In this document: piece by piece, positions 1-64,000 of the stretch
How the letters are laid out: every line of letters begins with the position of its first letter
How positions within the stretch are numbered: position 1 is the first letter of the stretch
Assembly (NCBI GenBank): GCA_026645935.1
Contig: JAPKMP010000021.1
Location: 1 to 64,000, forward strand
Source: Candidatus Villigracilaceae bacterium
GTDB taxonomy: Bacteria; Chloroflexota; Anaerolineae; Anaerolineales; Villigracilaceae
Reading direction: 5' to 3'
Length of the DNA: 64,000 bases
Position numbers and translations under genes: made by a program
The notes under the pieces: generated by a model
What the model saw: the letters and a program-made list of their open reading frames with translations, nothing else
Told to the model about the DNA's origin: nothing
Databases searched by the model: none

Positions 1-2
1 TT

Positions 3-149
3 TCCTGGCAGATTGCTCAACGGGATTCCTCTTGGGGTGGCTGGGGTGGACCTTTTGTCAATTTTAATGTCTTTTCCAGAAATGTCCACCTTTGTTCATT
101 GAACTCGGATGGTAGTCGCGAGGCGATGAACTCATTCAAAGGCTCCTAA
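3..149 (+). CDS. possible C-terminal end of a truncated upstream gene
   Basis: An open frame runs from the window edge to a TAA and encodes 48 residues rich in Trp, Gly, Asn and Ser, with a WGGWGG stretch. The other two forward frames also lack early stops for only 60-100 bases, so the frame itself is weak evidence. No family is recognised. If real, it is the tail of a gene starting outside the window. The stretch between it and the RNase P promoter (150-300) holds only a small GC-rich inverted repeat near 232-257 and nothing else I can name. Confidence 0.3.
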   Translation, partial: SWQIAQRDSSWGGWGGPFVNFNVFSRNVHLCSLNSDGSREAMNSFKGS

Positions 150-301
150 TAATTCAACGAAATGCCTATCTATCTACGATGACCTTATTCGACCGCTTGC
201 ATAAGTGCTCCCGCCTCGGTCCCCGGCGGTGGGGACGCCGCCTTGAGCCAGATAAAATTGCGACTTTTGCAAGAAGCCCATTGTAATTTTATTCATCGTA
301 G

Positions 302-330
302 TTGACTCTGGCATCCAGCGAGGGTATCAT
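302..330 (+). promoter_or_regulatory. sigma70-type promoter of rnpB
   Basis: TTGACT (302-307) and TATCAT (325-330) are separated by exactly 17 bases, close to the vegetative consensus. The predicted start, about 337-343, coincides with the first base pairs of RNase P RNA stem P1. Confidence 0.75.
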
Positions 331-342
331 CGATTTACTTCA

Positions 343-804
343 GGCTGGTCGGGCAATCGCGGTCCTGCGTTGTCGGGATCGAGGAAAGTCCGCACTCCTA
401 TAGAGCACGGCGTCGGAGAGTACCCCGGGGCGGGGAAGCCGCCGAGAGGCGCGAACCTGCCGGAATGGGCCACAGAAACAAGTCGCTCCCTCACACCCAA
501 CCCGTCTCCCTCAGGGAGACGGGCGAAGGGGTGAGGGTAGTCAGAGTGAAAAGGTGGTGTAAGAGACCACCGGCGCGCGCAGTAATGCGTGCGGCCAGGT
601 AACCCCCGCCGGGAGCAAGGCCAAGCAGGGACGATTTCGTCTGTGGACGATGGGAGGCTGCTCGTCTCCTTACGCGCCCTTCCCTCCTGTGGGTTGGGCC
701 AGTCCCGGGTAGGCTGCACCGAGCGGAGCGGAGACGCTTCGCCCAGAGAGATGATTGCACAGTGGCGTTTACGCCACGGACAGAATGCGGCTTATAGACC
801 AGCC
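343..804 (+). ncRNA. rnpB: RNase P RNA, bacterial type A
   Basis: This is the catalytic RNA of RNase P, which matures tRNA 5' ends. The universal CR-I segment GAGGAAAGTCCGCACTC lies near 381. An ACAGAAAC and GTGAAAAGGTG pair flanks P12. GGAGCAAGGCCAAGCAGGG follows in the P15 region, then CCGGGTAGGCTGC, and near the 3' end GACAGAATGCGGCTTATAGACC. GGCTGGTC at 343-350 pairs with GACCAGCC at 797-804 to close stem P1, which sets both ends. The P12 position (about 486-538) is occupied by a long hairpin resembling a dispersed spacer repeat. The HypA-like gene begins 17 bases downstream. Confidence 0.95.
486..538 (+). repeat. spacer-type palindrome forming RNase P stem P12
   Basis: A perfect 10-bp inner stem (CCCGTCTCCC, loop TCA, GGGAGACGGG) is enclosed by a nearly perfect outer stem (CCTCACACCC with GGGGTGAGGG). 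This CCCTCACCC...GGGTGAGGG type of palindrome is familiar as an intergenic repeat in several bacterial genomes (general knowledge, not checked here). It replaces the ordinary short P12 helix, so the RNA gained an extended arm without loss of its conserved core. Confidence 0.7.
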
Positions 805-820
805 TGGAGCACTTATTGGT

Positions 821-1132
821 ATGAAATACCCGCGATTATCGGCCATCGTTCAGGACTTGCTTGCCCGGAGCGCACAACGGGATTCCATAGAACTCGCAGT
901 AGGGGAACTTATCCTGGAAGAATCCCAACTCTACAAAGAATGGACTGATCTGACCTCGTCCACTTTCCTCGCTGATATAAAATTGAATATCCGCGCTGTT
1001 CCTGCTGAACAGCAATGCATGTGGTGTTTTTTTGTCTATCGACCCGCAGGCGGCGGAACAACATGTCCGCAATGCGGGAGTGTGGGAGCGAAAATCCTGC
1101 ATGGGGAGGAATTCTATCTTGAGGAGCATTAA
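821..1132 (+). CDS. HypA-like zinc-ribbon protein
   Basis: The 103-residue product matches the layout of HypA/HybF hydrogenase nickel metallochaperones: a short alpha/beta nickel domain containing a VGEL-type motif (residues 25-30), then a zinc ribbon with CMWC and CPQC pairs near residues 66 and 82, and a C-terminal GxEF(Y)LEE strand. Canonical HypA begins Met-His-Glu, and His2 binds nickel; here the start reads Met-Lys-Tyr, so the nickel site looks lost. No hydrogenase or other hyp gene is in view. The ATG at 821 was chosen because an in-frame upstream start would lie inside rnpB; GGAG at 806-809 may serve as ribosome site. It could be a zinc protein with a new role. Confidence 0.75.
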   Translation: MKYPRLSAIVQDLLARSAQRDSIELAVGELILEESQLYKEWTDLTSSTFLADIKLNIRAVPAEQQCMWCFFVYRPAGGGTTCPQCGSVGAKILHGEEFYLEEH

Positions 1133-1136
1133 GAGG

Positions 1137-2114
1137 ATGCGACTCGTTATCCGGGCAGTGACGATTCCATTGCTGATCATGCTTGCTTGCAACATACCCT
1201 CCGCGTCAACCCCGACCCCGGACCTGTTTGCCACATTGTCCGCTTCGACTCCGCTGGCAGTTGAATCGACTCTCCAACCCGCTGCAACCGGTAAACCGAC
1301 CGGGAAGATCGTTTTTGTATGCCAGATGTTTAAAACGCAGGCGACGAATCAAATTTGCGTAATCAATGCCGACGGTTCCGGTTTTCGACGATTGACAACC
1401 GATAATAACCGTCAGCATTATTATCCGTCGCTTTCGCCGGACGGGAACAGCGTCGTCTATGCCGCATTCCGCGAGCCGAACATTTATGAGATCCATGAAA
1501 TGAGCCTGACGGGCGGCGAGGCAAAGCAACTCACCGACCGCCTCGGTAATGTGAACGGACCCGAGATCTCACCGGACGGAGATTCGATCGCATTTAAACT
1601 TTCCACAGCGAACACAAATCAGATCTGGTTGATGAGCCGCGACGGGACAAATCCTCATCCCTTGCCCAATGCCTCCGGCTGGGACCCGACCTGGTCGCCT
1701 GACGGCGCATTCGTTTTGTTTGCTTCCGATATGCAGGGCGCGGTTCAACTGTACAGGATCAAGCCTGACGGGAGCGAACTGCTCAAGGTCAGCAACCTGC
1801 CTGCGATCCGCGGAAGAAGCGATTGGTCCCCCGATGGGTCGTTTATCGTCACGTATTCCGGCCAGTCTTGGAACCGGGACGTTTACATCATGAACGCAGA
1901 CGGATCGAACTCCCGAATGTTGACTCCGACGGGCGGTAATTCGCAGGGACCGTCCATTTCGCCGGACGGGCAATGGGTGGCGTTCACAGCATATTTCGAT
2001 CATTTCGGTGACATACATGGCTGCGAAATTTACATCGTCCGCGTGGATGGCACCGACCTTCGCCGCCTGACCAATAATGATTATTGTGATTATCAACCCC
2101 GCTGGGGACCATAG
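1137..2114 (+). CDS. TolB-like beta-propeller lipoprotein
   Basis: Residues 1-15 form a lipoprotein signal ending in a LLIMLACN lipobox, so the protein is probably anchored outside the membrane. After a Thr/Pro/Ser linker come five or six PD40/WD40-like blades with repeated ISPDG, SLSPDG or WSPDG strands and NADGS turns, as in the propeller of TolB and the N-domain of prolyl oligopeptidase-type enzymes. No peptidase domain follows, so a binding or scaffold role is likely; the partner is unknown. The ATG at 1137 has GAGGAG at 1121-1126 and follows the HypA-like stop by four bases, which suggests co-transcription. A longer frame upstream would overlap that gene. Confidence 0.8.
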   Translation: MRLVIRAVTIPLLIMLACNIPSASTPTPDLFATLSASTPLAVESTLQPAATGKPTGKIVFVCQMFKTQATNQICVINADGSGFRRLTTDNNRQHYYPSLSPDGNSVVYAAFREPNIYEIHEMSLTGGEAKQLTDRLGNVNGPEISPDGDSIAFKLSTANTNQIWLMSRDGTNPHPLPNASGWDPTWSPDGAFVLFASDMQGAVQLYRIKPDGSELLKVSNLPAIRGRSDWSPDGSFIVTYSGQSWNRDVYIMNADGSNSRMLTPTGGNSQGPSISPDGQWVAFTAYFDHFGDIHGCEIYIVRVDGTDLRRLTNNDYCDYQPRWGP

Positions 2115-2201
2115 CGCAAGCGGCACTCTCTTGCGTTGCCGGGCTCTACTCGAACGGTTGCGTTGAAGACTGCAACCTACACATTAGCAAAGGAGAATCG
2201 A

Positions 2202-3026
2202 ATGGACATTAAAGGTAAAGTTGCAATTGTGACAGGCGCGTCATCGGGCATCGGTGAAGCCACTGCCCGCGAGTTTGCGCGCGGGGGCGCGAAAGTGGTG
2301 CTTGCCGCGCGCCGTGTGGATAAACTCGAGTCGCTTGCGAAAGAGATCGATGCGATTGGAACAGGCGCGCAGGCTCACGTTGTTCAAGCCGATCTTGCCA
2401 GACTGGATGATATTGAAAAACTTGTCAATGAAACCGTACAGAAATTCGGGCGCATCGATATCTTGGTAAACAATGCCGGATTCGGGCGGCTGGACTGGCT
2501 CGAGAATCTCGATCCTGTCAAGGACATCCGGGCGCAGATCGACGTGAACGTGATGGGCGTCATCCAAACGACGCGTCTCGTCCTGCCATTGATGATCAAA
2601 CAACGAAGCGGAAGCATCGTAAACATGTGCTCGATGGCGGGATTGATCGGAACCCCCACATACACGATCTATTCGGCATCGAAACATGCAGTGCATGGAT
2701 TTTCCGAAGCCTTGCGGCGCGAAGTCAAACCTTGGGGTATCGACGTATCGCTGGTTTATCCCGGCGGCGTTGTGACCGAGTTTGCCTCCCATGCGGGGAT
2801 CAAGCGCAAGACGAAAGCCACTACTCCCAAGTTCATGCTTTTGACGGCGGAGCAGGTTGGTCAGGCGGTCGTCAAATTGGTTCGCCGACCGCGCCGCATG
2901 TGGATCATCCCATGGATGTGGGGATTTACGGTGTTTATGAATCGGTTCTTTCCCGGTTTTGTAGACAGCGTCAATATTAATCGCTTTACGGTCCCCGAAC
3001 GCGAAGACGAGTTGAAAGCAAAATAG
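2202..3026 (+). CDS. short-chain dehydrogenase/reductase (classical SDR)
   Basis: This 274-residue oxidoreductase carries the NAD(P) glycine motif TGASSGIG (about residues 12-19), the NNAG strand motif, and the catalytic Ser plus YSASK (Tyr-x-x-x-Lys). A basic residue pattern AARRVDKL after beta-2 favours NADPH. The extended C-terminal region (MWIIPWMWGFTVFMNRFFP) is hydrophobic, as in membrane-associated SDRs acting on lipid-like substrates, so the substrate cannot be named. The start at 2202 follows AAAGGAGA; the longer frame from 2136 has no such site. It stands alone between the TolB-like gene and convergent recJ. Confidence 0.88.
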   Translation: MDIKGKVAIVTGASSGIGEATAREFARGGAKVVLAARRVDKLESLAKEIDAIGTGAQAHVVQADLARLDDIEKLVNETVQKFGRIDILVNNAGFGRLDWLENLDPVKDIRAQIDVNVMGVIQTTRLVLPLMIKQRSGSIVNMCSMAGLIGTPTYTIYSASKHAVHGFSEALRREVKPWGIDVSLVYPGGVVTEFASHAGIKRKTKATTPKFMLLTAEQVGQAVVKLVRRPRRMWIIPWMWGFTVFMNRFFPGFVDSVNINRFTVPEREDELKAK

Positions 3027-3045
3027 TTCTTGCTTGAAACGCGGC

Positions 3046-4755
3046 CTACGAACCTTTTAAATCTTTCAAATTCAATTGATAGTTCACGCGACCGTTGTAC
3101 TCGTTCGGTTCGTAGGTGAATAAGATATCCACGCGCTTCAGCATGGAATTGTGCCAGTCACCGAGCCGGAAACCGATGGCATCATGAGTGACCCCCTTCG
3201 CGTCCTCAAGTGATAACTTCAGGTGTTTGCCTTCCGCGCCGACGGTGCGCGAATTTTTGACTTTGACATCCCGCGCCACGAACGCGGCTTCGCGATTCCC
3301 GTAGCCGGTTGGTTCAAGGTACTTGAGCCCTTTCTCGTATACTTCGGGGCGCATTTCGGATAGGTCGACCTCCGCATCCGCCGTAAGGGTGGGCTTGAGT
3401 TCCATTCCCGATAATTTTTCTCCGGCGATATTTTTTAAACGCAGGACAAGCTCAGACAGATTTTCGTTTCTCACGGTAAAACCCGCCGCCGCGGCATGAC
3501 CACCGTGCCGCACAAGCAGGTCGGAGCATTGATCGAGCGCATCGGTGATATGGAACTCGGGGATGGAACGGCAGGAGCCGCGTGTCTCCTCTGCACCCTT
3601 CGAAGCGACGATGGCGGGACGGTAGTACTTTTCCGTCAACCTTGAAGCGGCAAGCCCAACAACGCCTGAGTTGAATTCTTCGTGTGCGGCAAAAAGCAAT
3701 TGGGCGTCCGGGTCGTCGCTCAATGCGATCTCCTCGGCGCGGGTTTGCATCTCGCGGGTGATTCGCTGCCGTTCGCGATTCTGCATGTCCAATTGTTGGG
3801 CGAGTTCCCCCGCTTTGAAAACATCATTCGTGGTAAGCAATTGAAATGCCGCCAGGGCTTCTTTCAATCTTCCGGCCGCGTTCAGGCGCGGACCAAGCAT
3901 GAAGCCGATGTGACCTGCGTTGATCTTTTTCAAGGCAAGGTCGGAGACCGCAGCGAGCGAGAACAATCCCTGCCGGGTCGTTTGACTCATTTGGCGCAAT
4001 CCCTTTTTGACGAGCACGCGATTCTCGCCGACCAATGGGGCGAGATCGGCGACTGTTCCTAGGGCGACAAGGTCGAGCAAAGAATTCAAGATCTGACCAT
4101 TGACCACATCTATTTGATCGTTCTCCCTCAATAATCCTTCGGCAATCTTGTACGCAATCCCGACCCCGGCAAGGTCCTTATCGGGGTATGGATCGCCGTG
4201 ACGTTTTGGGTTGATGACAGCGAAAGCCGGGGGCAGGTTCTCGTTATCGGGATGGTGATGGTCGCTGATTATGAGGTCAAGGCCGATGGCTTGGGCATGA
4301 GCCGCCTCGGCAGGTGAGCGGATGCCGCAATCCACGGTAATGACGAGTTTAACCCCATCCGTTTTGAGTTCGTCCAATGCGCTGTTATTGAGCCCATACC
4401 CTTCGTCGAAGCGATTGGGGATGTAACCGCGCACATCCGCGCCGAGATTCTTGAGAGTTTCCACAAGCAAGGCGGTCGCTGTGACTCCGTCCACATCGTA
4501 ATCGCCGTAGATCGCGGTGGGTTCGTTATTTTGAACCGCGAATCGAATCCGGTCGACGGCGGCGCGCATGTCCGTTAGTTGGAACGGGTCGGTATTGATG
4601 TTCGGTTCGCCGCGAAGGAATGCGCGCGCAGAGGGATCGTCGGCGAAGCCGCGATTGTAAAGCACCTGACGTAACAGCGGAGGAAAAGCCGCCAGCGCCG
4701 AATCCGCTTCGGGTGTGATGCGAGGCGGAATGTTCCAATGTTTATCCTGAGCCAT
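3046..4755 (-). CDS. recJ: single-stranded-DNA-specific exonuclease RecJ
   Basis: RecJ degrades single-stranded DNA 5' to 3' in mismatch repair, base-excision repair and recombination, using two metal ions. The DHH phosphoesterase motifs are present: YGDYDVDG (83-90), VDCGI (141-145) and SDHHHPD (164-170), followed by a DHHA1 domain with GGHAAAAGF and a C-terminal OB-fold segment. The 569-residue length fits the family. I placed the start at the ATG at 4755, which begins a typical RecJ N-terminus; an in-frame TTG at 4791 would add 12 residues. It is convergent with the SDR gene and divergent from the 4849 gene. Confidence 0.95.
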   Translation of the reverse strand: MAQDKHWNIPPRITPEADSALAAFPPLLRQVLYNRGFADDPSARAFLRGEPNINTDPFQLTDMRAAVDRIRFAVQNNEPTAIYGDYDVDGVTATALLVETLKNLGADVRGYIPNRFDEGYGLNNSALDELKTDGVKLVITVDCGIRSPAEAAHAQAIGLDLIISDHHHPDNENLPPAFAVINPKRHGDPYPDKDLAGVGIAYKIAEGLLRENDQIDVVNGQILNSLLDLVALGTVADLAPLVGENRVLVKKGLRQMSQTTRQGLFSLAAVSDLALKKINAGHIGFMLGPRLNAAGRLKEALAAFQLLTTNDVFKAGELAQQLDMQNRERQRITREMQTRAEEIALSDDPDAQLLFAAHEEFNSGVVGLAASRLTEKYYRPAIVASKGAEETRGSCRSIPEFHITDALDQCSDLLVRHGGHAAAAGFTVRNENLSELVLRLKNIAGEKLSGMELKPTLTADAEVDLSEMRPEVYEKGLKYLEPTGYGNREAAFVARDVKVKNSRTVGAEGKHLKLSLEDAKGVTHDAIGFRLGDWHNSMLKRVDILFTYEPNEYNGRVNYQLNLKDLKGS

Positions 4756-4825
4756 TTCGGGTGAACGGAGTATAAACGAGACTGGAGTCAACAGGAAGGG
4801 CGATGGATGATTCCGGCGGGGCGTG

Positions 4826-4831
4826 TATAAT
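4826..4831 (+). promoter_or_regulatory. -10 element (TGTATAAT) of the 4849 gene
   Basis: A consensus TATAAT, extended with TG upstream, lies 17 bases before the ATG at 4849, with AGGAGA between them. The predicted leader is only about ten bases long. Confidence 0.6.
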
Positions 4832-4848
4832 CTAATCAGGAGATTCCC

Positions 4849-5364
4849 ATGAGAGAACTTGCGCCCGACGAGAAGATATCCACCGTCATCATTTACACTC
4901 CAACGATGCTGGTTCGCGGGGATTTAATCGTGCGGGAGAATATGCGTGTGAGCATCTGGCTCCGCACGCAGGGGGTGCCCAACTTCATTCATTTGCTCAA
5001 GGCGCATGTCATCCAGTTGGCGGGTTCTCCATCGAAGACGTATACAAAGGAGGAAATCTTCATCCCTACATCTGAGATTATCGGCTTTCACCTCGCGCCT
5101 CCCGCCCGCGATCCGGTGGATTACGAATCTTCTGAGATGAACCGCCGAATGCAGCCTGTGATGGTGCTGGCCGGCTCCTTCGAGATGAAGGGTCTCCTGC
5201 GCGTTTCGACCGCCACTGATATGGCGGCAAGTATCGATGTGATGAACACCACATGGCTTTCTCTATACGATACGGAGATAACGAATCCCTATGTGCCGCA
5301 ATTGAATATTGCCGTGCCAATGCTGTTGGTGCGGCCAAACAAAGTGACGATCGGGTTATTGTAA
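4849..5364 (+). CDS. conserved hypothetical protein, 171 aa
   Basis: I do not recognise a family with certainty. The protein is soluble and strand-rich, with no signal peptide or membrane segment. The sequence suggests two similar halves, each containing a strand rich in aliphatic residues (STVIIYTPTMLVRGDLIV and QLNIAVPMLLVRPNKVTIGL) and an internal VMVLAGSFEMKGLLRVS segment, compatible with a small beta-barrel. AGGAGA precedes the ATG. It is followed after 27 bases by the DUF2721 gene and then the DUF2255 gene, so the three probably form one transcript. Confidence 0.75.
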   Translation: MRELAPDEKISTVIIYTPTMLVRGDLIVRENMRVSIWLRTQGVPNFIHLLKAHVIQLAGSPSKTYTKEEIFIPTSEIIGFHLAPPARDPVDYESSEMNRRMQPVMVLAGSFEMKGLLRVSTATDMAASIDVMNTTWLSLYDTEITNPYVPQLNIAVPMLLVRPNKVTIGLL

Positions 5365-5391
5365 TTTTGGCGGGAATTGCCGCTTTATTCC

Positions 5392-5796
5392 ATGGAAAAC
5401 CTCTCGTTGACCACGCCTGCGCTGCTGTTCCCGACGGTTTCGTTGTTGATGCTGGCGTATACCAATCGATTCCTGACCCTTGCCACGATCATCCGCAACC
5501 TGTACGACCGCTATCATGACAGCGGGGATCGAAACCTTCTCGCGCAGATCGATAACCTGCGCAGACGTGTGTACCTGATCCGCAACATGCAAATAGCGGG
5601 TGTGATCAGCTTGCTGATGTGCGTTTTGAGCATGTTCGCCATTTTCGCCGGTTGGGTCGGGGGAGGAGCGTGGAGTTTTGGCGCGGCCCTGATGTTTATG
5701 ATCGTCTCGCTTGGGTTATCTTTGCATGAATTGACCATTTCGGCAGGCGCGCTCGATCTGCTGTTGACCGATCTCGAAGATGGCACAGGGCGGTGA
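5392..5796 (+). CDS. DUF2721 family membrane protein
   Basis: The N-terminus LTTPALLFPTVSLLMLAYTN is characteristic of DUF2721 proteins, small integral membrane proteins of unknown function. Three hydrophobic segments are visible (about residues 7-25, 70-90 and 95-115), separated by a charged loop (RHRDRNLLAQIDNLRRR-like region at 38-58) that probably faces the cytoplasm. The ATG at 5392 gives the family-typical N-terminus; a TTG at 5377 would add five residues. The stop overlaps an alternative GTG start of the next gene, so translational coupling is likely. Confidence 0.8.
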   Translation: MENLSLTTPALLFPTVSLLMLAYTNRFLTLATIIRNLYDRYHDSGDRNLLAQIDNLRRRVYLIRNMQIAGVISLLMCVLSMFAIFAGWVGGGAWSFGAALMFMIVSLGLSLHELTISAGALDLLLTDLEDGTGR

Positions 5797-5798
5797 TA

Positions 5799-6206
5799 AT
5801 GGCGGGTAAAAAGATTCCAGGCGTGATTTTGGAGAGGATAAAGAAGGAAAGAATCCTTGGCATCCGTGCGGGGAGCGGAGCAGACCACCGCATCATTGGT
5901 ATTTGGGCTGTGGTCGTAGAGGGACGTATCTTCATCCGCTCGTGGAGCATGAAACCTCGTAGTTGGTGGCGGGCGTTTCTCGAAGACCCGGATGGGAGCA
6001 TCTTTGTGGGGGAGGGAGAATTCAAGGTGCGCACCGTGCAAACGCGCAGCGAGCGGTTAAAGGACCTGGTCAGCGCGGCATATAAGGATAAGTACAACAA
6101 GCCGGGAGATTTAAAGTTCGTGAAGGATATGTGCGGGAAAAAGTCGCGGGCTACGACAACGGAATTACTGCCCGAATTCCCAGCCGCCAATAAATCAGGG
6201 ACGTGA
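5799..6206 (+). CDS. DUF2255 family protein
   Basis: The product (about 135 residues) shows the DUF2255 pattern: LGIRAGSGADHRIIGIWAV, VVEGRIFIRSW, then KPRSWWRAFLEDPDG and a final KVRTVQTRSERL segment. The fold resembles small FMN- or lipid-binding split barrels, but no activity is established. A GTG at 5793 overlaps the preceding stop and is an alternative start; the ATG at 5799 is preferred. It is convergent with the GGDEF/EAL gene with an 11-base gap. Confidence 0.78.
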   Translation: MAGKKIPGVILERIKKERILGIRAGSGADHRIIGIWAVVVEGRIFIRSWSMKPRSWWRAFLEDPDGSIFVGEGEFKVRTVQTRSERLKDLVSAAYKDKYNKPGDLKFVKDMCGKKSRATTTELLPEFPAANKSGT

Positions 6207-6216
6207 TGCGTACGAC

Positions 6217-8280
6217 TCAGTCTTCAAGAAGTCGGGTCATGTCCGACGCGGAAACAGGGTGGCTGAGCAGATATCCCTGAACGTTATCGCACAATTGATT
6301 GCGAAGAAATTCCAGTTGTTCGCCCTTTTCGACGCCTTCCGCCACCACTTCGAGACCAATGGAGCGAGCCATGGCGATGATCGCCATGATCAGGGATTCG
6401 TTTTTCTTGTTCGTTTGGATATCACGGATGAACGACTGATCGATCTTCAGTATTTTGAGCGGGAATTGTTTCAAATAACTAAGCGAGGAATACCCAGTCC
6501 CGAAATCGTCCAGCGATGTTTGAACCCCAAGCCTGTCCAATTCGGTCAGGAGGTTATTGGTATATTCCATATCCAGGATGGCGACATTTTCAGTGATCTC
6601 GAGATGCAATCCATTGCTATCCAACCCGGTCACGGACAGGATGGATGCCACTTTCTTTGTAAGTTCAATATCCTGAAATTGCCGGGCAGACAAATTAATC
6701 GACACCCAGAAATCGGGATGGCGGGAATTCCGCCAGATCTTTGCTTGCGCGCAGGCGGAGCGCAATACATGCTCTCCGATCGGAATGATCGCTCCGGTCT
6801 CCTCTGCAACATGGATGAAATCTTTCGGATACAGGAGTCCCCTGTGAGGATGGTTCCAGCGCACCAATGCCTCCGCGCCGACCGCCTTGTTGGTTGTTAG
6901 GGAGACGATCGGCTGATAATGGATGACCCATTCCTCCCGTTCAACGGCGCGCTTCAACTCCGCCTCCAGTCGAATTAACTCGACCGCATTGGTGTGCATG
7001 GTGGCGTCGAAGATCCGGTATTGATTCCCACCCTGTGCCTTTGCCACATACATGGCCGCATCCGCGTCGCGCAGGAGTTCATCCGCTTTTGTGTACTTTT
7101 CGCTGAACAAGGCAATACCGATGCTGGCGGTCGGGAAACGCTCCACAGCGCCGAGCATGGTGGTCGTTTTCAATTGTGCCTTGATCCGGTTTGCGATCTG
7201 AAGCGCCTCATTGATGTCCGGGATGGAGTTCAGGAGAATGGCAAATTCGTCTCCGCTCAGACGGGATACCGTATCTTCGTTCCGAATGCAATGCATTAAG
7301 CGGTTGGCAATGGTGATCAGCAACTGGTCGCCAACTCCATGACCGAGGCTGTCATTGACCACTTTGAAGCGGTCAAGGTCGAGGAACATGACTGCGAAAA
7401 GGTCGGATGGATTTCTTTTGATGCGCTCGAGTCGGTTTTGCAGCCGATCCAGGAAAAGCACCCGGTTTGGAAGCCCGGTCAGCGGGTCATGAACGGCGTC
7501 GTGAGCGAGGCGTAACTCCGCGATTTTCCGGGAAGTGATGTCTGATTGTGATCCTGCCATTCGATACGGGGTATTCCTGGCATCCCGGACGGCCATTCCG
7601 CAGCTGAGAACCCAAAGATATTTTCCGGTAGCATGCTTGATCCGGTATTCACATTCGAAGTGGGAGCTCGTTCCCTTGAGGTGTGAGACCAGGTTTGCCT
7701 GGACGATTCTCTGGTCGTCTGTATGGATGCGATTGAACCATTCGTCAGTACCATTGCTGATCTGATCGTCCTTGAAGCCTAGCATCTCCTTCCAGCGGAT
7801 TGAATAGTAGATTTCATTTGTCTGTAGGTTCCAATCCCAGATCCCGTCGTTGGCGGCGCGGACAGCCAGCGCATAGCGTTCTTCGCTTTCACGCAGTTTC
7901 CGATTCATGCTGTGCTTGAAAAGCGCCATGGTAATATCTGACTTCAATTCACCGGCGTTAAACGGCTTGAGGACGAAGCCATATGCCTGGGCAAGCATGG
8001 CGGTTTGCAGGGTCATTGTATCGGCTTGTGTGCTGATAAAAACGACCGGAATATCCATATTGTCATGGATTTGCTTTGCTGCTACGATGCTGTCCATTTT
8101 CCCCTTGAGGCGGATCTCTAACAACACAAGATCCGGTTTTAGTTCCCCGACCATCTGAACGGTTGATTCCCCGGAGATTGCACTGCCCACGACTTTGTAC
8201 CCCAAATCTTCCAAGATTGCGAAAAGGTCGCTGGCGGCTTGGGTGTCATCTTCCGCAATAAATATCCGCTCTTTTTGCAT
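6217..8280 (-). CDS. receiver-PAS-GGDEF-EAL cyclic di-GMP protein
   Basis: The 687-residue cytoplasmic protein has a receiver domain (4-120), PAS/PAC sensor (about 135-255), GGDEF domain (262-430) and EAL domain (440-685). EAL residues are intact: EALVRW, NLSARQF, EITEN, DDFGTGYSS, KIDQSF and VAEGVE, so c-di-GMP phosphodiesterase activity is expected. The GGDEF signature reads SGDEF (342-346), a variant active in some enzymes, with FKVVND and LGH intact. The receiver keeps the acidic pair (EDD) and Lys105, but the phosphoacceptor position is Glu55 (LVLLEIRLKG) rather than Asp, which may mimic constant phosphorylation. No partner kinase is adjacent. It may influence the GEMM riboswitches at 23.2 kb. 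Confidence 0.93.
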   Translation of the reverse strand: MQKERIFIAEDDTQAASDLFAILEDLGYKVVGSAISGESTVQMVGELKPDLVLLEIRLKGKMDSIVAAKQIHDNMDIPVVFISTQADTMTLQTAMLAQAYGFVLKPFNAGELKSDITMALFKHSMNRKLRESEERYALAVRAANDGIWDWNLQTNEIYYSIRWKEMLGFKDDQISNGTDEWFNRIHTDDQRIVQANLVSHLKGTSSHFECEYRIKHATGKYLWVLSCGMAVRDARNTPYRMAGSQSDITSRKIAELRLAHDAVHDPLTGLPNRVLFLDRLQNRLERIKRNPSDLFAVMFLDLDRFKVVNDSLGHGVGDQLLITIANRLMHCIRNEDTVSRLSGDEFAILLNSIPDINEALQIANRIKAQLKTTTMLGAVERFPTASIGIALFSEKYTKADELLRDADAAMYVAKAQGGNQYRIFDATMHTNAVELIRLEAELKRAVEREEWVIHYQPIVSLTTNKAVGAEALVRWNHPHRGLLYPKDFIHVAEETGAIIPIGEHVLRSACAQAKIWRNSRHPDFWVSINLSARQFQDIELTKKVASILSVTGLDSNGLHLEITENVAILDMEYTNNLLTELDRLGVQTSLDDFGTGYSSLSYLKQFPLKILKIDQSFIRDIQTNKKNESLIMAIIAMARSIGLEVVAEGVEKGEQLEFLRNQLCDNVQGYLLSHPVSASDMTRLLED

Positions 8281-8391
8281 GGTTCCTCAGGATCGGGATG
8301 AACTCAAACGCCGCAAGGGCTGATCTTCAAGCGTGAACGCCCGTAGTCGATGATTGGACTTGAAGACGAGAAGGCAGTATCATTGTGGATC

Positions 8392-8397
8392 ATTATA
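8392..8397 (-). promoter_or_regulatory. extended -10 (TGCTATAAT) for the GGDEF/EAL gene
   Basis: On the minus strand TGCTATAATG lies about 110 bases upstream of the ATG at 8280. No convincing -35 was found, so an extended -10 promoter is proposed. The same TGCTATAAT core occurs before the aapJ operon. The leader between it and the gene shows no recognisable riboswitch. Confidence 0.45.
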
Positions 8398-8535
8398 GCA
8401 ATTGTGATAAATTCTAGGGAGAATATTTTATTCCTGCAATGGGATTGTAAGTACTAAAACCAGCCGTTTACGTAGATCCGCGATACTGCCGTCAAATTAA
8501 GATAAAATGTGCCTAATTCATTATTGGAGGCTGAC

Positions 8536-8958
8536 ATGGCAAAGGCTGAACTCAAGACCAAGGTCAATGACGCCAGTGTGGCGAAATTCCTCAACAGCGT
8601 CGCCGACGAGCAGAAACGTGACGACTGCTTCGAGATCCTCAGAATGATGAAGCAGGTCACCAAGGAGGAGCCGAAGATGTGGGGTTCGAGCATCGTCGGC
8701 TTTGGCAGTTATCACTACAAAGGAAAAAGCGGACGCGAAGGCGACTGGATGTTGACCGGTTTCTCACCCCGCAAACAAAACCTGACCTTGTACCTGATGG
8801 GCGGATTCGATACACACACCGCCCTGCTGAAAAAACTTGGCAAGTTCACCAGCAGCGTGGGATGTTTGTATATTAAGAAGCTGGACGATGTGGACAAAAA
8901 AGTCCTGAAAGAGTTGGTGCAGGCGTCTGTCAAAAGGATGAAGCAGTTGGGCAAATGA
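8536..8958 (+). CDS. DUF1801 (YdhG-like) domain protein
   Basis: This 140-residue soluble protein matches the DUF1801 family: an N-terminal helical part with VADEQKRDDCFEILRMMKQVTKEEP, then KMWGSSIVGFGSYHY, then DWMLTGFSPRKQNLTLYL and a C-terminal KLGKFTSSVGCLYIKKL with basic helices. Family members are small and of unproven function. The start at 8536 has a clear TTGGAGGCT site; the longer frame from 8509 lacks one. It is a single-gene unit; the 268 bases downstream contain the tgt promoter and nothing else recognisable. Confidence 0.82.
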   Translation: MAKAELKTKVNDASVAKFLNSVADEQKRDDCFEILRMMKQVTKEEPKMWGSSIVGFGSYHYKGKSGREGDWMLTGFSPRKQNLTLYLMGGFDTHTALLKKLGKFTSSVGCLYIKKLDDVDKKVLKELVQASVKRMKQLGK

Positions 8959-9213
8959 TCGGGTAAGGCGCAGGCGGGTGAGATGTGGTGCCAAAAGCGG
9001 CAGTGACCAAAGACTTCAAGTTTGTTCGATATGGCAACCACCCAATCTCCATCACGGCGCGGATGAGCATGTCTTCAGGGCGGTGAGAGAGTGCAAGTCC
9101 GAACGCATTTTGCGGGCAGGGAGAATTTTCTCCATTATATGAACCGATGCATCTGAATAAGAGAACCAATCAATCGATGATTCGTTTGCCAATTTGAAAT
9201 TGCCATCATCCTG

Positions 9214-9219
9214 TATAAT
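9214..9219 (+). promoter_or_regulatory. -10 element giving a leaderless tgt transcript
   Basis: TGTATAAT is followed by only seven bases before the ATG at 9227, so transcription should start at or beside the start codon. No Shine-Dalgarno sequence fits between them. This is what selects 9227 as the start rather than an in-frame TTG at 9194. Confidence 0.6.
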
Positions 9220-9226
9220 CAGCGCG

Positions 9227-10354
9227 ATGTTCGATTATAAAATCACAGCGAAAAACGATCGCGCTCGCACAGGAATTTTTTCCACCCCGCACGGCGAATT
9301 GAGAACGCCCGTTTTCGCCCCGGTAGGTACGCAGGCAACCGTCAAAACATTGACCCCAGGGCATCTCGAAGAGATCAATGCATCCCTGGTGTTGAGCAAT
9401 ACATATCATCTTTACCTGCGCCCTGGCGATGAACTAGTCCGTGAAATGGGCGGTTTGCACAGATTCATGCAATGGCACAAACCCTTGCTTACCGATTCGG
9501 GGGGCTTCCAGGTTTTTTCCCTTTCTCAAACCCGCAAGGTGGATGAGGAGGGTGTGACCTTCAAGAGTCATATCGATGGCTCGATCCACCGCTTCACGCC
9601 GGAAAAGTCCATTGCCATTCAGGAAAATCTTGGCGCAGATATCATTATGGCGTTCGATGAATGTTCCGACCCGAACGACCGCGACTACATCAAACAAGCC
9701 ATGGAACGGACTCATCGTTGGGCAGAGCGTTCGCTCGAAGCCAAAACGCGTCCGGACCAAGCCTTGTTCGGAATCGTGCAAGGCGGCATCGATCCCACGG
9801 TGAGAATCGAATCTGCAAAATTCATCGCATCGCTGGATACGCCGGGCATCGCCATCGGCGGTCTTTCAGTGGGGGAGACCAAAAAGGAAATGCACGAAAC
9901 GCTGGATGTGGTCACGCCGCTTTTGCCGGAAGATAAGCCGCGTTATCTAATGGGCGTAGGCACGCCCGAAGACCTCATCAACGGCGTAACGCGCGGGATC
10001 GACATCTTCGATTGCGTCCTTCCGACGCGACTGGCAAGACACCATTCAGCTTTTTCGCCGGAGGGGCGGCTTAATTTGATGAACGCATCCTTTGCGCGCG
10101 ATGGGCGTCCGATCGATGAAACTTGCGATTGTTATTCCTGTAGGACGTTCACAAGGTCTTATATCCGTCACCTGATCGTGGCAAAAGAATTGCTGGCAGG
10201 GACATTGATTTCAATTCATAATCTCCGTGCTTTGATCCGGTTAATGGAGAATATCCGTATCTTTATCGCCGACGGCTCATTTGTGTCCCGCGCGCCCGAA
10301 TTGTTAAGGCAGTGGTCGAACAATGCTAAACGTGCTGAGAATGGAGCGGTGTAA
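9227..10354 (+). CDS. tgt: queuine tRNA-ribosyltransferase (tRNA-guanine transglycosylase)
   Basis: Tgt exchanges guanine-34 of GUN-anticodon tRNAs for preQ1 in queuosine synthesis. The 375-residue length is normal. Visible motifs are GTQATVKTLTP, the substrate-binding DSGGFQVFSL, GGLSVGE, the nucleophile strand DIFDCVLPTRLARH, and the zinc site CDCYSCRTFTRSYIRHL with the later His. queA, the next step of the pathway, lies at 29.0 kb and is not linked. The gene is directly followed by uppP, whose TTG start abuts the tgt stop. Confidence 0.96.
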   Translation: MFDYKITAKNDRARTGIFSTPHGELRTPVFAPVGTQATVKTLTPGHLEEINASLVLSNTYHLYLRPGDELVREMGGLHRFMQWHKPLLTDSGGFQVFSLSQTRKVDEEGVTFKSHIDGSIHRFTPEKSIAIQENLGADIIMAFDECSDPNDRDYIKQAMERTHRWAERSLEAKTRPDQALFGIVQGGIDPTVRIESAKFIASLDTPGIAIGGLSVGETKKEMHETLDVVTPLLPEDKPRYLMGVGTPEDLINGVTRGIDIFDCVLPTRLARHHSAFSPEGRLNLMNASFARDGRPIDETCDCYSCRTFTRSYIRHLIVAKELLAGTLISIHNLRALIRLMENIRIFIADGSFVSRAPELLRQWSNNAKRAENGAV

Positions 10355-11167
10355 TTGGATTATTTTCATGCGATCGTTCTGGGCATTGTGCAAGGCTTGA
10401 CCGAATTCATCCCGGTCTCTTCGACGGCGCATCTCTTCATTGCCAGCAGCGTGCTTGGGCTTCCGTCAGATGCGCGGCTCTTTGCCTTCAATGTCATCAT
10501 TCAACTGGGCACGGTGGCGGCGTTGCTGCTGTTTTTCTGGCAGGATATTTGGAGAATTGCCAAAGCTTTTCTTGATGGGATCAAAGAACGTAAACCATTC
10601 GTGGAATATCATTCACGGCTCGGATGGCTGGTGATCGTTGCCACCATCCCTGCTGGAGTTGCCGGCCTGGTAATGAATCAATTCATAAAGAGCATGTCCG
10701 CTGACCCATTATTATGGGCGGGGATTCGTTTATTGTTCACAGCGATTCTGTTGGCTGGCGTGGAATATTTCGACAAAAAGAGCCGCACACTTGAATCTGC
10801 AACCTGGATGGACGCCCTTTCTGTAGGATTGTTCCAGGTACTGGCGATCTTTCCCGGCGCGTCCCGTTCCGGCTCGACCATGGCGGGTGCGATGTTACGC
10901 GGCTTTGACCGCGCCTCTGCGGCGCGTTTTGCGTTTCTCATGTCTGCGCCGATCTTGCTAGCGGCAGGACTCTATGAAACCGTTCAAGTGATCATCCTGC
11001 CGAACACGACCGAGTTTTTGCCCATTCTCATTACCGGATTTGCCGTCTCGGCGATTGTGGGCTGGTTGGCCATCCGCTGGCTGATGGGATATTTGCGTCA
11101 GCACTCGTTATATGTTTTTTCAATTTATTGCCTGGTATCTGGAGTCGTCGTCCTCTTTTTGAAATAA
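10355..11167 (+). CDS. uppP: undecaprenyl-diphosphatase
   Basis: UppP/BacA recycles undecaprenyl pyrophosphate, the lipid carrier for peptidoglycan and polysaccharide, by dephosphorylation in the membrane. The 270-residue protein begins with the conserved GIVQGLTEFIPVSSTAHL segment and has the second family motif PGASRSGSTM, with about eight hydrophobic helices. The start is the TTG at 10355, directly after the tgt TAA; GGAG seven to twelve bases upstream within tgt can act as ribosome site. No other in-frame start retains the conserved N-terminus. Confidence 0.94.
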   Translation: MDYFHAIVLGIVQGLTEFIPVSSTAHLFIASSVLGLPSDARLFAFNVIIQLGTVAALLLFFWQDIWRIAKAFLDGIKERKPFVEYHSRLGWLVIVATIPAGVAGLVMNQFIKSMSADPLLWAGIRLLFTAILLAGVEYFDKKSRTLESATWMDALSVGLFQVLAIFPGASRSGSTMAGAMLRGFDRASAARFAFLMSAPILLAAGLYETVQVIILPNTTEFLPILITGFAVSAIVGWLAIRWLMGYLRQHSLYVFSIYCLVSGVVVLFLK

Positions 11168-11190
11168 ATGGCTGGAACCGGAACCCGATC

Positions 11191-12276
11191 ATGGACACAA
11201 AATCCCTTCTTAAACTTCTCGTTGAAACCGAATCCCCCTCGTACCAAAAAGCTGCCGTGGACAGGATTGGAGCAATCGTTGCCGACGAATCCCGAAGGAC
11301 CGGAGCAATAGTGGAAGTTGTTTCAAACAAGGAAACAGGCGACCATGTCATTGCGCGTTGGGGCGGGGATGGAAAACCGATATTGCTGGTTTGCCATATG
11401 GACACCGTATTTCCCCTGGGCACCATCGGGAATTTCCCGTATCGGGAAGAAGAGGGAAAGATCATGGGACCCGGCGTATCGGACATGAAAGCCAGTATTG
11501 CCATCTCGCTCTGTGCGATCGAAGACGCGTTGAAGGATGGGATGACTCGTCCCATTACCCTGCTCTGCACATCGGATGAAGAAATCGGAAGTATTACCTC
11601 CCGCGAACTCATTATCAACATGGCAGGGGAATCAGAGCTGACGCTCGTCATGGAACCCGCCTTGGTCGACGGATCGCTCAAAACCTGGCGCAAGGGCGTG
11701 GGGGGATTCACTGTCAAGGTGAAGGGACGGGCTGCGCACTCAGGCGGAGAACACGAGAAGGGACGTAACGCCATCGAAGAAATGGCGCATCAGGTGATCG
11801 CGATCCAAAAATTGACGGATTACGCCGAAAAGAGCACCGTCAACGTTGGCGTCATCAAAGGAGGGACGGTTTCGAATGTGGTGCCCGAGGAAGTTGAGAT
11901 CGAAGTGGACGTGAGAGTCTTGCGAGTGGAGGAGTGGGATCGGATCGAATCGGCAATGAAAAGCCTCAAGCCGGTTCTCGATGGGACTTCGATGGAGGTG
12001 ACAGGCGGACTCAACCGCCCCCCGATGCCTTTCGATGACGTTATGCAGGCTACGTTTAGAAAAGCACAGGTCATTGCAGGGGAGATCGGTATTGAGCTCA
12101 AAGCCGGCGGTACGGGCGGCGCCTCGGATGCGAATCTCGTTGCGCCGCTTGGGATTCCGGTTTTAGATGGATTGGGCGCGATCGGTGAAGGCTATCATTC
12201 GGAACGTGAGTATATTTTTACAGGCAGCCTTGCCCAGCGGATTAAATTGGTTTCTGCGCTGATGAAAAACTGGTAA
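11191..12276 (+). CDS. M20 family metallopeptidase (carboxypeptidase G2-like)
   Basis: A two-zinc exopeptidase of the M20A/CPG2 type. Metal ligands appear in VCHMDTVFP (His-x-Asp), GVSDMKAS (bridging Asp), SDEEIGS (general-base Glu and ligand Glu) and the C-terminal EGYHSERE (His). A dimerisation lid domain begins with GGFTVKVKGRAAHSGGEHEKGRNA. No signal peptide is seen, so it is cytoplasmic. Substrates in this group are N-acyl amino acids, glutamyl compounds or dipeptides; the sequence does not decide. The start at 11191 avoids the overlap with uppP that a frame from 11128 would create. Confidence 0.9.
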   Translation: MDTKSLLKLLVETESPSYQKAAVDRIGAIVADESRRTGAIVEVVSNKETGDHVIARWGGDGKPILLVCHMDTVFPLGTIGNFPYREEEGKIMGPGVSDMKASIAISLCAIEDALKDGMTRPITLLCTSDEEIGSITSRELIINMAGESELTLVMEPALVDGSLKTWRKGVGGFTVKVKGRAAHSGGEHEKGRNAIEEMAHQVIAIQKLTDYAEKSTVNVGVIKGGTVSNVVPEEVEIEVDVRVLRVEEWDRIESAMKSLKPVLDGTSMEVTGGLNRPPMPFDDVMQATFRKAQVIAGEIGIELKAGGTGGASDANLVAPLGIPVLDGLGAIGEGYHSEREYIFTGSLAQRIKLVSALMKNW

Positions 12277-12286
12277 TTGTTTCGGT

Positions 12287-12985
12287 ATGCGAAATGTATT
12301 TGCTTATAGACCATGGATGATAGACCGTAGTCCATATTTATCCATCCATGGTCTATTGTCAATCGTCCTAACTTTTCTTCTTCCATCTTTCCTAATTTCT
12401 TGCGCACCTTCGCGAACGGCGCAGCCTTCTCAAATCATCACAGCATTTTCCACCTCTTCAGCCCAACCGTGGATGGCTGATCTTTTTGCCTGTGCAGAAG
12501 GATCATTCATAACGGTGAAGGTTACAGCGGAGGAACCTGATATCTCTCTGCGTATCGGTGAGCCGGAGATGTCGATCTTCCCGGCGTATCAGATCGATGA
12601 GGTGGAACTGTTGGTCGTCACGCATCGTGAGAGCCAGGTGCGGAGTCTTTCAATTGAGGAGGTTCAGTCGTTGTTCGCTGGAGCGGATGACCCTTCGGTA
12701 CAGGTATGGGTGTATCCTTCGGGGTCGGATATGCAAAGGTTGTTTGACCAGGCCGTGATGCAGGGAAGAGGCGTGACCTCATCCGCCAGGGTGGCTGTGA
12801 ATCCAAATCAGATGTCTGAGGTGATTGGTAACGAAATCAATGCAGTCGGCCTCCTCTCACGGAGTTGGGCGGTTGGGAATGTTCGCGAAGTATATTCCCT
12901 GGGGAGATTTCCAGTCCTGGCAGTTCTGAGGGAAGAAGCGCAGGGAGCGGTGAAGTCGGTGATCGAGTGTTTGCAAAACAATTGA
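12287..12985 (+). CDS. lipoprotein with a short phosphate-binding-protein-like domain
   Basis: After a signal sequence with lipobox FLISCAPS, about 190 residues resemble the PBP2 fold of PstS-like binding proteins: VELLVVTHRESQVRSLSIEEVQSLFAG matches the region where those proteins read SLSxxQLxxIF, and VYPSGSDMQRLFDQ the hinge. It is short for a full binding protein (about 250+ residues). The first twenty codons lie in an inverted repeat (12305-12357), so the true start may be the in-frame ATG at 12317. It lies between the M20 peptidase and the exporter operon. Confidence 0.65.
   Translation: MRNVFAYRPWMIDRSPYLSIHGLLSIVLTFLLPSFLISCAPSRTAQPSQIITAFSTSSAQPWMADLFACAEGSFITVKVTAEEPDISLRIGEPEMSIFPAYQIDEVELLVVTHRESQVRSLSIEEVQSLFAGADDPSVQVWVYPSGSDMQRLFDQAVMQGRGVTSSARVAVNPNQMSEVIGNEINAVGLLSRSWAVGNVREVYSLGRFPVLAVLREEAQGAVKSVIECLQNN
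12305..12357. repeat. inverted repeat at the start of a lipoprotein gene
   Basis: ATAGACCATGGATGA is mirrored by TCCATCCATGGTCTAT about 20 bases later. It resembles low-complexity GGTCTATxGTCCATGG spacer sequences and overlaps the signal-peptide codons of the 12287 gene. Confidence 0.6.
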
Positions 12986-13007
12986 AAATAAACTGCAATT
13001 AAGCTTT

Positions 13008-13037
13008 TTGCGCTGGATTGCACAATAGGGGTAAAAT
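13008..13037 (+). promoter_or_regulatory. promoter of the exporter/signalling operon
   Basis: TTGCGC (13008-13013) and TAAAAT (13032-13037) are spaced by 18 bases. The ATG at 13050 lies 12 bases after the -10, so the leader would be about five bases long and lacks a Shine-Dalgarno site. No other good promoter was seen until 23194, which suggests one long transcript. Confidence 0.5.
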
Positions 13038-13049
13038 TCGAACGATGTT

Positions 13050-13784
13050 ATGAATACTCCCATAGTTGAACTCAAAAACGTATCCAAGACCTATTCAACG
13101 GCAGCCGGGGATTTCCCGGCATTGAAAAATATCAACCTGAAAGTGAATCCGGGCGAGTTTTTAGGGGTGGTGGGCAAGTCAGGCGCGGGAAAATCGACCC
13201 TCTTGAACATGATCAACGGCGTGGATGTGCTGACCAGCGGGGAAGTGATCGTCAATTCCAACAGTTCGCGGATATCAGTCCATAACCTGAGCGAGGACCA
13301 AAAAGCACTCTGGCGCGGACAGACAATGGGTGTGGTTTATCAGTCCTTTCAGTTGCTGCCAATGTTGACCCTGGTGGAAAATATCACTCTGCCCATGGAC
13401 CTTGCGGAGAACTTCAAGCCGCGTGAAGCGCGTGAGCGTGCGATCGAGCTTCTACGCCTGGTGGAGATAGAAGAACATGCGGATAAACTCCCCGCCTTTA
13501 TTTCGGGCGGCCAGCAGCAGCGCGTGGCGATCGCGCGCGCGCTCGCAAACGATCCGGACATCCTCGTTGCCGACGAGCCCACAGGGAGTCTCGATTCTGT
13601 CACGGCTGACCATATCTTCGATGTATTTTCGCGCCTCGCCTCCGAACGAGGCAAGACCATCATCATGGTGACTCACGATATGAGTCTAAAGAACCGTTTC
13701 TCGCGTTATCTAAGCCTTGTCGACGGGGAGTTGCAGGATTCCGGAAAACCGGATGCCAGCCCAAAGAGGAGCCGGAAGGGATGA
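13050..13784 (+). CDS. ABC transporter ATPase, LolD/MacB type
   Basis: This 244-residue ATPase powers a transporter of the MacB/FtsX permease class. Walker A is GKSGAGKST (42-50), the Q-loop YQSFQLLP, the signature [16 protein letters not shown], Walker B ILVADEPTG, D-loop SLDS and H-loop MVTHD, so hydrolysis should be intact. The N-terminus has no membrane segment. The gene overlaps the next ATPase by four bases (ATGA), implying coupled translation and probably a heterodimer. The matching permease lies at 19.6 kb after three signalling genes. Confidence 0.92.
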   Translation: MNTPIVELKNVSKTYSTAAGDFPALKNINLKVNPGEFLGVVGKSGAGKSTLLNMINGVDVLTSGEVIVNSNSSRISVHNLSEDQKALWRGQTMGVVYQSFQLLPMLTLVENITLPMDLAENFKPREARERAIELLRLVEIEEHADKLPAFISGGQQQRVAIARALANDPDILVADEPTGSLDSVTADHIFDVFSRLASERGKTIIMVTHDMSLKNRFSRYLSLVDGELQDSGKPDASPKRSRKG

Positions 13785-15010
13785 CGCAGCCAAAAAGGAA
13801 ACGCACGCACGCCTTTTCAAAAGCGGCTCGGACTCAGCTGAAAGCTGCTCCACAAAAAGTGCATGACGCCACCCCCGAAGCGATCATCGAGATGCGCGGC
13901 ATTGTCAAGAGATTTTCCAACGCAGCGGGCGAGTTTACCGTCCTCAAAGCCGTGGACTTGATGATCAACCGCGGCGAATTTGTCTCCATTGTGGGGAAAT
14001 CCGGCAGCGGCAAATCCACGTTATTGAACATGATCACCGGTATCGACCATCCCACCGAAGGGCAGGTCATCGTCAACCACAATGACATCTACACGGGCGT
14101 GAGCGAAAGCGCGCGCTCGAAGTGGCGCGGGAAAAACCTAGGCATTGTCTTCCAATTCTTCCAATTGCTCCCGATGTTGACATTGCTCGAAAATGTCATG
14201 CTCCCGATGGATTACGTGGACATGTACGACTTCGATGAACGTCCGGGACGCGCCATGGAATTGTTGACCCTGATGGGGTTGGATAAATTCGCCAACAAGC
14301 TGCCTGTGCTGGTTTCGACGGGACAGCAACAATTGGCTGCCATCGCCCGTGCAATGGCTTGCGACCCCCCGCTCCTCATTGCGGATGAGCCGACCGGCAA
14401 CCTCGACACCCGCTCTGCCGATACCATCATCCGAATTTTCGAGCATTTCGTAGAACAGGGCAAGACCATAGTAATGGTCACGCACGACCCGTCCCTGACA
14501 TCCCGCACACACCGGAACATTGTCATTTCCGACGGCGAATTGATCGACGAGACCGTTTCGAGATCCCTGCCGCAGTTGCGGCACCGGCACATGCTGGAGT
14601 TTACGAAACTGGCGCAGCGGCGATTCTATCAACCCAGGGAAACCATCATTTCGCGGGATGAACCGGTCAGCCATTTCTTCATGATCCGCAAGGGCAGGGT
14701 CGAGGTGGTATTGCAAAAGACGCGCAGCAAGGAGATCCTCCTTTCGCAGATTGGCGCAAACGAATTTTTTGGCGACATCGAACTATTGCGCGGCGGGAAT
14801 TCCATTGCCAATGTGCGGGCGGGAGATGAGCCGGTGGAGGTATTGATGGTACCCCGCGAAGATTTTACGCGTGTCATGGCGGAATCCCCGATCACGGTCG
14901 AAGCAGTAAGCAGGATCGTGCAAAAACGTCTTGATCAACACCGTATGGTTGACCCGAGAAGGAAAAGATATATAAATAGATCGGCAGATTGGCAGCCTAA
15001 TAAAATCTGA
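13781..15010 (+). CDS. ABC ATPase fused to a cyclic-nucleotide-binding-like domain
   Basis: Residues 33-260 are a second LolD/MacB-type ATPase: Walker A GKSGSGKST (72-80), Walker B LLIADEPTG, H-loop MVTHD. Its signature reads VSTGQ (178-182) in place of LSGGQ, so one ATP site of a heterodimer may be weak. Residues 265-385 form a CRP/FNR-like cNMP-binding domain: FYQPRETIISRDEPVSHFF, then KGRVEVV, then FFGDIELL. The usual FGE and phosphate-contacting Arg of the binding cassette are replaced (FGD; SIAN), so cAMP binding in the classical manner is doubtful. The fusion implies regulation of transport by ligand or conformation. Confidence 0.9.
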   Translation: MTQPKRKRTHAFSKAARTQLKAAPQKVHDATPEAIIEMRGIVKRFSNAAGEFTVLKAVDLMINRGEFVSIVGKSGSGKSTLLNMITGIDHPTEGQVIVNHNDIYTGVSESARSKWRGKNLGIVFQFFQLLPMLTLLENVMLPMDYVDMYDFDERPGRAMELLTLMGLDKFANKLPVLVSTGQQQLAAIARAMACDPPLLIADEPTGNLDTRSADTIIRIFEHFVEQGKTIVMVTHDPSLTSRTHRNIVISDGELIDETVSRSLPQLRHRHMLEFTKLAQRRFYQPRETIISRDEPVSHFFMIRKGRVEVVLQKTRSKEILLSQIGANEFFGDIELLRGGNSIANVRAGDEPVEVLMVPREDFTRVMAESPITVEAVSRIVQKRLDQHRMVDPRRKRYINRSADWQPNKI

Positions 15011-15025
15011 ACACCAGAATCATCG

Positions 15026-16948
15026 ATGAACTCAGACCCGCGCAGACTCCCCCAGGTGCTTTATATCGCAGAAAGCGAAGAATCGCGTTCGCTTGTGCGG
15101 CGTCTGCTCGCTGATGACTTCGTCGTGCTCGAAGCGGCAAATCCGCTGGATGGGTTGGGGCTGGCGGAAGAGACACATCCCAGGTTGATCCTGCTCGATA
15201 ACAATGTTTCTCAAATGACAAGCAGCGAGGCGGCGACCCGGCTAAAGAAAACTCTTTCGGGCACTCCCATTGTCATTGTCTCGGGAGATACATCGAATAA
15301 AGCGAGGGCGCGAGCGCTTGCGGCTGGCGCGGTGGGGTTTATTCCCAAGCCCATCGGTGATGATTTCGAAGAGCTGGTGATCGAATACCTAGACGGCAGG
15401 ATAGATGAACTTGAAAATGCCGAGCGATATCTGCGCGAGTATCAGTTGGAATTGGCGGAGAAGATCGAAGAACAGACCCGGCAACTGACAAATACGGTTG
15501 AGCGGAACAAGTATTTGCTATCGCAGAATCAAAAAATGTTTGCCATGCTCGAACGAAGACACAAGTTATTGGAAACGGCTGCGCGGGTCGGGCAGATGGT
15601 CACTTCGATATTGGAACTCAACGAACTGCTGCGGCATACGGTCAATATCATTTGCAGCGAATTCCATTTCTATTACTCCGGTATTTTTCTTGTTTCTGAT
15701 GACCGCAATTGGGCGGTCTTGCGCGCCGGATACGCTCAGGCGGGAAGGAAAATGCTCGAAGCCGATTACAAACTGCCCATCGATGACAAATCGATGATCG
15801 GCCGCTCGATTTTGACTCAACAGGCGCAGATCGCGCTTGACGCAGGTGGAGAGGAATCACGCTTCGAGAATCCGTACTTGCCGGATACCCGTTCCGAAAT
15901 GGCTTTGCCGCTGATCGTTAATTCGATCTCTGTCGGCGCAGTGACGGTTCAAAGCAGTGAGCTCAACGCATTCAATGAAGAAGATATCACGTCCCTTCAA
16001 ACAATGGCGGATCAGGTTGCAATTGCCATAAACAACGCTAACCTTATGAAAGACCTCGAGAACGCCAATGCGGAAATCCTGCGCACAAAAACCTATGAAG
16101 CGATCGCAACCGCCACAGGCGAAGCCATCCACTGGGTGGGGAACAAGGCGGCTCCGATTCCTGGGAGTGTGAGCCGGGTGCGGGAGGATATTTGTTATCT
16201 GTTGGCGTTGGTCGCACAGCTGAATGAATCGGAGTTGGAAAATGCTTCGCTGCGGGCGGCAGTCCGATCGGTCCGGGAAAGGGCGGAGGCGGCTGGATTG
16301 GACTTGAATAAGCTCCTCGATGAGATGTCTGCAATGAAGCCGAATCGATTGCAGGCGTCTGTCAGCGTCGAATCGATGATGGAAGACCTGGATATCGTTG
16401 AAAACAGTGCAAATATCATCCTTGATATCAAGGAGGGATTGATCGGTCCGGCGCGTCAGAGACACGATGCGCCCGTGTCGTTGAGCGAGTTAATCGCGAA
16501 TACCGTGGAGAATATGGGCTTGCCTGGCGGGGCTGTGGAAATGAAGTGGACAGAAGATATGCCGCTTGCGCTCGTCGATGCGAGGCAGGTGGAACAGGTT
16601 TTCAATAACCTCATCAAAAATGCCTGGGAAGCGTTGATCCTTTCGAACACACCCCAGCCGAAGATCCGTGTAAATGGACGCAGAGACAAAGATGCGGATT
16701 TTGTTCTTGTCTCTGTAAAAGATAACGGACCCGGCATTCCGAAGGAGTTGCAGGAAAAAATCTGGGTGTCGTTCTTTACCACCAAAGGTGGGAAGGGCGG
16801 CACAGGGCTGGGCCTCTCTGCCGTGATGCAGATCGTGAATCAACATGGCGGAAGGGTTTGGTTGGAGAGCGAACCGGGGCTGGGTGCTACATTCCATGTC
16901 CGCCTGCCTGCCGAGAAGAAAATATATTTAGATCTGACAGGTATATAA
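15026..16948 (+). CDS. receiver-GAF hybrid sensor histidine kinase
   Basis: The 640-residue cytoplasmic kinase has an N-terminal receiver (9-120; Asp58 in LILLDNN), a coiled coil (125-180), one GAF domain (about 185-345, with RSEMALPL) and a kinase core. The phosphoacceptor is probably His369 in EAIHWVGNK, an unusual H-box. A stretch of about 60 residues (390-450) is inserted between the dimerisation helices compared with the second kinase of this operon. The ATPase domain has the N-box FNNLIKNAWEA, DNGPGIP, SFFTTKGG and GTGLGLSAV. The last codons lie in a palindromic repeat. It lies in the transporter operon, 15 bases after the ATPase-cNMP gene. Confidence 0.9.
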   Translation: MNSDPRRLPQVLYIAESEESRSLVRRLLADDFVVLEAANPLDGLGLAEETHPRLILLDNNVSQMTSSEAATRLKKTLSGTPIVIVSGDTSNKARARALAAGAVGFIPKPIGDDFEELVIEYLDGRIDELENAERYLREYQLELAEKIEEQTRQLTNTVERNKYLLSQNQKMFAMLERRHKLLETAARVGQMVTSILELNELLRHTVNIICSEFHFYYSGIFLVSDDRNWAVLRAGYAQAGRKMLEADYKLPIDDKSMIGRSILTQQAQIALDAGGEESRFENPYLPDTRSEMALPLIVNSISVGAVTVQSSELNAFNEEDITSLQTMADQVAIAINNANLMKDLENANAEILRTKTYEAIATATGEAIHWVGNKAAPIPGSVSRVREDICYLLALVAQLNESELENASLRAAVRSVRERAEAAGLDLNKLLDEMSAMKPNRLQASVSVESMMEDLDIVENSANIILDIKEGLIGPARQRHDAPVSLSELIANTVENMGLPGGAVEMKWTEDMPLALVDARQVEQVFNNLIKNAWEALILSNTPQPKIRVNGRRDKDADFVLVSVKDNGPGIPKELQEKIWVSFFTTKGGKGGTGLGLSAVMQIVNQHGGRVWLESEPGLGATFHVRLPAEKKIYLDLTGI

Positions 16949-16963
16949 AAACCTGTCAGATCT
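16930..16963. repeat. 13-bp palindromic repeat at the kinase 3' end
   Basis: AGATCTGACAGGT and ACCTGTCAGATCT form a perfect 13-bp stem with an eight-base AT loop. It encodes the kinase's last residues (LDLTGI) and spans its stop. The core CTGACAGGT reappears at 19541. Confidence 0.75.
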
Positions 16964-16982
16964 GATACAAAAACTTGGAGGA

Positions 16983-17369
16983 ATGATGACGACGGTTCTT
17001 TTAGTGGATGACGAGAAGCTGATCCAGCGCAGTTTGGAGAAGACCCTCCTGCGCGCAGGCTTCGAGGTGTTGACCGCTCCGGATTGCAAGACCGGCAGCG
17101 ACCTATTTTCGCAGAACGCAGGCGCGGTGGATATTGCCGTGCTCGACCTGAACATGCCCGGTTTCGATGGAACGCCGAAGAACGATGCAGGTTTCGACCT
17201 GTTGATGGAATTGAAGAAAAAGAAAGCCGGTTTACCGGTGGTCATCCTTACAGCGTACGATGAAGTGAATAAAGCCAAGGATGCCGTTTCCAAAGGAGCA
17301 ACCGCGTTCTTTGTTAAGGGACGCGAGCAAGGCTTGGTGGAATTGATCCAGAAAATATTGGATTCATGA
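16983..17369 (+). CDS. stand-alone receiver domain protein (CheY-like)
   Basis: The protein (128 residues) is only a receiver: VDDE acidic pair (9-12), phosphoacceptor Asp in AVLDLNMPGFDG, Thr in VVILTAYD and Lys in FFVKGRE. No output domain is present, so it probably relays phosphoryl groups or acts on a partner such as the adjacent kinases or the ATPase. GGAGGA lies just before two adjacent ATGs; the second (16986) is better spaced and may be the true start. It lies between the two GAF kinases. Confidence 0.9.
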   Translation: MMTTVLLVDDEKLIQRSLEKTLLRAGFEVLTAPDCKTGSDLFSQNAGAVDIAVLDLNMPGFDGTPKNDAGFDLLMELKKKKAGLPVVILTAYDEVNKAKDAVSKGATAFFVKGREQGLVELIQKILDS

Positions 17370-17378
17370 CTTTTACTC

Positions 17379-17437
17379 CGCAAAGGCAACGTAGGATCGC
17401 AAAGTAAACCCTTTTGTATCTTTGTGACCTTTCGTGG
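17379..17437. repeat. imperfect CGCAAAG/CTTTGTG inverted spacer repeat
   Basis: CCGCAAAGGCAACG and ATCGCAAAG face CTTTGTGACCTTTCGTGG in the gap before the second kinase. It resembles the GCAAAGGCGCAAAG spacer type and shows no protein-coding content. Confidence 0.5.
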
Positions 17438-17463
17438 CTGAGCAGATGGTCAAAGAGGAATTT

Positions 17464-19533
17464 ATGACGAAAACTATTGAACGACATGCGAAGTTATTGA
17501 AAGCCGCCGCGCGGGCTGCAAAGAATATCACCACAATCCTGGATCCCTACGAACTCTTCCATCGCACAGTGGACATTATTTGCGATGAATTCGGTTTTTA
17601 TTATGCTGGCGTCTTTCTTGTGGATGATGCCCGCCAATACGCCGTGCTCCGAGCCGGTCGCGGCGAAGCGGGCAGAGCCATGCTGCGCGAGGGTCACAAA
17701 CTTGCCATCGGCGGCAACTCGATGATCGGCGCGAGCATTGCCAATAAGAAGGGACGCATCGCTCTCGACGTCGGCGAAGAAGCCATTTTCTTTGAAAATC
17801 CGCATCTGCCCGGCACTCGTTCCGAGATGGCGCTCCCGCTCGTCATCGCGGACGAGGTGATCGGCGCTCTCACGGTCCAATCCACCGAAGAGGCGGCTTT
17901 CCACGAGGAAGACATCGACGCATTGCAAACGATGGCGGACCAGCTCACGGTCGCGATCCAAAATTCAAAATTGCATCGTCAGGAGGAACGCCGTTCACGC
18001 TTGCTCAAAGCTGCCAACCGCGTGGGAAAGGAAACTGCGTCCATTCTGGACCTTGACCAACTCCTGCCGCAGACAGTGAACATCATTTGCGAAGCGTACG
18101 GTTTGTACTATGCAGGCGTGTTCCTGCTTGATGAAAAAGGCGATTATGCAGTACTTCGCGCGGGTTACGGTAAAGCTGGCAAAGCCATGGTGGCAGAAGG
18201 CCACAAATTACACATCGGTACCGAATCGATGATCGGCGCATGTATCGCCATGGGCGAGGCGCGAATCGCCCTGGATGTCGGCGAGGAACGCGTTCACTTC
18301 AAGAATCCGCATTTGCCGCACACCCGCTCCGAGATGGCGCTTCCGTTAATATATGGCGGAAAGACTCTCGGTGCGGTCACCATTCAATCTTCTGAAGAAC
18401 GGGCATTCAGCGATGATGACATTACAACTCTGTTGACCATGGCGGAACATTTGGCTGTAGCCATTAATAACGCGCGCCTCATCGATGAGTTGAAGGCAGC
18501 TCATAACGAGATTCTCCGTAATAAAGTCTTTGAAGCGCTCACCACCGCCTCGACCGAAGCCATTCACTGGATCGGTAACAAGACGCTTCCCATTTCGCTG
18601 ACAGTTGCCCGCCTGCGCGAAGAGATTTCCGATGGCAAGGTGGACTTCGACTCGCTCAGGGAAGACCTTGACATGATTGCCGAAAGCGCGACTCAGATCA
18701 TTCAGGTCAAGGAGCAGCTTATTGGCGCCGTCCGTGAAATGAAACCCCGCCCTGTCCTCCTTGCAGATGTGCTGCAAACCGCAGCCATGCAGCGCGGTAT
18801 TCCGCAAAAAGGGTTGAAAATCGATATTTCCCCTGAAGCCGCCTATGTCATAGCAGACTCGACCCAACTGACGCGAGCCATTGGCAACATTCTGCAAAAT
18901 GCGGTCGAAGCAGGCGCAAAAACGGTCAAGGTTCACACACGGCTCACCGAAGAGCGCGGCGTGTTGGAGATCGACATCGAGGACGACGGCTCTGGGATGA
19001 ACGACGAAACCCAGCGCAAGGCCTGGTCGCCGTTCTTCACGACACGCGGTGTTGCGCATCACGGACTTGGCTTGCCTGCAACGCTTCACGTTCTGTCGCA
19101 ATCGCAGGGACGAATTACCCTCGTGAGTGAGGTGGGCAGGGGGACAACCGTTGCAATGTTTATGCCGCAGGGGCGTGTGACCAGCTCCGAGGTCCAGCCG
19201 GGAGGCGTGAAAAATATTTTGCTCATTGACGATGACGATGATTGGGCAAATCTTCTCAAGGAAATGTTCAAAGGAGCAAAGGTCAAATTGACCCAATCCA
19301 CCGACTTGAAAAAATTCCCCGAAGCAGATCTTGTTTTGGTGGATGAGCATATCGCCTCGGCTAAGCTGGGGGATGTTCTGGCTGCCATTTCCAAAGCCGG
19401 ACTCGCCCCAAAGACGATCATCCTCACCTCCGCCATCAGCCCCGAACGCGTGACCCAATATATGCGCGGCGGCTTGAAGGATGTGACCGTCAAGCCGTAT
19501 TCTGTAAATGAATTGAACGATCTGCTGAAGTAA
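17464..19533 (+). CDS. GAF-GAF-histidine kinase-receiver hybrid
   Basis: The 689-residue soluble kinase has two closely similar GAF domains (about 10-168 and 178-338; both with SMIGA, RIALDVGEE and NPHLPxTRSEMALPL), then a kinase core with His368 in EAIHWIGNK, N-box IGNILQNAVEAG, DDGSGM, SPFFTTRG and HHGLGLPAT, and a C-terminal receiver (583-689; Asp627 in LVLVDEH, Lys677). The GAFs also match that of the 15026 kinase, which points to duplication. The ATG at 17464 has AGAGGAA upstream; a GTG at 17434 would add ten residues. The signal sensed is unknown; there is no membrane segment. Confidence 0.9.
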   Translation: MTKTIERHAKLLKAAARAAKNITTILDPYELFHRTVDIICDEFGFYYAGVFLVDDARQYAVLRAGRGEAGRAMLREGHKLAIGGNSMIGASIANKKGRIALDVGEEAIFFENPHLPGTRSEMALPLVIADEVIGALTVQSTEEAAFHEEDIDALQTMADQLTVAIQNSKLHRQEERRSRLLKAANRVGKETASILDLDQLLPQTVNIICEAYGLYYAGVFLLDEKGDYAVLRAGYGKAGKAMVAEGHKLHIGTESMIGACIAMGEARIALDVGEERVHFKNPHLPHTRSEMALPLIYGGKTLGAVTIQSSEERAFSDDDITTLLTMAEHLAVAINNARLIDELKAAHNEILRNKVFEALTTASTEAIHWIGNKTLPISLTVARLREEISDGKVDFDSLREDLDMIAESATQIIQVKEQLIGAVREMKPRPVLLADVLQTAAMQRGIPQKGLKIDISPEAAYVIADSTQLTRAIGNILQNAVEAGAKTVKVHTRLTEERGVLEIDIEDDGSGMNDETQRKAWSPFFTTRGVAHHGLGLPATLHVLSQSQGRITLVSEVGRGTTVAMFMPQGRVTSSEVQPGGVKNILLIDDDDDWANLLKEMFKGAKVKLTQSTDLKKFPEADLVLVDEHIASAKLGDVLAAISKAGLAPKTIILTSAISPERVTQYMRGGLKDVTVKPYSVNELNDLLK

Positions 19534-19539
19534 AGGAAT

Positions 19540-19566
19540 GCCTGACAGGTGCTGAAGACATGTCAG
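19540..19566. repeat. CCTGACA/TGTCAGG palindrome at the permease start
   Basis: CCTGACA and TGTCAGG flank a 13-base loop. The downstream arm contains the ATG at 19560, so the first permease codons are repeat-derived. The core matches the palindrome at 16930-16963. Confidence 0.6.
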
Positions 19567-22016
19567 GTTCGCAAAAGAGTGATATGAGACCACGTTGGCG
19601 TAAAGTATTTCACGATTTATGGGATAGCAAGATGCGCACCCTGTTGGTGGTATTTTCCATCGCGGTGGGTGTGTTTTCCATTGGCGTGATCTCCGGCGCG
19701 TACGAGATCATCTCCAATGACATGGGCGCTTCGTATGCGGCAAATAACCCGGGGAATATCGAGTTGCGCACATCCGGATTCGACGATGATGTGTTGTCTT
19801 CGATCCGAAACACAAAGGGAATCATGGAAGCAGAGGGCCGGCGGGTGGTCAACTTCCGTGTGCGAGCCGAGGGCAGCGACAGCTGGGTGACGATAGATTT
19901 GGTGGCGTTCGACGATTTCGCGAAGAATGAGGTCAATTTATTGGTTCCGCTGCAGGGCAAGCCTGAAGCGGGCAAGAACGAGATTCTGATCGAAAAAGAG
20001 GCTCTCGATGAGTTCGATATTGCTGTGGGCGAGAATCTTGTTTTTGAACTTACAGATGGGACTTTCAAAACCTTGAAAGTGGTTGGTATTGTGCAGGATG
20101 CGAGCACAGGCGCGGGAGATTTTCTTGCGCCGCCGTTCGCTTTCACCGTTATGGATACGATGGAGACTTTGCGTCAGCCGGAATTGTATAACCGGGTGTT
20201 TGCCACGGTAAAGGAGAATCCGAACGATCTCGCACACATCCGCATCGTCGGCGGCGATTTGAAGGATAAGGTCGAAAAGACGGGCACGACCGTGATCCGC
20301 ACGCGTTATTCGGAGAGGAACAAACACCCGCTGGCGGATACGGTCAATGCGGTGTTGGGGATTTTGATGGCGTTGGGCATCCTGATCGTTTTTCTCTCTA
20401 GTTCACTGATCGCAAACACTTTGAGCGCCCTCTTGAACCAGCACCTGCGGCATATCGGCGTGATCAAACTGGTGGGAGGCAGAAACCGCCAGGTCTTTGC
20501 CATGTATCTGATGCTCATCATGGCGTTTGCGGCGTTGTCGTTATTGATCGCGGTACCTCTTGGCGGTCAGGGCGCTTATGGATTGGCGCTTTTCATCAGC
20601 AGTGAGTTGAACTTCAACCTGCTCGGGTATCGTATCGTTCCGTTTGCATTTTTGATCCAGGTTGCAGTGGGTCTGCTTGTGCCTTTGATCGCCGGCCTTG
20701 CCCCGGTTTTGACTGGTTCGCGAATCACCATCCTGAGGGCTTTGAGCAATGACCTGACAGGCGATGAATCCGGCGGGGAAAAGGGACAACAAGCCCGTGT
20801 GAGCTGGCTGGATTGGGCGCTTGTGCGCCTGACCCGCATCCTTGCTTCGAGAGGGATGCATTTACCGCGTCCTTTCATCATCTCCTTGCGCAATACCTTC
20901 CGCAGGCGCGGGCGGCTCATGTTGACCCTGTTCACCTTGACAATGGGTGGCGCCATTTTTATTGCCGTATTCAATGTGCGCGTCAGCCTGCGCGATTACA
21001 CGGAGCAAATCGGAAGTTACTTCCGCGCGGATGTCACCCTGGATTTCGATCAGCCTTACAGGATCAACGAGGTTCAAAAATTCGCCTCGCAGATTGATGG
21101 GGTGGAGCGCGTGGAGGGATGGCAGTTTATCGGGACTGAGTTGTTATATCCTGACGGCACAGTTGCCGAGAGTGTGAACCTGCTTGCACCTCCCGCAAAC
21201 AGTGAGTTGGTCAGCCCGATCATGGCATCAGGCAGGTGGATTCAGGCGGACGATGTCCGCATGGTCGCAGTCAGTGAGGCGGTTTTGAAATACTATCCCG
21301 GTCTGAAGCCCGGCGATCCGCTTTATTTGAAAGTGGATGGGCGCGAGGAAATATGGGAGGTGATCGGCATCTTCAAGTTTGTGGGGCGCGAAGGCATTCT
21401 TGCCTACACTCCGCTGGAGTATTCGGAGCAAGTGCTAAACCTCAAGAATCGTTCGTTTTCATTTCGGGTGGTGACGTCCATCCACACCCGCGAGTTTCAG
21501 GATGCAATGGCGGAACGATTGGACGATCAATTCCGCTCATTGGGATTCAAAGTGCGTCAAGCCGAATCGGGTCTGGCTTCGCTGGATACGGTTTCTGAAA
21601 GTTTGGATACGCTGGTGGTCTTTCTTCTAATCATGGCAATTCTGACCGCCATTGTCGGCGCGATGGGTCTTACCGGCACGATGGGAATGAACGTGCTGGA
21701 ACGCACCCGCGAGATCGGCATCATGCGTGCGGTTGGAGCGGACGACCGCGCTGTCATGCGGACGGTCATCGGCGAAGGGTTTGTGATCGGCGCGATCTCT
21801 TTTGTGTTTGCCATCGTCGTCTCGGTCCCCTTGACGTATCTCCTCGCGTATATCGTCAGTGTGGCGATCTTTGAAACCCCCATTGCGGTGATATTCACAT
21901 ACCTTGGCTACGCAATCTGGCTCGGACTGGTTTTATTGCTTTCCGTTCTCGGTTCGATCCTGCCCGCCCGCAATGCGGCGCGATTGACCATTCGGGAGGT
22001 ATTGGCGTATGAGTAG
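19560..22016 (+). CDS. MacB/FtsX-type ABC permease with two FtsX domains
   Basis: This permease (818 residues) has a first membrane helix near residues 25-47 (LLVVFSIAVGVFSIGVISG), an extracytoplasmic MacB-like domain (about 50-260), three helices of the first FtsX domain (265-395), then a second copy of the same layout: helix near 460, extracytoplasmic domain 480-670 and FtsX helices 685-818 ending in ARNAARLTIREVL. The ERTREIGIMRAVGA coupling motif meets the ATPase. Such permeases move lipids, peptides or antibiotics or transmit force. The start at 19560 lies in a palindrome; the ATG at 19584 (MRPRWRKV) is a credible alternative. Confidence 0.92.
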   Translation: MSGSQKSDMRPRWRKVFHDLWDSKMRTLLVVFSIAVGVFSIGVISGAYEIISNDMGASYAANNPGNIELRTSGFDDDVLSSIRNTKGIMEAEGRRVVNFRVRAEGSDSWVTIDLVAFDDFAKNEVNLLVPLQGKPEAGKNEILIEKEALDEFDIAVGENLVFELTDGTFKTLKVVGIVQDASTGAGDFLAPPFAFTVMDTMETLRQPELYNRVFATVKENPNDLAHIRIVGGDLKDKVEKTGTTVIRTRYSERNKHPLADTVNAVLGILMALGILIVFLSSSLIANTLSALLNQHLRHIGVIKLVGGRNRQVFAMYLMLIMAFAALSLLIAVPLGGQGAYGLALFISSELNFNLLGYRIVPFAFLIQVAVGLLVPLIAGLAPVLTGSRITILRALSNDLTGDESGGEKGQQARVSWLDWALVRLTRILASRGMHLPRPFIISLRNTFRRRGRLMLTLFTLTMGGAIFIAVFNVRVSLRDYTEQIGSYFRADVTLDFDQPYRINEVQKFASQIDGVERVEGWQFIGTELLYPDGTVAESVNLLAPPANSELVSPIMASGRWIQADDVRMVAVSEAVLKYYPGLKPGDPLYLKVDGREEIWEVIGIFKFVGREGILAYTPLEYSEQVLNLKNRSFSFRVVTSIHTREFQDAMAERLDDQFRSLGFKVRQAESGLASLDTVSESLDTLVVFLLIMAILTAIVGAMGLTGTMGMNVLERTREIGIMRAVGADDRAVMRTVIGEGFVIGAISFVFAIVVSVPLTYLLAYIVSVAIFETPIAVIFTYLGYAIWLGLVLLLSVLGSILPARNAARLTIREVLAYE

Positions 22017-22018
22017 TA

Positions 22019-22054
22019 ATGATCGTAAATCAACAATCTCCAATAGAAAATCGA
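22019..22054. repeat. ATCGTAAATC-type low-complexity spacer
   Basis: ATCGTAAATC, AATCTCCAAT and GAAAATCG occur in series between the permease stop and the HlyD-like start. The same words appear inside queA (29812-29850) and before udgB (30053-30080). Confidence 0.55.
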
Positions 22055-22065
22055 AGAAGGTTCCC

Positions 22066-23193
22066 ATGAAGAATAATATATTGATGGTTATAACTCTGGC
22101 CGTTCTCTTTATGCTGGTTTTGTCCGCATGTGACGGCAGTCAACAGGTTGCGGCGACGGAAGAGCCGGCAGCCGATGTGATAGATGCCGGCGATATTATC
22201 GCTGAAGGGCGGATTGAACCCTTCCAAGCTGCGAACTTGACCTTTCAGGCGCGAGGCATGGTGGAGGAGGTTCTCGTCCGGATTGGGGATACTGTCAGCG
22301 AAGGGGATGTTCTGGTCCGTTTAGCAAATGCGGGGGCGGCGGAGGCGCAGGTCGTTGTCGCACAAATCGCATACGATACCCTCCTTCGCAGTGAAAGCGG
22401 CGACCGCGCCAGATTGTGGGAAGTGTACATGAACGCCCAGATCGTCCGCGCTGAAGCGGAAAGAGAATGGGAGGATCTCGATGTGGATGCCATCGAAGAC
22501 CGCATTGAAGACCTTGAAGGCGATATAAAAGACCTGAAGGATGACTTGCAGGACGCGCAGGAGGAGTTTGACAAATATAAGGACCTGGACGAAGAAAATT
22601 CCAAACGGATTAACGCCGAGGACGATCTTGATGCGGCTCAGGAAGACCTGAATGAGAAAATTCGGGAGTTGGAAGCGGAGATCCGTTCGCGTGATGAACT
22701 GAAAGCCGAGTACGATGCCGCGCTTGCCGCGGAAGCCGAAGCAAAATACCAGTATGAGATCAGCCTCGACGGACCGAATGCCGATCAGTTGACGATTGCC
22801 AGGGCGAACCTTGAAGCAGCAAAAGATGCCCTCTCGAATTATGTCATTACTGCGCCGTTCTCCGGCAGGGTTGCGGATGTGAGCGTCAAGGCGGGGGAGC
22901 AGGTTGGAACAGAAACACGCGCTGTAAGCGTAGTGAACGACAGCCAATGGTTTGTCGAAACCACTGACGTGACAGAATTGGAAGTGGTGAACCTGAGCAT
23001 CGGTCAGACCGTCTCCATGCGCCCTGATGCCTTACCCGACCTTGAATTAACTGGAACTATCGTCGAAATTAGCGATGCCTTTACCCAACAAGGAGGCGAC
23101 GTTCTCTACTCCGTCCGCATTCGCGTAGACACTTCTGACCCCAGATTAAAATGGGGCATGACCGTTGAGACCATTTTTAGAACAATTGAGTGA
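22066..23193 (+). CDS. HlyD/MacA-like periplasmic adaptor lipoprotein
   Basis: From the ATG at 22066 the 375-residue product has a lipoprotein signal (LVLSACDG). A first lipoyl/barrel strand set (IIAEGRIEP, VEEVLVRIGDTVSEGDVLVRL) is followed by a long charged coiled coil (about residues 110-235, Asp/Glu/Lys-rich heptads), the returning lipoyl half (ITAPFSGRVADVSVKAGEQV) and a beta-barrel domain. This is the membrane-fusion (MacA/DevB) role and completes the exporter. AAGAAGG precedes the chosen start; a frame from 22009 would only add repeat-derived residues. Confidence 0.88.
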   Translation: MKNNILMVITLAVLFMLVLSACDGSQQVAATEEPAADVIDAGDIIAEGRIEPFQAANLTFQARGMVEEVLVRIGDTVSEGDVLVRLANAGAAEAQVVVAQIAYDTLLRSESGDRARLWEVYMNAQIVRAEAEREWEDLDVDAIEDRIEDLEGDIKDLKDDLQDAQEEFDKYKDLDEENSKRINAEDDLDAAQEDLNEKIRELEAEIRSRDELKAEYDAALAAEAEAKYQYEISLDGPNADQLTIARANLEAAKDALSNYVITAPFSGRVADVSVKAGEQVGTETRAVSVVNDSQWFVETTDVTELEVVNLSIGQTVSMRPDALPDLELTGTIVEISDAFTQQGGDVLYSVRIRVDTSDPRLKWGMTVETIFRTIE

Positions 23194-23222
23194 TTGAAAA
23201 ACGACCCAAAAAATGCCATAAT
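23194..23222 (+). promoter_or_regulatory. promoter of the GEMM riboswitch array
   Basis: TTGAAA (23194-23199) and CATAAT (23217-23222) with exact 17-base spacing directly precede the first aptamer, putting the RNA start at about 23229. Confidence 0.65.
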
Positions 23223-23228
23223 AAATTT

Positions 23229-23317
23229 GCTCCGAGAAAGAGCAAAACCGGGAAAACCCGGCGACGCAAAGCCCTACTCTAAAGCTGAACTGAGCCATGA
23301 GTGTCAGGGTTGCCGAG
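23229..23317 (+). ncRNA. GEMM-I cyclic dinucleotide riboswitch, copy 1
   Basis: The GEMM-I core is visible: AGAGCAAAACC, a CCGGG/CCCGG stem with an A-rich loop, CGACGCAAAGCC, a CTAAAGC...GCCATGA receptor-like stem and GGGTTGCCGAG. Aligned to the Vibrio Vc2 aptamer, the A of GCAAAGCC is the intercalating A47 and the base at position 20 is A, not G. In known families G20 favours c-di-GMP and A20 is typical of the GEMM-Ib (cyclic AMP-GMP) group. Confidence 0.85.
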
Positions 23318-23408
23318 AAAAGCAAAATCACGCGAAAGCGTGACGGCGCAAAGTCAGAGCGTCTAAAACCAACGGGCATTTACGCTGGTCAGGACCGACC
23401 GACTGCCG
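23318..23408 (+). ncRNA. GEMM-I cyclic dinucleotide riboswitch, copy 2
   Basis: AAAGCAAAATC, the stem TCACGC-GAAA-GCGTGA with a perfect GNRA tetraloop, CGGCGCAAAGTC, the receptor GTCTAAAACC...GGTCAGGAC and GACTGCCGA. The GAAA loop and its TCTAAAACC receptor are the hallmark docking pair of this class. The position equivalent to Vc2 G20 is again A. Confidence 0.9.
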
Positions 23409-23500
23409 AAAGGCAACGCACGCGAAAGCGTGACGACGCAAAGTCATGGGTCTAAAACCGAAATTCGTTTTCCGGTCAAGATCGCCAGACTGCCGAAGAG
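23409..23500 (+). ncRNA. GEMM-I cyclic dinucleotide riboswitch, copy 3
   Basis: AAGGCAACGC, the stem CACGC-GAAA-GCGTG, CGACGCAAAGTC, receptor GGTCTAAAACC...GGTCAAGATC and GACTGCCGA. Unlike copies 1 and 2, the base equivalent to Vc2 position 20 is G, as in c-di-GMP aptamers. It is followed after about ten bases by a strong hairpin terminator. Confidence 0.9.
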
Positions 23501-23512
23501 CAAATCATTATC

Positions 23513-23550
23513 GCAGGGACGACTGCAACAGAGTCGTCCCTGCTTGATTT
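23513..23550 (+). terminator. hairpin terminator after the GEMM array
   Basis: GCAGGGACGACT (23513-23524) and AGTCGTCCCTGC (23532-23543) form a perfect 12-bp stem with a seven-base loop, followed by TTGATTTTAATT. It could be the expression platform of the riboswitches; it also resembles dispersed GTAGGGACGA-type palindromes, so a repeat origin is possible. Confidence 0.65.
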
Positions 23551-23591
23551 TAATTATTTGTACAATCAAATGTTGCCCTCCATTTCGTTGT

Positions 23592-23597
23592 TATAAT
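23592..23597 (+). promoter_or_regulatory. possible second promoter (-10) downstream of the array
   Basis: TGTTATAAT lies 42 bases before the MBOAT ATG, after the terminator. No good -35 was seen at 16-18 bases. If active, it would bypass the riboswitches. Confidence 0.4.
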
Positions 23598-23638
23598 CGC
23601 ATTTTAACACCACCTTAAAAAGGGCAGCTTTGCATAAA

Positions 23639-25012
23639 ATGGACTTTGTATTCCCAACCTTTCTGTTTCTGTTTTTGCCGATATTCACTTTGGTGTATTC
23701 TCTGTCTGGAAGTCGTTTCAAACTCTTCGTTGGTGTATCAGGGAGCCTTATTTTTTATTCTTGGGGAAACTCGCAGTATGTGTTATTAATAGTATGCCTT
23801 GTTTTGATCACTTATGAGCTCGCCTTGTTGCTCGAAAGATGGCGTGGAAGGAAGGTGGCTTTTTACTTATTGTGGGGTGGGATCGTTTCAACAGTCAGCC
23901 TTCCTGTTTGGTTTAAGCTCCATTCAGATTTGCCTTATCCATTGGGATTGTCCTATATTGCTTTTCAGATAATTTCTTATTTGGTGGATGTCAATAAAAA
24001 TCCTGAGAATCTTGAAAAAGATATATTGAGGTTTTCATTCTATCTGCTCATGTTTCCCAAAATGCCGGTTGGACCTATTGTGCCCTACCGTCAGGTAAGG
24101 ACTCACATTGCCGATATCAAACCCACGCCTCAGGATATGGCAGTTGGATTGCGTCGGTTCTTATGGGGTTTTGCCAAGAAAGTTTTAATAGCCGATACGT
24201 TGGCGACCGTTGTGACACCTGTTTTTAATTTGCAATCCCCTGTTATAACACCTGGATTTGCCTGGCTGGTAATTATTAGTTATGCGCTTCAGCTATATTA
24301 CGATTTTTCTGGATATACAGATATGGCGATCGGGTTAGGTCAAATGATGGGTGTTCGATTCATGGAGAACTTTAATTTACCATACCTCTCCAAAAGCATA
24401 GGTGAATTTTGGCGTCGATGGCACATTTCTTTGTCTGCGTGGTTCAGGGAGCTCGTTTTTTATCCGTTAGAACGCCATCGTTTTAAATGGTTGGGACAGC
24501 AAATCAATGTTCTGATCATATTTACACTTACCGGATTGTGGCATGGGCTGAATATGAATTTTGTTCTTTGGGGTATTCTGCATGGATTGGCATTGGTGTT
24601 CGAGTCTTCGGTTTTTGGGCGCATGCTTCGTAATTTATGGAGACCCCTTCAACATTTATACGCTCTAATGGTGATTATTGTTGGATGGGTGATTTTTCGA
24701 TCTCCATCCCCAGATTTTGCTCTTGATTATTTGAGACGTTTAACAGGTGACATAAATGGAATCCAGGTATTGCCCTTTGAACTTACCAACCCTCTGCCAT
24801 TTATTGAACCGACCTTTTTGATTGCGCTAGTGCTTGGTGTTTTGTTGTGCTTTCCATGGGGCGACTGGTTTTCTCGATTATCACAAAAATCTGGCAACGT
24901 TCGTTTTGCAATGAGGGTTATTATTGATGCGGGATCAATCATGATTTTCATTGCAGCGCTTGCCTCAGCTGCCAGCGCTACTTATCTCCCCGGGATTTAC
25001 GGCGGATTTTAG
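23639..25012 (+). CDS. MBOAT family O-acyltransferase (AlgI-like)
   Basis: A polytopic membrane acyltransferase of about 457 residues with roughly ten hydrophobic helices. It has the AlgI/DltB-type N-terminus (FLFLFLPIFTLVYSL), the conserved FWRRWHISLSAWFRELVFYPL region and the catalytic His in LTGLWHGLNMNFVLWG. Such proteins pass acyl groups, usually acetyl, across the membrane to modify exopolysaccharides. The gene is clearly AT-richer than its neighbours, suggesting transfer or distinct selection. The ATG at 23639 gives a family-like N-terminus; a TTG at 23630 has the better-spaced AAGGG site. It lies behind three GEMM riboswitches and is followed by an AlgX/AlgJ-like partner. Confidence 0.9.
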   Translation: MDFVFPTFLFLFLPIFTLVYSLSGSRFKLFVGVSGSLIFYSWGNSQYVLLIVCLVLITYELALLLERWRGRKVAFYLLWGGIVSTVSLPVWFKLHSDLPYPLGLSYIAFQIISYLVDVNKNPENLEKDILRFSFYLLMFPKMPVGPIVPYRQVRTHIADIKPTPQDMAVGLRRFLWGFAKKVLIADTLATVVTPVFNLQSPVITPGFAWLVIISYALQLYYDFSGYTDMAIGLGQMMGVRFMENFNLPYLSKSIGEFWRRWHISLSAWFRELVFYPLERHRFKWLGQQINVLIIFTLTGLWHGLNMNFVLWGILHGLALVFESSVFGRMLRNLWRPLQHLYALMVIIVGWVIFRSPSPDFALDYLRRLTGDINGIQVLPFELTNPLPFIEPTFLIALVLGVLLCFPWGDWFSRLSQKSGNVRFAMRVIIDAGSIMIFIAALASAASATYLPGIYGGF

Positions 25013-25035
25013 GCTAAATGTAACGGGATGGCAAC

Positions 25036-26010
25036 ATGAAACGCAAGACTCTTCTCTTAAAATTCTACTCATTCGCATATTTTGTCTCCGTGCTTTTATT
25101 ACTCGTTAGTCAACTTTTTGTTTCCGGAATTACGATCGACTCGATTCCTGAAGATTATTTGCTGAAAGATGATTTGATCAAGGCGTACCGAAAATTTAAA
25201 TTTGATATTGGCGATAGGATTTTTCCTTCTGCAGTGGTTGGAAAAGATGGCTGGTTATTCTATACGGGAGAAATGAGTTTACGAGATTATCAAAAAGTCG
25301 ATCCGTTGAATATAAGCAACATCAAAAAACTTGTGGGTATACTTAATCAAATGGACGCTGCAGTCAAGGAATATGGAGGAACGCTATTGGTTATCGTTCC
25401 TCCCGATAAAAGCACAATTTACCCGCATTATATGCCTGATGAGATTCCGGTCATTGGAACCACTACCAGTCTTGATCGGCTTATCGAGCGTACCAGGGTT
25501 TATGGGAATTATCAATTATTGGATTTGCGACCGACTTTGATTCAGGCTGGTCGATCCTCCCATTTGTATTACAAGACGGATACCCATTGGAATTGCCTTG
25601 GGGCATTTTATGCGTATGAAGATGTTATATCAAATTTGATTAAGATCCATCCTGGGTTACCAAGGTATCGTATGAACGATTTCAATATCGATTTTTTCGA
25701 GGTACATGGTCTCGATATTGCCAGGCAAATGGGGACGAATATTGTTGATACCGAGGTGGCTTTTACCCCAAAGTTTGCGATGGATGGAACCAAAGAAACA
25801 CCGGGCCTAATGGTAGTTCACGACTCCTTTTATAATGCATGTTTATATCAGTTCTTTGAAGCGACATACCAGGACATTGTACCGGTATCGTATGGTGATG
25901 TTGAACTGGCTGATATACTTGAAATGATAGAGAAAGAAAAGCCGGAAACAGTGTTAGTGGAATTTGCGGAAAGGTTCATGGACCATTTCTTATGGCACCT
26001 ATATGAATAG
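25036..26010 (+). CDS. AlgX/AlgJ-like SGNH acetyltransferase-like protein
   Basis: The 324-residue protein has an N-terminal membrane anchor (residues 12-34) and an extracytoplasmic SGNH-like domain of the AlgX/AlgJ type: GKDGWLFYTGE near residue 70, VVPPDKSTIYP, then the YYKTDTHWNCLGAFYAYE motif holding the Asp-x-His pair, and MVVHDSFYNAC with the expected nucleophile Ser. In alginate systems such proteins place acetyl groups, delivered by the MBOAT partner, onto the polymer. It is AT-rich like the preceding gene and starts 23 bases after it. The polymer modified is unknown; no glycosyltransferases adjoin. Confidence 0.88.
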   Translation: MKRKTLLLKFYSFAYFVSVLLLLVSQLFVSGITIDSIPEDYLLKDDLIKAYRKFKFDIGDRIFPSAVVGKDGWLFYTGEMSLRDYQKVDPLNISNIKKLVGILNQMDAAVKEYGGTLLVIVPPDKSTIYPHYMPDEIPVIGTTTSLDRLIERTRVYGNYQLLDLRPTLIQAGRSSHLYYKTDTHWNCLGAFYAYEDVISNLIKIHPGLPRYRMNDFNIDFFEVHGLDIARQMGTNIVDTEVAFTPKFAMDGTKETPGLMVVHDSFYNACLYQFFEATYQDIVPVSYGDVELADILEMIEKEKPETVLVEFAERFMDHFLWHLYE

Positions 26011-26025
26011 AGGGAATACTTTGTG

Positions 26026-26031
26026 TATAAT
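26026..26031 (+). promoter_or_regulatory. -10 element giving a leaderless ruvB transcript
   Basis: TGTGTATAAT is followed by six bases (CCCGCC) and the ATG at 26038. The arrangement predicts a transcript starting at the initiation codon and fixes the ruvB start. Confidence 0.6.
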
Positions 26032-26037
26032 CCCGCC

Positions 26038-27057
26038 ATGGCAAAATCCAGATCGCTCGACCCCGAATCAAAACCCGATGACCGTGTGGACAACGCCCTG
26101 CGCCCGCAGAAACTTGCCGACCTGATCGGTCAGGATCAGGTGAAGGAAAACTTGTCGATCCTGATTGCAGCGGCGCAGCAACGGACGGAAGCGTTGGATC
26201 ATGTCTTATTTTACGGTCCGCCCGGTTTGGGAAAGACGACGCTGGCGCATGTGCTCGGCAACGAAATGGGAGTCAACGTAAAGGTCACAGCCGGACCCGC
26301 CATCGAGCGCGCCGGAGATCTCGCCGCGATCCTTACCAACCTTCGCGCGGGTGATATTCTTTTCATAGACGAAGTTCATCGCCTCGGACGCGCCGTGGAA
26401 GAAGTGCTCTATCCAGCGATGGAAGATTTCGCGTTGGATATTGTGATCGGAAAGGGACCCTCGGCTCGATCCATCCGCCTGAAACTGCCTCGGTTTACCG
26501 TGGTTGGCGCCACGACCAGACTTGCCCTCGTCACCGCACCCTTGCGGGCGAGATTTGGCGCAGTCTATCGTTTGGATTATTACGATATCGAAGCGATGAA
26601 GCGGATCGTTTCGAGGGCAACAGGGTTGCTGAAGGTTTCTGCTGATGATTCAGGTATCGACGAAGTGGCGAGGCGCGCGCGTGGGACTCCGCGCATTGCA
26701 TTGCGTTTGCTCCGCCGCGTTCGTGATTTCGCCCAGGTGCGTGCGAATGGGACGATCACGCAAAAGGTCGCGAAAGAGGCTTTGGATTTATTGCAGGTCG
26801 ACCCGCGCGGGTTGGATGATGTCGACCGCCGCGTATTGAAGACCATCATCGAAAAATACAGCGGCGGACCTGTTGGGTTGAACACCATTGCCGCCTCCAT
26901 CAGCGAGGAGCAGGACACGATCATGGATGTGGTCGAGCCTTATCTGTTGCAGCTCGGTTTTCTTGATAGAACTCCGCAAGGGCGTGTGGCAACCAAATCC
27001 GCATACGAGCATTTGGGGTATCAATACTCCGAGGAAGGCCAGCCAAGGTTGTTGTAG
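26038..27057 (+). CDS. ruvB: Holliday junction branch migration helicase RuvB
   Basis: RuvB is the hexameric AAA+ motor that, with RuvA, drives branch migration at Holliday junctions. Visible are [19 protein letters not shown], Walker [14 protein letters not shown], Walker [10 protein letters not shown], sensor 1 [19 protein letters not shown] with the arginine finger region, sensor 2 [18 protein letters not shown] and the winged-helix C-terminus [19 protein letters not shown]. The 339-residue length is normal. ruvA and ruvC are not in the window. Confidence 0.97.
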
Positions 27058-27067
27058 GGAAGTTGAC

Positions 27068-28792
27068 ATGAAACGAAATTATGTCAGGGTGCATGGGCTT
27101 GTTCTTGCGGCGATTTTGGTTTCATGTAATTTGCCAATGTCGCCTGCTACTTTATCGCCCGCGCCAGGGGTGAGCGGAGATGACCAAATACTTACAGTTC
27201 AACCTGTTATGGGTCCATCGCAAGCTGAACATCATATCGGTGTACGCCAGGTTAACGGGATGGGGGAATTCCATGATAAAAGAACAGGGGATAAGTTTAT
27301 TCCTCGCGGCGTGAATTATGTTTTTGTCCCGCTCCCGAATGGGATTACGAATAAACTGCTTCAAGTGGGAATATATGATCCGCAGCGTACACGCGACGAT
27401 TTTTCTGCATTGGCGGTCCTGGGTTATAACACGGCGCGTGTTTTTCTTGATCATTGCGGTTCCGGTCCGGGGTGCATCGGGGATGAAGATAACAAAGGTT
27501 TGAATCCCGAATATCTCGATAACATTGCGGACATGATGGCTGCGGGGCGTGAAACGGGTATTTATATCCTCTTTACCTCCAATGACCTGCCCGATCAGGG
27601 CGGATATGCAGAGGAGGCAAATTTTGGGTCTGGCGGGAATTTTGCAGGGTACCGCAATTCATATTACCTGCGTCCCAACGGAATTACAGCCACGCGTCGT
27701 TACTGGCGCGACCTGTTGACCGGTCTCAAGGAGCGAAATGCGGCTTTTGACGCGGTTCTTGGCTGGCAGCTTCTCAACGAACAATGGATGTTCGTCGACC
27801 AGCCGCCACTTTCAATGACAAGCGGTCAGATCGAGACAACGACCGGTTCCTATGATGTCAGCGACCCCGAACAAAAGAAAAAGATGGTGAGCGACGGACT
27901 TGTATATTACATTGCGCAAATGAAGGAGGAGATTCTGACGCACGACCCGACAGCGTTGGTAACGATGGGTTTCTTTGTTCCAGAAATCGTCGCACCAGAT
28001 TGGTACGTGGAAACCTCCTCACTCCTCCAAAACTCCGATCTGGATTTCTTCGATTTTCATGCCTATCCTGGTGGACCCAGCTTCCAAGACCACGCCGAAC
28101 ACTTTGGCATGGTTGGTTACGACGATAAACCCATCGTATTAGGCGAATATGGCGCATTCCGGCATATTTATACCGAGATCGATTCAGCGGCGCGTGTTAT
28201 TTCCAAATGGGCGGCGGAGTCCTGCGATTACGGCTTCGATGGATGGCTTTATTGGACGTATTATCCTTCCGATGCCCGCGCGGGCGACCGTACTTGGGGA
28301 CTGACGGATGAGGAGGGCTACCTGTTGAATCTGTTCGCGCCTGTGAATCAGCCGGACCCCTGTGAGGAGGTTGTGATTCCCAACGACAATCTGGCGTATG
28401 GCAAGCCTGTCACCGCTTCACGCAGTTTGCCTGCAGAACCACCTCAATATGCTGTGGACGATAACGCAGGCACACAATGGGGTGCGGGGGAAGGACCCGT
28501 TCAGTGGATACAAGTGGATTTGCAGGGAAGTTATCGGGTTACGGAAGTTCGATTGTTAGTTGCTCAGTATCCCGAAGGGAATACCATTCATCGCCTGCTA
28601 GTGCGCGTTTCTGGTAGTGATTCCTTTCAAACTGTCCATGAGTTCAACGGCACGACGAACGATAACAACTGGCTGACCTTTGAACCAGATACCCCTCTTG
28701 AATACGTGACCCAGATACGTATTCAAACCATATCCAGCCCCTCATGGGTCGCGTGGAAGGAGATTCAAATCTACGGCGAACCCATTCAATAG
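27068..28792 (+). CDS. GH5-like glycoside hydrolase lipoprotein with F5/8C domain
   Basis: A lipoprotein signal (LVLAAILVSCNLP, Cys20) precedes a TIM-barrel domain (about 60-400) resembling glycoside hydrolase family 5: FIPRGVNYVFVPL, NTARVFLDH, acid/base Glu238 in QLLNEQW, DFFDFHAYP, and nucleophile Glu360 in IVLGEYG. Residues 435-572 form a discoidin/F5-8C carbohydrate-binding module (AYGKPVTASRSLP, AVDDNAGTQWGAGEG, WIQVDLQGSYRVTEVRLL). It is surface-anchored and probably cleaves a beta-linked polysaccharide. The start at 27068 follows ruvB by ten bases and precedes the signal peptide; a longer frame would overlap ruvB. Confidence 0.85.
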   Translation: MKRNYVRVHGLVLAAILVSCNLPMSPATLSPAPGVSGDDQILTVQPVMGPSQAEHHIGVRQVNGMGEFHDKRTGDKFIPRGVNYVFVPLPNGITNKLLQVGIYDPQRTRDDFSALAVLGYNTARVFLDHCGSGPGCIGDEDNKGLNPEYLDNIADMMAAGRETGIYILFTSNDLPDQGGYAEEANFGSGGNFAGYRNSYYLRPNGITATRRYWRDLLTGLKERNAAFDAVLGWQLLNEQWMFVDQPPLSMTSGQIETTTGSYDVSDPEQKKKMVSDGLVYYIAQMKEEILTHDPTALVTMGFFVPEIVAPDWYVETSSLLQNSDLDFFDFHAYPGGPSFQDHAEHFGMVGYDDKPIVLGEYGAFRHIYTEIDSAARVISKWAAESCDYGFDGWLYWTYYPSDARAGDRTWGLTDEEGYLLNLFAPVNQPDPCEEVVIPNDNLAYGKPVTASRSLPAEPPQYAVDDNAGTQWGAGEGPVQWIQVDLQGSYRVTEVRLLVAQYPEGNTIHRLLVRVSGSDSFQTVHEFNGTTNDNNWLTFEPDTPLEYVTQIRIQTISSPSWVAWKEIQIYGEPIQ

Positions 28793-28803
28793 GTTTCGAT
28801 TTC

Positions 28804-29031
28804 ATGGAATCTCTCGCCCGTTACCTCATGCTCGGCGGAATCATCCTCCTCCTCGTCGGAGGGGGAGTGTTTCTTGCTGCAAAATTCGGTTTCCCATTGG
28901 GAAGACTGCCCGGCGATATCCGCGTCGAAGGGGAGAATGGATCGTTCTATTTTCCGTTGACGAGTTCCATCCTTGTGTCGGTCTTACTTACCATTCTCCT
29001 GAACATCATTTCCCGCTTCATACAAAAATAA
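28804..29031 (+). CDS. DUF2905 family small membrane protein
   Basis: The 75-residue protein has two hydrophobic helices (residues 6-26 and 52-72) and the conserved middle segment FPLGRLPGDIRVEGENGSFYFPL that defines DUF2905. The function is unknown. The start at 28804 preserves the family N-terminus. It ends one base before queA, so the two genes are probably coupled. Confidence 0.85.
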   Translation: MESLARYLMLGGIILLLVGGGVFLAAKFGFPLGRLPGDIRVEGENGSFYFPLTSSILVSVLLTILLNIISRFIQK

Positions 29032-29032
29032 C

Positions 29033-30052
29033 TTGAAAACCTCCGATTTCGATTATCACCTCCCGGAGTCTTCCATTGCCCAGACTCCCATCGAGCCGCG
29101 CGATTCGTCCAGGCTGCTGATCCTTCATCGCGAATCTGGAGAAGTGGAGCATCGCCTCTTTCGTGATTTGACATCGTTCCTGCAACCAGGCGATTTGCTT
29201 GTCTTGAACCAGACTCGTGTTATTCCCGCCCGCATCTTTGCCAGAAAAGACTCGGGCGGCAAAGTGGAATTGCTATTATTACGCCGCCGAGACTCATTGA
29301 CCTGGGAGGCTTTAGTGGGTGGAAAAGGCTTGCGTGTAGGTAAATCAGTGGAAATCGAGAATGGACCGAGCGCAGAAATTGTTGAAGTCCTGGAGGGATC
29401 TGAGAGGTTGATAAGATTTTCCGAAGCTATCGAGCCATATTTCCCTCATGTTGGGAATGTTCCTTTGCCGCCATATGTCCATGAAAAATTGGAGGACCCC
29501 GAACGATATCAGACAGTCTATTCCAAAGAACCCGGCTCCGTTGCCGCGCCCACGGCTGGCCTTCATTTTACGCCGGGGTTGTTCGTAAAAATTCAGGAAA
29601 TTGGAGTGAAGATCGCATACGTAACCTTGCATGTCGGTTTGGATACTTTTGCGCCGGTCAACGAAGACAACCCCGAGGAGCACAAAATCCACAGCGAGTG
29701 GTGCGAGGTGACCCAGGAAACGGCGGATTTGATCAATGAGACCAAACGAAACGGTGGGCGTGTGATCGCCGTCGGGACAACTTCTGTGCGAACGTTGGAA
29801 TCTGCTGCAATCGAAAATCGTAAATCTGAAATCGTAAATCGATACTCCGGTTCAACGACCCTCTTCATCCTCCCCGGCTACCAATTCAAAGTTGTCGATG
29901 CGATGATCACGAATTTCCACCTGCCCAAGTCCACGTTGATTATGCTCGTCAGCGCCTTTGCGGGAAGGGAGCGAATTTTGCATACCTACGAACTGGCAAT
30001 TAATGAAGGCTATCGCTTTTACTCCTTCGGCGACGCGATGCTAATCCTCTAA
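29033..30052 (+). CDS. queA: S-adenosylmethionine:tRNA ribosyltransferase-isomerase
   Basis: QueA makes epoxyqueuosine on tRNA from preQ1 and the ribosyl part of SAM. Motifs are FDYHLPESSIAQTPIEPRD, LNQTRVIPARIFA, GSVAAPTAGLHFTP, VTLHVGLDTFAPV, VIAVGTTSVRTLES and NFHLPKSTLIMLVSAFAGRE; the length (339) is normal. It starts with TTG one base after the DUF2905 stop, without a clear ribosome site. A low-complexity spacer repeat at 29812-29850 is translated as IENRKSEIVNR in the variable loop after VRTLESAA, where other QueA proteins have a short Gly/Ser-type segment. tgt of the same pathway is 19 kb away. Confidence 0.96.
   Translation: MKTSDFDYHLPESSIAQTPIEPRDSSRLLILHRESGEVEHRLFRDLTSFLQPGDLLVLNQTRVIPARIFARKDSGGKVELLLLRRRDSLTWEALVGGKGLRVGKSVEIENGPSAEIVEVLEGSERLIRFSEAIEPYFPHVGNVPLPPYVHEKLEDPERYQTVYSKEPGSVAAPTAGLHFTPGLFVKIQEIGVKIAYVTLHVGLDTFAPVNEDNPEEHKIHSEWCEVTQETADLINETKRNGGRVIAVGTTSVRTLESAAIENRKSEIVNRYSGSTTLFILPGYQFKVVDAMITNFHLPKSTLIMLVSAFAGRERILHTYELAINEGYRFYSFGDAMLIL
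29812..29850. repeat. ATCGTAAATC repeat inside queA coding sequence
   Basis: The words AATCGTAAATC and GAAATCGTAAATC occur in tandem, in frame, within queA. The same words form the spacer at 22019-22054 between two other genes. Confidence 0.65.
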
Positions 30053-30080
30053 TTCTCCAATCTCAAATTACAAATTACCC
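30053..30080. repeat. AATTCTCCAAT/AAATTACC spacer
   Basis: A low-complexity spacer begins TTCTCCAATCTC and continues with AAATTACAAATTACC. A near copy (AATTCTCCAATTACC...TAATTACC) lies at 58419-58452 before ahcY. Confidence 0.55.
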
Positions 30081-30091
30081 TCAACCTCTTC

Positions 30092-30754
30092 ATGAATTCC
30101 CTTTCAACTATAAACAACGAAATCATCTACTGCCGTAAATGTTCCCGTCTCGTCGCGTGGCGCCAGGAAGTGGCGCGGGTGAAGCGCAAGGCGTATAAAG
30201 ACGAGGAATATTGGGGAAAGCCGGTGCCGGGATTCGGTGATCCAAAAGCGCGAGTCCTCGTGGTGGGACTCGCTCCTGGTGCGCACGGATCGAATCGCAC
30301 CGGGCGTCAATTCACAGGGGATGCCTCCGGCAATTTTTTGTTTCCAGCGTTGTACAAAGCCGGGTTTGCGAACCAGCCCCGGGCGGAGTCACGAGGCGAT
30401 GGTCTCCTCCTCAAGGATATGTATATTACCGCGTCCGGGCGTTGCGCTCCACCGGATAATAAACCGACCCCTCAAGAATTGGATAATTGTCAGTCTTATC
30501 TTGAGCGGGAGATTGCCATCATACAGCCGAAGGTGATCGTGTGCCTGGGTAAGATTGCCTTTGATCGACTCCTCAAGGTATTCGCCCTGCGGGGATTAAA
30601 GTTTTCGCATGGAGCCACTTATAAACTGATTACCGGCCAGTGGTTAATATGTTCTTATCATCCCAGCCAGCAGAACACTTCGACGGGTAAGTTGACCGTA
30701 AAGATGTTCGATGCGATTTGGAAAAAAGCTGGGCAATTGACGTCAAGAAGTTGA
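30092..30754 (+). CDS. udgB: family 5 uracil-DNA glycosylase (UDGb)
   Basis: UDGb removes uracil and other deaminated bases from DNA. The product (220 residues) has YCRKCSRL near the N-terminus and further Cys residues (GRCAPPDN; NCQSYLE) that would ligate a 4Fe-4S cluster, the family 5 motif GLAPGAHGSNRTGRQFTGD, and the second motif SYHPSQQNTSTGKLT. The family lacks the polar catalytic residue of other UDGs, consistent with APGAHG here. It is followed by hydrolase genes with a three-base gap. Confidence 0.93.
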   Translation: MNSLSTINNEIIYCRKCSRLVAWRQEVARVKRKAYKDEEYWGKPVPGFGDPKARVLVVGLAPGAHGSNRTGRQFTGDASGNFLFPALYKAGFANQPRAESRGDGLLLKDMYITASGRCAPPDNKPTPQELDNCQSYLEREIAIIQPKVIVCLGKIAFDRLLKVFALRGLKFSHGATYKLITGQWLICSYHPSQQNTSTGKLTVKMFDAIWKKAGQLTSRS

Positions 30755-30757
30755 ACA

Positions 30758-31504
30758 ATGGGAAAAATCTTAAGGATCGCCGCGGCGATAACGATTGTCT
30801 TCGTTACGGTTGTGTTCGTAGCGGGACTTATCTATTGGGTGAGCGGCGCTTACTCCGCAACGGAAAGTGCTTTGCAGGCCATCAAATCCGAGTCGACTGT
30901 GTTCGTGACCGAAGAGAATGCCTGGGTGACGTTTTACCCATCCAATGACCTTCAGCCTGAAACAGGATTTATCTTCTACCCAGGCGCAAACGTGGACTTC
31001 CGCGCCTATGCACCGGTGATGAAATTGATTGCCGCGGAAGGATATTTCATCACAGTTCTTCCGATGCCGTTGAACCTTTCGTTTTTCGACTCGAATGCCG
31101 CGGCGCGCGTGCAAGCCGAATACCCTGAGATCGGGAATTGGTTTGTGGGCGGGCACTCCCTCGGCGGCGTGACAGCGTCGTCTTATGTTTCGACCCACGA
31201 AGAAATTCAAGGGCTTGTCCTTTGGGCATCCACGCCGGGAAATAATGCCCTGATCGGGCGAGAATCGAACGTCCTGTTGGTTTATGGGTCATTGGACGGA
31301 TTGTTTACTCCCGCCATGCTCGAGAATGCTCACGAGTTTCTCCCGGTTGAATCACAATTTGTTCCCATTGAAGGTGGAAATCACTCACAGTTCGGCGCCT
31401 ATGGGCTTCAGGAAGGTGATCTTGAGGCGACGGTCTCGCCTGAAGAACAATGGGAGAAGATCGCTGAAGCGACAGTTGAGTTTTTCAATGGGGTAATTAA
31501 ATAA
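30758..31504 (+). CDS. membrane-anchored alpha/beta hydrolase
   Basis: One N-terminal helix (residues 7-30) anchors an extracytoplasmic alpha/beta-hydrolase domain of the dienelactone-hydrolase-like type. The nucleophile elbow is GGHSLGG, the acid probably Asp in YGSLDGLF, and the His in GNHSQFGAYG. FYPGANVDFRAYAP supplies the oxyanion region. The substrate is unknown. It starts four bases after udgB and is followed by a second hydrolase; the two share only fold-level similarity. Confidence 0.85.
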   Translation: MGKILRIAAAITIVFVTVVFVAGLIYWVSGAYSATESALQAIKSESTVFVTEENAWVTFYPSNDLQPETGFIFYPGANVDFRAYAPVMKLIAAEGYFITVLPMPLNLSFFDSNAAARVQAEYPEIGNWFVGGHSLGGVTASSYVSTHEEIQGLVLWASTPGNNALIGRESNVLLVYGSLDGLFTPAMLENAHEFLPVESQFVPIEGGNHSQFGAYGLQEGDLEATVSPEEQWEKIAEATVEFFNGVIK

Positions 31505-31527
31505 CGGTTGTCGCCAACTAATTGACT

Positions 31528-32496
31528 ATGAAACGATTGAAGAGATTTATTTTTATTTCTTTTATTTTTGCCTGCGTCACGTCCGCGCTGGGACCGTTTG
31601 CCATCCCGGTTCCTGAGTTGGAGGGATTGGCGAGCGAGCAGGAGCTCCTCGAACCGGACAGTAAATTCATCGAGATCAACGGTGTGACGATTCATTACAA
31701 GGAGGCGGGGTCGGGAGAAACCACCTTTGTTCTTCTGCATCCGTTTGGCGGAAGTACCTTTTCCTGGCGCGAGGTCATGGATGATTTTGCAAAATATGGA
31801 AAAGTCATCGCGTATGACCGTCCGGCGTTCGGTCTCACGGAAAGGCCGATGCCGGAGGATTGGGAGTCGAATCCGTATGGCATGAAAGCCAATATCGAAC
31901 TCCTGCGCGGATTGCTGGACGCCTTCGGTGTAGAGAAAGCCGTCCTGGTGGGCAACTCGGCCGGGGGCGGGGTTGCGGCGGCGTTCGCGATGGAGTATCC
32001 TGAACGTGTAGGCGAACTAATCCTTGTTGCTCCAGGCCTTGGCGGCGGGCGCGGACCGCAATTCCCTGCCTGGGCGCTTCCGCTCATGTGGACTCCGCAA
32101 ATGCGCCATCTTGGTCCGCTGATGATGCGTGAGTACCAGGAAAGTCTTCCGCGCACGCTCGATCGCGGATGGTTTAACAAGGATAAACTTACCGATGAAT
32201 TCCGCGCGAGACATTTGCAGGTGTTGACCATTGAGAATTGGGACCGCGCTTTTTACGAATTGACCTTTGCGCCAGCGTATCCGGAACTGCGTCCGCTATT
32301 GCCGGATCTGACCATGCCGGTCTTGATCGTGGCCGGACAGGAAGACCGTCTCATCCGTTCGTGGTATTTCGAAGCGGTCGCTGCGGAGATGCCGGATGCC
32401 AGGTTGGAACTGATCCCCGAATGCGGGCATGTGCCGCAGGAGGAATGTCCAGAACCATTCATGGAAATCATATTGGAATATTTGAGCAGCCGGTGA
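31528..32496 (+). CDS. alpha/beta hydrolase with N-terminal anchor
   Basis: After an N-terminal hydrophobic segment (FIFISFIFACVTSALG), the protein reads as a classical alpha/beta hydrolase: IHYKEAGSGETTFVLLHPFGG, VIAYDRPAFGLTERP, nucleophile Ser in LVGNSAGGG, Asp in VAGQEDRLI and His in PECGHVPQEE. These features fit esterases, lipases or haloperoxidase-like enzymes; the exact reaction is not evident. The ATG at 31528 was preferred to a TTG two codons earlier. It precedes the peroxiredoxin-like gene by 37 bases. Confidence 0.88.
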   Translation: MKRLKRFIFISFIFACVTSALGPFAIPVPELEGLASEQELLEPDSKFIEINGVTIHYKEAGSGETTFVLLHPFGGSTFSWREVMDDFAKYGKVIAYDRPAFGLTERPMPEDWESNPYGMKANIELLRGLLDAFGVEKAVLVGNSAGGGVAAAFAMEYPERVGELILVAPGLGGGRGPQFPAWALPLMWTPQMRHLGPLMMREYQESLPRTLDRGWFNKDKLTDEFRARHLQVLTIENWDRAFYELTFAPAYPELRPLLPDLTMPVLIVAGQEDRLIRSWYFEAVAAEMPDARLELIPECGHVPQEECPEPFMEIILEYLSSR

Positions 32497-32533
32497 TCCA
32501 TGCAAGGCGGCGGCTTGAGCCTGGGAACATTCG

Positions 32534-33016
32534 ATGAAAACAACCCTCATTACGCCCGGTGCAGATGCGCCGGATTTTGAACTTGCGGATATCCATGGGG
32601 TACACATCCGCCTTTCCGATTTCCGTGGGAAAAAAACCGTTGTACTGTCATTTTTACGCGGATTCATGTGACCATATTGCCGTGCGCAGTTGGCGCGCAT
32701 GAGCGATCATTACAACGACTTTACTTCACGAAGTGCGGAGATTCTCGCAGTCGGTCCCGACGGTTTGGAGTCGTTCAGGCGTTACTGGCAGCGCGAAGAG
32801 ATTCCTTATATCGGTTTGCCTGATCCAGACCATGTCGTTGCCAAACTCTATAAGCAGGAAGTGAATCTTTTCAAACTTGGGCGGATGCCGCTGAATTGCA
32901 TCGTGGATGCGGAAGGCAAGATCCGCTATGTGCATTACGGTTCATCCATGATGGATATTCCGGATAACCAGACATTTCTCGGTGTAATAGATAAACTCAA
33001 CGCGTCATCCAGTTAA
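32534..33016 (+). CDS. peroxiredoxin-like selenoprotein (UxxC), TGA read as Sec
   Basis: Read through one in-frame TGA (32669-32671), the gene encodes 160 residues of the AhpC/TSA-like thioredoxin fold: GADAPDFELADIHG, LSDFRGKKTVVLSFLRGF, then Met-TGA-Pro-Tyr-Cys-Arg-Ala, then ILAVGPDG, IPYIGLPDPDHVVAKLY, and a normal C-terminus. The TGA stands exactly where relatives carry the catalytic Cys of a CxxC/CPxC site, giving a UxxC motif. A GC-rich hairpin about 14 bases downstream (GTGCGC, loop AGTTG, GCGCGC) is a plausible bacterial SECIS element. GGGAA precedes the ATG. The alternative is a nonsense mutation or sequencing error; clean reading frames on both sides favour selenocysteine. selA, selB and selC are not in the window. 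Confidence 0.82.
32669..32710 (+). promoter_or_regulatory. in-frame TGA with SECIS-like hairpin
   Basis: After the TGA, TGCGC or GTGCGC pairs with GCGCGCA around a loop containing GTTG (about 32684-32701). Bacterial SECIS elements place a short stem with G and U in the apical loop at this distance, for SelB binding. Confidence 0.55.
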
Positions 33017-33017
33017 C

Positions 33018-34052
33018 ATGACATTGGGACGCATTGCCTTCCTTGGCTCCGGCGAGACTTCGCTTGCGGGTGGACGAATCTTTGAAACCCTTGCCCGCCT
33101 CCTTCCCCAGCCGCTGCGGATCGCCATCCTTGAAACGCCAGCCGGCTTCGAGCTTAACGCCTCTCTTGTCGCCGGCCGCGTGGGCGACTTTCTCAAGAAC
33201 CGTTTGGGGAATTACAAACCGGTCATCGACCTTGTCCCCGCAAGGAAAAAAGGGACGGAATTCAGCCCGGAAAACCCCGAAATCCTCAAGCCGTTATTGC
33301 AGGCAAACATGATCTTTATGGGACCGGGCAGCCCGAGTTATATGTCGCGGCAATTGAAGGATACGCTCGCCTGGGAGATCATCCGCGCGCGTCACAGGCA
33401 GGGAGCGACTCTCGTGTTTGCCTCCGCCGCAACCATTTCGGTGGGGCAGTGGGTCCTGCCTGTTTATGAAATCTACAAAGTGGGCGAGGACGTGCATGTT
33501 AAAGACGGGCTGGGCTTTTTCTCCGATTTCGGGATGCATGTCTCGTTCGTGCCGCATTGGAACAACGCCGAAGGCGGCGTGGACCTGGATACGAGCCGCT
33601 GTTTCGTCGGCATGGAACGCTTCGAGCAATGGCGCGGATTGACTCCCAAAGACAATATCATCGTCGGCTTGGACGAACACTCCGGCATCATCATGGATTG
33701 CGAAAAGGGAATTTGCGATGTGCATGGCGTCAGTTCGGTCTCGGTGATCAAGCATGACTCTTCGGGAATGTACCCGGCTGGGTCGAATTTTTCGTTGAGC
33801 GAACTCGGAACTTGCACACCGCCGGATCCCATCGAAAGCGGACTCCACCCCGATGCGCTGGAATTGATTCGATCAGCCCACACATCGGAGAACAATGGTC
33901 CTCCCGGAGAAGTGCTCGCGTTGCTCGAAAAACGCAGGGAAGCGCGCGCGAACAAAGACTTTTCATCTTCGGACAGTTTGCGGGATGAAATTGCTGCTTT
34001 GGGATGGAGGATCAAGGACACGAAGGAGGGGCAGGAATTGGAGAGGCTATAA
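33018..34052 (+). CDS. S51-like/type 1 glutamine amidotransferase-like protein with CysRS-like tail
   Basis: Residues 1-260 resemble the peptidase S51/cyanophycinase fold: RIAFLGSGETS, IAILETPAGFELN, MIFMGPGSPSYM, and a nucleophile-elbow region FASAATISVG with a candidate Ser. Residues about 285-344 (SAHTSENNGPP..., LEKRREARANKDFSSSDSLRDEIAALGWRIKDT, written here in part) match the C-terminal helical domain of cysteinyl-tRNA synthetases, which touches the tRNA anticodon. The combination is odd; no synthetase core is present. It starts one base after the peroxiredoxin-like stop. The activity is unknown. Confidence 0.75.
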   Translation: MTLGRIAFLGSGETSLAGGRIFETLARLLPQPLRIAILETPAGFELNASLVAGRVGDFLKNRLGNYKPVIDLVPARKKGTEFSPENPEILKPLLQANMIFMGPGSPSYMSRQLKDTLAWEIIRARHRQGATLVFASAATISVGQWVLPVYEIYKVGEDVHVKDGLGFFSDFGMHVSFVPHWNNAEGGVDLDTSRCFVGMERFEQWRGLTPKDNIIVGLDEHSGIIMDCEKGICDVHGVSSVSVIKHDSSGMYPAGSNFSLSELGTCTPPDPIESGLHPDALELIRSAHTSENNGPPGEVLALLEKRREARANKDFSSSDSLRDEIAALGWRIKDTKEGQELERL

Positions 34053-34064
34053 GGTGAAAGCATG

Positions 34065-34089
34065 AAAAAACCTTCTCAGCAAGAGAAGG
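34065..34089 (-). terminator. terminator of the minus-strand DUF1540/VKOR unit
   Basis: On the minus strand CCTTCTC, a five-base loop and GAGAAGG are followed by TTTTTTC. The hairpin follows the DUF1540 stop by about 35 bases and also lies just past the convergent 33018 gene. Confidence 0.7.
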
Positions 34090-34122
34090 CTCAATGGGTG
34101 GTATCAAGTCAACGAGGCGGGG

Positions 34123-34353
34123 TTAGAATTCATCCTCCTCTTCCAGCCACTCATCGTCCTCTTCGCCGTCTATTTCTTCGTCGTCCCATTCATCCACTTC
34201 GTCTTCATCCTCCCATTCGTCATTGGAGGCGGATCCTTCGGAAGGAGAGTAGGTCACACAACCCGTGTCCGGGTCGAGTTCGACGGCGGCGGCACCGCAT
34301 AAGCCTTCGTCGATGAACACGCAGTCGGTGTAGTGACATTTGATACGGGGCAT
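34123..34353 (-). CDS. DUF1540-like Cys-motif protein with acidic tail
   Basis: The 76-residue protein opens with a DUF1540-like metal-binding pattern (IKCHYTDC, GLCGAAAVELD, GCVTYS: four Cys) and ends in about 35 residues made almost entirely of Asp, Glu and Trp. DUF1540 domains are small and probably bind zinc; the acidic tail suggests cation or protein binding. AGGAGG precedes the ATG. It follows the VKOR gene by 11 bases and they probably share a transcript. Confidence 0.75.
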   Translation of the reverse strand: MPRIKCHYTDCVFIDEGLCGAAAVELDPDTGCVTYSPSEGSASNDEWEDEDEVDEWDDEEIDGEEDDEWLEEEDEF

Positions 34354-34364
34354 TTCTAATCCTC

Positions 34365-34790
34365 CTAGATTTCGTTTCGAATCAGACGCGCGACCGCAAT
34401 GATGAAGATCAGGGTCATCGCTGCCTGTGATGTGAGACAGAACGGGCAATACGCCTTGAGGATGGCAAATTCCACATAGACCAGCCAGAGGGTAAAAAGG
34501 AAGCCTGTCAGCGACATGCCGAAAACCAGCATGGTCCCATTCCTGCGCAGATACTCGAATTTATCCTCGTAGTAATGAATTATAAGGATCGCCGCGTACC
34601 CGATCACCCCGAGCACTGCAACCGGGATCCCGTTTACTTCAGAAAACACGCTGGCATTGACGGTCGAGCAGTCGCCCGAGCCCAGGCACATGCCATCGTT
34701 CCCGGTGTATTTGTAAACCGTCATGTAAACAGAGACGGCAAGTCCGACGATAACAAGCGCAACCGACGAGCGAAAAAGCCATTTATCCAC
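34365..34790 (-). CDS. vitamin K epoxide reductase (VKOR) family protein
   Basis: Bacterial VKOR proteins reoxidise DsbA-like thiol oxidases using quinone in the membrane. This 141-residue version has four hydrophobic helices (8-26, 58-76, 85-108, 117-136), the loop cysteines MCLGSGDCSTVNAS, and the active-site pair YCPFC at the last helix. No fused thioredoxin domain is present, so a separate partner is needed. It starts seven bases downstream of moeA. Other thiol-redox genes in the window are ccdA and the peroxiredoxin-like gene. Confidence 0.9.
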   Translation of the reverse strand: MDKWLFRSSVALVIVGLAVSVYMTVYKYTGNDGMCLGSGDCSTVNASVFSEVNGIPVAVLGVIGYAAILIIHYYEDKFEYLRRNGTMLVFGMSLTGFLFTLWLVYVEFAILKAYCPFCLTSQAAMTLIFIIAVARLIRNEI

Positions 34791-34797
34791 GTTTCCT

Positions 34798-36009
34798 CTA
34801 TATGAAGATGGCGTCTACTTCCGAGCCAGCAGGCAGGCATTTTACACCAGCGGGGATGATTAGTAAAGCATCCGCCTGCACCAAGGACAGCAAATTGCCC
34901 GAACCCTGATGCCCCGTTAGAAATGCGGATGGGATGCCATCCACCAGCCTGATTCGCGCTCGAAGGTAACTTTCCCTCCCGTCCGATACAACCTCTTCCG
35001 CGCATCGGATCTTTACCTTTGGCCTGCTTCCATCCATTGCGCCGCTCATGTGCAGCAAAGCGGGGCGCACGAACACTTCGAACCCGACGAATGCCGATAC
35101 AGGATTGCCGGGCAGTCCGATGAAAGTGATTCCCCGATACTCGCCGAATGCCAGTGGTTTCCCGGGGCGCATGTTGACTTTCCAGAAATCCAGTTTTCCA
35201 TTCGCATCGATCACTTCTTTGATGAAATCGAATGCCCCCACGCTCACGCCCGCCGAGGAGAGGATCAAGTCCGCGCGTTCATTTGCGGCTTTCTCCAATA
35301 GATTCGTCACCGACTCGCGCGTATCCCTCGCCACTCCAAGACGAACGACTTCTGCGCCCACGTTTAAGACCAGTGCCGCCAATGTGTACGAATTTGAATC
35401 ACGAATCTTCCCGGGTTCCAATGGCGCGCCTGCCGAGAGTAATTCATCGCCGGAAGACATCAAAGTCACCCGCGGCTTTTTGTGGACGCTAACTACTGCA
35501 TACCCAAGGGTTGCCGCCAAACCAAGGTCTTGCGGCTTAAGAGTCCTGCCTTTGTTCAGGACGATATCGCCCAACCGCATATCCATACCTCGTGGTCGGA
35601 CGTTGTCGCCAACACTCATTTGTTTATCGATGGTTACGGTCTTGGGGGGTGTAGTTCCCGCCTTGCGGTCATTGAAATCTGTCTCTTCGACAGGAACTAC
35701 GCAGTCAGCCCCTTGCGGTAATTGAGCTCCTGTCATAATTCGCGCGGCTTCACCGGCATTAAGGATAACCGTCGGCGCGGTACCTGCGGGAATATCAGCG
35801 ACCACTTTCAAGGTCCGGTTGGAGCCGCCTTTATCCGCTTTGATCGCAAACCCGTCCACTGCGGAATTATCGAATGGCGGATAATCCGAATCTGCGAAAA
35901 GCTCTTTTGCCAGCACGCGATTCAGCGAGTCGTTCAATGCGACCGATTCTGTTGCCGTAATTTTTATCTGGGAAAGGATGCGCTCGCGCGCCTCGTTAAC
36001 GCTAAGCAT
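34798..36009 (-). CDS. moeA: molybdopterin molybdenumtransferase MoeA
   Basis: MoeA inserts molybdate into adenylylated molybdopterin. The 403-residue protein has the N-terminal VNEARERIL and LNRVLAKELFADSDYPPFDNSAVDGFAI, the PAGTAP and GAQLPQGADCVVPVEETD segments, the central MogA-like domain with SSGDELL and SSAGVSVGAFDFIK, GLPGNPVSAFVGFEVFVRP, and the C-terminal domain IV. A TATAAT on the minus strand lies 14 bases upstream of the ATG. No other molybdenum-cofactor gene is near. Confidence 0.95.
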   Translation of the reverse strand: MLSVNEARERILSQIKITATESVALNDSLNRVLAKELFADSDYPPFDNSAVDGFAIKADKGGSNRTLKVVADIPAGTAPTVILNAGEAARIMTGAQLPQGADCVVPVEETDFNDRKAGTTPPKTVTIDKQMSVGDNVRPRGMDMRLGDIVLNKGRTLKPQDLGLAATLGYAVVSVHKKPRVTLMSSGDELLSAGAPLEPGKIRDSNSYTLAALVLNVGAEVVRLGVARDTRESVTNLLEKAANERADLILSSAGVSVGAFDFIKEVIDANGKLDFWKVNMRPGKPLAFGEYRGITFIGLPGNPVSAFVGFEVFVRPALLHMSGAMDGSRPKVKIRCAEEVVSDGRESYLRARIRLVDGIPSAFLTGHQGSGNLLSLVQADALLIIPAGVKCLPAGSEVDAIFI

Positions 36010-36023
36010 ATCGAAGCGCCGCG

Positions 36024-36029
36024 ATTATA
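36024..36029 (-). promoter_or_regulatory. -10 element of the moeA-VKOR-DUF1540 unit
   Basis: Minus-strand GGTATAAT ends 14 bases before the moeA ATG, predicting a leader of about seven bases with no Shine-Dalgarno site. Confidence 0.5.
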
Positions 36030-36076
36030 CCCCCAACCTGCTCGCCGCGAAGACCATTCAGGATGTCAGGGGATTT

Positions 36077-38293
36077 TTATCCTGGCTTGGTCCGGACAGC
36101 CTCCATCACATTCGGCAGATTTTCGATGCGGGTCAGGATGCGGCTGAGTTGGGTTAAATCCCTTACTTCGATGATCAATCTTAAGTCTGCAATGCTTCGG
36201 TTGACGTTTACCGAGACGTTGTTGATGTTGATGTTTTCATCCGCAAGCAGGTTCGAGATATCGCCCATCAATCCCTGCCTGTCATACGCTTTGATCTTGA
36301 CCGGCACGGGGAAGGTCTGCTCCACATGACCCCAGCCGACCTTCAAAAATCGTTCGCGGTCCTTTGCCTGCAAAATGTTCGGGCAATCCTGGCGGTGGAT
36401 GGTGGCGCCCCGCCCGCGTGTAATGTAGCCGACGATCTGGTCGCCAGGCATCGGGTTGCAGCATTTGGCCATGGTGGCCAGCATTCCTTTCAACCCCACG
36501 ACTTCGACGGCATCGGTTGGCTTTGCGGGCGCGGCGGGAGCGTTCGCCTCGATGATGTCCTTGATCTCTTCGTCTTCCGCGAATTGTTTGATGAGCCTCG
36601 TAATGGAAAGGTCGCCGGTGCCGAGATCGATGAACATATCCTCAGGGACTTTGTAACCCAATTCGCGCGCGAGCTTCTCGAAATTGATTTCGCTTATCCC
36701 CAGCCTCTGCAATTCGCGTTCAAGAGTCTCCCGTCCGTTTGCAAGGTTCTGCTCATCCTCCAGCTTCTTGAACCACACCCGGATCTTCGACCTTGCGCGT
36801 TGGGTTTTTACAAGACCCAGGTCCTTGTTGAGCCAGTCGCGGCTCGGGCCCCCGCGTTTGGCTGTCAGAATTTCGACCTGATCACCGGTTTTCAATTCGT
36901 GGTCGAGCGGCACGAGTTTTCCGTTCACCCGCGCGCCGCGGCAGCGATGGCCGATGTCTGTATGGACGTGATAGGCAAAATCGATGGGGGTCGAACCGGA
37001 GGGCAGGTCGATGGCGTCGCCTCGCGGTGTGAAGATATATACCCTGTCTCGAAATACGTCGCTTTGCATCGACTCGACAAATTCCGCTGCGTCGTTCACA
37101 TCTCCGCGCCATTCCATCATCTTACGAAGGTCCTTGATGCGTTCCTCGAACTGCTTGTCGTGCTTACCGCCCTCCTTGTAACGCCAGTGCGCGGCAATGC
37201 CGTACTCGGCGTTCATGTGCATTTCCTGCGTGCGAATCTGGATCTCAAGCGGGCGTTTGTCGTCGTATAATACCGCCGTGTGCAGGGACTGGTAATGGTT
37301 ATCCTTTGGCGCAGCGATGTAGTCGTCGAACTCGCCCGGTACCGGTCTCCATGTAGTGTGGATAACACCCAGCGCGGCGTAACACGATGGCACGTCGGGC
37401 AAGATCAACCGCACCGCGCGGACGTCGTAAAGCAGGTTGAAGGATTTGTCCTTCTTCTGCATCTTTTTATAGATCGAATAGATATGCTTGGGTCTTCCGC
37501 TGACCTCGGCTTTGATATTGTTCTTTTCCAGCAGGCGGACGAGGTTCTGTTTGATATCCTCCAGCTGTTTTTCACGATCTGGGCGGCGCTCCGCCAGGGA
37601 TTCGGCGATGTCTTTGTACTTCTCCGGCTGGACGTAACGGAAACTCAGGTCCTCGAGTTCCCATTTCAACTGCCAGATCCCGAGACGATTTGCCAGCGGC
37701 GCGAAGATATCGAGCGTCTCCTGAGCGATGCGTTTTCGTTTATGTTCCGGCATATGGCCGAGCGTACGCATATTGTGCAGACGGTCCGCCAGTTTGATGA
37801 GCACCACGCGCACATCTTCCCCCATGGCTAGAAAGGTTTTGCGCAGGGTCTCGGGAATCATGTCTTCTTTGCGCCCCAACAATGCGGGTTTGATGTGGGG
37901 GTCTTCCAGTTCGAGGTCCCCAGACCCTGCGTGTTGATCTCCACGGGAGACTCGAGGCAGATGGGTAAGTTTAGTCACCCCGTCCACAAGGAGCCGCACC
38001 GTATCTCCAAACTCCCGGCGGATATCCGCCAGGGTCACAGAAGTGTCTTCGACCGTATCGTGTAATAGTCCCGCAGCAACAACCTCGGCGGGTACCTTCA
38101 ACTCAGAGAGAATGCCTGCTACTGCAATGCAATGGTTGATATACGGCTCTCCGGAATGACGTTTTTGCTCGCGGTGCGCTTCCTCTGCGAACGTAAAAGC
38201 CCGAATGACCAGTTCCCGATCCGCGAGCGTATACCTCTCGGGTAGCTGGTCCATCAATTTTTCCATGGGGATCTCAACAACAGCCGATTTCAT
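36077..38293 (-). CDS. relA: bifunctional (p)ppGpp synthetase/hydrolase (RelA/SpoT)
   Basis: The 738-residue alarmone enzyme has the HD hydrolase domain (about 20-200; INHCIAVAGIL and LLHDTVEDT intact), the synthetase domain (about 220-370; EFDDYIAAPKDNHYQSLHT, IQIRTQEMHMNAEYGIAAHW), TGS (YIFTPRGDAIDLPSGSTPIDFAY), a helical/Cys region (KCCNPMPGDQIVGYITRGRGATIH) and a C-terminal ACT domain. Both active sites look complete, so it should make and degrade (p)ppGpp. It is transcribed divergently from the deacylase gene. Confidence 0.96.
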   Translation of the reverse strand: MKSAVVEIPMEKLMDQLPERYTLADRELVIRAFTFAEEAHREQKRHSGEPYINHCIAVAGILSELKVPAEVVAAGLLHDTVEDTSVTLADIRREFGDTVRLLVDGVTKLTHLPRVSRGDQHAGSGDLELEDPHIKPALLGRKEDMIPETLRKTFLAMGEDVRVVLIKLADRLHNMRTLGHMPEHKRKRIAQETLDIFAPLANRLGIWQLKWELEDLSFRYVQPEKYKDIAESLAERRPDREKQLEDIKQNLVRLLEKNNIKAEVSGRPKHIYSIYKKMQKKDKSFNLLYDVRAVRLILPDVPSCYAALGVIHTTWRPVPGEFDDYIAAPKDNHYQSLHTAVLYDDKRPLEIQIRTQEMHMNAEYGIAAHWRYKEGGKHDKQFEERIKDLRKMMEWRGDVNDAAEFVESMQSDVFRDRVYIFTPRGDAIDLPSGSTPIDFAYHVHTDIGHRCRGARVNGKLVPLDHELKTGDQVEILTAKRGGPSRDWLNKDLGLVKTQRARSKIRVWFKKLEDEQNLANGRETLERELQRLGISEINFEKLARELGYKVPEDMFIDLGTGDLSITRLIKQFAEDEEIKDIIEANAPAAPAKPTDAVEVVGLKGMLATMAKCCNPMPGDQIVGYITRGRGATIHRQDCPNILQAKDRERFLKVGWGHVEQTFPVPVKIKAYDRQGLMGDISNLLADENININNVSVNVNRSIADLRLIIEVRDLTQLSRILTRIENLPNVMEAVRTKPG

Positions 38294-38360
38294 CCCCTTG
38301 ATTTTACTACGCCGTCTGGACTGGAAAGTTAAGCTTATAATAATTTCAGGGCTTCAAACA

Positions 38361-38837
38361 ATGCCGATAACAAACAATGTCACACGGTTTCTAGATTCGC
38401 GCAAAGTGAAATACGCAGCGCACGAACTTCCCGCTGAAAAGCTGGGGGCAAGAGATGCGGCGCTGTACCTGAACGTCCCGGAGAATCAGGTTTTCAAGAC
38501 CATCGTAACCAAACGTGAGAAAGGCAAGCCGGTTCTTGCCCTTGTTCCCGCGCCATGTGTTGTAGATCTAAAATTGCTTGCGGACTTTTTAGGCGAAAAG
38601 AAGATGCACCTTCCCACCGAGCGCGAAGCCGAACAAATGACCGGATTGCAGGCAGGAGGCATATCGCCTCTGGCGTTGATCAACAAGGGATTTCAAGTGG
38701 TTATAGATTTATCCGCCCAGGAGTTCGATGAGATTTATATTTCGGGCGGGCAGAGAGGATTGAACATTCAGTTGGGGGTAAAGGATCTCGCTAAACTGGT
38801 TAACGCCCGTTTTACCGAAGTAAGCAAAATCTTGTGA
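38361..38837 (+). CDS. ybaK: YbaK-type aminoacyl-tRNA deacylase
   Basis: The 158-residue protein belongs to the YbaK/ProX editing family, which hydrolyses mischarged tRNAs, classically Cys-tRNA(Pro). Visible are NVTRFLDSRKVKYAAHELP, FKTIVTKREKGKPVLALVPA (with the catalytic Lys), GGISPLAL and IYISGGQRGLNIQL. The start at 38361 follows a TATAAT 19-24 bases upstream; a longer frame would run back into relA. It stands alone before the amino-acid transporter. Confidence 0.9.
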   Translation: MPITNNVTRFLDSRKVKYAAHELPAEKLGARDAALYLNVPENQVFKTIVTKREKGKPVLALVPAPCVVDLKLLADFLGEKKMHLPTEREAEQMTGLQAGGISPLALINKGFQVVIDLSAQEFDEIYISGGQRGLNIQLGVKDLAKLVNARFTEVSKIL

Positions 38838-38856
38838 AATTGCCCCGTTTATTTGC

Positions 38857-38862
38857 TATAAT
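38857..38862 (+). promoter_or_regulatory. extended -10 (TGCTATAAT) of the aapJQMP operon
   Basis: TTTGCTATAATG lies about 100 bases before the aapJ start, with TTGTGA 19 bases further upstream as a weak -35. The leader carries AGGAAAGGAGG and a second AGGAGGAG just before the ATG; I see no aptamer in it. Confidence 0.55.
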
Positions 38863-38963
38863 GAAAATTATAAAAACAGGAAAGGAGGCGCTTCTCGCAG
38901 ATAATCATCGAAAATTCCCGTTCATCGTGTCGTTTCATCAATCAACTTCTCGAGGAGGAGAAC

Positions 38964-40079
38964 ATGCATAAGATGTTTAAAATCACATCGTTGCTCATCG
39001 GTTTTAGTCTCGCTCTCGCAGCTTGCGCCCCGGTCGAGCCCGAAATTGTGACCGTCGTCGAGACCAAGGAAGTGACGGTGACCCAGGAGGTTCAGGTCCC
39101 TGTTGAATTCCAGATGGAATCAGCTCGTCTTGCGGCAATCAAGAGCAACGGAAAAATCCGATGCGGCGTCAACTCTGGCGTCCCGGGATTTGGTTTTCTG
39201 GACGCCTCCGGCGAATTCACCGGCTTTGACACCGACTTTTGCCGCGCCCTCGCCGTAGCCATCTTCAACGATGTCTCGGCTGTGGAATTCCGTCCGCTCA
39301 CGGCGGCCGAACGATTTACAGCCCTTCAGACCAATGAAATCGATGTCTTGATCCGCAACACGACCTGGACTTTCTCGCGCGACGTGGAGCTGGGCACAGA
39401 CTTCGGTCCGACCACATTCTACGATGGTCAGGGCATGATGGTCCGAACGGACAGTGGTTTCACATCTCTGTCCGATATGGGCGGCGCTACGGTATGCGTG
39501 CTTTCTGGTACCACCACTGAACTCAACCTGGCTGACGCATTTAGCGCGCGCGGCCTCGAGTATGAACCGCTGGTCTTCGACAATTCGGACGAGACCGCCG
39601 CAGCGTATGATGAAGGTCGCTGCGATGGCTTGACCTCCGATAAGTCACAACTGGCCGGTTTGCGCACAACAATGACCAACCCTGACGAGCACGTGATTCT
39701 GCCCGAAACCATGTCCAAAGAACCGCTTGGACCGGTTTGGGCGCATGGCGATCAACAGTGGGGCGACATCGTCAGTTGGGTTGTCAATGGCATCATCATC
39801 GCTGAGGAAAAGGGCATCACCTCCGCCAATGTTGCAGAAATTGCGGCTGGCACACCGGAGGATCCGGAAGTTGCCCGCCTGCTCGGCTTGGAAGGCTCAT
39901 TCGGAGAATTGCTCGGACTGGCACCCGACTTCATGGTCAATGTGATCAGCGCTGTGGGTAATTATGGCGAGATCTATGATCGCCACTTGGGACCCGAGGG
40001 TACTGATATCCCGCGTGAAGGTTCGTTCAACGCTCTCTGGAAAGACGGTGGTTTGCTCTATCCACCGCCCTGGCGCTAA
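38964..40079 (+). CDS. aapJ: general L-amino-acid ABC transporter, binding lipoprotein
   Basis: The 371-residue lipoprotein (lipobox LALAACAPV, Cys21) is a family 3 solute-binding protein: LAAIKSNGKIRCGVNSGVPGFGFLD, then FTGFDTDFCRALAVAIF, NEIDVLIRNTTWTFSRD, and GRCDGLTSDKSQL. The PVWAHGDQQW and LGPEGTDIPREGSFNALWKDGGLLY-type ending is characteristic of the AapJ/BztA group with broad amino-acid specificity. AGGAGGAG precedes the ATG. It heads a four-gene operon. Confidence 0.93.
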   Translation: MHKMFKITSLLIGFSLALAACAPVEPEIVTVVETKEVTVTQEVQVPVEFQMESARLAAIKSNGKIRCGVNSGVPGFGFLDASGEFTGFDTDFCRALAVAIFNDVSAVEFRPLTAAERFTALQTNEIDVLIRNTTWTFSRDVELGTDFGPTTFYDGQGMMVRTDSGFTSLSDMGGATVCVLSGTTTELNLADAFSARGLEYEPLVFDNSDETAAAYDEGRCDGLTSDKSQLAGLRTTMTNPDEHVILPETMSKEPLGPVWAHGDQQWGDIVSWVVNGIIIAEEKGITSANVAEIAAGTPEDPEVARLLGLEGSFGELLGLAPDFMVNVISAVGNYGEIYDRHLGPEGTDIPREGSFNALWKDGGLLYPPPWR

Positions 40080-40095
40080 TCGTTCCGATGACAAC

Positions 40096-40125
40096 ATGCA
40101 GCCCTGCTTTCGGGTAGGGCTGCAT
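40096..40125 (+). promoter_or_regulatory. intercistronic hairpin between aapJ and aapQ
   Basis: ATGCAGCCCT and AGGGCTGCAT form a perfect 10-bp stem with a ten-base loop and no T-tract. Hairpins at this site commonly protect the binding-protein mRNA and limit read-through to the permeases. Confidence 0.65.
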
Positions 40126-40135
40126 CCTTAATAGG

Positions 40136-41326
40136 ATGAGGCCAAACGCAACCGATCCAACCCTGCTCCAGCCTGGTCGCTGGTCCTTCTGGCGTGATTC
40201 GCGCTTTCTGCAGGCGCTCGCTCAGGCGATCTTCGTCGTCCTGGTGCTGATCGCCGGGCGCTGGCTGGTCGGCAATCTATTTACATCCCTCGAGGAGCGG
40301 GGGTTGGATCTGAATTTTCAGTTCCTCCAACGCACCGCCGGCTTTGGGATCGGGGAAGGTCTTCCCTTCGAACGTACCGATTCCTTCTGGCGCGCCTTCG
40401 TTGTCGGTTTCGTGAATTCGATTCGCGTGATCGTCTTTGGGCTTGCCCTGGCAACCGTACTTGGCATCCTGGCCGGCATCTCCCTACTCTCAGGCAACTG
40501 GCTATTGCGCAATCTCGTCAGCGCCTATGTCGAAGTCATGCGCAACACGCCGCTACTTGTGCAATTATTTTTCATTTACTTCGGCATTATTCTGAAATTA
40601 CCTTCGCTCCAGGAACGACTTATCGTTGGACAATTCAGTTTGAGCAACCGCGGCTTCTACTTCCCACGCGCAGTACCTCAAGACGGCGCCACTCTCTGGC
40701 TGGTACTCGCGGGAGCCGCTCTCGTAGGCGGGATAATCCTGTACCGTATTCTTCTAAAGAAACGAATCCTGACCGGCTCTGAAACCTGGCCGGGACTCAA
40801 GGCCGGTCTTCTGATCTTTGGCATTCCGTTGATTAGTTGGTTTCTGATTCCTGGAAATCCCTTTACTCTCGAATATCCAGATCTGGTGGGCCTCCGCATG
40901 GAAGGCGGAGCCCGCTTGACGCCCGAATTCGCAGGAATACTCATAGGACTGGTGCTCTATACCGGAGCGTTCATCGCCGATATCGTACGGGCGGGTATCC
41001 TGGCAGTGCCCAAGGGACAACTCGAAGCGGCGAAAGCCTCCGGTCTGACTCAGGCGCAGGTGCTTCGTTTGGTGATCCTACCACAGGCAATGCGGGTAAT
41101 CATCCCCCCGCTCACCAACCAGTACCTAAATTTGGCAAAAAACTCCAGCCTCGCGGTGGGCGTGGGCTTCCCGGACCTGTATAACATTTCCTCGACGATC
41201 TTCAATCAATCCGGTCAGGCGGTACAGGTAATCAGCCTGATGATGGTCACCTACCTCCTGATGAGCTTGTTGATCTCTGCCGTAATGAACGTCCTCAACG
41301 AGCGATTGAAGATCCCGGAACGGTAA
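40136..41326 (+). CDS. aapQ: amino-acid ABC transporter permease AapQ/BztB-like
   Basis: The 396-residue protein has the long AapQ-type layout with extra helices before a HisM-like core. The N-terminal helices include FVVLVLIAGRWLVGNLF, and NSIRVIVFGLALATVLGILAG begins the permease fold. The EAA loop motif EAAKASGLTQAQVLRLVILPQAMRVIIPPLTNQYLN contacts the ATPase and is given here in part. It starts 56 bases after aapJ and is followed by aapM after eight bases. Confidence 0.93.
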   Translation: MRPNATDPTLLQPGRWSFWRDSRFLQALAQAIFVVLVLIAGRWLVGNLFTSLEERGLDLNFQFLQRTAGFGIGEGLPFERTDSFWRAFVVGFVNSIRVIVFGLALATVLGILAGISLLSGNWLLRNLVSAYVEVMRNTPLLVQLFFIYFGIILKLPSLQERLIVGQFSLSNRGFYFPRAVPQDGATLWLVLAGAALVGGIILYRILLKKRILTGSETWPGLKAGLLIFGIPLISWFLIPGNPFTLEYPDLVGLRMEGGARLTPEFAGILIGLVLYTGAFIADIVRAGILAVPKGQLEAAKASGLTQAQVLRLVILPQAMRVIIPPLTNQYLNLAKNSSLAVGVGFPDLYNISSTIFNQSGQAVQVISLMMVTYLLMSLLISAVMNVLNERLKIPER

Positions 41327-41334
41327 AGATAGTC

Positions 41335-42834
41335 ATGGGACGCGTAGAAACATCTTCGATCAAACCTCCGGTAACCTCCCAGGGTGTGCTGGGCTGGTTG
41401 CGCGCCAACCTGTTCAGCAATTGGTTCAACAGCCTGCTGACGATCATCTTTATGGTTTTAATATACGTCGTTGCGCGGTCGGTGTTGATCTGGTCTGTGC
41501 AGGAAGCAAACTGGCTTGCGGTCGTCGACAACCTGGGTGTGCTGACCTGGGGCCGATATCCCAGCACCGAGGTTTGGCGTCTGGGTTTAAGCTTGAGCCT
41601 GATAGTTGTGATGGGAACGCTTACGTGGATCCTGTGGTATCGACACAGCAATCCGCGGATCCGGCGCGTCTTGATGATCGGTTGGTTGTTGATGCCTTTC
41701 GTGCTCACCATTTTGATCCGTGGGATCATCCTGCCCACCTTCCGCACCATCGTGAATAACATCGGGTATTACATCGTCCGCCCGGATGTGCTCATTAGTC
41801 TTGACCAGACCTGGCGGGCAAATGGGGCGCTCACGCTCGCTGGTTTGCTGACAGGCGCCTCATGGGTGATCTTCAAGAAACTCCGGTCCCGGAGCCTTGC
41901 CATCGTTGGCGGGCTGGTCATCATCGCCTTGATGATCCCACTCAGCACACAGAGTCGCCCCTGGATATTCGGAATAACCATGCCCATGGCGATCCCTTTC
42001 TTGGTCACATTCAGCTTGAGCCTGCTGGTCGGTCGAGCCGTGGGTCTTTCCTTTGTCAACGTAACCGGGAGCGCGCGCGTGCTGGCGGCGTGGTGGTTAT
42101 TGAGCATCCCCATCATATTGATCGTGCTGACTACCTTCGAGGTGGGCAACGAAGCGGTTGATCCGGTGGAAGCGCTTTTGATCGTGCCGCCTAATATTTG
42201 GAGCGGGATACTGCTTACACTGGCGCTCTCTGTGGTCAGTATTGTTGCTTCCTTTCCGATCGGTGTGCTCCTGGCGCTTGGAAGGCGAAGTTCATTGCCC
42301 GTCGTGAAAGGATTCAGCATCTTATTCATCGAGTTGGTCCGGGGTGTCCCGTTGATCACGATCCTGTTCATGGCCCAGGTGATGTTGCCTCTCTTTCTAC
42401 CGCTGGAGGTCAATATCGACCGGGTCTTGCGTGCCATGGCCGGAATGACGCTCTTTACCGCAGCCTACCTGGCCGAGATCGTCCGCGGCGGGTTGCAGGT
42501 GGTGCGCAATGAGCAGATCGAAGCGGCGCGTGCGCTCGGTTTGAATGAATTCCTGGTGACCAGTTTGGTGGTCCTGCCACAGGCTTTGCGCGCCGTGATC
42601 CCGCCAATCATGGGGCAGTTCGTCAGCATCTTCAAGGATACCTCGCTGGTGGCGATTGTCGGGTTGTTGGATGTGCTCGCTGTGAGCGAGAGTGTCATCA
42701 AAGCGCGTGATTACCTTGGCGCGGTACGCGAGATGTACCTTTTTGTCGGCTTGTTCTATTTCGTCTTGAGTTATGCTATGTCCCAGGTAAGCCGCCGCCT
42801 GGAGGTACAGCTTGGCGTAGTTGAAAAAGATTGA
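41335..42834 (+). CDS. aapM: amino-acid ABC transporter permease AapM/BztC-like
   Basis: The second permease (499 residues) has about ten hydrophobic segments. The C-terminal half carries the conserved permease core: [37 protein letters not shown] and the EAA loop [20 protein letters not shown]. The N-terminal half is longer than in typical BztC proteins, with helices around 35-55, 85-105, 110-135 and 185-235. It pairs with AapQ to form the channel. The next gene, aapP, starts 11 bases later. Confidence 0.92.
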
Positions 42835-42845
42835 GGGTATCTCTG

Positions 42846-43586
42846 ATGAGTGAACCGATTATCGTCTGCAAGGATGTTCATAAGTGGTTTGGCAACTTCC
42901 ATGCGCTCAAAGGCGTGGGGATGGAGGTTAATAAGGGCGAAGTGATCGTAATCTTCGGTCCTTCGGGCTCGGGGAAATCGACCTTCATACGAACGATCAA
43001 CAGGCTGGAGGAGCACCAGCGCGGCACGATCATTGTCGACGGTATCGAATTAACCCACGATGTGCGTAACATCGCCGTCATCCGCAGCGAGATCGGGATG
43101 GTATTTCAGCAGTTCAACCTGTTCCCGCATTTATCAGTCATGCAAAACATCATCCTGGCGCCTGTATGGGTGCGCAAATGGCCCACGGATAAGGCGGAAG
43201 CAGTGGCCATGGAATTACTCGAACGAGTGGGCATCCCCGAGCAAGCGAATAAATTCCCCGGCCAGCTTTCGGGCGGACAGCAACAGCGCGTAGCCATTGC
43301 GCGTGCCCTGGCGATGCAACCCAAGATCATGTTATTCGATGAACCCACCTCCGCGCTTGACCCGGAAATGATCAAAGAAGTCCTGGACGTCATGGTCGAA
43401 TTGGCGAAATCGGGCATGACCATGCTCGTCGTCACACATGAAATGGGATTTGCCCGCGCTGTGGCGGACCGCATGTTTTTCTTCGATCAAGGTCAGATCG
43501 TGGAGAGCGGCACTCCGGTGGATATCTTCGAGAAACCGAAAGAGGAACGCACCAAATTATTCCTCTCGCAGATCCTCAGCCATTAA
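42846..43586 (+). CDS. aapP: amino-acid ABC transporter ATPase AapP/BztD
   Basis: The 246-residue ATPase carries Walker [11 protein letters not shown]-loop [13 protein letters not shown], signature [15 protein letters not shown], Walker [15 protein letters not shown] and H-loop [15 protein letters not shown], all typical of polar amino-acid importers. It completes binding protein, two permeases and ATPase in aap/bzt order. The start at 42846 (MSEPIIV) follows GAGGGT. The 3' end overlaps the convergent lipoprotein gene by four bases. Confidence 0.95.
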
Positions 43587-44026
43587 GCGTCGAAATTGGC
43601 AGCCTGATTTCCGTTGACCCAAAGACTGTAAGTTCCTTGCGGGAAACTTCCAAGAGGGAAATTCACCTCGAAAGGTTCCAAAACCTGGGCGCAAATTTCA
43701 TCCGGATTCGCCACTGAATAGACATCCACAACCACCTTGTTCGTCGTATCGGGCGGATTGACAGCGATCCGCAGTTTATGGCATGGCGTAGGAAGTTCCC
43801 CCTTCAAGACCAGCGTAAACTGCGGAGGATAACTTTCCAGAGTGAGCAGGTCGACAGAATCCAGAAACACCTCTCCGTGGAGTAGAGAACCGTCTGCCGG
43901 GTTTGGCAGGAAATCATTCTGCCCCGGCAATGAAGGCGAATCGCTGGAAACCGGCGAATCCGGCGATGCCCCGCAAGCGGAGATGAAAATCGCAATCAGC
44001 AAAACGGAAAGATGAATAGGATTCAT
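43583..44026 (-). CDS. small lipoprotein, paralogue of the 44075 gene
   Basis: The 147-residue lipoprotein (lipobox [13 protein letters not shown]) has a Pro/Ser linker and a compact domain with a conserved Cys pair (PTPCHKLRI and NPDEICAQV), an NPPD turn and the ending [13 protein letters not shown]. The neighbouring 44075 gene shows the same skeleton, so they arose by tandem duplication. Function unknown. AAGGATAT precedes the chosen ATG; an ATG at 44044 would add six residues. Confidence 0.75.
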
Positions 44027-44074
44027 GATATATCCTTTTCTCATCGAAAGACGAATAATTCCGGAAAAAGTTCC

Positions 44075-44530
44075 TCAATAGGAAACGAAATCGCCCGCCA
44101 AGGCGCCGTTTATCCAAACCGAATACCTGCCGGGGGAATATGTGCCCAGCAAAATATCCGCTTCGAACTGCTGAAAAACGTCATCACATTGGATATCGGG
44201 GTCGATCAGACTGTAGGCTTCGATGAACATCTGGTATTGCTCATCCGGCGGGCTGATTTCGATCCGTAATTCATTGCACACACTGGGCATATAACCGGTT
44301 ATGTTTATGGCGGCGCGAGGCGGCGAGAATTCATATCGTTCCGAGAACAAAATCGACGTGATCACAACCGATGCGATCTGCCTGCCCGTATCCTCCAATT
44401 GCGGCTCGAACGGATTCTCGTCCGGTGTGATGCGGTAGGGCGCCGGGGGCGTAGTAGTTACGATGAGCGCCGGAGCGGTGATGCATGCACTCAGAAAATA
44501 TCCAAGGATGAGGATCAGGATGTTTTTCAT
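44075..44530 (-). CDS. small lipoprotein, paralogue of the 43583 gene
   Basis: The 151-residue lipoprotein (lipobox GYFLSACITA) contains MPSVCNELRIEISPPDEQY, PDIQCDDVFQQFE and GRYSVWINGALAGDF, matching its neighbour in order and spacing (Cys pair, PPD turn, WxNG ending). The paired Cys residues probably form a disulphide outside the cell. Its start overlaps the end of the thioesterase gene by four bases, so the three minus-strand genes probably form an operon. No known family is recognised. Confidence 0.75.
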   Translation of the reverse strand: MKNILILILGYFLSACITAPALIVTTTPPAPYRITPDENPFEPQLEDTGRQIASVVITSILFSERYEFSPPRAAINITGYMPSVCNELRIEISPPDEQYQMFIEAYSLIDPDIQCDDVFQQFEADILLGTYSPGRYSVWINGALAGDFVSY

Positions 44531-44964
44531 CCCTGCCTCGTCATTCTTACCTCGCCGAACAATTGAGGCGCGACGACATAGATGCCGCTTCCGCTTACGG
44601 CAACGGTTGAATCGGCAAACAAGATTTTCCCCTCACTTAAGATTTTTCTTTCGTCCATTTGTGAAATGTGCGCCTCGAGAAATACAGATTGATGGAGCGG
44701 AACCGGTCTGTGATAATTGATCTCGATGTGGACAGCTGCGACCTTGTGCCCCGCCGCCCATACCACCAGCCCCATCGCTTCATCCAGCACCGCAGCCGAG
44801 GCGCCCCCGTGCGCATGGCCGGGCGGACCCTGTTGCGATTCTGTGAACGCGAATTCAGATGTGAGATGTCCCTCGTCGTCCACGTACCAGGTCAACCCAA
44901 TGCTGTTCGGGTTCTCGTGGCCGCATACGAAACACCAACCGTGATAGGGAAGTTGCCTTTTCAT
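44527..44964 (-). CDS. PaaI/4HBT-type hotdog thioesterase
   Basis: The 145-residue protein has the hotdog-fold thioesterase signature: CFVCGHENPNSIGL, HAHGGASAAVLDEAMG with the catalytic acidic residue on the central helix, then HIEINYHRPVPL and FLEAHIS. Such enzymes hydrolyse acyl-CoA or acyl-ACP thioesters. The N-terminal CxxC plus GL pattern is common in a subgroup of PaaI-like proteins. The start at 44964 was chosen because upstream in-frame codons look non-coding. Confidence 0.87.
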   Translation of the reverse strand: MKRQLPYHGWCFVCGHENPNSIGLTWYVDDEGHLTSEFAFTESQQGPPGHAHGGASAAVLDEAMGLVVWAAGHKVAAVHIEINYHRPVPLHQSVFLEAHISQMDERKILSEGKILFADSTVAVSGSGIYVVAPQLFGEVRMTRQG

Positions 44965-45150
44965 GCATCTATTGTAAATCGCAGGATGCCGGATTGCCAA
45001 TCCGGCTTGGCACATGCTAGAATTAAGGGGAGAATGGAACGGGTAATTCATAGGGATATTCTCCGTTGGCAGGCGGGCAGGAGCTTCTCTGGGTAAAATT
45101 AGCTGATAATACCGCATCGAACACATTGGAAATTGGAAAAAAGGCAGAAA

Positions 45151-46029
45151 ATGGAAATTTCACTTGCATTGGGGGGAGGCGGCGCGAAAGGCAATGCCCA
45201 TATCGGCGTCCTTCGTCGCCTTGAAAGGGAAGGATACAGGATCGCTTCGGTCGCAGGGACAAGTTTTGGCGGCCTGGTGGCTGTGTTATATGCAGTCGGT
45301 TATTCTCCCAAAGAAATTCAAACCATCTTTGAATCGGTGAACCAAAAAGCCTTATACGGGCGCGATCCGGAGGATGGACCTTCCCTGCTTGGCCTGGCAG
45401 GTGTGCGTCAATTGCTCAACCGGACGATTGGCGAAAAAACATTCGAAGATATCCGCATCCCTTGCGCAGTGACAGCGGTGGACATCAATAGCGGATGTGA
45501 GGTGATCCTGCGGAGCGGCAGGTTGAAGGATGCATTATTATCCACCGTCGCCATCCCGGGGATTTTTCCTGTCCATCGTGTCGATGGCCTTGAACTTGTG
45601 GATGGCGGTGTACTAAATCCCGTGCCGGTTTCCGTGGCACGCATGCTATCCCCCAACCTGCCCGTCGTGGCAGTTGTATTAAATGACCCGATCGATAAAC
45701 CGTTGCACCCGTATAATCTCCCGCTTCCGAACATCGTCCCGCGTCCCATAGTGGAACGGCTATCGCGAATCTCGCTTGCCCAATCGCTGGATATTTTTCT
45801 CCGGTCGGTGGATGTTTCCAGCCGGTATGTATCGTTCCTGCGCCTGCAAGTGAACAAGCCCGAGATCATCGTCCGACCGGAAGTCCATCATATTCAAATC
45901 CTCGACAGGATCGTGATCGAGGAAGTTGCGCTCCTGGGCGAACAGGCATTGGAGAAAGTCCTTCCCGATCTCAAACGCGAAACGGCGTGGATCACCCGCC
46001 TGGGGCGGCGCGTGTTTGGCAATAACTAG
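45151..46029 (+). CDS. patatin-like phospholipase (RssA-type)
   Basis: The 292-residue protein has the patatin oxyanion motif GGGGAKGNAHIGVLRRLE, nucleophile Ser in GTSFGG and catalytic Asp in VDGGVLNPVPV, forming the Ser-Asp dyad of patatin/RssA-like lipid acyl hydrolases. The second half (SLAQSLDIFLRSVDVSSRYV, VRPEVHHIQ) is typical of the bacterial group. No signal peptide is present. The ATG at 45151 follows AAAAAAGGCAG. A small membrane protein follows after eight bases. Confidence 0.92.
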   Translation: MEISLALGGGGAKGNAHIGVLRRLEREGYRIASVAGTSFGGLVAVLYAVGYSPKEIQTIFESVNQKALYGRDPEDGPSLLGLAGVRQLLNRTIGEKTFEDIRIPCAVTAVDINSGCEVILRSGRLKDALLSTVAIPGIFPVHRVDGLELVDGGVLNPVPVSVARMLSPNLPVVAVVLNDPIDKPLHPYNLPLPNIVPRPIVERLSRISLAQSLDIFLRSVDVSSRYVSFLRLQVNKPEIIVRPEVHHIQILDRIVIEEVALLGEQALEKVLPDLKRETAWITRLGRRVFGNN

Positions 46030-46037
46030 AGAAAACA

Positions 46038-46280
46038 ATGAGTCGAGACCTGCGAAAATACATGCGCGATACGAATACACGACTGGTTGTCGGCGCGATT
46101 CTCCTGCTGTTTATCGTCGGGCTTGGATTGATCTGGCTGATCTATGGCTTCGGCGCAGCGGTGACGGGATTTCTCTGCATCCTTGGGGCATTCATCCCCA
46201 TCGGCTTGATTATGCTTGCATTATATGGAATGGATTGGATCGTGAAACGTGCAGACCCCGATAAAGACCGAAACGATTGA
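46038..46280 (+). CDS. small two-helix membrane protein
   Basis: The 80-residue protein has charged ends and two hydrophobic helices (about 16-38 and 42-64). No family is recognised. It lies between the patatin and a hydrolase and overlaps the latter's GTG start by 32 bases, so all three are probably one transcript. Confidence 0.7.
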   Translation: MSRDLRKYMRDTNTRLVVGAILLLFIVGLGLIWLIYGFGAAVTGFLCILGAFIPIGLIMLALYGMDWIVKRADPDKDRND

Positions 46281-46911
46281 ATTCAACGGATGGACGATGC
46301 GCGTCCGCCCGGCATCGATGGACCACCCGCGCCTGTTGTTGATGATTCATGGCTGGACCGGCGACGAAAACTCGATGTGGGTCTTTGCCCGAAAATTCTC
46401 CGCGGAAAATTATTGGATCATTGCCCCCCGCGCGCCTCACCCCGCTGACCCGCAGGGATTCTCGTGGCGGCCGCATCTGGTCAAGACTTTTGGCCGTCCG
46501 AGCCTTGAGGTGCTTTTGCCTTCCGCCGAGGCGTTGATCCGGCTTGTGGATGGGTATTCCGCTTCGGTCAAGATCGAGGCGGATCAATTCGATGTGATCG
46601 GGTTCAGCCAGGGCGGCGCGATGGTCAATGTGCTGGGTATGGTCTTCCCAAATCGAATCCGCAAGATGGGAGTCTTGGCGGGCTTTGTCCCATCCGGCCT
46701 GGATGCGTACATCGAAAAACGTGCGCTCGATGGAAAAAAGATATTCGTGGCGCACGGCACGCAGGATGAGTTGGTGACCATAGACCGCGCGCGCGCTTCG
46801 ATGGAATTGCTTGAAAGAGCAGGCGCTGCGATCACATATTGCGAAGCTGATGTCGGGCATAAATTGAGCCCCGATTGCCTGCGCGCCCTGGAGGAATACC
46901 TTGCAGATTAA
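46249..46911 (+). CDS. phospholipase/carboxylesterase-type alpha/beta hydrolase
   Basis: The 220-residue protein resembles bacterial acyl-protein thioesterase/carboxylesterases: LLLMIHGWTGDENSMW, nucleophile Ser in GFSQGGAM, Asp in AHGTQDELV and His in ADVGHKLSP. It has no signal peptide. The GTG at 46249 keeps the conserved first strand; it overlaps the previous gene by 32 bases. An ATG at 46297 would shorten it by 16 residues. Confidence 0.85.
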   Translation: MQTPIKTETIEFNGWTMRVRPASMDHPRLLLMIHGWTGDENSMWVFARKFSAENYWIIAPRAPHPADPQGFSWRPHLVKTFGRPSLEVLLPSAEALIRLVDGYSASVKIEADQFDVIGFSQGGAMVNVLGMVFPNRIRKMGVLAGFVPSGLDAYIEKRALDGKKIFVAHGTQDELVTIDRARASMELLERAGAAITYCEADVGHKLSPDCLRALEEYLAD

Positions 46912-46929
46912 TCCCCTCTCACCCCTCCG

Positions 46930-46958
46930 TTGACGCTGAATTTATTTACAGGTATGCT
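46930..46958 (+). promoter_or_regulatory. promoter of the L,D-transpeptidase gene
   Basis: TTGACG (46930-46935) and TATGCT (46953-46958) with 17-base spacing lie 23 bases before the ATG; AAAGGCGA lies between. Confidence 0.65.
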
Positions 46959-46981
46959 TGCGAGGAAATAAAGGCGAAACC

Positions 46982-48145
46982 ATGAGAAAACATCTTTCAC
47001 GACGCGATTTTATAAAACTCGCCGGGCTGGGGTTGGGCGCGCTGGCATTTACGCGCATTTCAGGCCGCGATATCGATTATCGCTGGGATGTGTTCAGTCA
47101 GCCGAAGCGTCTTCCGCAGTTCCCGGGCAGCGCCATCATTGGGCGCGTCTGCGAGCCGGATATTGACATCCGCAGCCGCCCGACGAACGACCCGAATCAA
47201 AACACATCCATCGGCAAGCTCGGTGCCGATTCGCTCGTGGAATGGAACCGCGAAGTGGTGGGGAATGTTATCGGCGGGCTGACGAACCAGAAATACGTCG
47301 AGACGCCGCAGGGATATGTCTATGGCTCGGTGGTTCAACCAACGAAGAACCTTCCAAACACACCAGTGACCGAACTTCCGAACGGGCAGGGTTTCTGGGC
47401 GGAAGTGACCGTGCCGTATATCGATCTGGCTCATGAAGGAATTGTAGCGTCGCCTTGGCTGCAGGATCACATCACCTACAATTTCCCGCCGCGCCTGTAT
47501 TACGGCCAGGTCGTTTGGATCGATCAGGTGCGCACGAATAATGGTTTTCCTGAATATCGCTGGAACGAAGATGCCAACGGGCGTGGATATGGATATGGAG
47601 GTTACGGCGAGTTCTTCTGGGCAGATGGTGCTGGGCTTAAGATCATCACAGAAGCGGATATTGCGACGATCAACCCCGATGTCGACCCAAATGAAAAGAC
47701 GATCTCCATCGACTTGGATTACCAGACGCTGTCCTGTTTTGAGAGCGGCCGCGAGGTCTTTTTCTGCCGCATATCATCCGGCAAACGGTACGATCCCGTG
47801 ACGGGTGAAGTTGTGGATACCTACGCCACCCCGGCAGGGACTTTGTTGACCTATTGGAAGATCATCTCGAAGAACATGACCGCGGGCAACGAAGCGTCGG
47901 GATATTCGACCCCTGCAGTTCCATGGTGTACATTTATCGCTTCGGGCGGCGTCGCAATTCACGGCGCTTTCTGGCACAATGCATTCGGCGAGCGCCGCTC
48001 GCATGGATGTGTCAATATCCTGCCGGAAGAGGCAAAGTGGATCTTCCGCTGGACGATGCCATTTGTATCGCTCACGGTTGGGGAAGAGCGCCGTGAACTA
48101 CCGGATCACGGTACGATCATCAACTCGACGGAAACTCAATTTTAA
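46982..48145 (+). CDS. Tat-exported L,D-transpeptidase (YkuD domain)
   Basis: The 387-residue protein begins with a twin-arginine signal (LSRRDFIKLAGLGLGALAF). An SH3-like region (about 55-200) includes RVCEPDIDIRSRPTND. The C-terminal YkuD domain contains IHGAFWHNAFGERRSHGCVN with the catalytic His and Cys. Such enzymes make 3-3 peptidoglycan cross-links or attach proteins to the wall. The Tat route is known for some Chloroflexota wall enzymes. ccdA follows after 12 bases. Confidence 0.9.
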   Translation: MRKHLSRRDFIKLAGLGLGALAFTRISGRDIDYRWDVFSQPKRLPQFPGSAIIGRVCEPDIDIRSRPTNDPNQNTSIGKLGADSLVEWNREVVGNVIGGLTNQKYVETPQGYVYGSVVQPTKNLPNTPVTELPNGQGFWAEVTVPYIDLAHEGIVASPWLQDHITYNFPPRLYYGQVVWIDQVRTNNGFPEYRWNEDANGRGYGYGGYGEFFWADGAGLKIITEADIATINPDVDPNEKTISIDLDYQTLSCFESGREVFFCRISSGKRYDPVTGEVVDTYATPAGTLLTYWKIISKNMTAGNEASGYSTPAVPWCTFIASGGVAIHGAFWHNAFGERRSHGCVNILPEEAKWIFRWTMPFVSLTVGEERRELPDHGTIINSTETQF

Positions 48146-48157
48146 AAAGGGATAGTC

Positions 48158-48889
48158 ATGGATATTTCCCAAATCACCGTTTGGCTTGCCTTGCTTGCCG
48201 GGCTGGCATCGTTTCTCTCTCCTTGTGTCTTCTCCCTGGTCCCGGCGTATGTCGGTTATCTGGGCGGGATCGCTGCAGGCAGCGATAACCCCGGTGAACG
48301 TCCCAGCAGGTGGTTGACCTTCTCGCATGGTTTCGCATTTGTGCTGGGGTTTAGCGTTGTCTTCGTTCTTTTGGGTGTCGCTGCCTCCTTTGCAGGCGGA
48401 CTGCTCTACGATCTTCGTTTTTGGCTGGCGAAGATCGGCGGCGTGGTTGTCATCATCTTTGGTTTGCACATGATCGGAGTTTTCCACATTCCCTTCCTTG
48501 CTTACGATACGCGCGTTCAAAAGGCGCCAGATCCCAAACTCGGCTATCTTTCCTCTGCCTTGATGGGAGTCTTTTTCTCGGCGGGATGGTCACCCTGTGT
48601 CGGACCCGTCCTCGGAGCAATCCTAACTCTCGCGATCAATGGCGGATCGATCTCCCAGGGCGCGACGCTTCTTACCTTCTATTCAGCTGGTCTCGCCATC
48701 CCATTCCTTCTTGCCGCCCTCGGCATCGGCTGGGTGACGACCATCCTTCGCAAATACAATAAGACCATGCGCTACGTCGAGGTCGTCATGGGAGTCGTCC
48801 TGGTCATCATCGGTGTCATGCTTTTTGCCGGGACCTTCGAACTCATCGCTCAACGCGGACAATTCTTCTTTTACGATTTTGGCTTATAG
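48158..48889 (+). CDS. ccdA: cytochrome c biogenesis protein CcdA
   Basis: CcdA carries electrons from cytoplasmic thioredoxin to extracytoplasmic thiol proteins. The 243-residue protein has six hydrophobic helices and the two cysteine motifs FLSPCVFSLVPAYVGYL and GWSPCVGPVLGAIL. Neighbours are the L,D-transpeptidase, whose catalytic Cys must stay reduced, and the thioredoxin-like/DUF2085 fusion, a plausible functional link. Confidence 0.94.
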   Translation: MDISQITVWLALLAGLASFLSPCVFSLVPAYVGYLGGIAAGSDNPGERPSRWLTFSHGFAFVLGFSVVFVLLGVAASFAGGLLYDLRFWLAKIGGVVVIIFGLHMIGVFHIPFLAYDTRVQKAPDPKLGYLSSALMGVFFSAGWSPCVGPVLGAILTLAINGGSISQGATLLTFYSAGLAIPFLLAALGIGWVTTILRKYNKTMRYVEVVMGVVLVIIGVMLFAGTFELIAQRGQFFFYDFGL

Positions 48890-48925
48890 AGAATCCGGAT
48901 CGGGGACCGAACTGCAAATACTCTT

Positions 48926-49936
48926 ATGCTCAATGTGACTTTTTTTGTTAAAAAAGATTCTCCGGAATGCGATGAGGTGAGGGGATTCCTCAAAGAATTC
49001 CAAAAGCAGTATCCGCACCGCCTTGCCGAAGTGGACGTCGAGGACGATTCGGCGATCAAAGCAAAATACGGCGGACTGATCCCCGTCATCGAAGTGGGAC
49101 CGTACACCCTTCATGCGCCCATTTCACGCCAGAAATTGCAAATCACGTTGGGCGCGGCTTCAGATCGAAAGAATCAACTTGAAAAGCTCGACGACCCGAT
49201 CTACAAATACAAAATGGAGAAAGGGAAAACTTTGACCACCGGCGACCGTATCTCCTTCTGGATCGCAAGACGGTATCTATTGATCCTCAATCTTTTTATG
49301 CTTGTCTATGTGGGCTTGCCCTTCCTCGCCCCGACCCTGATGAAACTCGGCGCGGAGGGAGCCGGGCAGGTGATCTACCGCGTTTATAAACCCTTATGTC
49401 ACCAATTTGGTTTTCGTTCTTTCTTCCTTTTCGGCGAACAACCTTTTTATCCACTAAAGGAAGCAGGAATGACGGGTTTTAAAACGTTCGAAGAGGCAAC
49501 CGGCATCACAGGCGTCGATGATCCATATAGTTATTCCCGTTTCGAGGCGCGCAATTTCGTCGGTGATGAGACTCTCGGCTATAAGGTCGCGTTATGCGAG
49601 CGCGATATCGCCATCTATCTCGCCATCCTTCTTTTCGGTGTGATCTTTGGGCTGACGGGCAGGCGGTTTAAATCATTACATTGGATGGCATGGCTTTTTC
49701 TGGGGATTGCGCCAATCGGGTTGGATGGTTTTTCCCAACTGCTGAGTCAATTCAACTGGGATTGGTTTTCCGCCGTCATTCCTTATCGGGAAAGCACGCC
49801 ATTCCTGCGAGTGCTCACCGGCGGTCTCTTCGGTTTGTTCACGGCCTGGTTCGCCTACCCCAACATCGAAGAGTCGATGAACGAAACCCGCCAGTATTAC
49901 ATCAAAAAATCAGCGGTCATCGAGGCTGGTAATTGA
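48926..49936 (+). CDS. thioredoxin-like domain fused to DUF2085 membrane domain
   Basis: Residues 1-80 resemble a glutaredoxin/YruB-like fold (NVTFFVKKDSPECDEVRGFL, GGLIPVIEVG) but keep only one Cys (SPEC). Residues 100-310 form a membrane domain of DUF2085 type, with PLCHQFGFRSFFLFG, ALCERDIAIYLAIL and GIAPIGLDGFSQLL. DUF2085 function is unknown. It lies between ccdA and pgeF; the stop overlaps the pgeF ATG (TGATG), implying translational coupling. Confidence 0.78.
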   Translation: MLNVTFFVKKDSPECDEVRGFLKEFQKQYPHRLAEVDVEDDSAIKAKYGGLIPVIEVGPYTLHAPISRQKLQITLGAASDRKNQLEKLDDPIYKYKMEKGKTLTTGDRISFWIARRYLLILNLFMLVYVGLPFLAPTLMKLGAEGAGQVIYRVYKPLCHQFGFRSFFLFGEQPFYPLKEAGMTGFKTFEEATGITGVDDPYSYSRFEARNFVGDETLGYKVALCERDIAIYLAILLFGVIFGLTGRRFKSLHWMAWLFLGIAPIGLDGFSQLLSQFNWDWFSAVIPYRESTPFLRVLTGGLFGLFTAWFAYPNIEESMNETRQYYIKKSAVIEAGN

Positions 49937-50715
49937 TGCCTTTTGGACAAACCGACGCGCTGCGCTATTATCAGTTCGATTTTTTTTCGAACAATGTCTT
50001 AAATGCCGTCTTTACCCGCCATGGCGGAGTCAGCCCCGAGCCGTGGACATCGCTCAACTTGAGTGTTTCAGTCGGGGATGATCCTGCACGCGTCGCGGAG
50101 AATCGCATCCTAGCATTCAACGCGCTCGGAAGAAACCCCGCCTCCATCCATGACGCATGGCTGGTCCACGGCACAGACGTGGTCCACGCTGAAGCTCCGC
50201 GCTCCCTTGACGGACCTACTCAGAAGGCAGACATTATCTTCACGAGCAATCCGCGTGTCTCGCTCTTCATGCGTTTTGCCGACTGCGTCCCTTTGTTATT
50301 CCACGACCCAAAACGACATGTCATCGGAATTGCCCATGCCGGTTGGATGGGTACAGTCAGAGGAGTCGCGGAAGCTTCGATAAAAGCAATGCAGGAACGA
50401 TACGGATCGAAGCCGGGAGATGTTGTTGTCGGTATTGGTCCCTCCATCGGCGTGGATCATTACGAGGTGAGGGAGGAGGTGGCGGCTCAATTCCGCGATA
50501 GGTTTGGCGCGGACTCGGAACGAATCCTCCAGACCCGGGAAGGGCGAATCCACCTCGATCTCTGGACGGCAAACGCGTTGCAATTGCAAAAAATGGGTGT
50601 GGAGCAAATTCAGATTTCCGGTCTTTGCACCGCCTGCCATTTGGAGGACTGGTATTCCCATCGCGCCGAAAATGGGAAGACAGGCAGGTTTGGCGCGTTG
50701 ATGGCGTTGACGTGA
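49936..50715 (+). CDS. pgeF: PgeF/YfiH laccase-domain protein
   Basis: The 259-residue protein belongs to the multicopper-oxidase-like DUF152 family (YfiH/PgeF, LACC1), linked to peptidoglycan editing and to purine nucleoside phosphorylase-type activity. Motifs include VFTRHGGVSPEPW, HGTDVV, FADCVPLLFHDP, GIAHAGWMGTVRGV, GIGPSIGVDHYEV and LCTACHLEDWYSHR. The ATG at 49936 overlaps the preceding stop. yggS follows after 42 bases, an arrangement seen in many bacteria. Confidence 0.92.
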   Translation: MPFGQTDALRYYQFDFFSNNVLNAVFTRHGGVSPEPWTSLNLSVSVGDDPARVAENRILAFNALGRNPASIHDAWLVHGTDVVHAEAPRSLDGPTQKADIIFTSNPRVSLFMRFADCVPLLFHDPKRHVIGIAHAGWMGTVRGVAEASIKAMQERYGSKPGDVVVGIGPSIGVDHYEVREEVAAQFRDRFGADSERILQTREGRIHLDLWTANALQLQKMGVEQIQISGLCTACHLEDWYSHRAENGKTGRFGALMALT

Positions 50716-50733
50716 TGCGGGATATGTCCCGCA
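50716..50733. repeat. TGCGGGA/TCCCGCA hairpin before yggS
   Basis: A perfect seven-base stem with loop TATG lies between pgeF and the yggS -10. It has no T-tract and may be a spacer repeat. Confidence 0.5.
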
Positions 50734-50745
50734 CGACAGGCGGGG

Positions 50746-50751
50746 TAAAAT
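50746..50751 (+). promoter_or_regulatory. -10 element giving a leaderless yggS transcript
   Basis: GGGTAAAAT is followed by six bases and the ATG at 50758, the same spacing as at tgt and ruvB. No convincing -35 was found. Confidence 0.45.
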
Positions 50752-50757
50752 TAAAGC

Positions 50758-51498
50758 ATGGACGAACTCATTGCATCAATTCAAGAAAGATATCTTGGCG
50801 CGCTGGATCGAATCGCCGGTGCGGCAAAACGCTCCGGGCGGAGTCCGGAGGCGGTAAAACTCGTCGTGGTGACCAAAGCCCAACCAGTGGAGACGGCCCG
50901 GGCGGCGATCGAGGCGGGAGTCCGCATCCTCGGCGAGAATTATGCTGAAGAAGGTGTCACGAAAATTCAATCATTGGCAAATTTTTCTGCGGTAGAATGG
51001 CACATGATCGGTCACGTGCAAAGCCGCAAGGCGCAGCTCGTGGCAGGGAATTTCAATTTCATGCATTCGCTCGACAGTCTGAAACTTGCCAGACGGCTCG
51101 ACCGTTTCTGCGCAGAGGCGGGACGCATCCTGCCGGTCCTGTTGGAGGTTAACGTCGGCGGCGAGGAGAGCAAGAGCGGGTGGGATGCTTCGGAAGAATC
51201 AAAATGGCAGGCCCTCCCGGGTGAAATTGCGGAGATATTCACCCTGCCGAATTTGAAAGTCCTCGGCTTGATGTCGATGCCGCCGCTGGGTAATGACGCT
51301 GAATTCTCCCGACCGTACTTTCAGAAATTGTGGCGGTTGAGGGAATTTCTAACCAGGCAATTTCCACAGGCAGCTATATCAGAGCTTTCGATGGGCACCA
51401 GTTTCGATTATGAAGTTGCAGTGGAAGAAGGTGCGACTTATGTAAGGGTCGGCACGGCGATCGTCGGACCGCGACAAACCAAAACGGAGAAGGTATGA
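50758..51498 (+). CDS. yggS: YggS/PLPBP pyridoxal-phosphate homeostasis protein
   Basis: The 246-residue TIM-barrel PLP carrier contains VVVTKAQPVETARAAIEAG (PLP Lys), GENYAEEG, WHMIGHVQSRKAQL, LLEVNVGGEESKSGW, LGLMSMPPLG and ELSMGTSFDYEVAVEEGATYVRVGTAIVG (given in parts). It controls PLP and amino-acid balance and has no catalytic role of its own. It overlaps yggT by four bases and heads the conserved yggS-yggT-yggU run. Confidence 0.95.
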   Translation: MDELIASIQERYLGALDRIAGAAKRSGRSPEAVKLVVVTKAQPVETARAAIEAGVRILGENYAEEGVTKIQSLANFSAVEWHMIGHVQSRKAQLVAGNFNFMHSLDSLKLARRLDRFCAEAGRILPVLLEVNVGGEESKSGWDASEESKWQALPGEIAEIFTLPNLKVLGLMSMPPLGNDAEFSRPYFQKLWRLREFLTRQFPQAAISELSMGTSFDYEVAVEEGATYVRVGTAIVGPRQTKTEKV

Positions 51499-51758
51499 GC
51501 GTCGAATTTCTGATCTTGTTGATTAGGGTGGTGGCGCAGACATTTATCTGGGTTGTGATCGCCAATGCCCTGCTTTCATTTTTTCTTTCGCCCTACCATC
51601 CGGTACGGGAGGCTTTGGATCGAATTGTGGCTCCATTCCTAAACCCGATCCGCAACCTGATGCCCAGTACAGGCGCGATCGATTTCAGTCCGCTGGTCTT
51701 GATCCTGGCGGTGGACCTGCTTTCGCGGGTGTTCATCGCCGTGCTTCTTTCGATGTAA
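51495..51758 (+). CDS. yggT: YggT family membrane protein
   Basis: The 87-residue protein has two hydrophobic helices (7-30 and 65-85) flanking FLSPYHPVREALDRIVAPFLNPIRNLMP (given in part), the YggT signature. Family members lie near division and cell-wall genes and are linked to osmotic tolerance and plastid/cyanobacterial nucleoid distribution. It overlaps the yggS stop (ATGA). Confidence 0.92.
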   Translation: MSVEFLILLIRVVAQTFIWVVIANALLSFFLSPYHPVREALDRIVAPFLNPIRNLMPSTGAIDFSPLVLILAVDLLSRVFIAVLLSM

Positions 51759-51778
51759 TCATTCTTTCGAGGTGAATC

Positions 51779-52087
51779 ATGACAAGACAATATGTCCTCC
51801 ATGACGGCAAACGCGGATCCGCGCTGGCGCTGAGGATCACACCGCGCTCCAGCCGCAATCAGATCGCAAGCGTGTTGAACGACGGCACGGTCAAAGTCCA
51901 TCTTGCCGCTGATCCGGTCGATGAAAAGATAAATGCCGAACTGATCGCCTTCCTGGCAGAGGTGCTCGGCGTGCCAAAATCGCGGGTGGAGATCGTGGCG
52001 GGCGAAAGCGGACGAGATAAACTCGTATCGATCCTGGATATGGATACGAAAACTGCCCATCAACGCATTGTGGCGCATCTGGAATAG
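51779..52087 (+). CDS. yggU: DUF167/YggU family protein
   Basis: The 102-residue protein has the DUF167 pattern: LALRITPRSSRNQIASV, VKVHLAADPVDEKINAELIAFLAEVLGVPKSRVEIVAGESGRDKLV (given as a description of order, with the Gly-rich VAGESGRDK turn). The function is unknown. GAGGTGA precedes the ATG. It closes the yggS operon and is followed by a hairpin terminator. Confidence 0.9.
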   Translation: MTRQYVLHDGKRGSALALRITPRSSRNQIASVLNDGTVKVHLAADPVDEKINAELIAFLAEVLGVPKSRVEIVAGESGRDKLVSILDMDTKTAHQRIVAHLE

Positions 52088-52113
52088 AACCTAATATCCG
52101 CAATAAAAACACG

Positions 52114-52150
52114 ACTCACCCCGAGATCAAGTTTCGTGGGTGAGTTTGTT
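52114..52150 (+). terminator. terminator of the yggS-yggT-yggU operon
   Basis: ACTCACCC (52114-52121) and GGGTGAGT (52138-52145) enclose a 16-base loop and are followed by TTGTTATT. The rest of the 216-base gap to the transglycosylase gene shows nothing recognisable. Confidence 0.6.
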
Positions 52151-52303
52151 ATTAAGCTCAAATGGAGTGCGGAAAATCTCTGAAAACGCGGAGTCCCTGA
52201 CCCTTTTCCATCCGCTTCGCAGTCCGCGACCGTCAGCGCCGCCTGTTAAATTCAGGTTTAATTATGGTTTGCATTGATCCAAACAAGATTTCCACATCCG
52301 CCT

Positions 52304-54769
52304 TTACGAGGCGCTATATAACCGCCGATAGATTATGAATATCTCGTAAATATTCCGGATGTAATTCCTTGTCTCCTCGAAGCGGACGCTCTCCAAAAAC
52401 AGATCGGGGTCATCGCCTGCCAGTTGTTTCCAAGCCACCGCATTGCCGGGACCGCCGTTATAGGCGGCAAGTGCCGCATACAGGTCGCCGTTGAGCAGCG
52501 TGCGGTTTTTCCCAAGATAATGCGTTCCGAACAACACGCTGACATAAGGGCGATACAGATCTTCTTCTGTGTAATTGATGGGTTTGCCGAGTTCCGAGGC
52601 GATCTGCGCGCCGGTGGGGGCGATGATCTGCATCAAGCCATGCGCGCCGGCGGTCGAACGGACGAAGCCTTCGAAGAGACTCTCCTGCCGGATGACGCTG
52701 AAGATCAGCAAGGGGTCGAAGCCGTTTTGCTGGGCGTTGGGGATGACGAGATCGGAATAATAAAGTCCGTAACGGATGTGGCTGAAATACGCCGGAGCCA
52801 TCATGGATTCGGTGTGTTCGTCGAGCCCCGCCATCGTCAGCACCTGTCGCGCCGCGAAGATGGCGGAGCGATACATCCCGAGGTTGTGCAGATAATTCGT
52901 GAGACGATAACTTCCGACGGCATCGTTCAGCGCTTCAAGTTCCTCCCGCAGGTCTTCGAATTCAAGGCGCGCTTCATCGAACATGCCCAGATCCCAGTAT
53001 TCCTTCCCGCGGATAAGGCGCGAATCCAAAGCCAATGGACCAAGACCGTTCAAGTCCACGTCCGAGCCGAGGTTGAAGGTCAGGCGCATCCAGGCATCCG
53101 CGTCAGCGCGTTCTCTTGGCAGGTCGACGTTTGTGTTGATGAACGACCCTGATGTGAACGGCGCGATTTCCGCCAGCAAGTCACGGGCGCGTTCACTGTA
53201 ATAACCGCCGGGGTCGAGGTTCTGTCCTTCGCGCCAGGCGTCCCCGGCACCGTTGGAATCCCCAAGGATTCGATAGGATTTTCCGATCCATAAAAGCGCG
53301 CGGCTTTTATCCTCGCTCGAAACCGACAAGGCGAGACTGCGTTTGAAGGTGTCCAGCGCGGTCTGGTAATTTCCACGCCGATAATCGATGATGCCCATTA
53401 GGAAAGATGCATACGCGGATTGCTGCGAGCCGGGATATTCGAGAGTAACGCGCGACCAGGTTTCGATGGCTTTGTCGTATTGCCCATCGCGTTCATAGAT
53501 GCGCGCTGCGCTCATCAAATAATCCGCCGCAAGCGAATTGTTCGGGGCGAGGCTGACGAACTCAAGCAGTGTCTGCGCCGCGCCTGTGTAATCGCCTTTC
53601 TGCGCCCATAGGATGAACGCCTTTTCGCCCCAGGCGTCGCTCCAGCGCGAGTGGGCGGAAAAATTGGCGATGAAGGTGTTGTAATCGACCAACGCCTCAT
53701 CGTAAAACCCCAAACTGCTTTTCGAAAGCGCGCGGTAGTAGTAGGCGGTCCCGTCGTTTTCAGGCGGATTCGTTTCAAGATAGCGGTCGAAGGCGGCGAT
53801 CGCGACCGCGTATTGACCCGCAAAATAATCCACGAGACCGCGATCGAGTTCATCCACCGTTCCGCCCGCATCAAGCAGCGCGACGAGGCTGAGATAGGAA
53901 AAATAGGAAAGAGGATAATGTTCGACGGCAAACCGGAATCTTTCGTTCGCCTCGGCAAATTGACCTTGAGCCTGATTCGCCAACCCGGCCTCGTACAACG
54001 CCTGAGCCTTGACGTAATCGCTCGACGCGCGTCCGATGATCCCGTCGTACAGCGTCAGTGCCGTTTCGTAATTCCCGAGCTGGACCTGTGTGGAAGCGAC
54101 TTTCAGATCGAGATGGATATCGTCCCCAAGCGATGGCGCCTGGATTGCCGTTGTATATGAGGGCAGGGCTTCTGCGTAATTCTTTGAGTTGAAGAGCGCA
54201 TCTCCGCGCAGTTCCTGGACGTAAGCATCCAAAACGCCGGGACGCAGGATGAGATAGGTCTGCCAGGAATCCGCGGCGGCGGCATAATTCTCCAACTTGT
54301 AAAAGACAAATCCCTGAAGGAAGTATGCCTGGGCAGATTGCGGCGAATTGGCATATTCGGTGATAAGTACTTGAAGGGCTGCGAGGGTCTCGTTGTAGCG
54401 CCCCTGTGCGTAAAAGATCCTCGCCACGCCCCATTGAGCCGACGCGCGCACCAGAAGGTCAGGCGAGTCGTTCAACGCGATCTGGTAATGGATAAGCGCG
54501 AGGTCGTAGTCGCCGTTGAAGAGCGCCTTGTCGCCTTCGCTGACCCGGGCGGTGGGAAGCGGAGTCGGCGTGATGGTGGGAGTGAAGGACGGCTGAGGCG
54601 ATGTTGTGATGCTGGGAGTCACCGTCCAACCGGGCGGGATGGCGGGAAAATTCTCCAGCGTGGAGCATGCAATGAGAGAGATTGAAAGCCAGAGTCCAAG
54701 AAGGAGGCGTTGTCCTCCTGAAAAATCGCCGGGACGATGTGAGCCTGTCGAAGGGCGCATGATTTTCAT
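52304..54769 (-). CDS. TPR lipoprotein with lytic transglycosylase (SLT) domain
   Basis: An N-terminal lipobox (SLIACS, Cys35) and a Thr/Pro linker lead into a long TPR superhelix (about 80-640; repeated ALxxYxxAL and GxYxxAxxxF units). The C-terminal SLT domain (about 665-821) has FSVIRQESLF with catalytic Glu, STAGAHGLMQI, FGTHYLG and ALAAYNGGPGNAVAW. The architecture parallels Slt70: a superhelix presenting glycan to a muramidase-type domain that cleaves peptidoglycan to 1,6-anhydro ends. The first codons contain the spacer repeat CCCTTCGACAGGCTCA (near 54740-54757), so the exact start is uncertain. Confidence 0.92.
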   Translation of the reverse strand: MKIMRPSTGSHRPGDFSGGQRLLLGLWLSISLIACSTLENFPAIPPGWTVTPSITTSPQPSFTPTITPTPLPTARVSEGDKALFNGDYDLALIHYQIALNDSPDLLVRASAQWGVARIFYAQGRYNETLAALQVLITEYANSPQSAQAYFLQGFVFYKLENYAAAADSWQTYLILRPGVLDAYVQELRGDALFNSKNYAEALPSYTTAIQAPSLGDDIHLDLKVASTQVQLGNYETALTLYDGIIGRASSDYVKAQALYEAGLANQAQGQFAEANERFRFAVEHYPLSYFSYLSLVALLDAGGTVDELDRGLVDYFAGQYAVAIAAFDRYLETNPPENDGTAYYYRALSKSSLGFYDEALVDYNTFIANFSAHSRWSDAWGEKAFILWAQKGDYTGAAQTLLEFVSLAPNNSLAADYLMSAARIYERDGQYDKAIETWSRVTLEYPGSQQSAYASFLMGIIDYRRGNYQTALDTFKRSLALSVSSEDKSRALLWIGKSYRILGDSNGAGDAWREGQNLDPGGYYSERARDLLAEIAPFTSGSFINTNVDLPRERADADAWMRLTFNLGSDVDLNGLGPLALDSRLIRGKEYWDLGMFDEARLEFEDLREELEALNDAVGSYRLTNYLHNLGMYRSAIFAARQVLTMAGLDEHTESMMAPAYFSHIRYGLYYSDLVIPNAQQNGFDPLLIFSVIRQESLFEGFVRSTAGAHGLMQIIAPTGAQIASELGKPINYTEEDLYRPYVSVLFGTHYLGKNRTLLNGDLYAALAAYNGGPGNAVAWKQLAGDDPDLFLESVRFEETRNYIRNIYEIFIIYRRLYSAS
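54739..54757. repeat. TGAGCCTGTCGAAGGGC spacer-repeat half-site
   Basis: This string, read on the minus strand as GCCCTTCGACAGGCTCA, is a very common intergenic word in many bacterial genomes. Here it is translated within the N-terminus of the transglycosylase signal region. Confidence 0.5.
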
Positions 54770-54827
54770 CCTGTTTTTATACTGTTAAAGGGAGGGCGAG
54801 TCAAGCAGAGCAATTTGACTTTCTGTG

Positions 54828-54856
54828 TTGTATTCACCAGTGGGTTGCAATATAAT
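54828..54856 (+). promoter_or_regulatory. promoter of the PotD-like gene
   Basis: TTGTAT (54828-54833) and TATAAT (54851-54856) are spaced by 17 bases; AAAGGAGA follows at 54885-54892 before the ATG at 54895. Confidence 0.65.
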
Positions 54857-54894
54857 TTCTTTTGCATCTCATTCCCAATTCCCAAAGGAGAAAC

Positions 54895-56046
54895 ATGAAC
54901 ACACATCACAAAATCCATCGTTCGCCCGGGTTGATTTTGTCGAGCGTGCTGTTGATCGTTTTGGCAGCCTGCGCAGCGGGAGGTGAACCTGCAGGGTCTG
55001 GCGAGCTGGTGACTGCCAGCGGTTTCGTTTGCCCGGAGCCCTCGCCGCGCGTGGAGTTCGAAAGCACGGAGGTAAATATTTATACGTGGTCGGAATACAT
55101 CCCCGCTGACATCTTCGATTGCTTCGGCATGGTGTACGATGTGACGGTGAACGTGGATTATTTCTCGTCCAATGAAGAGTTGTATTCGAAGGTTTCGCTG
55201 GGCGAGGGGATCAATCCGTACGATGTGATTCACCCAAGCGATTACATGATCGGCGTATTGATCCGCGAGAAATTATTGCAGGATCTGGACCCGGAGCGGA
55301 TCCCGAACCTGTCGAACCTCGATTCGGGTTTGATCGCGGCGTATGGCGACTCGCTCAATTACCTTGTTCCATATCAAATGGGTACACAGGCGATCATTTA
55401 CAACACCGAAACTGTGGAACCTCCTCCGGCATCATGGGCTGATCTTTGGAATCCCGAATATGAAGGGCGCATCGTCGCCGTTGACGATAATCGGGTGATC
55501 ATCGGCGCGGCTTTGCTCACGCTCGATTACAGCGTCAATGAGACCGATCCAGATCATCTTGAGGAGGCCAAGCAGAAACTGCTCGAATTGATGCCCAACA
55601 TCCGCGCCTTCGACAGCGACAGCCCCAAGACGCCGCTCGTGGCGGGCGATGTGGATTTGGGAATCGTGTGGAACGGTGAAGCCTTTCTGACCCAGACCGA
55701 AGACCCGCGTTTCGAATACGTCTTCCCTCAAGAAGGCTCGATCATATTCTACGACGGCATGGCGATCCCAGTTACTGCGCCGCACCCAGACGCCGCCTAT
55801 GCCTGGTTCAATTACCTCCTGCAAGGTAATACCAACTGGCTGACCTTGGTGGATTATCCCTACACCAACCCGAACAAAGCCGCTCTGGAATATGCAAAAG
55901 AGAACGCGCCCGAAGTGTTCGAGGCTTACATGACATCTCCCATCACCAATACGCCTGCCAGCGAGTTTGCGAGAGGGCACGAGGTCAAGGATCTGGGTGA
56001 GGCGCTTTTGTTGTATGACGAGATATGGACGGAAATAAAACAATAA
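54895..56046 (+). CDS. PotD-like polyamine-type binding lipoprotein
   Basis: The 383-residue lipoprotein (lipobox IVLAACAAGG, Cys26) is a family 1 polyamine-type solute-binding protein: VNIYTWSEYIPADIFDCF, VDYFSSNEELYSKVSLG, YDVIHPSDYMIGVLIRE, LVPYQMGTQAIIYNTE, DLGIVWNGEAF and DGMAIPVTAPHPDAAYAWFNYLL. Acidic and aromatic residues typical of spermidine/putrescine sites are present. No permease or ATPase is adjacent, so it is an orphan here. AAAGGAGA sets the start. A hairpin terminator follows directly. Confidence 0.9.
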   Translation: MNTHHKIHRSPGLILSSVLLIVLAACAAGGEPAGSGELVTASGFVCPEPSPRVEFESTEVNIYTWSEYIPADIFDCFGMVYDVTVNVDYFSSNEELYSKVSLGEGINPYDVIHPSDYMIGVLIREKLLQDLDPERIPNLSNLDSGLIAAYGDSLNYLVPYQMGTQAIIYNTETVEPPPASWADLWNPEYEGRIVAVDDNRVIIGAALLTLDYSVNETDPDHLEEAKQKLLELMPNIRAFDSDSPKTPLVAGDVDLGIVWNGEAFLTQTEDPRFEYVFPQEGSIIFYDGMAIPVTAPHPDAAYAWFNYLLQGNTNWLTLVDYPYTNPNKAALEYAKENAPEVFEAYMTSPITNTPASEFARGHEVKDLGEALLLYDEIWTEIKQ

Positions 56047-56053
56047 AGTTCAT

Positions 56054-56088
56054 GAAGAAGGTAGGAAATTCTCCGACCTTCTTTTTTA
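56054..56088 (+). terminator. terminator after the PotD-like gene
   Basis: AGAAGGT (56056-56062) and ACCTTCT (56076-56082), with an inner GGA/TCC pairing, are followed by TTTTTAT. It ends the single-gene unit. The remaining gap up to 56291 holds a GGAACGG/CCGTTCC inverted repeat near 56231-56265 and AAAGGAG before the next gene. Confidence 0.8.
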
Positions 56089-56291
56089 TCGAAAGAGGGA
56101 GTTGCAAGAGATGACATTCGTCATTGAAAACCATGATTTGCTTTTATATACTGGATTTGGATATTAAGAGAAAAAAATAACTTCGAAGCGAGAATTAACT
56201 TATGAGTATGGTGTCCTTGTCCCCTTGATTCTGGAACGGGCATAATCCGTTTGCGTGACTCCGTTCCGCCTGTCATTGAAAAGGAGTAGCC

Positions 56292-57344
56292 ATGAAACTC
56301 GCGATGAAAATTCTGATTGGGGGATTGATAATCTTGATGGCATCTTGCGGACCCTCTGCTGAAGAAATTGCGACGATGACAGCCTCCGCCTGGACGCCGA
56401 CGCCCACCCAAACGCCGATCCCGCCTTCACCGACTCCTCTCCCGATCGATGTGACCGTGACCGTAATGGATGAATCCGGCGCACCAGTCGCAGGAGCAAA
56501 TATTTCCTTTCCTGAATCAGGGGATGACACGCCTGTTCTGACGGATGAAGCGGGTCAGGTTCACTGGAACGACCTGCTGGAAGATACAGCCACATTCAAT
56601 GTTACTGCTCAGGGTTATCTGCCCGCGTCTTCCAATAGTGCGCTTGTTCGCGGTCCAAATGAGGTGGCTGTGACCGTTCAGCGCGATCCAATGGGCGTTC
56701 TCCCTGCAGAGGCGTGTGTATCAGGACAGACATTGTTATATGTCGAAGATTTTCAAGACGGAACAGCACAAGGATGGCCGTATATTTCTCTTGGCACTGG
56801 TGGCGATATGCCAAACGGCTGGTCGTTAGCCGACGAGGATGGGAACAAAATCCTTCTTAATGCCAATGCGCCGTCTGGCGGAGGTGACACTTTGGAAGGA
56901 TATACATTCGATAATTTTGTCTGGCATATTAAATACAAACCAGTCGGCACAGATGCAGACATGTTTTTCATGTGGCGGCTTTCGCAATCCGACGCGGGAC
57001 AAAAGCGCTACGTGGTTGTTGTGGGAGGGGGTGTAAAGCCGTGGATGGTGCGTTTCCTCGACAATCAGAGCGGTCCAAACCCGATGAACATCGGACAGAC
57101 CTCGTTCAGACTCATCGATGGACAATGGTACAGCCTGGATATTGCCTATTTTGACGGTGTTCATCAGGTATGGGTGGACGGAAAGAAGATCATGGAATAT
57201 AAGGATCCCCAGCCCTATCCTGAGGGAACAATCGGGTTTGAAACGCACCTTGATCAAGGCAAAACGAGCCAGTTTTTCATCGATGATCTGGTTATATGTG
57301 AATTGACTGAGCCATTTGTTTCTCCTGCGTCGTCAACACCTTGA
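56292..57344 (+). CDS. lipoprotein with carboxypeptidase-regulatory-like and LamG-like domains
   Basis: The 350-residue lipoprotein (lipobox LMASCGPS) has a Thr/Pro linker (about 35-52), a prealbumin-like carboxypeptidase-regulatory domain (53-130: VTVMDESGAPVAGANISFP, LTDEAGQVHWNDLL) and a concanavalin/LamG-like jelly roll (about 145-335: YVEDFQDGTAQGWPY, DNFVWHIKYKP, YSLDIAYFDGVHQVWVDG, GTIGFETHLDQG). It is probably surface-exposed and binds glycans or proteins; no catalytic site is seen. AAAGGAG precedes the ATG. Confidence 0.78.
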   Translation: MKLAMKILIGGLIILMASCGPSAEEIATMTASAWTPTPTQTPIPPSPTPLPIDVTVTVMDESGAPVAGANISFPESGDDTPVLTDEAGQVHWNDLLEDTATFNVTAQGYLPASSNSALVRGPNEVAVTVQRDPMGVLPAEACVSGQTLLYVEDFQDGTAQGWPYISLGTGGDMPNGWSLADEDGNKILLNANAPSGGGDTLEGYTFDNFVWHIKYKPVGTDADMFFMWRLSQSDAGQKRYVVVVGGGVKPWMVRFLDNQSGPNPMNIGQTSFRLIDGQWYSLDIAYFDGVHQVWVDGKKIMEYKDPQPYPEGTIGFETHLDQGKTSQFFIDDLVICELTEPFVSPASSTP

Positions 57345-57364
57345 AAATCTGGACAAGGAAATTC

Positions 57365-57393
57365 TAGACAATCCATTGACCCCGTGATAAACT
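57365..57393 (+). promoter_or_regulatory. promoter of the kinase-ahcY operon
   Basis: TAGACA (57365-57370) and TAAACT (57388-57393) with 17-base spacing put the transcript start near 57400, just before a terminator-like hairpin in the leader. Confidence 0.5.
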
Positions 57394-57414
57394 CCCGTCC
57401 GTACCCAATTCAAA

Positions 57415-57452
57415 GCGCACTCGCAAGAGTGCGCCTTTTTCTGCGAGTGTGC
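57415..57452 (+). promoter_or_regulatory. terminator-like leader hairpin with a competing fold
   Basis: GCGCACTC (57415-57422), loop GCAA and GAGTGCGC (57427-57434) followed by CTTTTT make a textbook terminator ending 14 bases before the ATG at 57454. The segment CACTCGCA (57418-57425) can instead pair with TGCGAGTG (57442-57449) next to the start codon. The two folds exclude each other. It may be an attenuator of the operon or simply the end of the preceding gene. Confidence 0.6.
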
Positions 57453-57453
57453 A

Positions 57454-58410
57454 ATGGACGTTCTGCTTACCGGCTCCGTAGCCTATGATTACCTGATGAC
57501 CTTCCCCGGTCATTTCAAGGAACAGATCCTTCCCGAACGGCTGGAATCGATCAGCCTTTCATTTCTGGTGGATTCGATGTCCAAACAGCGCGGCGGAATC
57601 GCGCCGAACATCGCGTACACCATGGCATTGCTCGGGCAGAAACCCCGCGTGATGGCGACTGTCGGCGAGGATTTTTCAGATTATCGCGAGTGGCTCGAAT
57701 CCAAAGGCGTGGATACCAGTTTGATGAAAGTCATCCCCGGTGTCTTTACCGCCTCGTTCTTCGCCACAACGGATAAAGTCTCCGCACAGATCGCCTCCTT
57801 CTACCCCGGCGCGATGGGCTACTCTGCTACCCAATCGCTCAAGGAGTTGGATACGAAGCCCGACCTTGTCATCGTCTCTCCCAGTTCGCCCGATGCGATG
57901 ATGAAATTTCCTGCCGAATCCCGCGAATTGGGGATTCCCTATCTGTATGATCCCAGCCAGCAGGTCTTGCGCCTCGAAGGACACGAATTGGCGCGGGATA
58001 TGGAAGGCGCACAGTTCCTTTTCTGCAACGATTACGAATTCGGCTTGATCTCCAAAAAGACCGGCTGGAGCCTCGACCAGATCCTCGAGCACGTCAAAGT
58101 GCTGGTCATTACACGCGGAAAAGACGGCGCAGATCTATACTCCGATGGGACTTCCGTTCACATTCCCACGGTGCCTGAAGACGAGATTATCGACCCCACC
58201 GGAGTCGGCGATGCCTTTCGCGGCGGTTTTCTTGCGGGGTATTCGCACGGTTTTGACTGGAAGTTGTGCGGTGAGGTTGGCTCGCTTTCCGCTGTTTATT
58301 GTCTCGAACAACGCGGCACGCAAAACCATTCCTACACTCGTGAAGAATTCATCCAACGCTTCCGCAGGCATTTTGAAGATGGCGGGATGCTGGATGCCTT
58401 ATTGAAATAA
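57454..58410 (+). CDS. PfkB family kinase, adenosine-kinase-like
   Basis: The 318-residue ribokinase-fold enzyme has the N-terminal substrate region LTGSVAYDYLM, RGGIAPNIAYTMALLG, and the C-terminal signature DPTGVGDAFRGGFLAGY with catalytic Asp and anion hole. Together with ahcY directly downstream, it probably removes adenosine released from S-adenosylhomocysteine by phosphorylating it to AMP. Other PfkB sugars cannot be excluded from sequence alone. It has a possible attenuator hairpin in its leader. Confidence 0.87.
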   Translation: MDVLLTGSVAYDYLMTFPGHFKEQILPERLESISLSFLVDSMSKQRGGIAPNIAYTMALLGQKPRVMATVGEDFSDYREWLESKGVDTSLMKVIPGVFTASFFATTDKVSAQIASFYPGAMGYSATQSLKELDTKPDLVIVSPSSPDAMMKFPAESRELGIPYLYDPSQQVLRLEGHELARDMEGAQFLFCNDYEFGLISKKTGWSLDQILEHVKVLVITRGKDGADLYSDGTSVHIPTVPEDEIIDPTGVGDAFRGGFLAGYSHGFDWKLCGEVGSLSAVYCLEQRGTQNHSYTREEFIQRFRRHFEDGGMLDALLK

Positions 58411-58418
58411 AAGCAATA

Positions 58419-58452
58419 CAATTCTCCAATTACCAATCACTAATTACCAAGA
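58419..58452. repeat. AATTCTCCAAT/TAATTACC spacer before ahcY
   Basis: AATTCTCCAATTACC and TAATTACC fill the gap between the kinase and ahcY, just ahead of AAGGAG. A close copy lies at 30053-30080. Confidence 0.55.
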
Positions 58453-58463
58453 AGGAGCAATAA

Positions 58464-59795
<1,332 letters not shown>

Positions 59796-59828
59796 TCTGA
59801 ATGATGAATTCAGAAGGATGAAGGATGA

Positions 59829-59866
59829 ACACCTCGCGGACTTCTCTTCCGCGAGGTGTCTTTATT
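59829..59866. terminator. bidirectional terminator between ahcY and the 59862 gene
   Basis: ACACCTCGCGGA and TCCGCGAGGTGT form a perfect 12-bp stem with a seven-base loop, followed by CTTTATTT on the plus strand. It ends ahcY and lies at the stop of the convergent gene. Confidence 0.85.
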
Positions 59867-60422
59867 TGAATACTCCATTTTTCTGCAAGGTCTCCAAATA
59901 CACGGCTTGCTTTTTCCCCTCCAGTCTGCCCAGACGCGGCGCTTCGAAGATCAGTTGTTTGATCTTCCTGAGCGGATACACCACACATTCGGTTTTTTCT
60001 TTCAGGTCTTCGAATACAACCAAACATACCCAGGCGTCGGGCATATCCAAAATGGGATCACGACGTTCGGGAGAGTCTTGGAATGTCCATGACAAGCCAT
60101 ATCGATTCGCGGCGGACCGCCTTTGTGTCTTGACCGCCACATCGAGATCGTTGACTCTCAAATCCGCGGCCCAGGACTTGCGCTTCGCCTCGTACACGTC
60201 GTAGTCGGGTCCCTCGACCAGACATTCCCTACTCTGAAAGAGAATCCGCACCGCCTCCTCGCCAAGTTTAGAGACGAAATGATCGTCGCGGATTTTTTCC
60301 AGCACAGTCTGGTTGCTGTCATGATAGTTGACCGTCTCAGTCACACGTTTCGCAAAGGCAAATGCGCGTTCCCTTGTTTCATCGGGTATCTGGAGTATCT
60401 GTGGGGTACGAAAAGTGGGCAT
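59862..60422 (-). CDS. hypothetical protein, possible PD-(D/E)XK nuclease fold
   Basis: The 186-residue soluble protein is not assigned to a family. Order and spacing of GEEAVRILF (Glu near 56), GPDYDVYEAK, WAADLRV (Asp87) and LDVAVKTQ (Lys98) recall the Glu...Asp...xxK core of restriction-endonuclease-like folds, followed by NRYGLSWTFQD. The residue two before Lys98 is Ala, not Asp or Glu, so the active site would be altered. No methyltransferase is adjacent. The start at 60422 follows a TGTATAAT -10 by nine bases; an upstream start would fall in that promoter. Confidence 0.7.
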   Translation of the reverse strand: MPTFRTPQILQIPDETRERAFAFAKRVTETVNYHDSNQTVLEKIRDDHFVSKLGEEAVRILFQSRECLVEGPDYDVYEAKRKSWAADLRVNDLDVAVKTQRRSAANRYGLSWTFQDSPERRDPILDMPDAWVCLVVFEDLKEKTECVVYPLRKIKQLIFEAPRLGRLEGKKQAVYLETLQKNGVFK

Positions 60423-60431
60423 GGTTTTTAA

Positions 60432-60437
60432 ATTATA
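60432..60437 (-). promoter_or_regulatory. -10 element of the 59862 gene, near-leaderless
   Basis: Minus-strand TGTATAAT ends nine bases before the ATG at 60422, so the leader is at most two or three bases. Confidence 0.5.
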
Positions 60438-60448
60438 CAAAATAAAGA

Positions 60449-60484
60449 GCCTTGCAGAAGAATTTTCCACAAGGCTCTTTATTG
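60449..60484 (-). terminator. terminator after the 60496 lipoprotein gene
   Basis: AGAGCCTTG and CAAGGCTCT enclose a 15-base loop and are flanked by TTTATT runs on both strands. On the minus strand it follows the 60496 stop directly. Confidence 0.7.
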
Positions 60485-60495
60485 TAAAACATCAA

Positions 60496-61338
60496 TTATG
60501 GACAGAGGAAGGTTGTATCTTTTATGGCTGCCTTACCAGCTGCATTATAAGCTTCCACGCCCCACTTTGCGGGAGTGCCGGCAGCAAAGGGTAATGGCGG
60601 GATTGGGAATGAGGTGCTATTTGCCGGGAGGGTGGTGAACAACCCTCCGTTAAAGTATATATTAAATCCATCCTCATTGTTGGATTTATCCTGCCATGTC
60701 AGGTTTCCTGTGTAGTTGTAGATCGGCAGGATTAATGGAATACAAACCTTGGCAACAGCTACATTGTCCACTGCCGCTGGCGGGGCAAGAGTTGGCGTGG
60801 GCGTGAATGTCGAAGTGGCTGTCGGTGTGGCGGTCTTGGTCGGCGTCGGCGTGGGCGGAACCGGGTATTCCGGCAGGTTGGAGGTATTACCGGTCACGGT
60901 GGCGTATTGTCCCCACAGCCAGCAAGTCCCAGATCCGTTGAGTCGTTTAATGACCCAATAATTCGGGACACCTGAATTCTTGCCGACGATCTCGCCGGTC
61001 TGCCCGACAAGCAAAGAATCGATCAAGTCATAAACGACACCGGGACCCGTGCGGCAATTTGTATTGACGCTCACCGTTATCTGCGGCACAGAAGGGGTGG
61101 ATGTTGGTCCGGGTGTGGCGGTGAATTGCGGCGTGGCTGTGAATGCAGGCTTGCCGCCCCCGGGCTGCTGCCCTTGACCCGGATCGCCCCCGCCGGGTTG
61201 TTGGAGAATTAATGCCTGCGCAGTGATGGTCAACGCCAGGTCGTCCACCTCCTCGGTTGCGCCTTGACCACTGGGCAGATTGCATGCGGATATCGCAAAC
61301 GCAGCCAGGGCGAACAATGCGAACATTCTTCGGTACAT
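60496..61338 (-). CDS. SH3b lipoprotein with C-terminal FN3-like domain
   Basis: The 280-residue lipoprotein (lipobox FAISACNLP) has a Gly/Pro/Gln-rich linker (about 45-80), a bacterial SH3-like domain (about 85-150: VSVNTNCRTGPGVVYDLIDSL, GKNSGVPNYWVIK, CWLWGQYATVTG), a Thr/Pro linker (155-185) and a C-terminal fibronectin-III-like domain (LTWQDKSNNEDGFNIYFNG, WGVEAYNAAGKA). It is probably wall- or surface-associated. GGAGAGAG precedes the ATG. It is a paralogue of the 61464 gene. Confidence 0.83.
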   Translation of the reverse strand: MYRRMFALFALAAFAISACNLPSGQGATEEVDDLALTITAQALILQQPGGGDPGQGQQPGGGKPAFTATPQFTATPGPTSTPSVPQITVSVNTNCRTGPGVVYDLIDSLLVGQTGEIVGKNSGVPNYWVIKRLNGSGTCWLWGQYATVTGNTSNLPEYPVPPTPTPTKTATPTATSTFTPTPTLAPPAAVDNVAVAKVCIPLILPIYNYTGNLTWQDKSNNEDGFNIYFNGGLFTTLPANSTSFPIPPLPFAAGTPAKWGVEAYNAAGKAAIKDTTFLCP

Positions 61339-61410
61339 GGTCTCTCTCCTTTCCGGGTTTAATTATGACATTAAAACTGCGGACGGGTTATCATTTCAAT
61401 GAAATTAAGA

Positions 61411-61438
61411 CGCCTTGCGGGGATAACCCCGCAAGGCG
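61411..61438 (-). terminator. hairpin between the two SH3b lipoprotein genes
   Basis: CGCCTTGCGGGG and CCCCGCAAGGCG form a perfect 12-bp stem with loop ATAA, 25 bases after the 61464 stop on the minus strand. The following T-run is weak (TCTTAATTT). Confidence 0.65.
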
Positions 61439-61463
61439 CGAATCGTTGTGAACCGGGTTACGT

Positions 61464-62264
61464 CTACGGGCAGCCCTTCGTTACAGATTTCTTTGCGGCT
61501 TTTCCCGCGGCATTGAAGGCTTCGACTTCGAAAATGGAGGCGATGCCGGGAAGGAATGGGTTGCCGGGGGCGGAAGCAACTACATACGACGTACTGTTCG
61601 CCGGGATGCTGGCAACGAGCGAGCCGTTGATGTAGATGTTGAACCCGTCTTCATTATTGGACTTGTCCTCCCATTTCAAAGTGCCTGAGTGGAGGTTGTT
61701 GGGGCAGACCATGTCCATGGTGACGTTGTTCACTGGAGCCGGGGAAGCCAGGGTTGCCGTTGCTGTGAAGGTGGGGGTAGGCGAAGGCGTGGGCGTTGGT
61801 GGAATGGAATATTCCTGTAAATTGGCTGTATTCCCGGTTACGGTTGCGTATTGAGGGAAAAGCCAGCAGGTACCGGTTTTTCCCGGATTGTTAATGATCC
61901 AATAACCCGTGGAGGTGTTTTTGCCTACCACTATGCCAACCTGCCCGATAAGTAATGAACCGATATTGTCATATGCAATACCCGGACCAGTGCGGCAGTT
62001 TGTATTCTGGCTGACAGTCACCTCCGGCACGGTCGGGGTGCCGGTGATCGCGGGGGTAGGTGTGAACTCGGGCGTAGCTGTAATCTCGGGCAGCTGTCCC
62101 TGCTGGGGGGTGGCATTACCCGAACCGGATTCCAACAATAAAGCCTGGGCTGTGATGGTCATAGCCAAGTCGGCATTCGGGTCTTGTCCGCCCGGCATGT
62201 TACAGGCGGTAAGAACTGTGATCGAAATGATGGATACCACTAAAATAAAAGATCTTCGTTGCAT
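61464..62264 (-). CDS. SH3b lipoprotein with C-terminal FN3-like domain, paralogue
   Basis: The 266-residue lipoprotein (lipobox TVLTACNMPGG) repeats the layout of its neighbour: shared LAMTITAQAL segment after the signal, TPEFTPTP linker, SH3-like domain with VSQNTNCRTGPGIAYDNIGSL and CWLFPQYATVTGNTANLQEY, second Thr/Pro linker, and a final domain with LKWEDKSNNEDGFNIYING and FEVEAFNAAGKAA. Very similar domains with divergent linkers indicate tandem duplication. GGAGAGAG precedes the ATG. Confidence 0.83.
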   Translation of the reverse strand: MQRRSFILVVSIISITVLTACNMPGGQDPNADLAMTITAQALLLESGSGNATPQQGQLPEITATPEFTPTPAITGTPTVPEVTVSQNTNCRTGPGIAYDNIGSLLIGQVGIVVGKNTSTGYWIINNPGKTGTCWLFPQYATVTGNTANLQEYSIPPTPTPSPTPTFTATATLASPAPVNNVTMDMVCPNNLHSGTLKWEDKSNNEDGFNIYINGSLVASIPANSTSYVVASAPGNPFLPGIASIFEVEAFNAAGKAAKKSVTKGCP

Positions 62265-62419
62265 GGGTACTCTCTCCTTTTTGAGGCAATTATCCCGGGC
62301 TGCATGTGAATAATCAAGGAAAATCCCATGCTATTGGTACTAATCCCAAAAAGGACGTTGGTACTATCTCCCGCCTCCTGTCTTGACCTTGAATTTACCA
62401 TCCGACCAGTCGCACGATA

Positions 62420-63826
62420 TCAATTCAAGCTATACGGAACGACAAACCCGACACGATGCAGGGCGAGCAGGGTCTGGATGACCAAAGTCCCTGCCACAAG
62501 AAAAAACAGCGCACCGCTCTTTTCGATCTTTGCAATGAAAACCGCCGCGGGGATTTGGAACAAGACGGCAAGATAGATCCATAACCGTGATATCTCGCCC
62601 CTGTTGATTCCAATTAATACAACTGCGGCTAGGGTCGCAAGCAGGCTAAGCGGAAATACAGCATCGGGCATCCAACGCCCGGAAATATTTAATTCTTTCC
62701 AACCTGATGCAATCAGAGCGACGGTATATACAAAAATGACCAGGATGGGCGTCCCTGCACTGTAAAAAAATTCCTTCAGGTTTTCCCCAAACCAAACCCT
62801 GTAACTTCGCCCTGCAAGATCATTGAAATGTGTCGCATCCCCGAGGATGAAGAGAAAAGTACTGAAGAGGTCAAAGGAAAAGACCGCAATGAATATCAGA
62901 TAAACAACCAAAAACGCAAGTATGAAATGAAGGGTGAATTTTATGAGATCAAGTTTTTCGATCTTTTTTGTCAGGACGGCATGGATCAAAAACCAGGCTG
63001 GGATTAGACCGGTTGTCAATGGCAGCGGTTCGAAGAAAACCATGATGTAGAGCGCCGCTCCCGCCAGCCAGGCATACAGGATGGTTTTCCGCTCGAGGAA
63101 GGACAGGACCGCCGCGAACAAAGCCAGCATGAACAGTGGCGTGACCGTGTTCATTAATGGGAAGAAAAAGATTCTGCAGGGAATTATTGCATAGAGGGTA
63201 AATGCGTAATATGCCGCTGTCCTGTCTTGAAATAATCTTCTGCATATCGAATAAAGCAACAATCCACCAAGCGACGAAATGATGATGATCAAATACCCCA
63301 TAACCTCGGGTGATTCGGTGAATAACCCAAGGAAATCAAAAAACAAAACCTTTCCAGGCATGTTCGTCCTTGCATGAGGAGGAAATGTGGAGGCAAGGGC
63401 ATTGTAATCAGCCAGGATCTCATGGGCGGAATATTGCCGGGCGGGAATATAGAATGAGTTGGAACGGTCACTGACGACGAGTTCTGTGAGCGAAAATCGA
63501 TAAGCAAAGCGCATCACGATCTGGATAACGACGGTATTGACCAGCCCCAATGCAAGCGTCAACGTTTCTCTAATGTGGATATATCTTCCGCCGATGAAAA
63601 CGGAAATGATAAGCAATGCCAGCGATAATGCCGGAATCCAGCGCGGGAGCGTGTAGGTCTCTTCAAAGTAGCGATATACCCAAATGCCGATATAGGAACC
63701 GAAGGTAAAGTTTCCCGAATACACAAGGAAGGTCATCAATATTCCGACAGCACAGGCGGTCAATACCAGGGCGATGGCATGCGAGTTGGAGGATTGAGTC
63801 GAATGGGAATGTGAATGATTAGTCAT
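62420..63826 (-). CDS. polytopic membrane protein, GT-C glycosyltransferase-like
   Basis: The 468-residue protein has about eleven hydrophobic helices after a His/Ser-rich N-terminus. A large loop after the third helix (about residues 120-165, with SDRSNSFYIPARQYSAHEIL) and the FFPLMNTVTPLFMLALFAAVLSFLERK helix pair (given in part) resemble lipid-linked-sugar mannosyltransferases of the GT-C fold, but the usual acidic loop motif is not obvious. Function is uncertain. It is AT-richer than most of the window. Confidence 0.7.
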   Translation of the reverse strand: MTNHSHSHSTQSSNSHAIALVLTACAVGILMTFLVYSGNFTFGSYIGIWVYRYFEETYTLPRWIPALSLALLIISVFIGGRYIHIRETLTLALGLVNTVVIQIVMRFAYRFSLTELVVSDRSNSFYIPARQYSAHEILADYNALASTFPPHARTNMPGKVLFFDFLGLFTESPEVMGYLIIIISSLGGLLLYSICRRLFQDRTAAYYAFTLYAIIPCRIFFFPLMNTVTPLFMLALFAAVLSFLERKTILYAWLAGAALYIMVFFEPLPLTTGLIPAWFLIHAVLTKKIEKLDLIKFTLHFILAFLVVYLIFIAVFSFDLFSTFLFILGDATHFNDLAGRSYRVWFGENLKEFFYSAGTPILVIFVYTVALIASGWKELNISGRWMPDAVFPLSLLATLAAVVLIGINRGEISRLWIYLAVLFQIPAAVFIAKIEKSGALFFLVAGTLVIQTLLALHRVGFVVPYSLN

Positions 63827-63904
63827 GATTCTGTTTTGAATGGGAACCTGATTTCAATGTTTTCAAAAACTACCCGGCATTCGAGGTAAGATGGTTTATT
63901 ACGC

Positions 63905-63936
63905 AATTGAAATTACAGGAAGTTGTAATTTCAATT
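63905..63936. repeat. AATTGAAATTACA palindrome at the rsmA 3' end
   Basis: AATTGAAATTACA and TGTAATTTCAATT form a perfect 13-bp stem with a six-base loop. One arm contains the rsmA stop codon. There is no T-tract. Confidence 0.65.
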
Positions 63937-64000
63937 CATCCAATCAGTCTCGCATAACTTGCCCCACTCCTCGAGGGATAGTGTTTCTGCGCGTCGCATG
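63931..64000 (-). CDS. rsmA: 16S rRNA dimethyladenosine transferase, C-terminal end (partial)
   Basis: The minus strand from the window edge encodes RRAETLSLEEWGKLCETD and ends with a TGA at 63931. The RRAETLSLEEW string is typical of the last helix of RsmA/KsgA, which dimethylates two adenines in helix 45 of 16S rRNA. Only 23 codons are in view, so the call rests on this short motif. Confidence 0.6.
   Translation of the reverse strand, partial: MRRAETLSLEEWGKLCETDWMN

Follow-up and report, generated by a model that had tools for sequence, protein, structure and literature searches.

A 64,000-nucleotide stretch of DNA from a Candidatus Villigracilaceae bacterium (contig JAPKMP010000021.1, positions 1 to 64,000; hereafter the window) carries three GEMM-I riboswitch aptamers packed between a HlyD-type adaptor gene and an MBOAT O-acyltransferase gene. 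Such a triple raises the question of whether the aptamers act as stacked riboswitches on a neighbouring gene or belong together in a stand-alone RNA.

Three GEMM-I aptamers in the window

A first-pass annotation of the sequence had described three complete GEMM-I aptamers in a row and proposed a check with the Rfam covariance model RF01051. This check bore the description out, with every copy scoring above the gathering cut-off of 35 bits (Table 1). The Rfam cmscan of the whole window gave two RF01051 matches only, copies 1 and 3, and the middle copy was missing from its listing, either discarded as an overlap or stopped by the filters. When its own stretch was scored alone, the middle copy reached 38.3 bits at 23313-23410, and a search of the genome gave it 43.7 bits; against the cut-off of 35, these scores rule out a chance middle copy. 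The genome holds five RF01051 matches, and the two outside the array form a spaced doublet on another contig. The cmscan of the window also placed a bacterial class A RNase P RNA at 341-810 (+ strand, 208.5 bits).

Table 1 Coordinates of the array, its predicted signals and its neighbour genes in the window. L035 is the window's own array locus and R1 the family covariance model described in the text.
Feature	Position	Strand	Evidence
HlyD-type adaptor gene, usual upstream neighbour	22009..23193	+	PF16576/PF13437; homologues upstream in 35/58 loci
Promoter-like site of array, TTGAAA-N17-CATAAT, TG before second hexamer	23194..23222	+	Sequence scan; similar site in 53 arrays
P1 5' strand (ATTTGCTC)	23225..23232	+	Pairs with 23498-23505; covariation; present in MFE fold of window RNA
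GEMM-I aptamer copy 1	23231..23317	+	RF01051, 52.7 bits (Rfam cmscan, whole window); R1 match in L035
GEMM-I aptamer copy 2	23311..23410	+	RF01051, 43.7 bits (genome search); R1 match in L035
GEMM-I aptamer copy 3	23402..23497	+	RF01051, 63.8 bits (Rfam cmscan, whole window); R1 match in L035
P1 3' strand (GAGCAAAT)	23498..23505	+	Pairs with 23225-23232; covariation
Intrinsic terminator, 12-pair stem 23513-23543 then TTGATTTT	23513..23551	+	Terminator scan; no antiterminator found
TATAAT, second promoter-like site upstream of MBOAT gene	23592..23597	+	Sequence
MBOAT O-acyltransferase gene, array-to-ruvB interval in window's clade	23639..25012	+	PF03062; 8 loci
AlgX/SGNH-like gene	25036..26010	+	PF16822; between array and ruvB in window's clade
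ruvB	26026..27057	+	RuvB domains; own TATAAT 26026-26031, 6 nt before ATG 26038

Recurrence of the array in relatives

We analyzed the conservation of the array, starting from the MBOAT protein (PF03062) encoded downstream of it as a query in 57 genomes of the genus. Rfam was run on 19 of the MBOAT loci (L035-L053). Aptamers were found upstream in eight, the window's own included, and all eight were triple; the Rfam scan showed no aptamers upstream of the next best MBOAT match (L042). A pattern for the compact junction between copies located arrays in further genomes of the family, the matches to fetch being chosen by eye. In this way 52 further stretches were fetched; L145 and L146 served as contrast loci. 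A covariance model (R1) was then made from 49 copies and run over 59 loci, 58 of them array loci. It gave 172 matches, three of which (the lone opposite-strand aptamer of L133 and the two of L145) were omitted from the tabulated rows.

Exactly three R1 matches were found in 54 of the 58 array loci, so the fused three-copy array is conserved in relatives, the copy-number check that had been proposed. The exceptions were L098 with one match, L106 with two, and L122 and L123, which lie at contig ends, with two each. The loci represent nine genera (g1, g3, g6, g8, g9, g13, g15, g20 and g25, out of the 26 genera listed for the family), all within one family of the Anaerolineales. One array (L117) comes without its 5' flank, and counts that depend on the flank use 53 arrays. 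The arrays share descent, and locus counts here and below are for that reason not independent of one another. Outside the family, inspection by eye of two sets of 396 and 400 genomes, with 25 family members in each, found no real compact junction; the pattern gave many chance-like matches elsewhere, and a reversed-pattern control also matched in many genomes. The annotated remark that triples are uncommon thus agrees with the published tally, which in the accessible part of PMC9481103 stands at 347 GEMM-I doublets and 12 triplets, but is untrue for this bacterial family.

The copies follow one another every 76-95 nt, and the CCGA of one is separated from the core of the next by no more than a few nucleotides. 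The GCAAA motif is retained in 51, 51 and 52 of the 54 arrays (copies 1, 2 and 3), and the CCGA end in 53, 50 and 52. The four arrays in which copy 2 is without its CCGA end are L100, L101, L102 and L134, and their middle copy may be a ghost aptamer.

A single closing helix shared by three aptamers

An ordinary aptamer of the family usually has a CGA at the end of its 5' flank, a few nucleotides ahead of the core; its 3' flank reads CCGAA, and the P1 helix lies outside. In the arrays, every inner CCGA doubles as the 5' flank of the following copy, so that only the 5' flank of copy 1 and the 3' flank of copy 3 are left for pairing. These two flanks form at least four contiguous pairs in 52 of the 53 arrays (exception L097), and all of the first four P1 pairs are formed in 50. 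The mean run over the 53 arrays was 5.75, compared with 1.30 when the 5' flank was paired with the sequence following copy 1 and 3.62 with that following copy 2. For the 22 distinct P1 sequence pairs, it was 5.14, and shuffling the partners lowered it to 4.15 ± 0.28 (p = 0.00085). The types seen include GCTC/GAGC, GCAC/GTGC and GCACTC/GAGTGC, as well as TTTGCACT/AGTGCAAA and GAACGCTC/GAGCGTTC.

We also scored P1 in an alignment (A2) of 49 of the 53 arrays, from which L036, L120, L131 and L141 were left out. In A2, 85.7% of P1 cells pair (82.0 ± 1.0 in shuffles), and both sides are altered in 12 cells, where shuffles give 4.7 ± 1.8; slid versions of the helix pair in 28-56%. Two of the five covariation measures are weak: the count of pairs changed on both sides (four) was reached in 20 of 500 shuffles, and that of further pair types (seven) in 392 of 500. 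Four rows of A2 (L095, L103, L105 and L107) are by eye out of register at P1 and therefore count against the helix in the pairing scores. Without constraints, folding gave P1 at only 9 of 14 loci, which we counted against a stand-alone RNA. Taken over the aligned arrays, these comparisons indicate that a single helix, joining the 5' end of copy 1 with the 3' end of copy 3, closes all three aptamers.

A further pairing was noticed beside P1. Positions 23502-23506 can pair with 23546-23550, that is, AAAYC just 3' of the P1 GAGC with GRTTT in the T tract of the terminator. In relatives this pairing seems by eye to covary (AAATC/GATTT, AAACC/GGTTT, AATC/GATT), and its formation would come at the expense of the outer P1 pairs.

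Promoter-like site and terminator

The promoter-like site read before copy 1 in the first-pass annotation is present, but in the window alone it is no rarer than chance (one site found, compared with 0.6 ± 0.6 in shuffles). Its weight comes from a similar, near-fixed site in relatives. Upstream of the 53 arrays lie a TTGAAA-like hexamer, a spacer of 16-17 nt and an AATAAT- or CATAAT-like hexamer, the best match per locus, taken with no shuffled control, scoring 9-11 of 13 points; the force of this result lies in the fixed position. In 43 of the 53 arrays, 10 nt separate the end of the second hexamer from the CGA flank, so that an RNA would be expected to start about at P1.

This near-fixed position of the promoter-like site bears on whether the array is a decayed or neutral aptamer repeat without function. 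Loss of the CCGA end of copy 2 in 4 of 54 arrays would fit decay, but copy number, spacing, promoter place and a P1 with compensatory changes are conserved across nine genera, and we regard decay as very improbable.

At the other end of the array, a strong hairpin follows aptamer 3 in 20 of the 20 loci examined. In 15 of them its distance from CCGAA is 8-18 nt. In the other five (L035, which is the window's own, L037, L110, L129 and L135) the distance is 2-4 nt, and the strongest hairpin reaches into the 3' strand of P1; the outer terminator pairs and P1 could thus compete, a point against a stand-alone RNA. In the window, the MFE fold of the RNA contains both the terminator and P1. Opening the main stem of the terminator was computed to cost 14-27 kcal/mol in 14 loci, which speaks for a stand-alone RNA. 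This value is near that of shuffled arrays; in 13 of the 14 it lay under the shuffled mean, by 0.2-1.7 kcal/mol, which counts against a stand-alone RNA.

We then compared the 5' arm of the terminator with the 3' strand of the aptamer, a test that covered terminator-type platforms. Complementarity reached z below -2 for 15 of the 19 ordinary family aptamers tested and for 0 of the 17 arrays. The median duplex energy was -18.2 kcal/mol for ordinary aptamers and -7.6 for arrays (Mann-Whitney p = 5 × 10−6 on energies and 4 × 10−6 on z). The ordinary set comprised 19 of 21 terminators, leaving out the second one of L012 and that of L024, a near twin of L023; a terminator-like hairpin was lacking at 22 of the 43 ordinary aptamers. 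The 17 arrays used here, the 14 used for opening cost and the 20 used for hairpin position were hand-picked for diversity out of the 54. Alternative pairing of a terminator-type platform with the aptamer was thus found in none of the 17 arrays, and the folding test found no antiterminator in its 14 loci.

These results argue against the first-pass suggestion of steeper or logic-like responses, if these are read as control of a downstream gene by stacked riboswitches. No terminator was found between the copies on the + strand in the scan of the window array, the inner copies are without flanks for a P1 of their own, and the single terminator is without an aptamer-complementary arm; the downstream gene, moreover, differs among genomes, is convergent in 10 of 55 loci, and in its usual form has its own promoter. 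Three independent riboswitches in series, giving a pseudo-cooperative digital response as in Bacillus thuringiensis Bc3-5, would explain three aptamers of one class in a row. This arrangement is extremely improbable here, given the pitch of 76-95 nt, the few nucleotides from CCGA to the next core and the absence of internal terminators; each Bc3-5 copy, as described in the accessible part of PMC4759541, has its own platform. Cooperative or logic-like binding inside one RNA is possible.

Changing neighbour genes

In the window, the array follows genes for an FtsX permease and a HlyD-type adaptor, and the commonest order among the loci is HlyD adaptor, array, ruvB. The array might regulate this upstream export operon, for example as its 3' end, as the HlyD-type gene upstream in 35 of 58 loci would allow. 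However, a promoter-like site lies between the HlyD gene and the array, and the upstream gene is unrelated by BLAST in some other genera (L101, L103, L105, L106 and L107), which leaves regulation of the operon improbable.

Downstream, the next gene in 55 loci was ruvB (29), MBOAT (8), a response-regulator gene (5), another co-directional gene (3) or a convergent gene (10); it was not visible in L123, L126 and L136. The ORF caller was crude, and the neighbours of L038, L125 and L132 were reassigned by eye. Convergent genes occur at L098, L100, L104, L106, L107, L108, L133, L140, L143 and L144, eight of which are three-copy loci. Eight of the ten convergent genes have a Pfam match: adenylosuccinate synthetase, two molybdopterin enzymes, two DnaJ, two methyltransferases and one nitroreductase. 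We had considered control of the MBOAT/AlgX pair by the array and dropped it, as the same array precedes ruvB and convergent genes.

Among the co-directional neighbours, MBOAT and ruvB have promoter-like sites of their own. A TATAAT lies between the terminator and the gene in seven of the eight MBOAT orthologues (exception L038). All 37 motif matches at ruvB, which stand for 36 genes as the window's own was counted twice, have a TATAAT 6-7 nt ahead of the start codon; this suggests leaderless ruvB transcripts in the array-bearing family; the main ruvB transcript would then probably be independent of the array. With TATAAT at every matched ruvB and convergent genes at 10 of 55 loci, the loci reveal no conserved co-directional target gene without its own promoter.

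A cis attenuator nevertheless has points in its favour. The next gene is co-directional in 45 of the 55 loci, which makes read-through control possible and was counted against a stand-alone RNA; the MBOAT/AlgX pair downstream in the window is a plausible c-di-GMP target; and overlap between P1 and the outer part of the terminator stem is seen in 5 of 20 loci. Ligand would then alter termination at 23513-23551, adding read-through into MBOAT or ruvB atop their own promoters. Against this stand the terminator arm, which unlike that of ordinary family aptamers has no complementarity to the aptamer, the presence of both P1 and terminator in the MFE fold of the window RNA, the ruvB TATAAT so close to the start codon, and the convergent genes. 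We consider such an attenuator unlikely.

Ligand pocket

We take model position 11, the base that precedes the core's first GC pair, to be the equivalent of Vc2 G20, and the pocket bases of GEMM-I aptamers to be G20 (or A20), A47 and C92. In the window, this base is A in copy 1 (23241), A in copy 2 (23321) and G in copy 3 (23412), so that A20, a feature of cGAMP riboswitches (GEMM-Ib), is present in the first two copies and absent in the third. Across the 54 arrays, position 20 is A in 45 and G in 9 for copy 1; A in 49 and G in 5 for copy 2; and G in 41, C in 8 and A in 5 for copy 3. By pattern, 53 arrays divide into AAG (32), AGG (5), AAC (5), GAA (3), GAG (3), GAC (3) and AAA (2). This largely kept, copy-specific identity argues for a division of labour among the copies. 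The eight arrays with C in copy 3 are L114, L119, L120, L128, L130, L131, L135 and L136, and they indicate that the base varies for other reasons too. By hand count, with one spurious regex match left out, A20 occurs in 99 of 162 array copies compared with 6 of 47 other family aptamers, an excess that is biased because the latter come from top-scoring Rfam matches. According to the accessible part of PMC9481103 (section 38), such a pocket change is common in c-AMP-GMP sensors.

The genome's GGDEF domains were examined for the cGAMP-making Hypr type, with Ser for Asp at the selectivity position. Among the 13 readable domains of 20 GGDEF matches none was of this type, all 13 having Asp there, which makes c-di-GMP the safest candidate ligand; cGAMP is possibly a second ligand, at the A20 copies. 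A firm cGAMP reading was dropped in view of the 13 Asp domains and the C at position 20 of copy 3 in 8 of 54 arrays. The best PF00990 match of the genome (168.5 bits), a GGDEF domain at 7021-7497 (− strand), lies on the array's contig. In the spaced doublet of the same genome (L145, contig C55), both copies have G20. The doublet lies about 115 nt before a 500-aa ORF that by eye resembles a secreted LysM protein, and it is a candidate for an ordinary cis riboswitch.

The array as a probable stand-alone RNA

Compared across loci, the array has recurrent parts, a largely constant copy number, a shared P1 and a terminator arm that is not complementary to the aptamer, and its neighbours change. As judged from sequence, it forms a unit from promoter to terminator without a conserved target ORF, which is what a merRNA-like element would look like. 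Neither of the two cis-riboswitch features tested, an alternative-pairing platform of the terminator type and a conserved promoterless co-directional target, was found. We infer that the array is transcribed into an RNA that binds ligand and has a buffer or trans function. It is probably an autonomous unit for a stand-alone, three-site noncoding RNA, most likely binding cyclic dinucleotides and acting in trans.

Transcription of this RNA would start about at the 5' strand of P1 and end at an unconditional terminator, giving some 320 nt. It would fold into three head-to-tail GEMM-I cores, each using the CCGA of the preceding copy, with the one P1 helix closing all three. Up to three cyclic dinucleotides could then be bound, c-di-GMP and possibly cGAMP at the A20 copies. 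Its action in trans might be that of a buffer or reservoir of the signal, or of a ligand-gated small RNA. A signal buffer would be the simplest function because each RNA has three sites. The alternative of a ligand-gated small RNA is hinted at by a G[A/T]ACTG loop in the apical part of copy 1 (23241-23314 in the window). The loop, a possible contact site, is present there in 42 of the 54 arrays and was seen in none of the second and third copies. Its stem seems by eye to vary with compensation (GCT/AGC, with GCC/GGC in L104 and GTT/AAC in L134).

A tentative variant of this scheme, which we would not expect to hold, is an RNA integrator. Here, the three aptamers, with pockets of two types (A20, and G20 or C20), would share the closing helix, and the outer fold would need the right mix of bound c-di-GMP and cGAMP. 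The RNA, folded or unfolded, would then act in trans, and the copy-1 hexaloop, G[A/U]ACUG, might be the part involved.

Comparison with known systems

A riboswitch aptamer is almost always interpreted as a switch in cis, and the array is a natural, widely conserved apparent exception, in which three aptamers seem to have been freed from an expression platform and fused under one P1. It makes testable the use of RNA as a bacterial second-messenger buffer and the coupling of neighbouring aptamers that share a closing helix. A further caution is that a riboswitch match in Rfam beside a gene need not mean regulation of that gene. We found no description in the open-access literature of a fused GEMM-I triple closed by one P1.

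Published tandem GEMM-I riboswitches resemble the array in their tandem copies and in that one genome combines c-di-GMP types with a variant of the c-AMP-GMP type, but the accessible parts of the reports treat them as gene-control riboswitches and describe no shared P1 or stand-alone unit. The Bc3-5 RNA of B. thuringiensis likewise has three GEMM-I aptamers in a row; in the accessible part of its description (PMC4759541), each has a platform of its own within an operon's 5' UTR, whereas the array is platform-free, shares one P1 and is apparently autonomous. The cGAMP riboswitches of Geobacter (GEMM-Ib), so far as the accessible parts of PMC6456294 and PMC8835794 describe them, share the GEMM-I fold and the altered pocket base seen in copies 1 and 2. 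They differ in that no Hypr-type GGDEF occurs here among the 13 readable of 20 matches, the array pocket being known from sequence.

The nearest precedent is merRNA of Bdellovibrio bacteriovorus, which the accessible part of PMC3627812 describes as a massively expressed RNA of 445 nt, detected only within the Bdellovibrio lineage and proposed to be an intracellular store of c-di-GMP. Like the RNA predicted for the array, it is noncoding, contains an aptamer of the c-di-GMP riboswitch class and precedes no conserved ORF. The array, known from its sequence, differs in consisting of three fused aptamers under one P1 and in extending over nine genera of another phylum.
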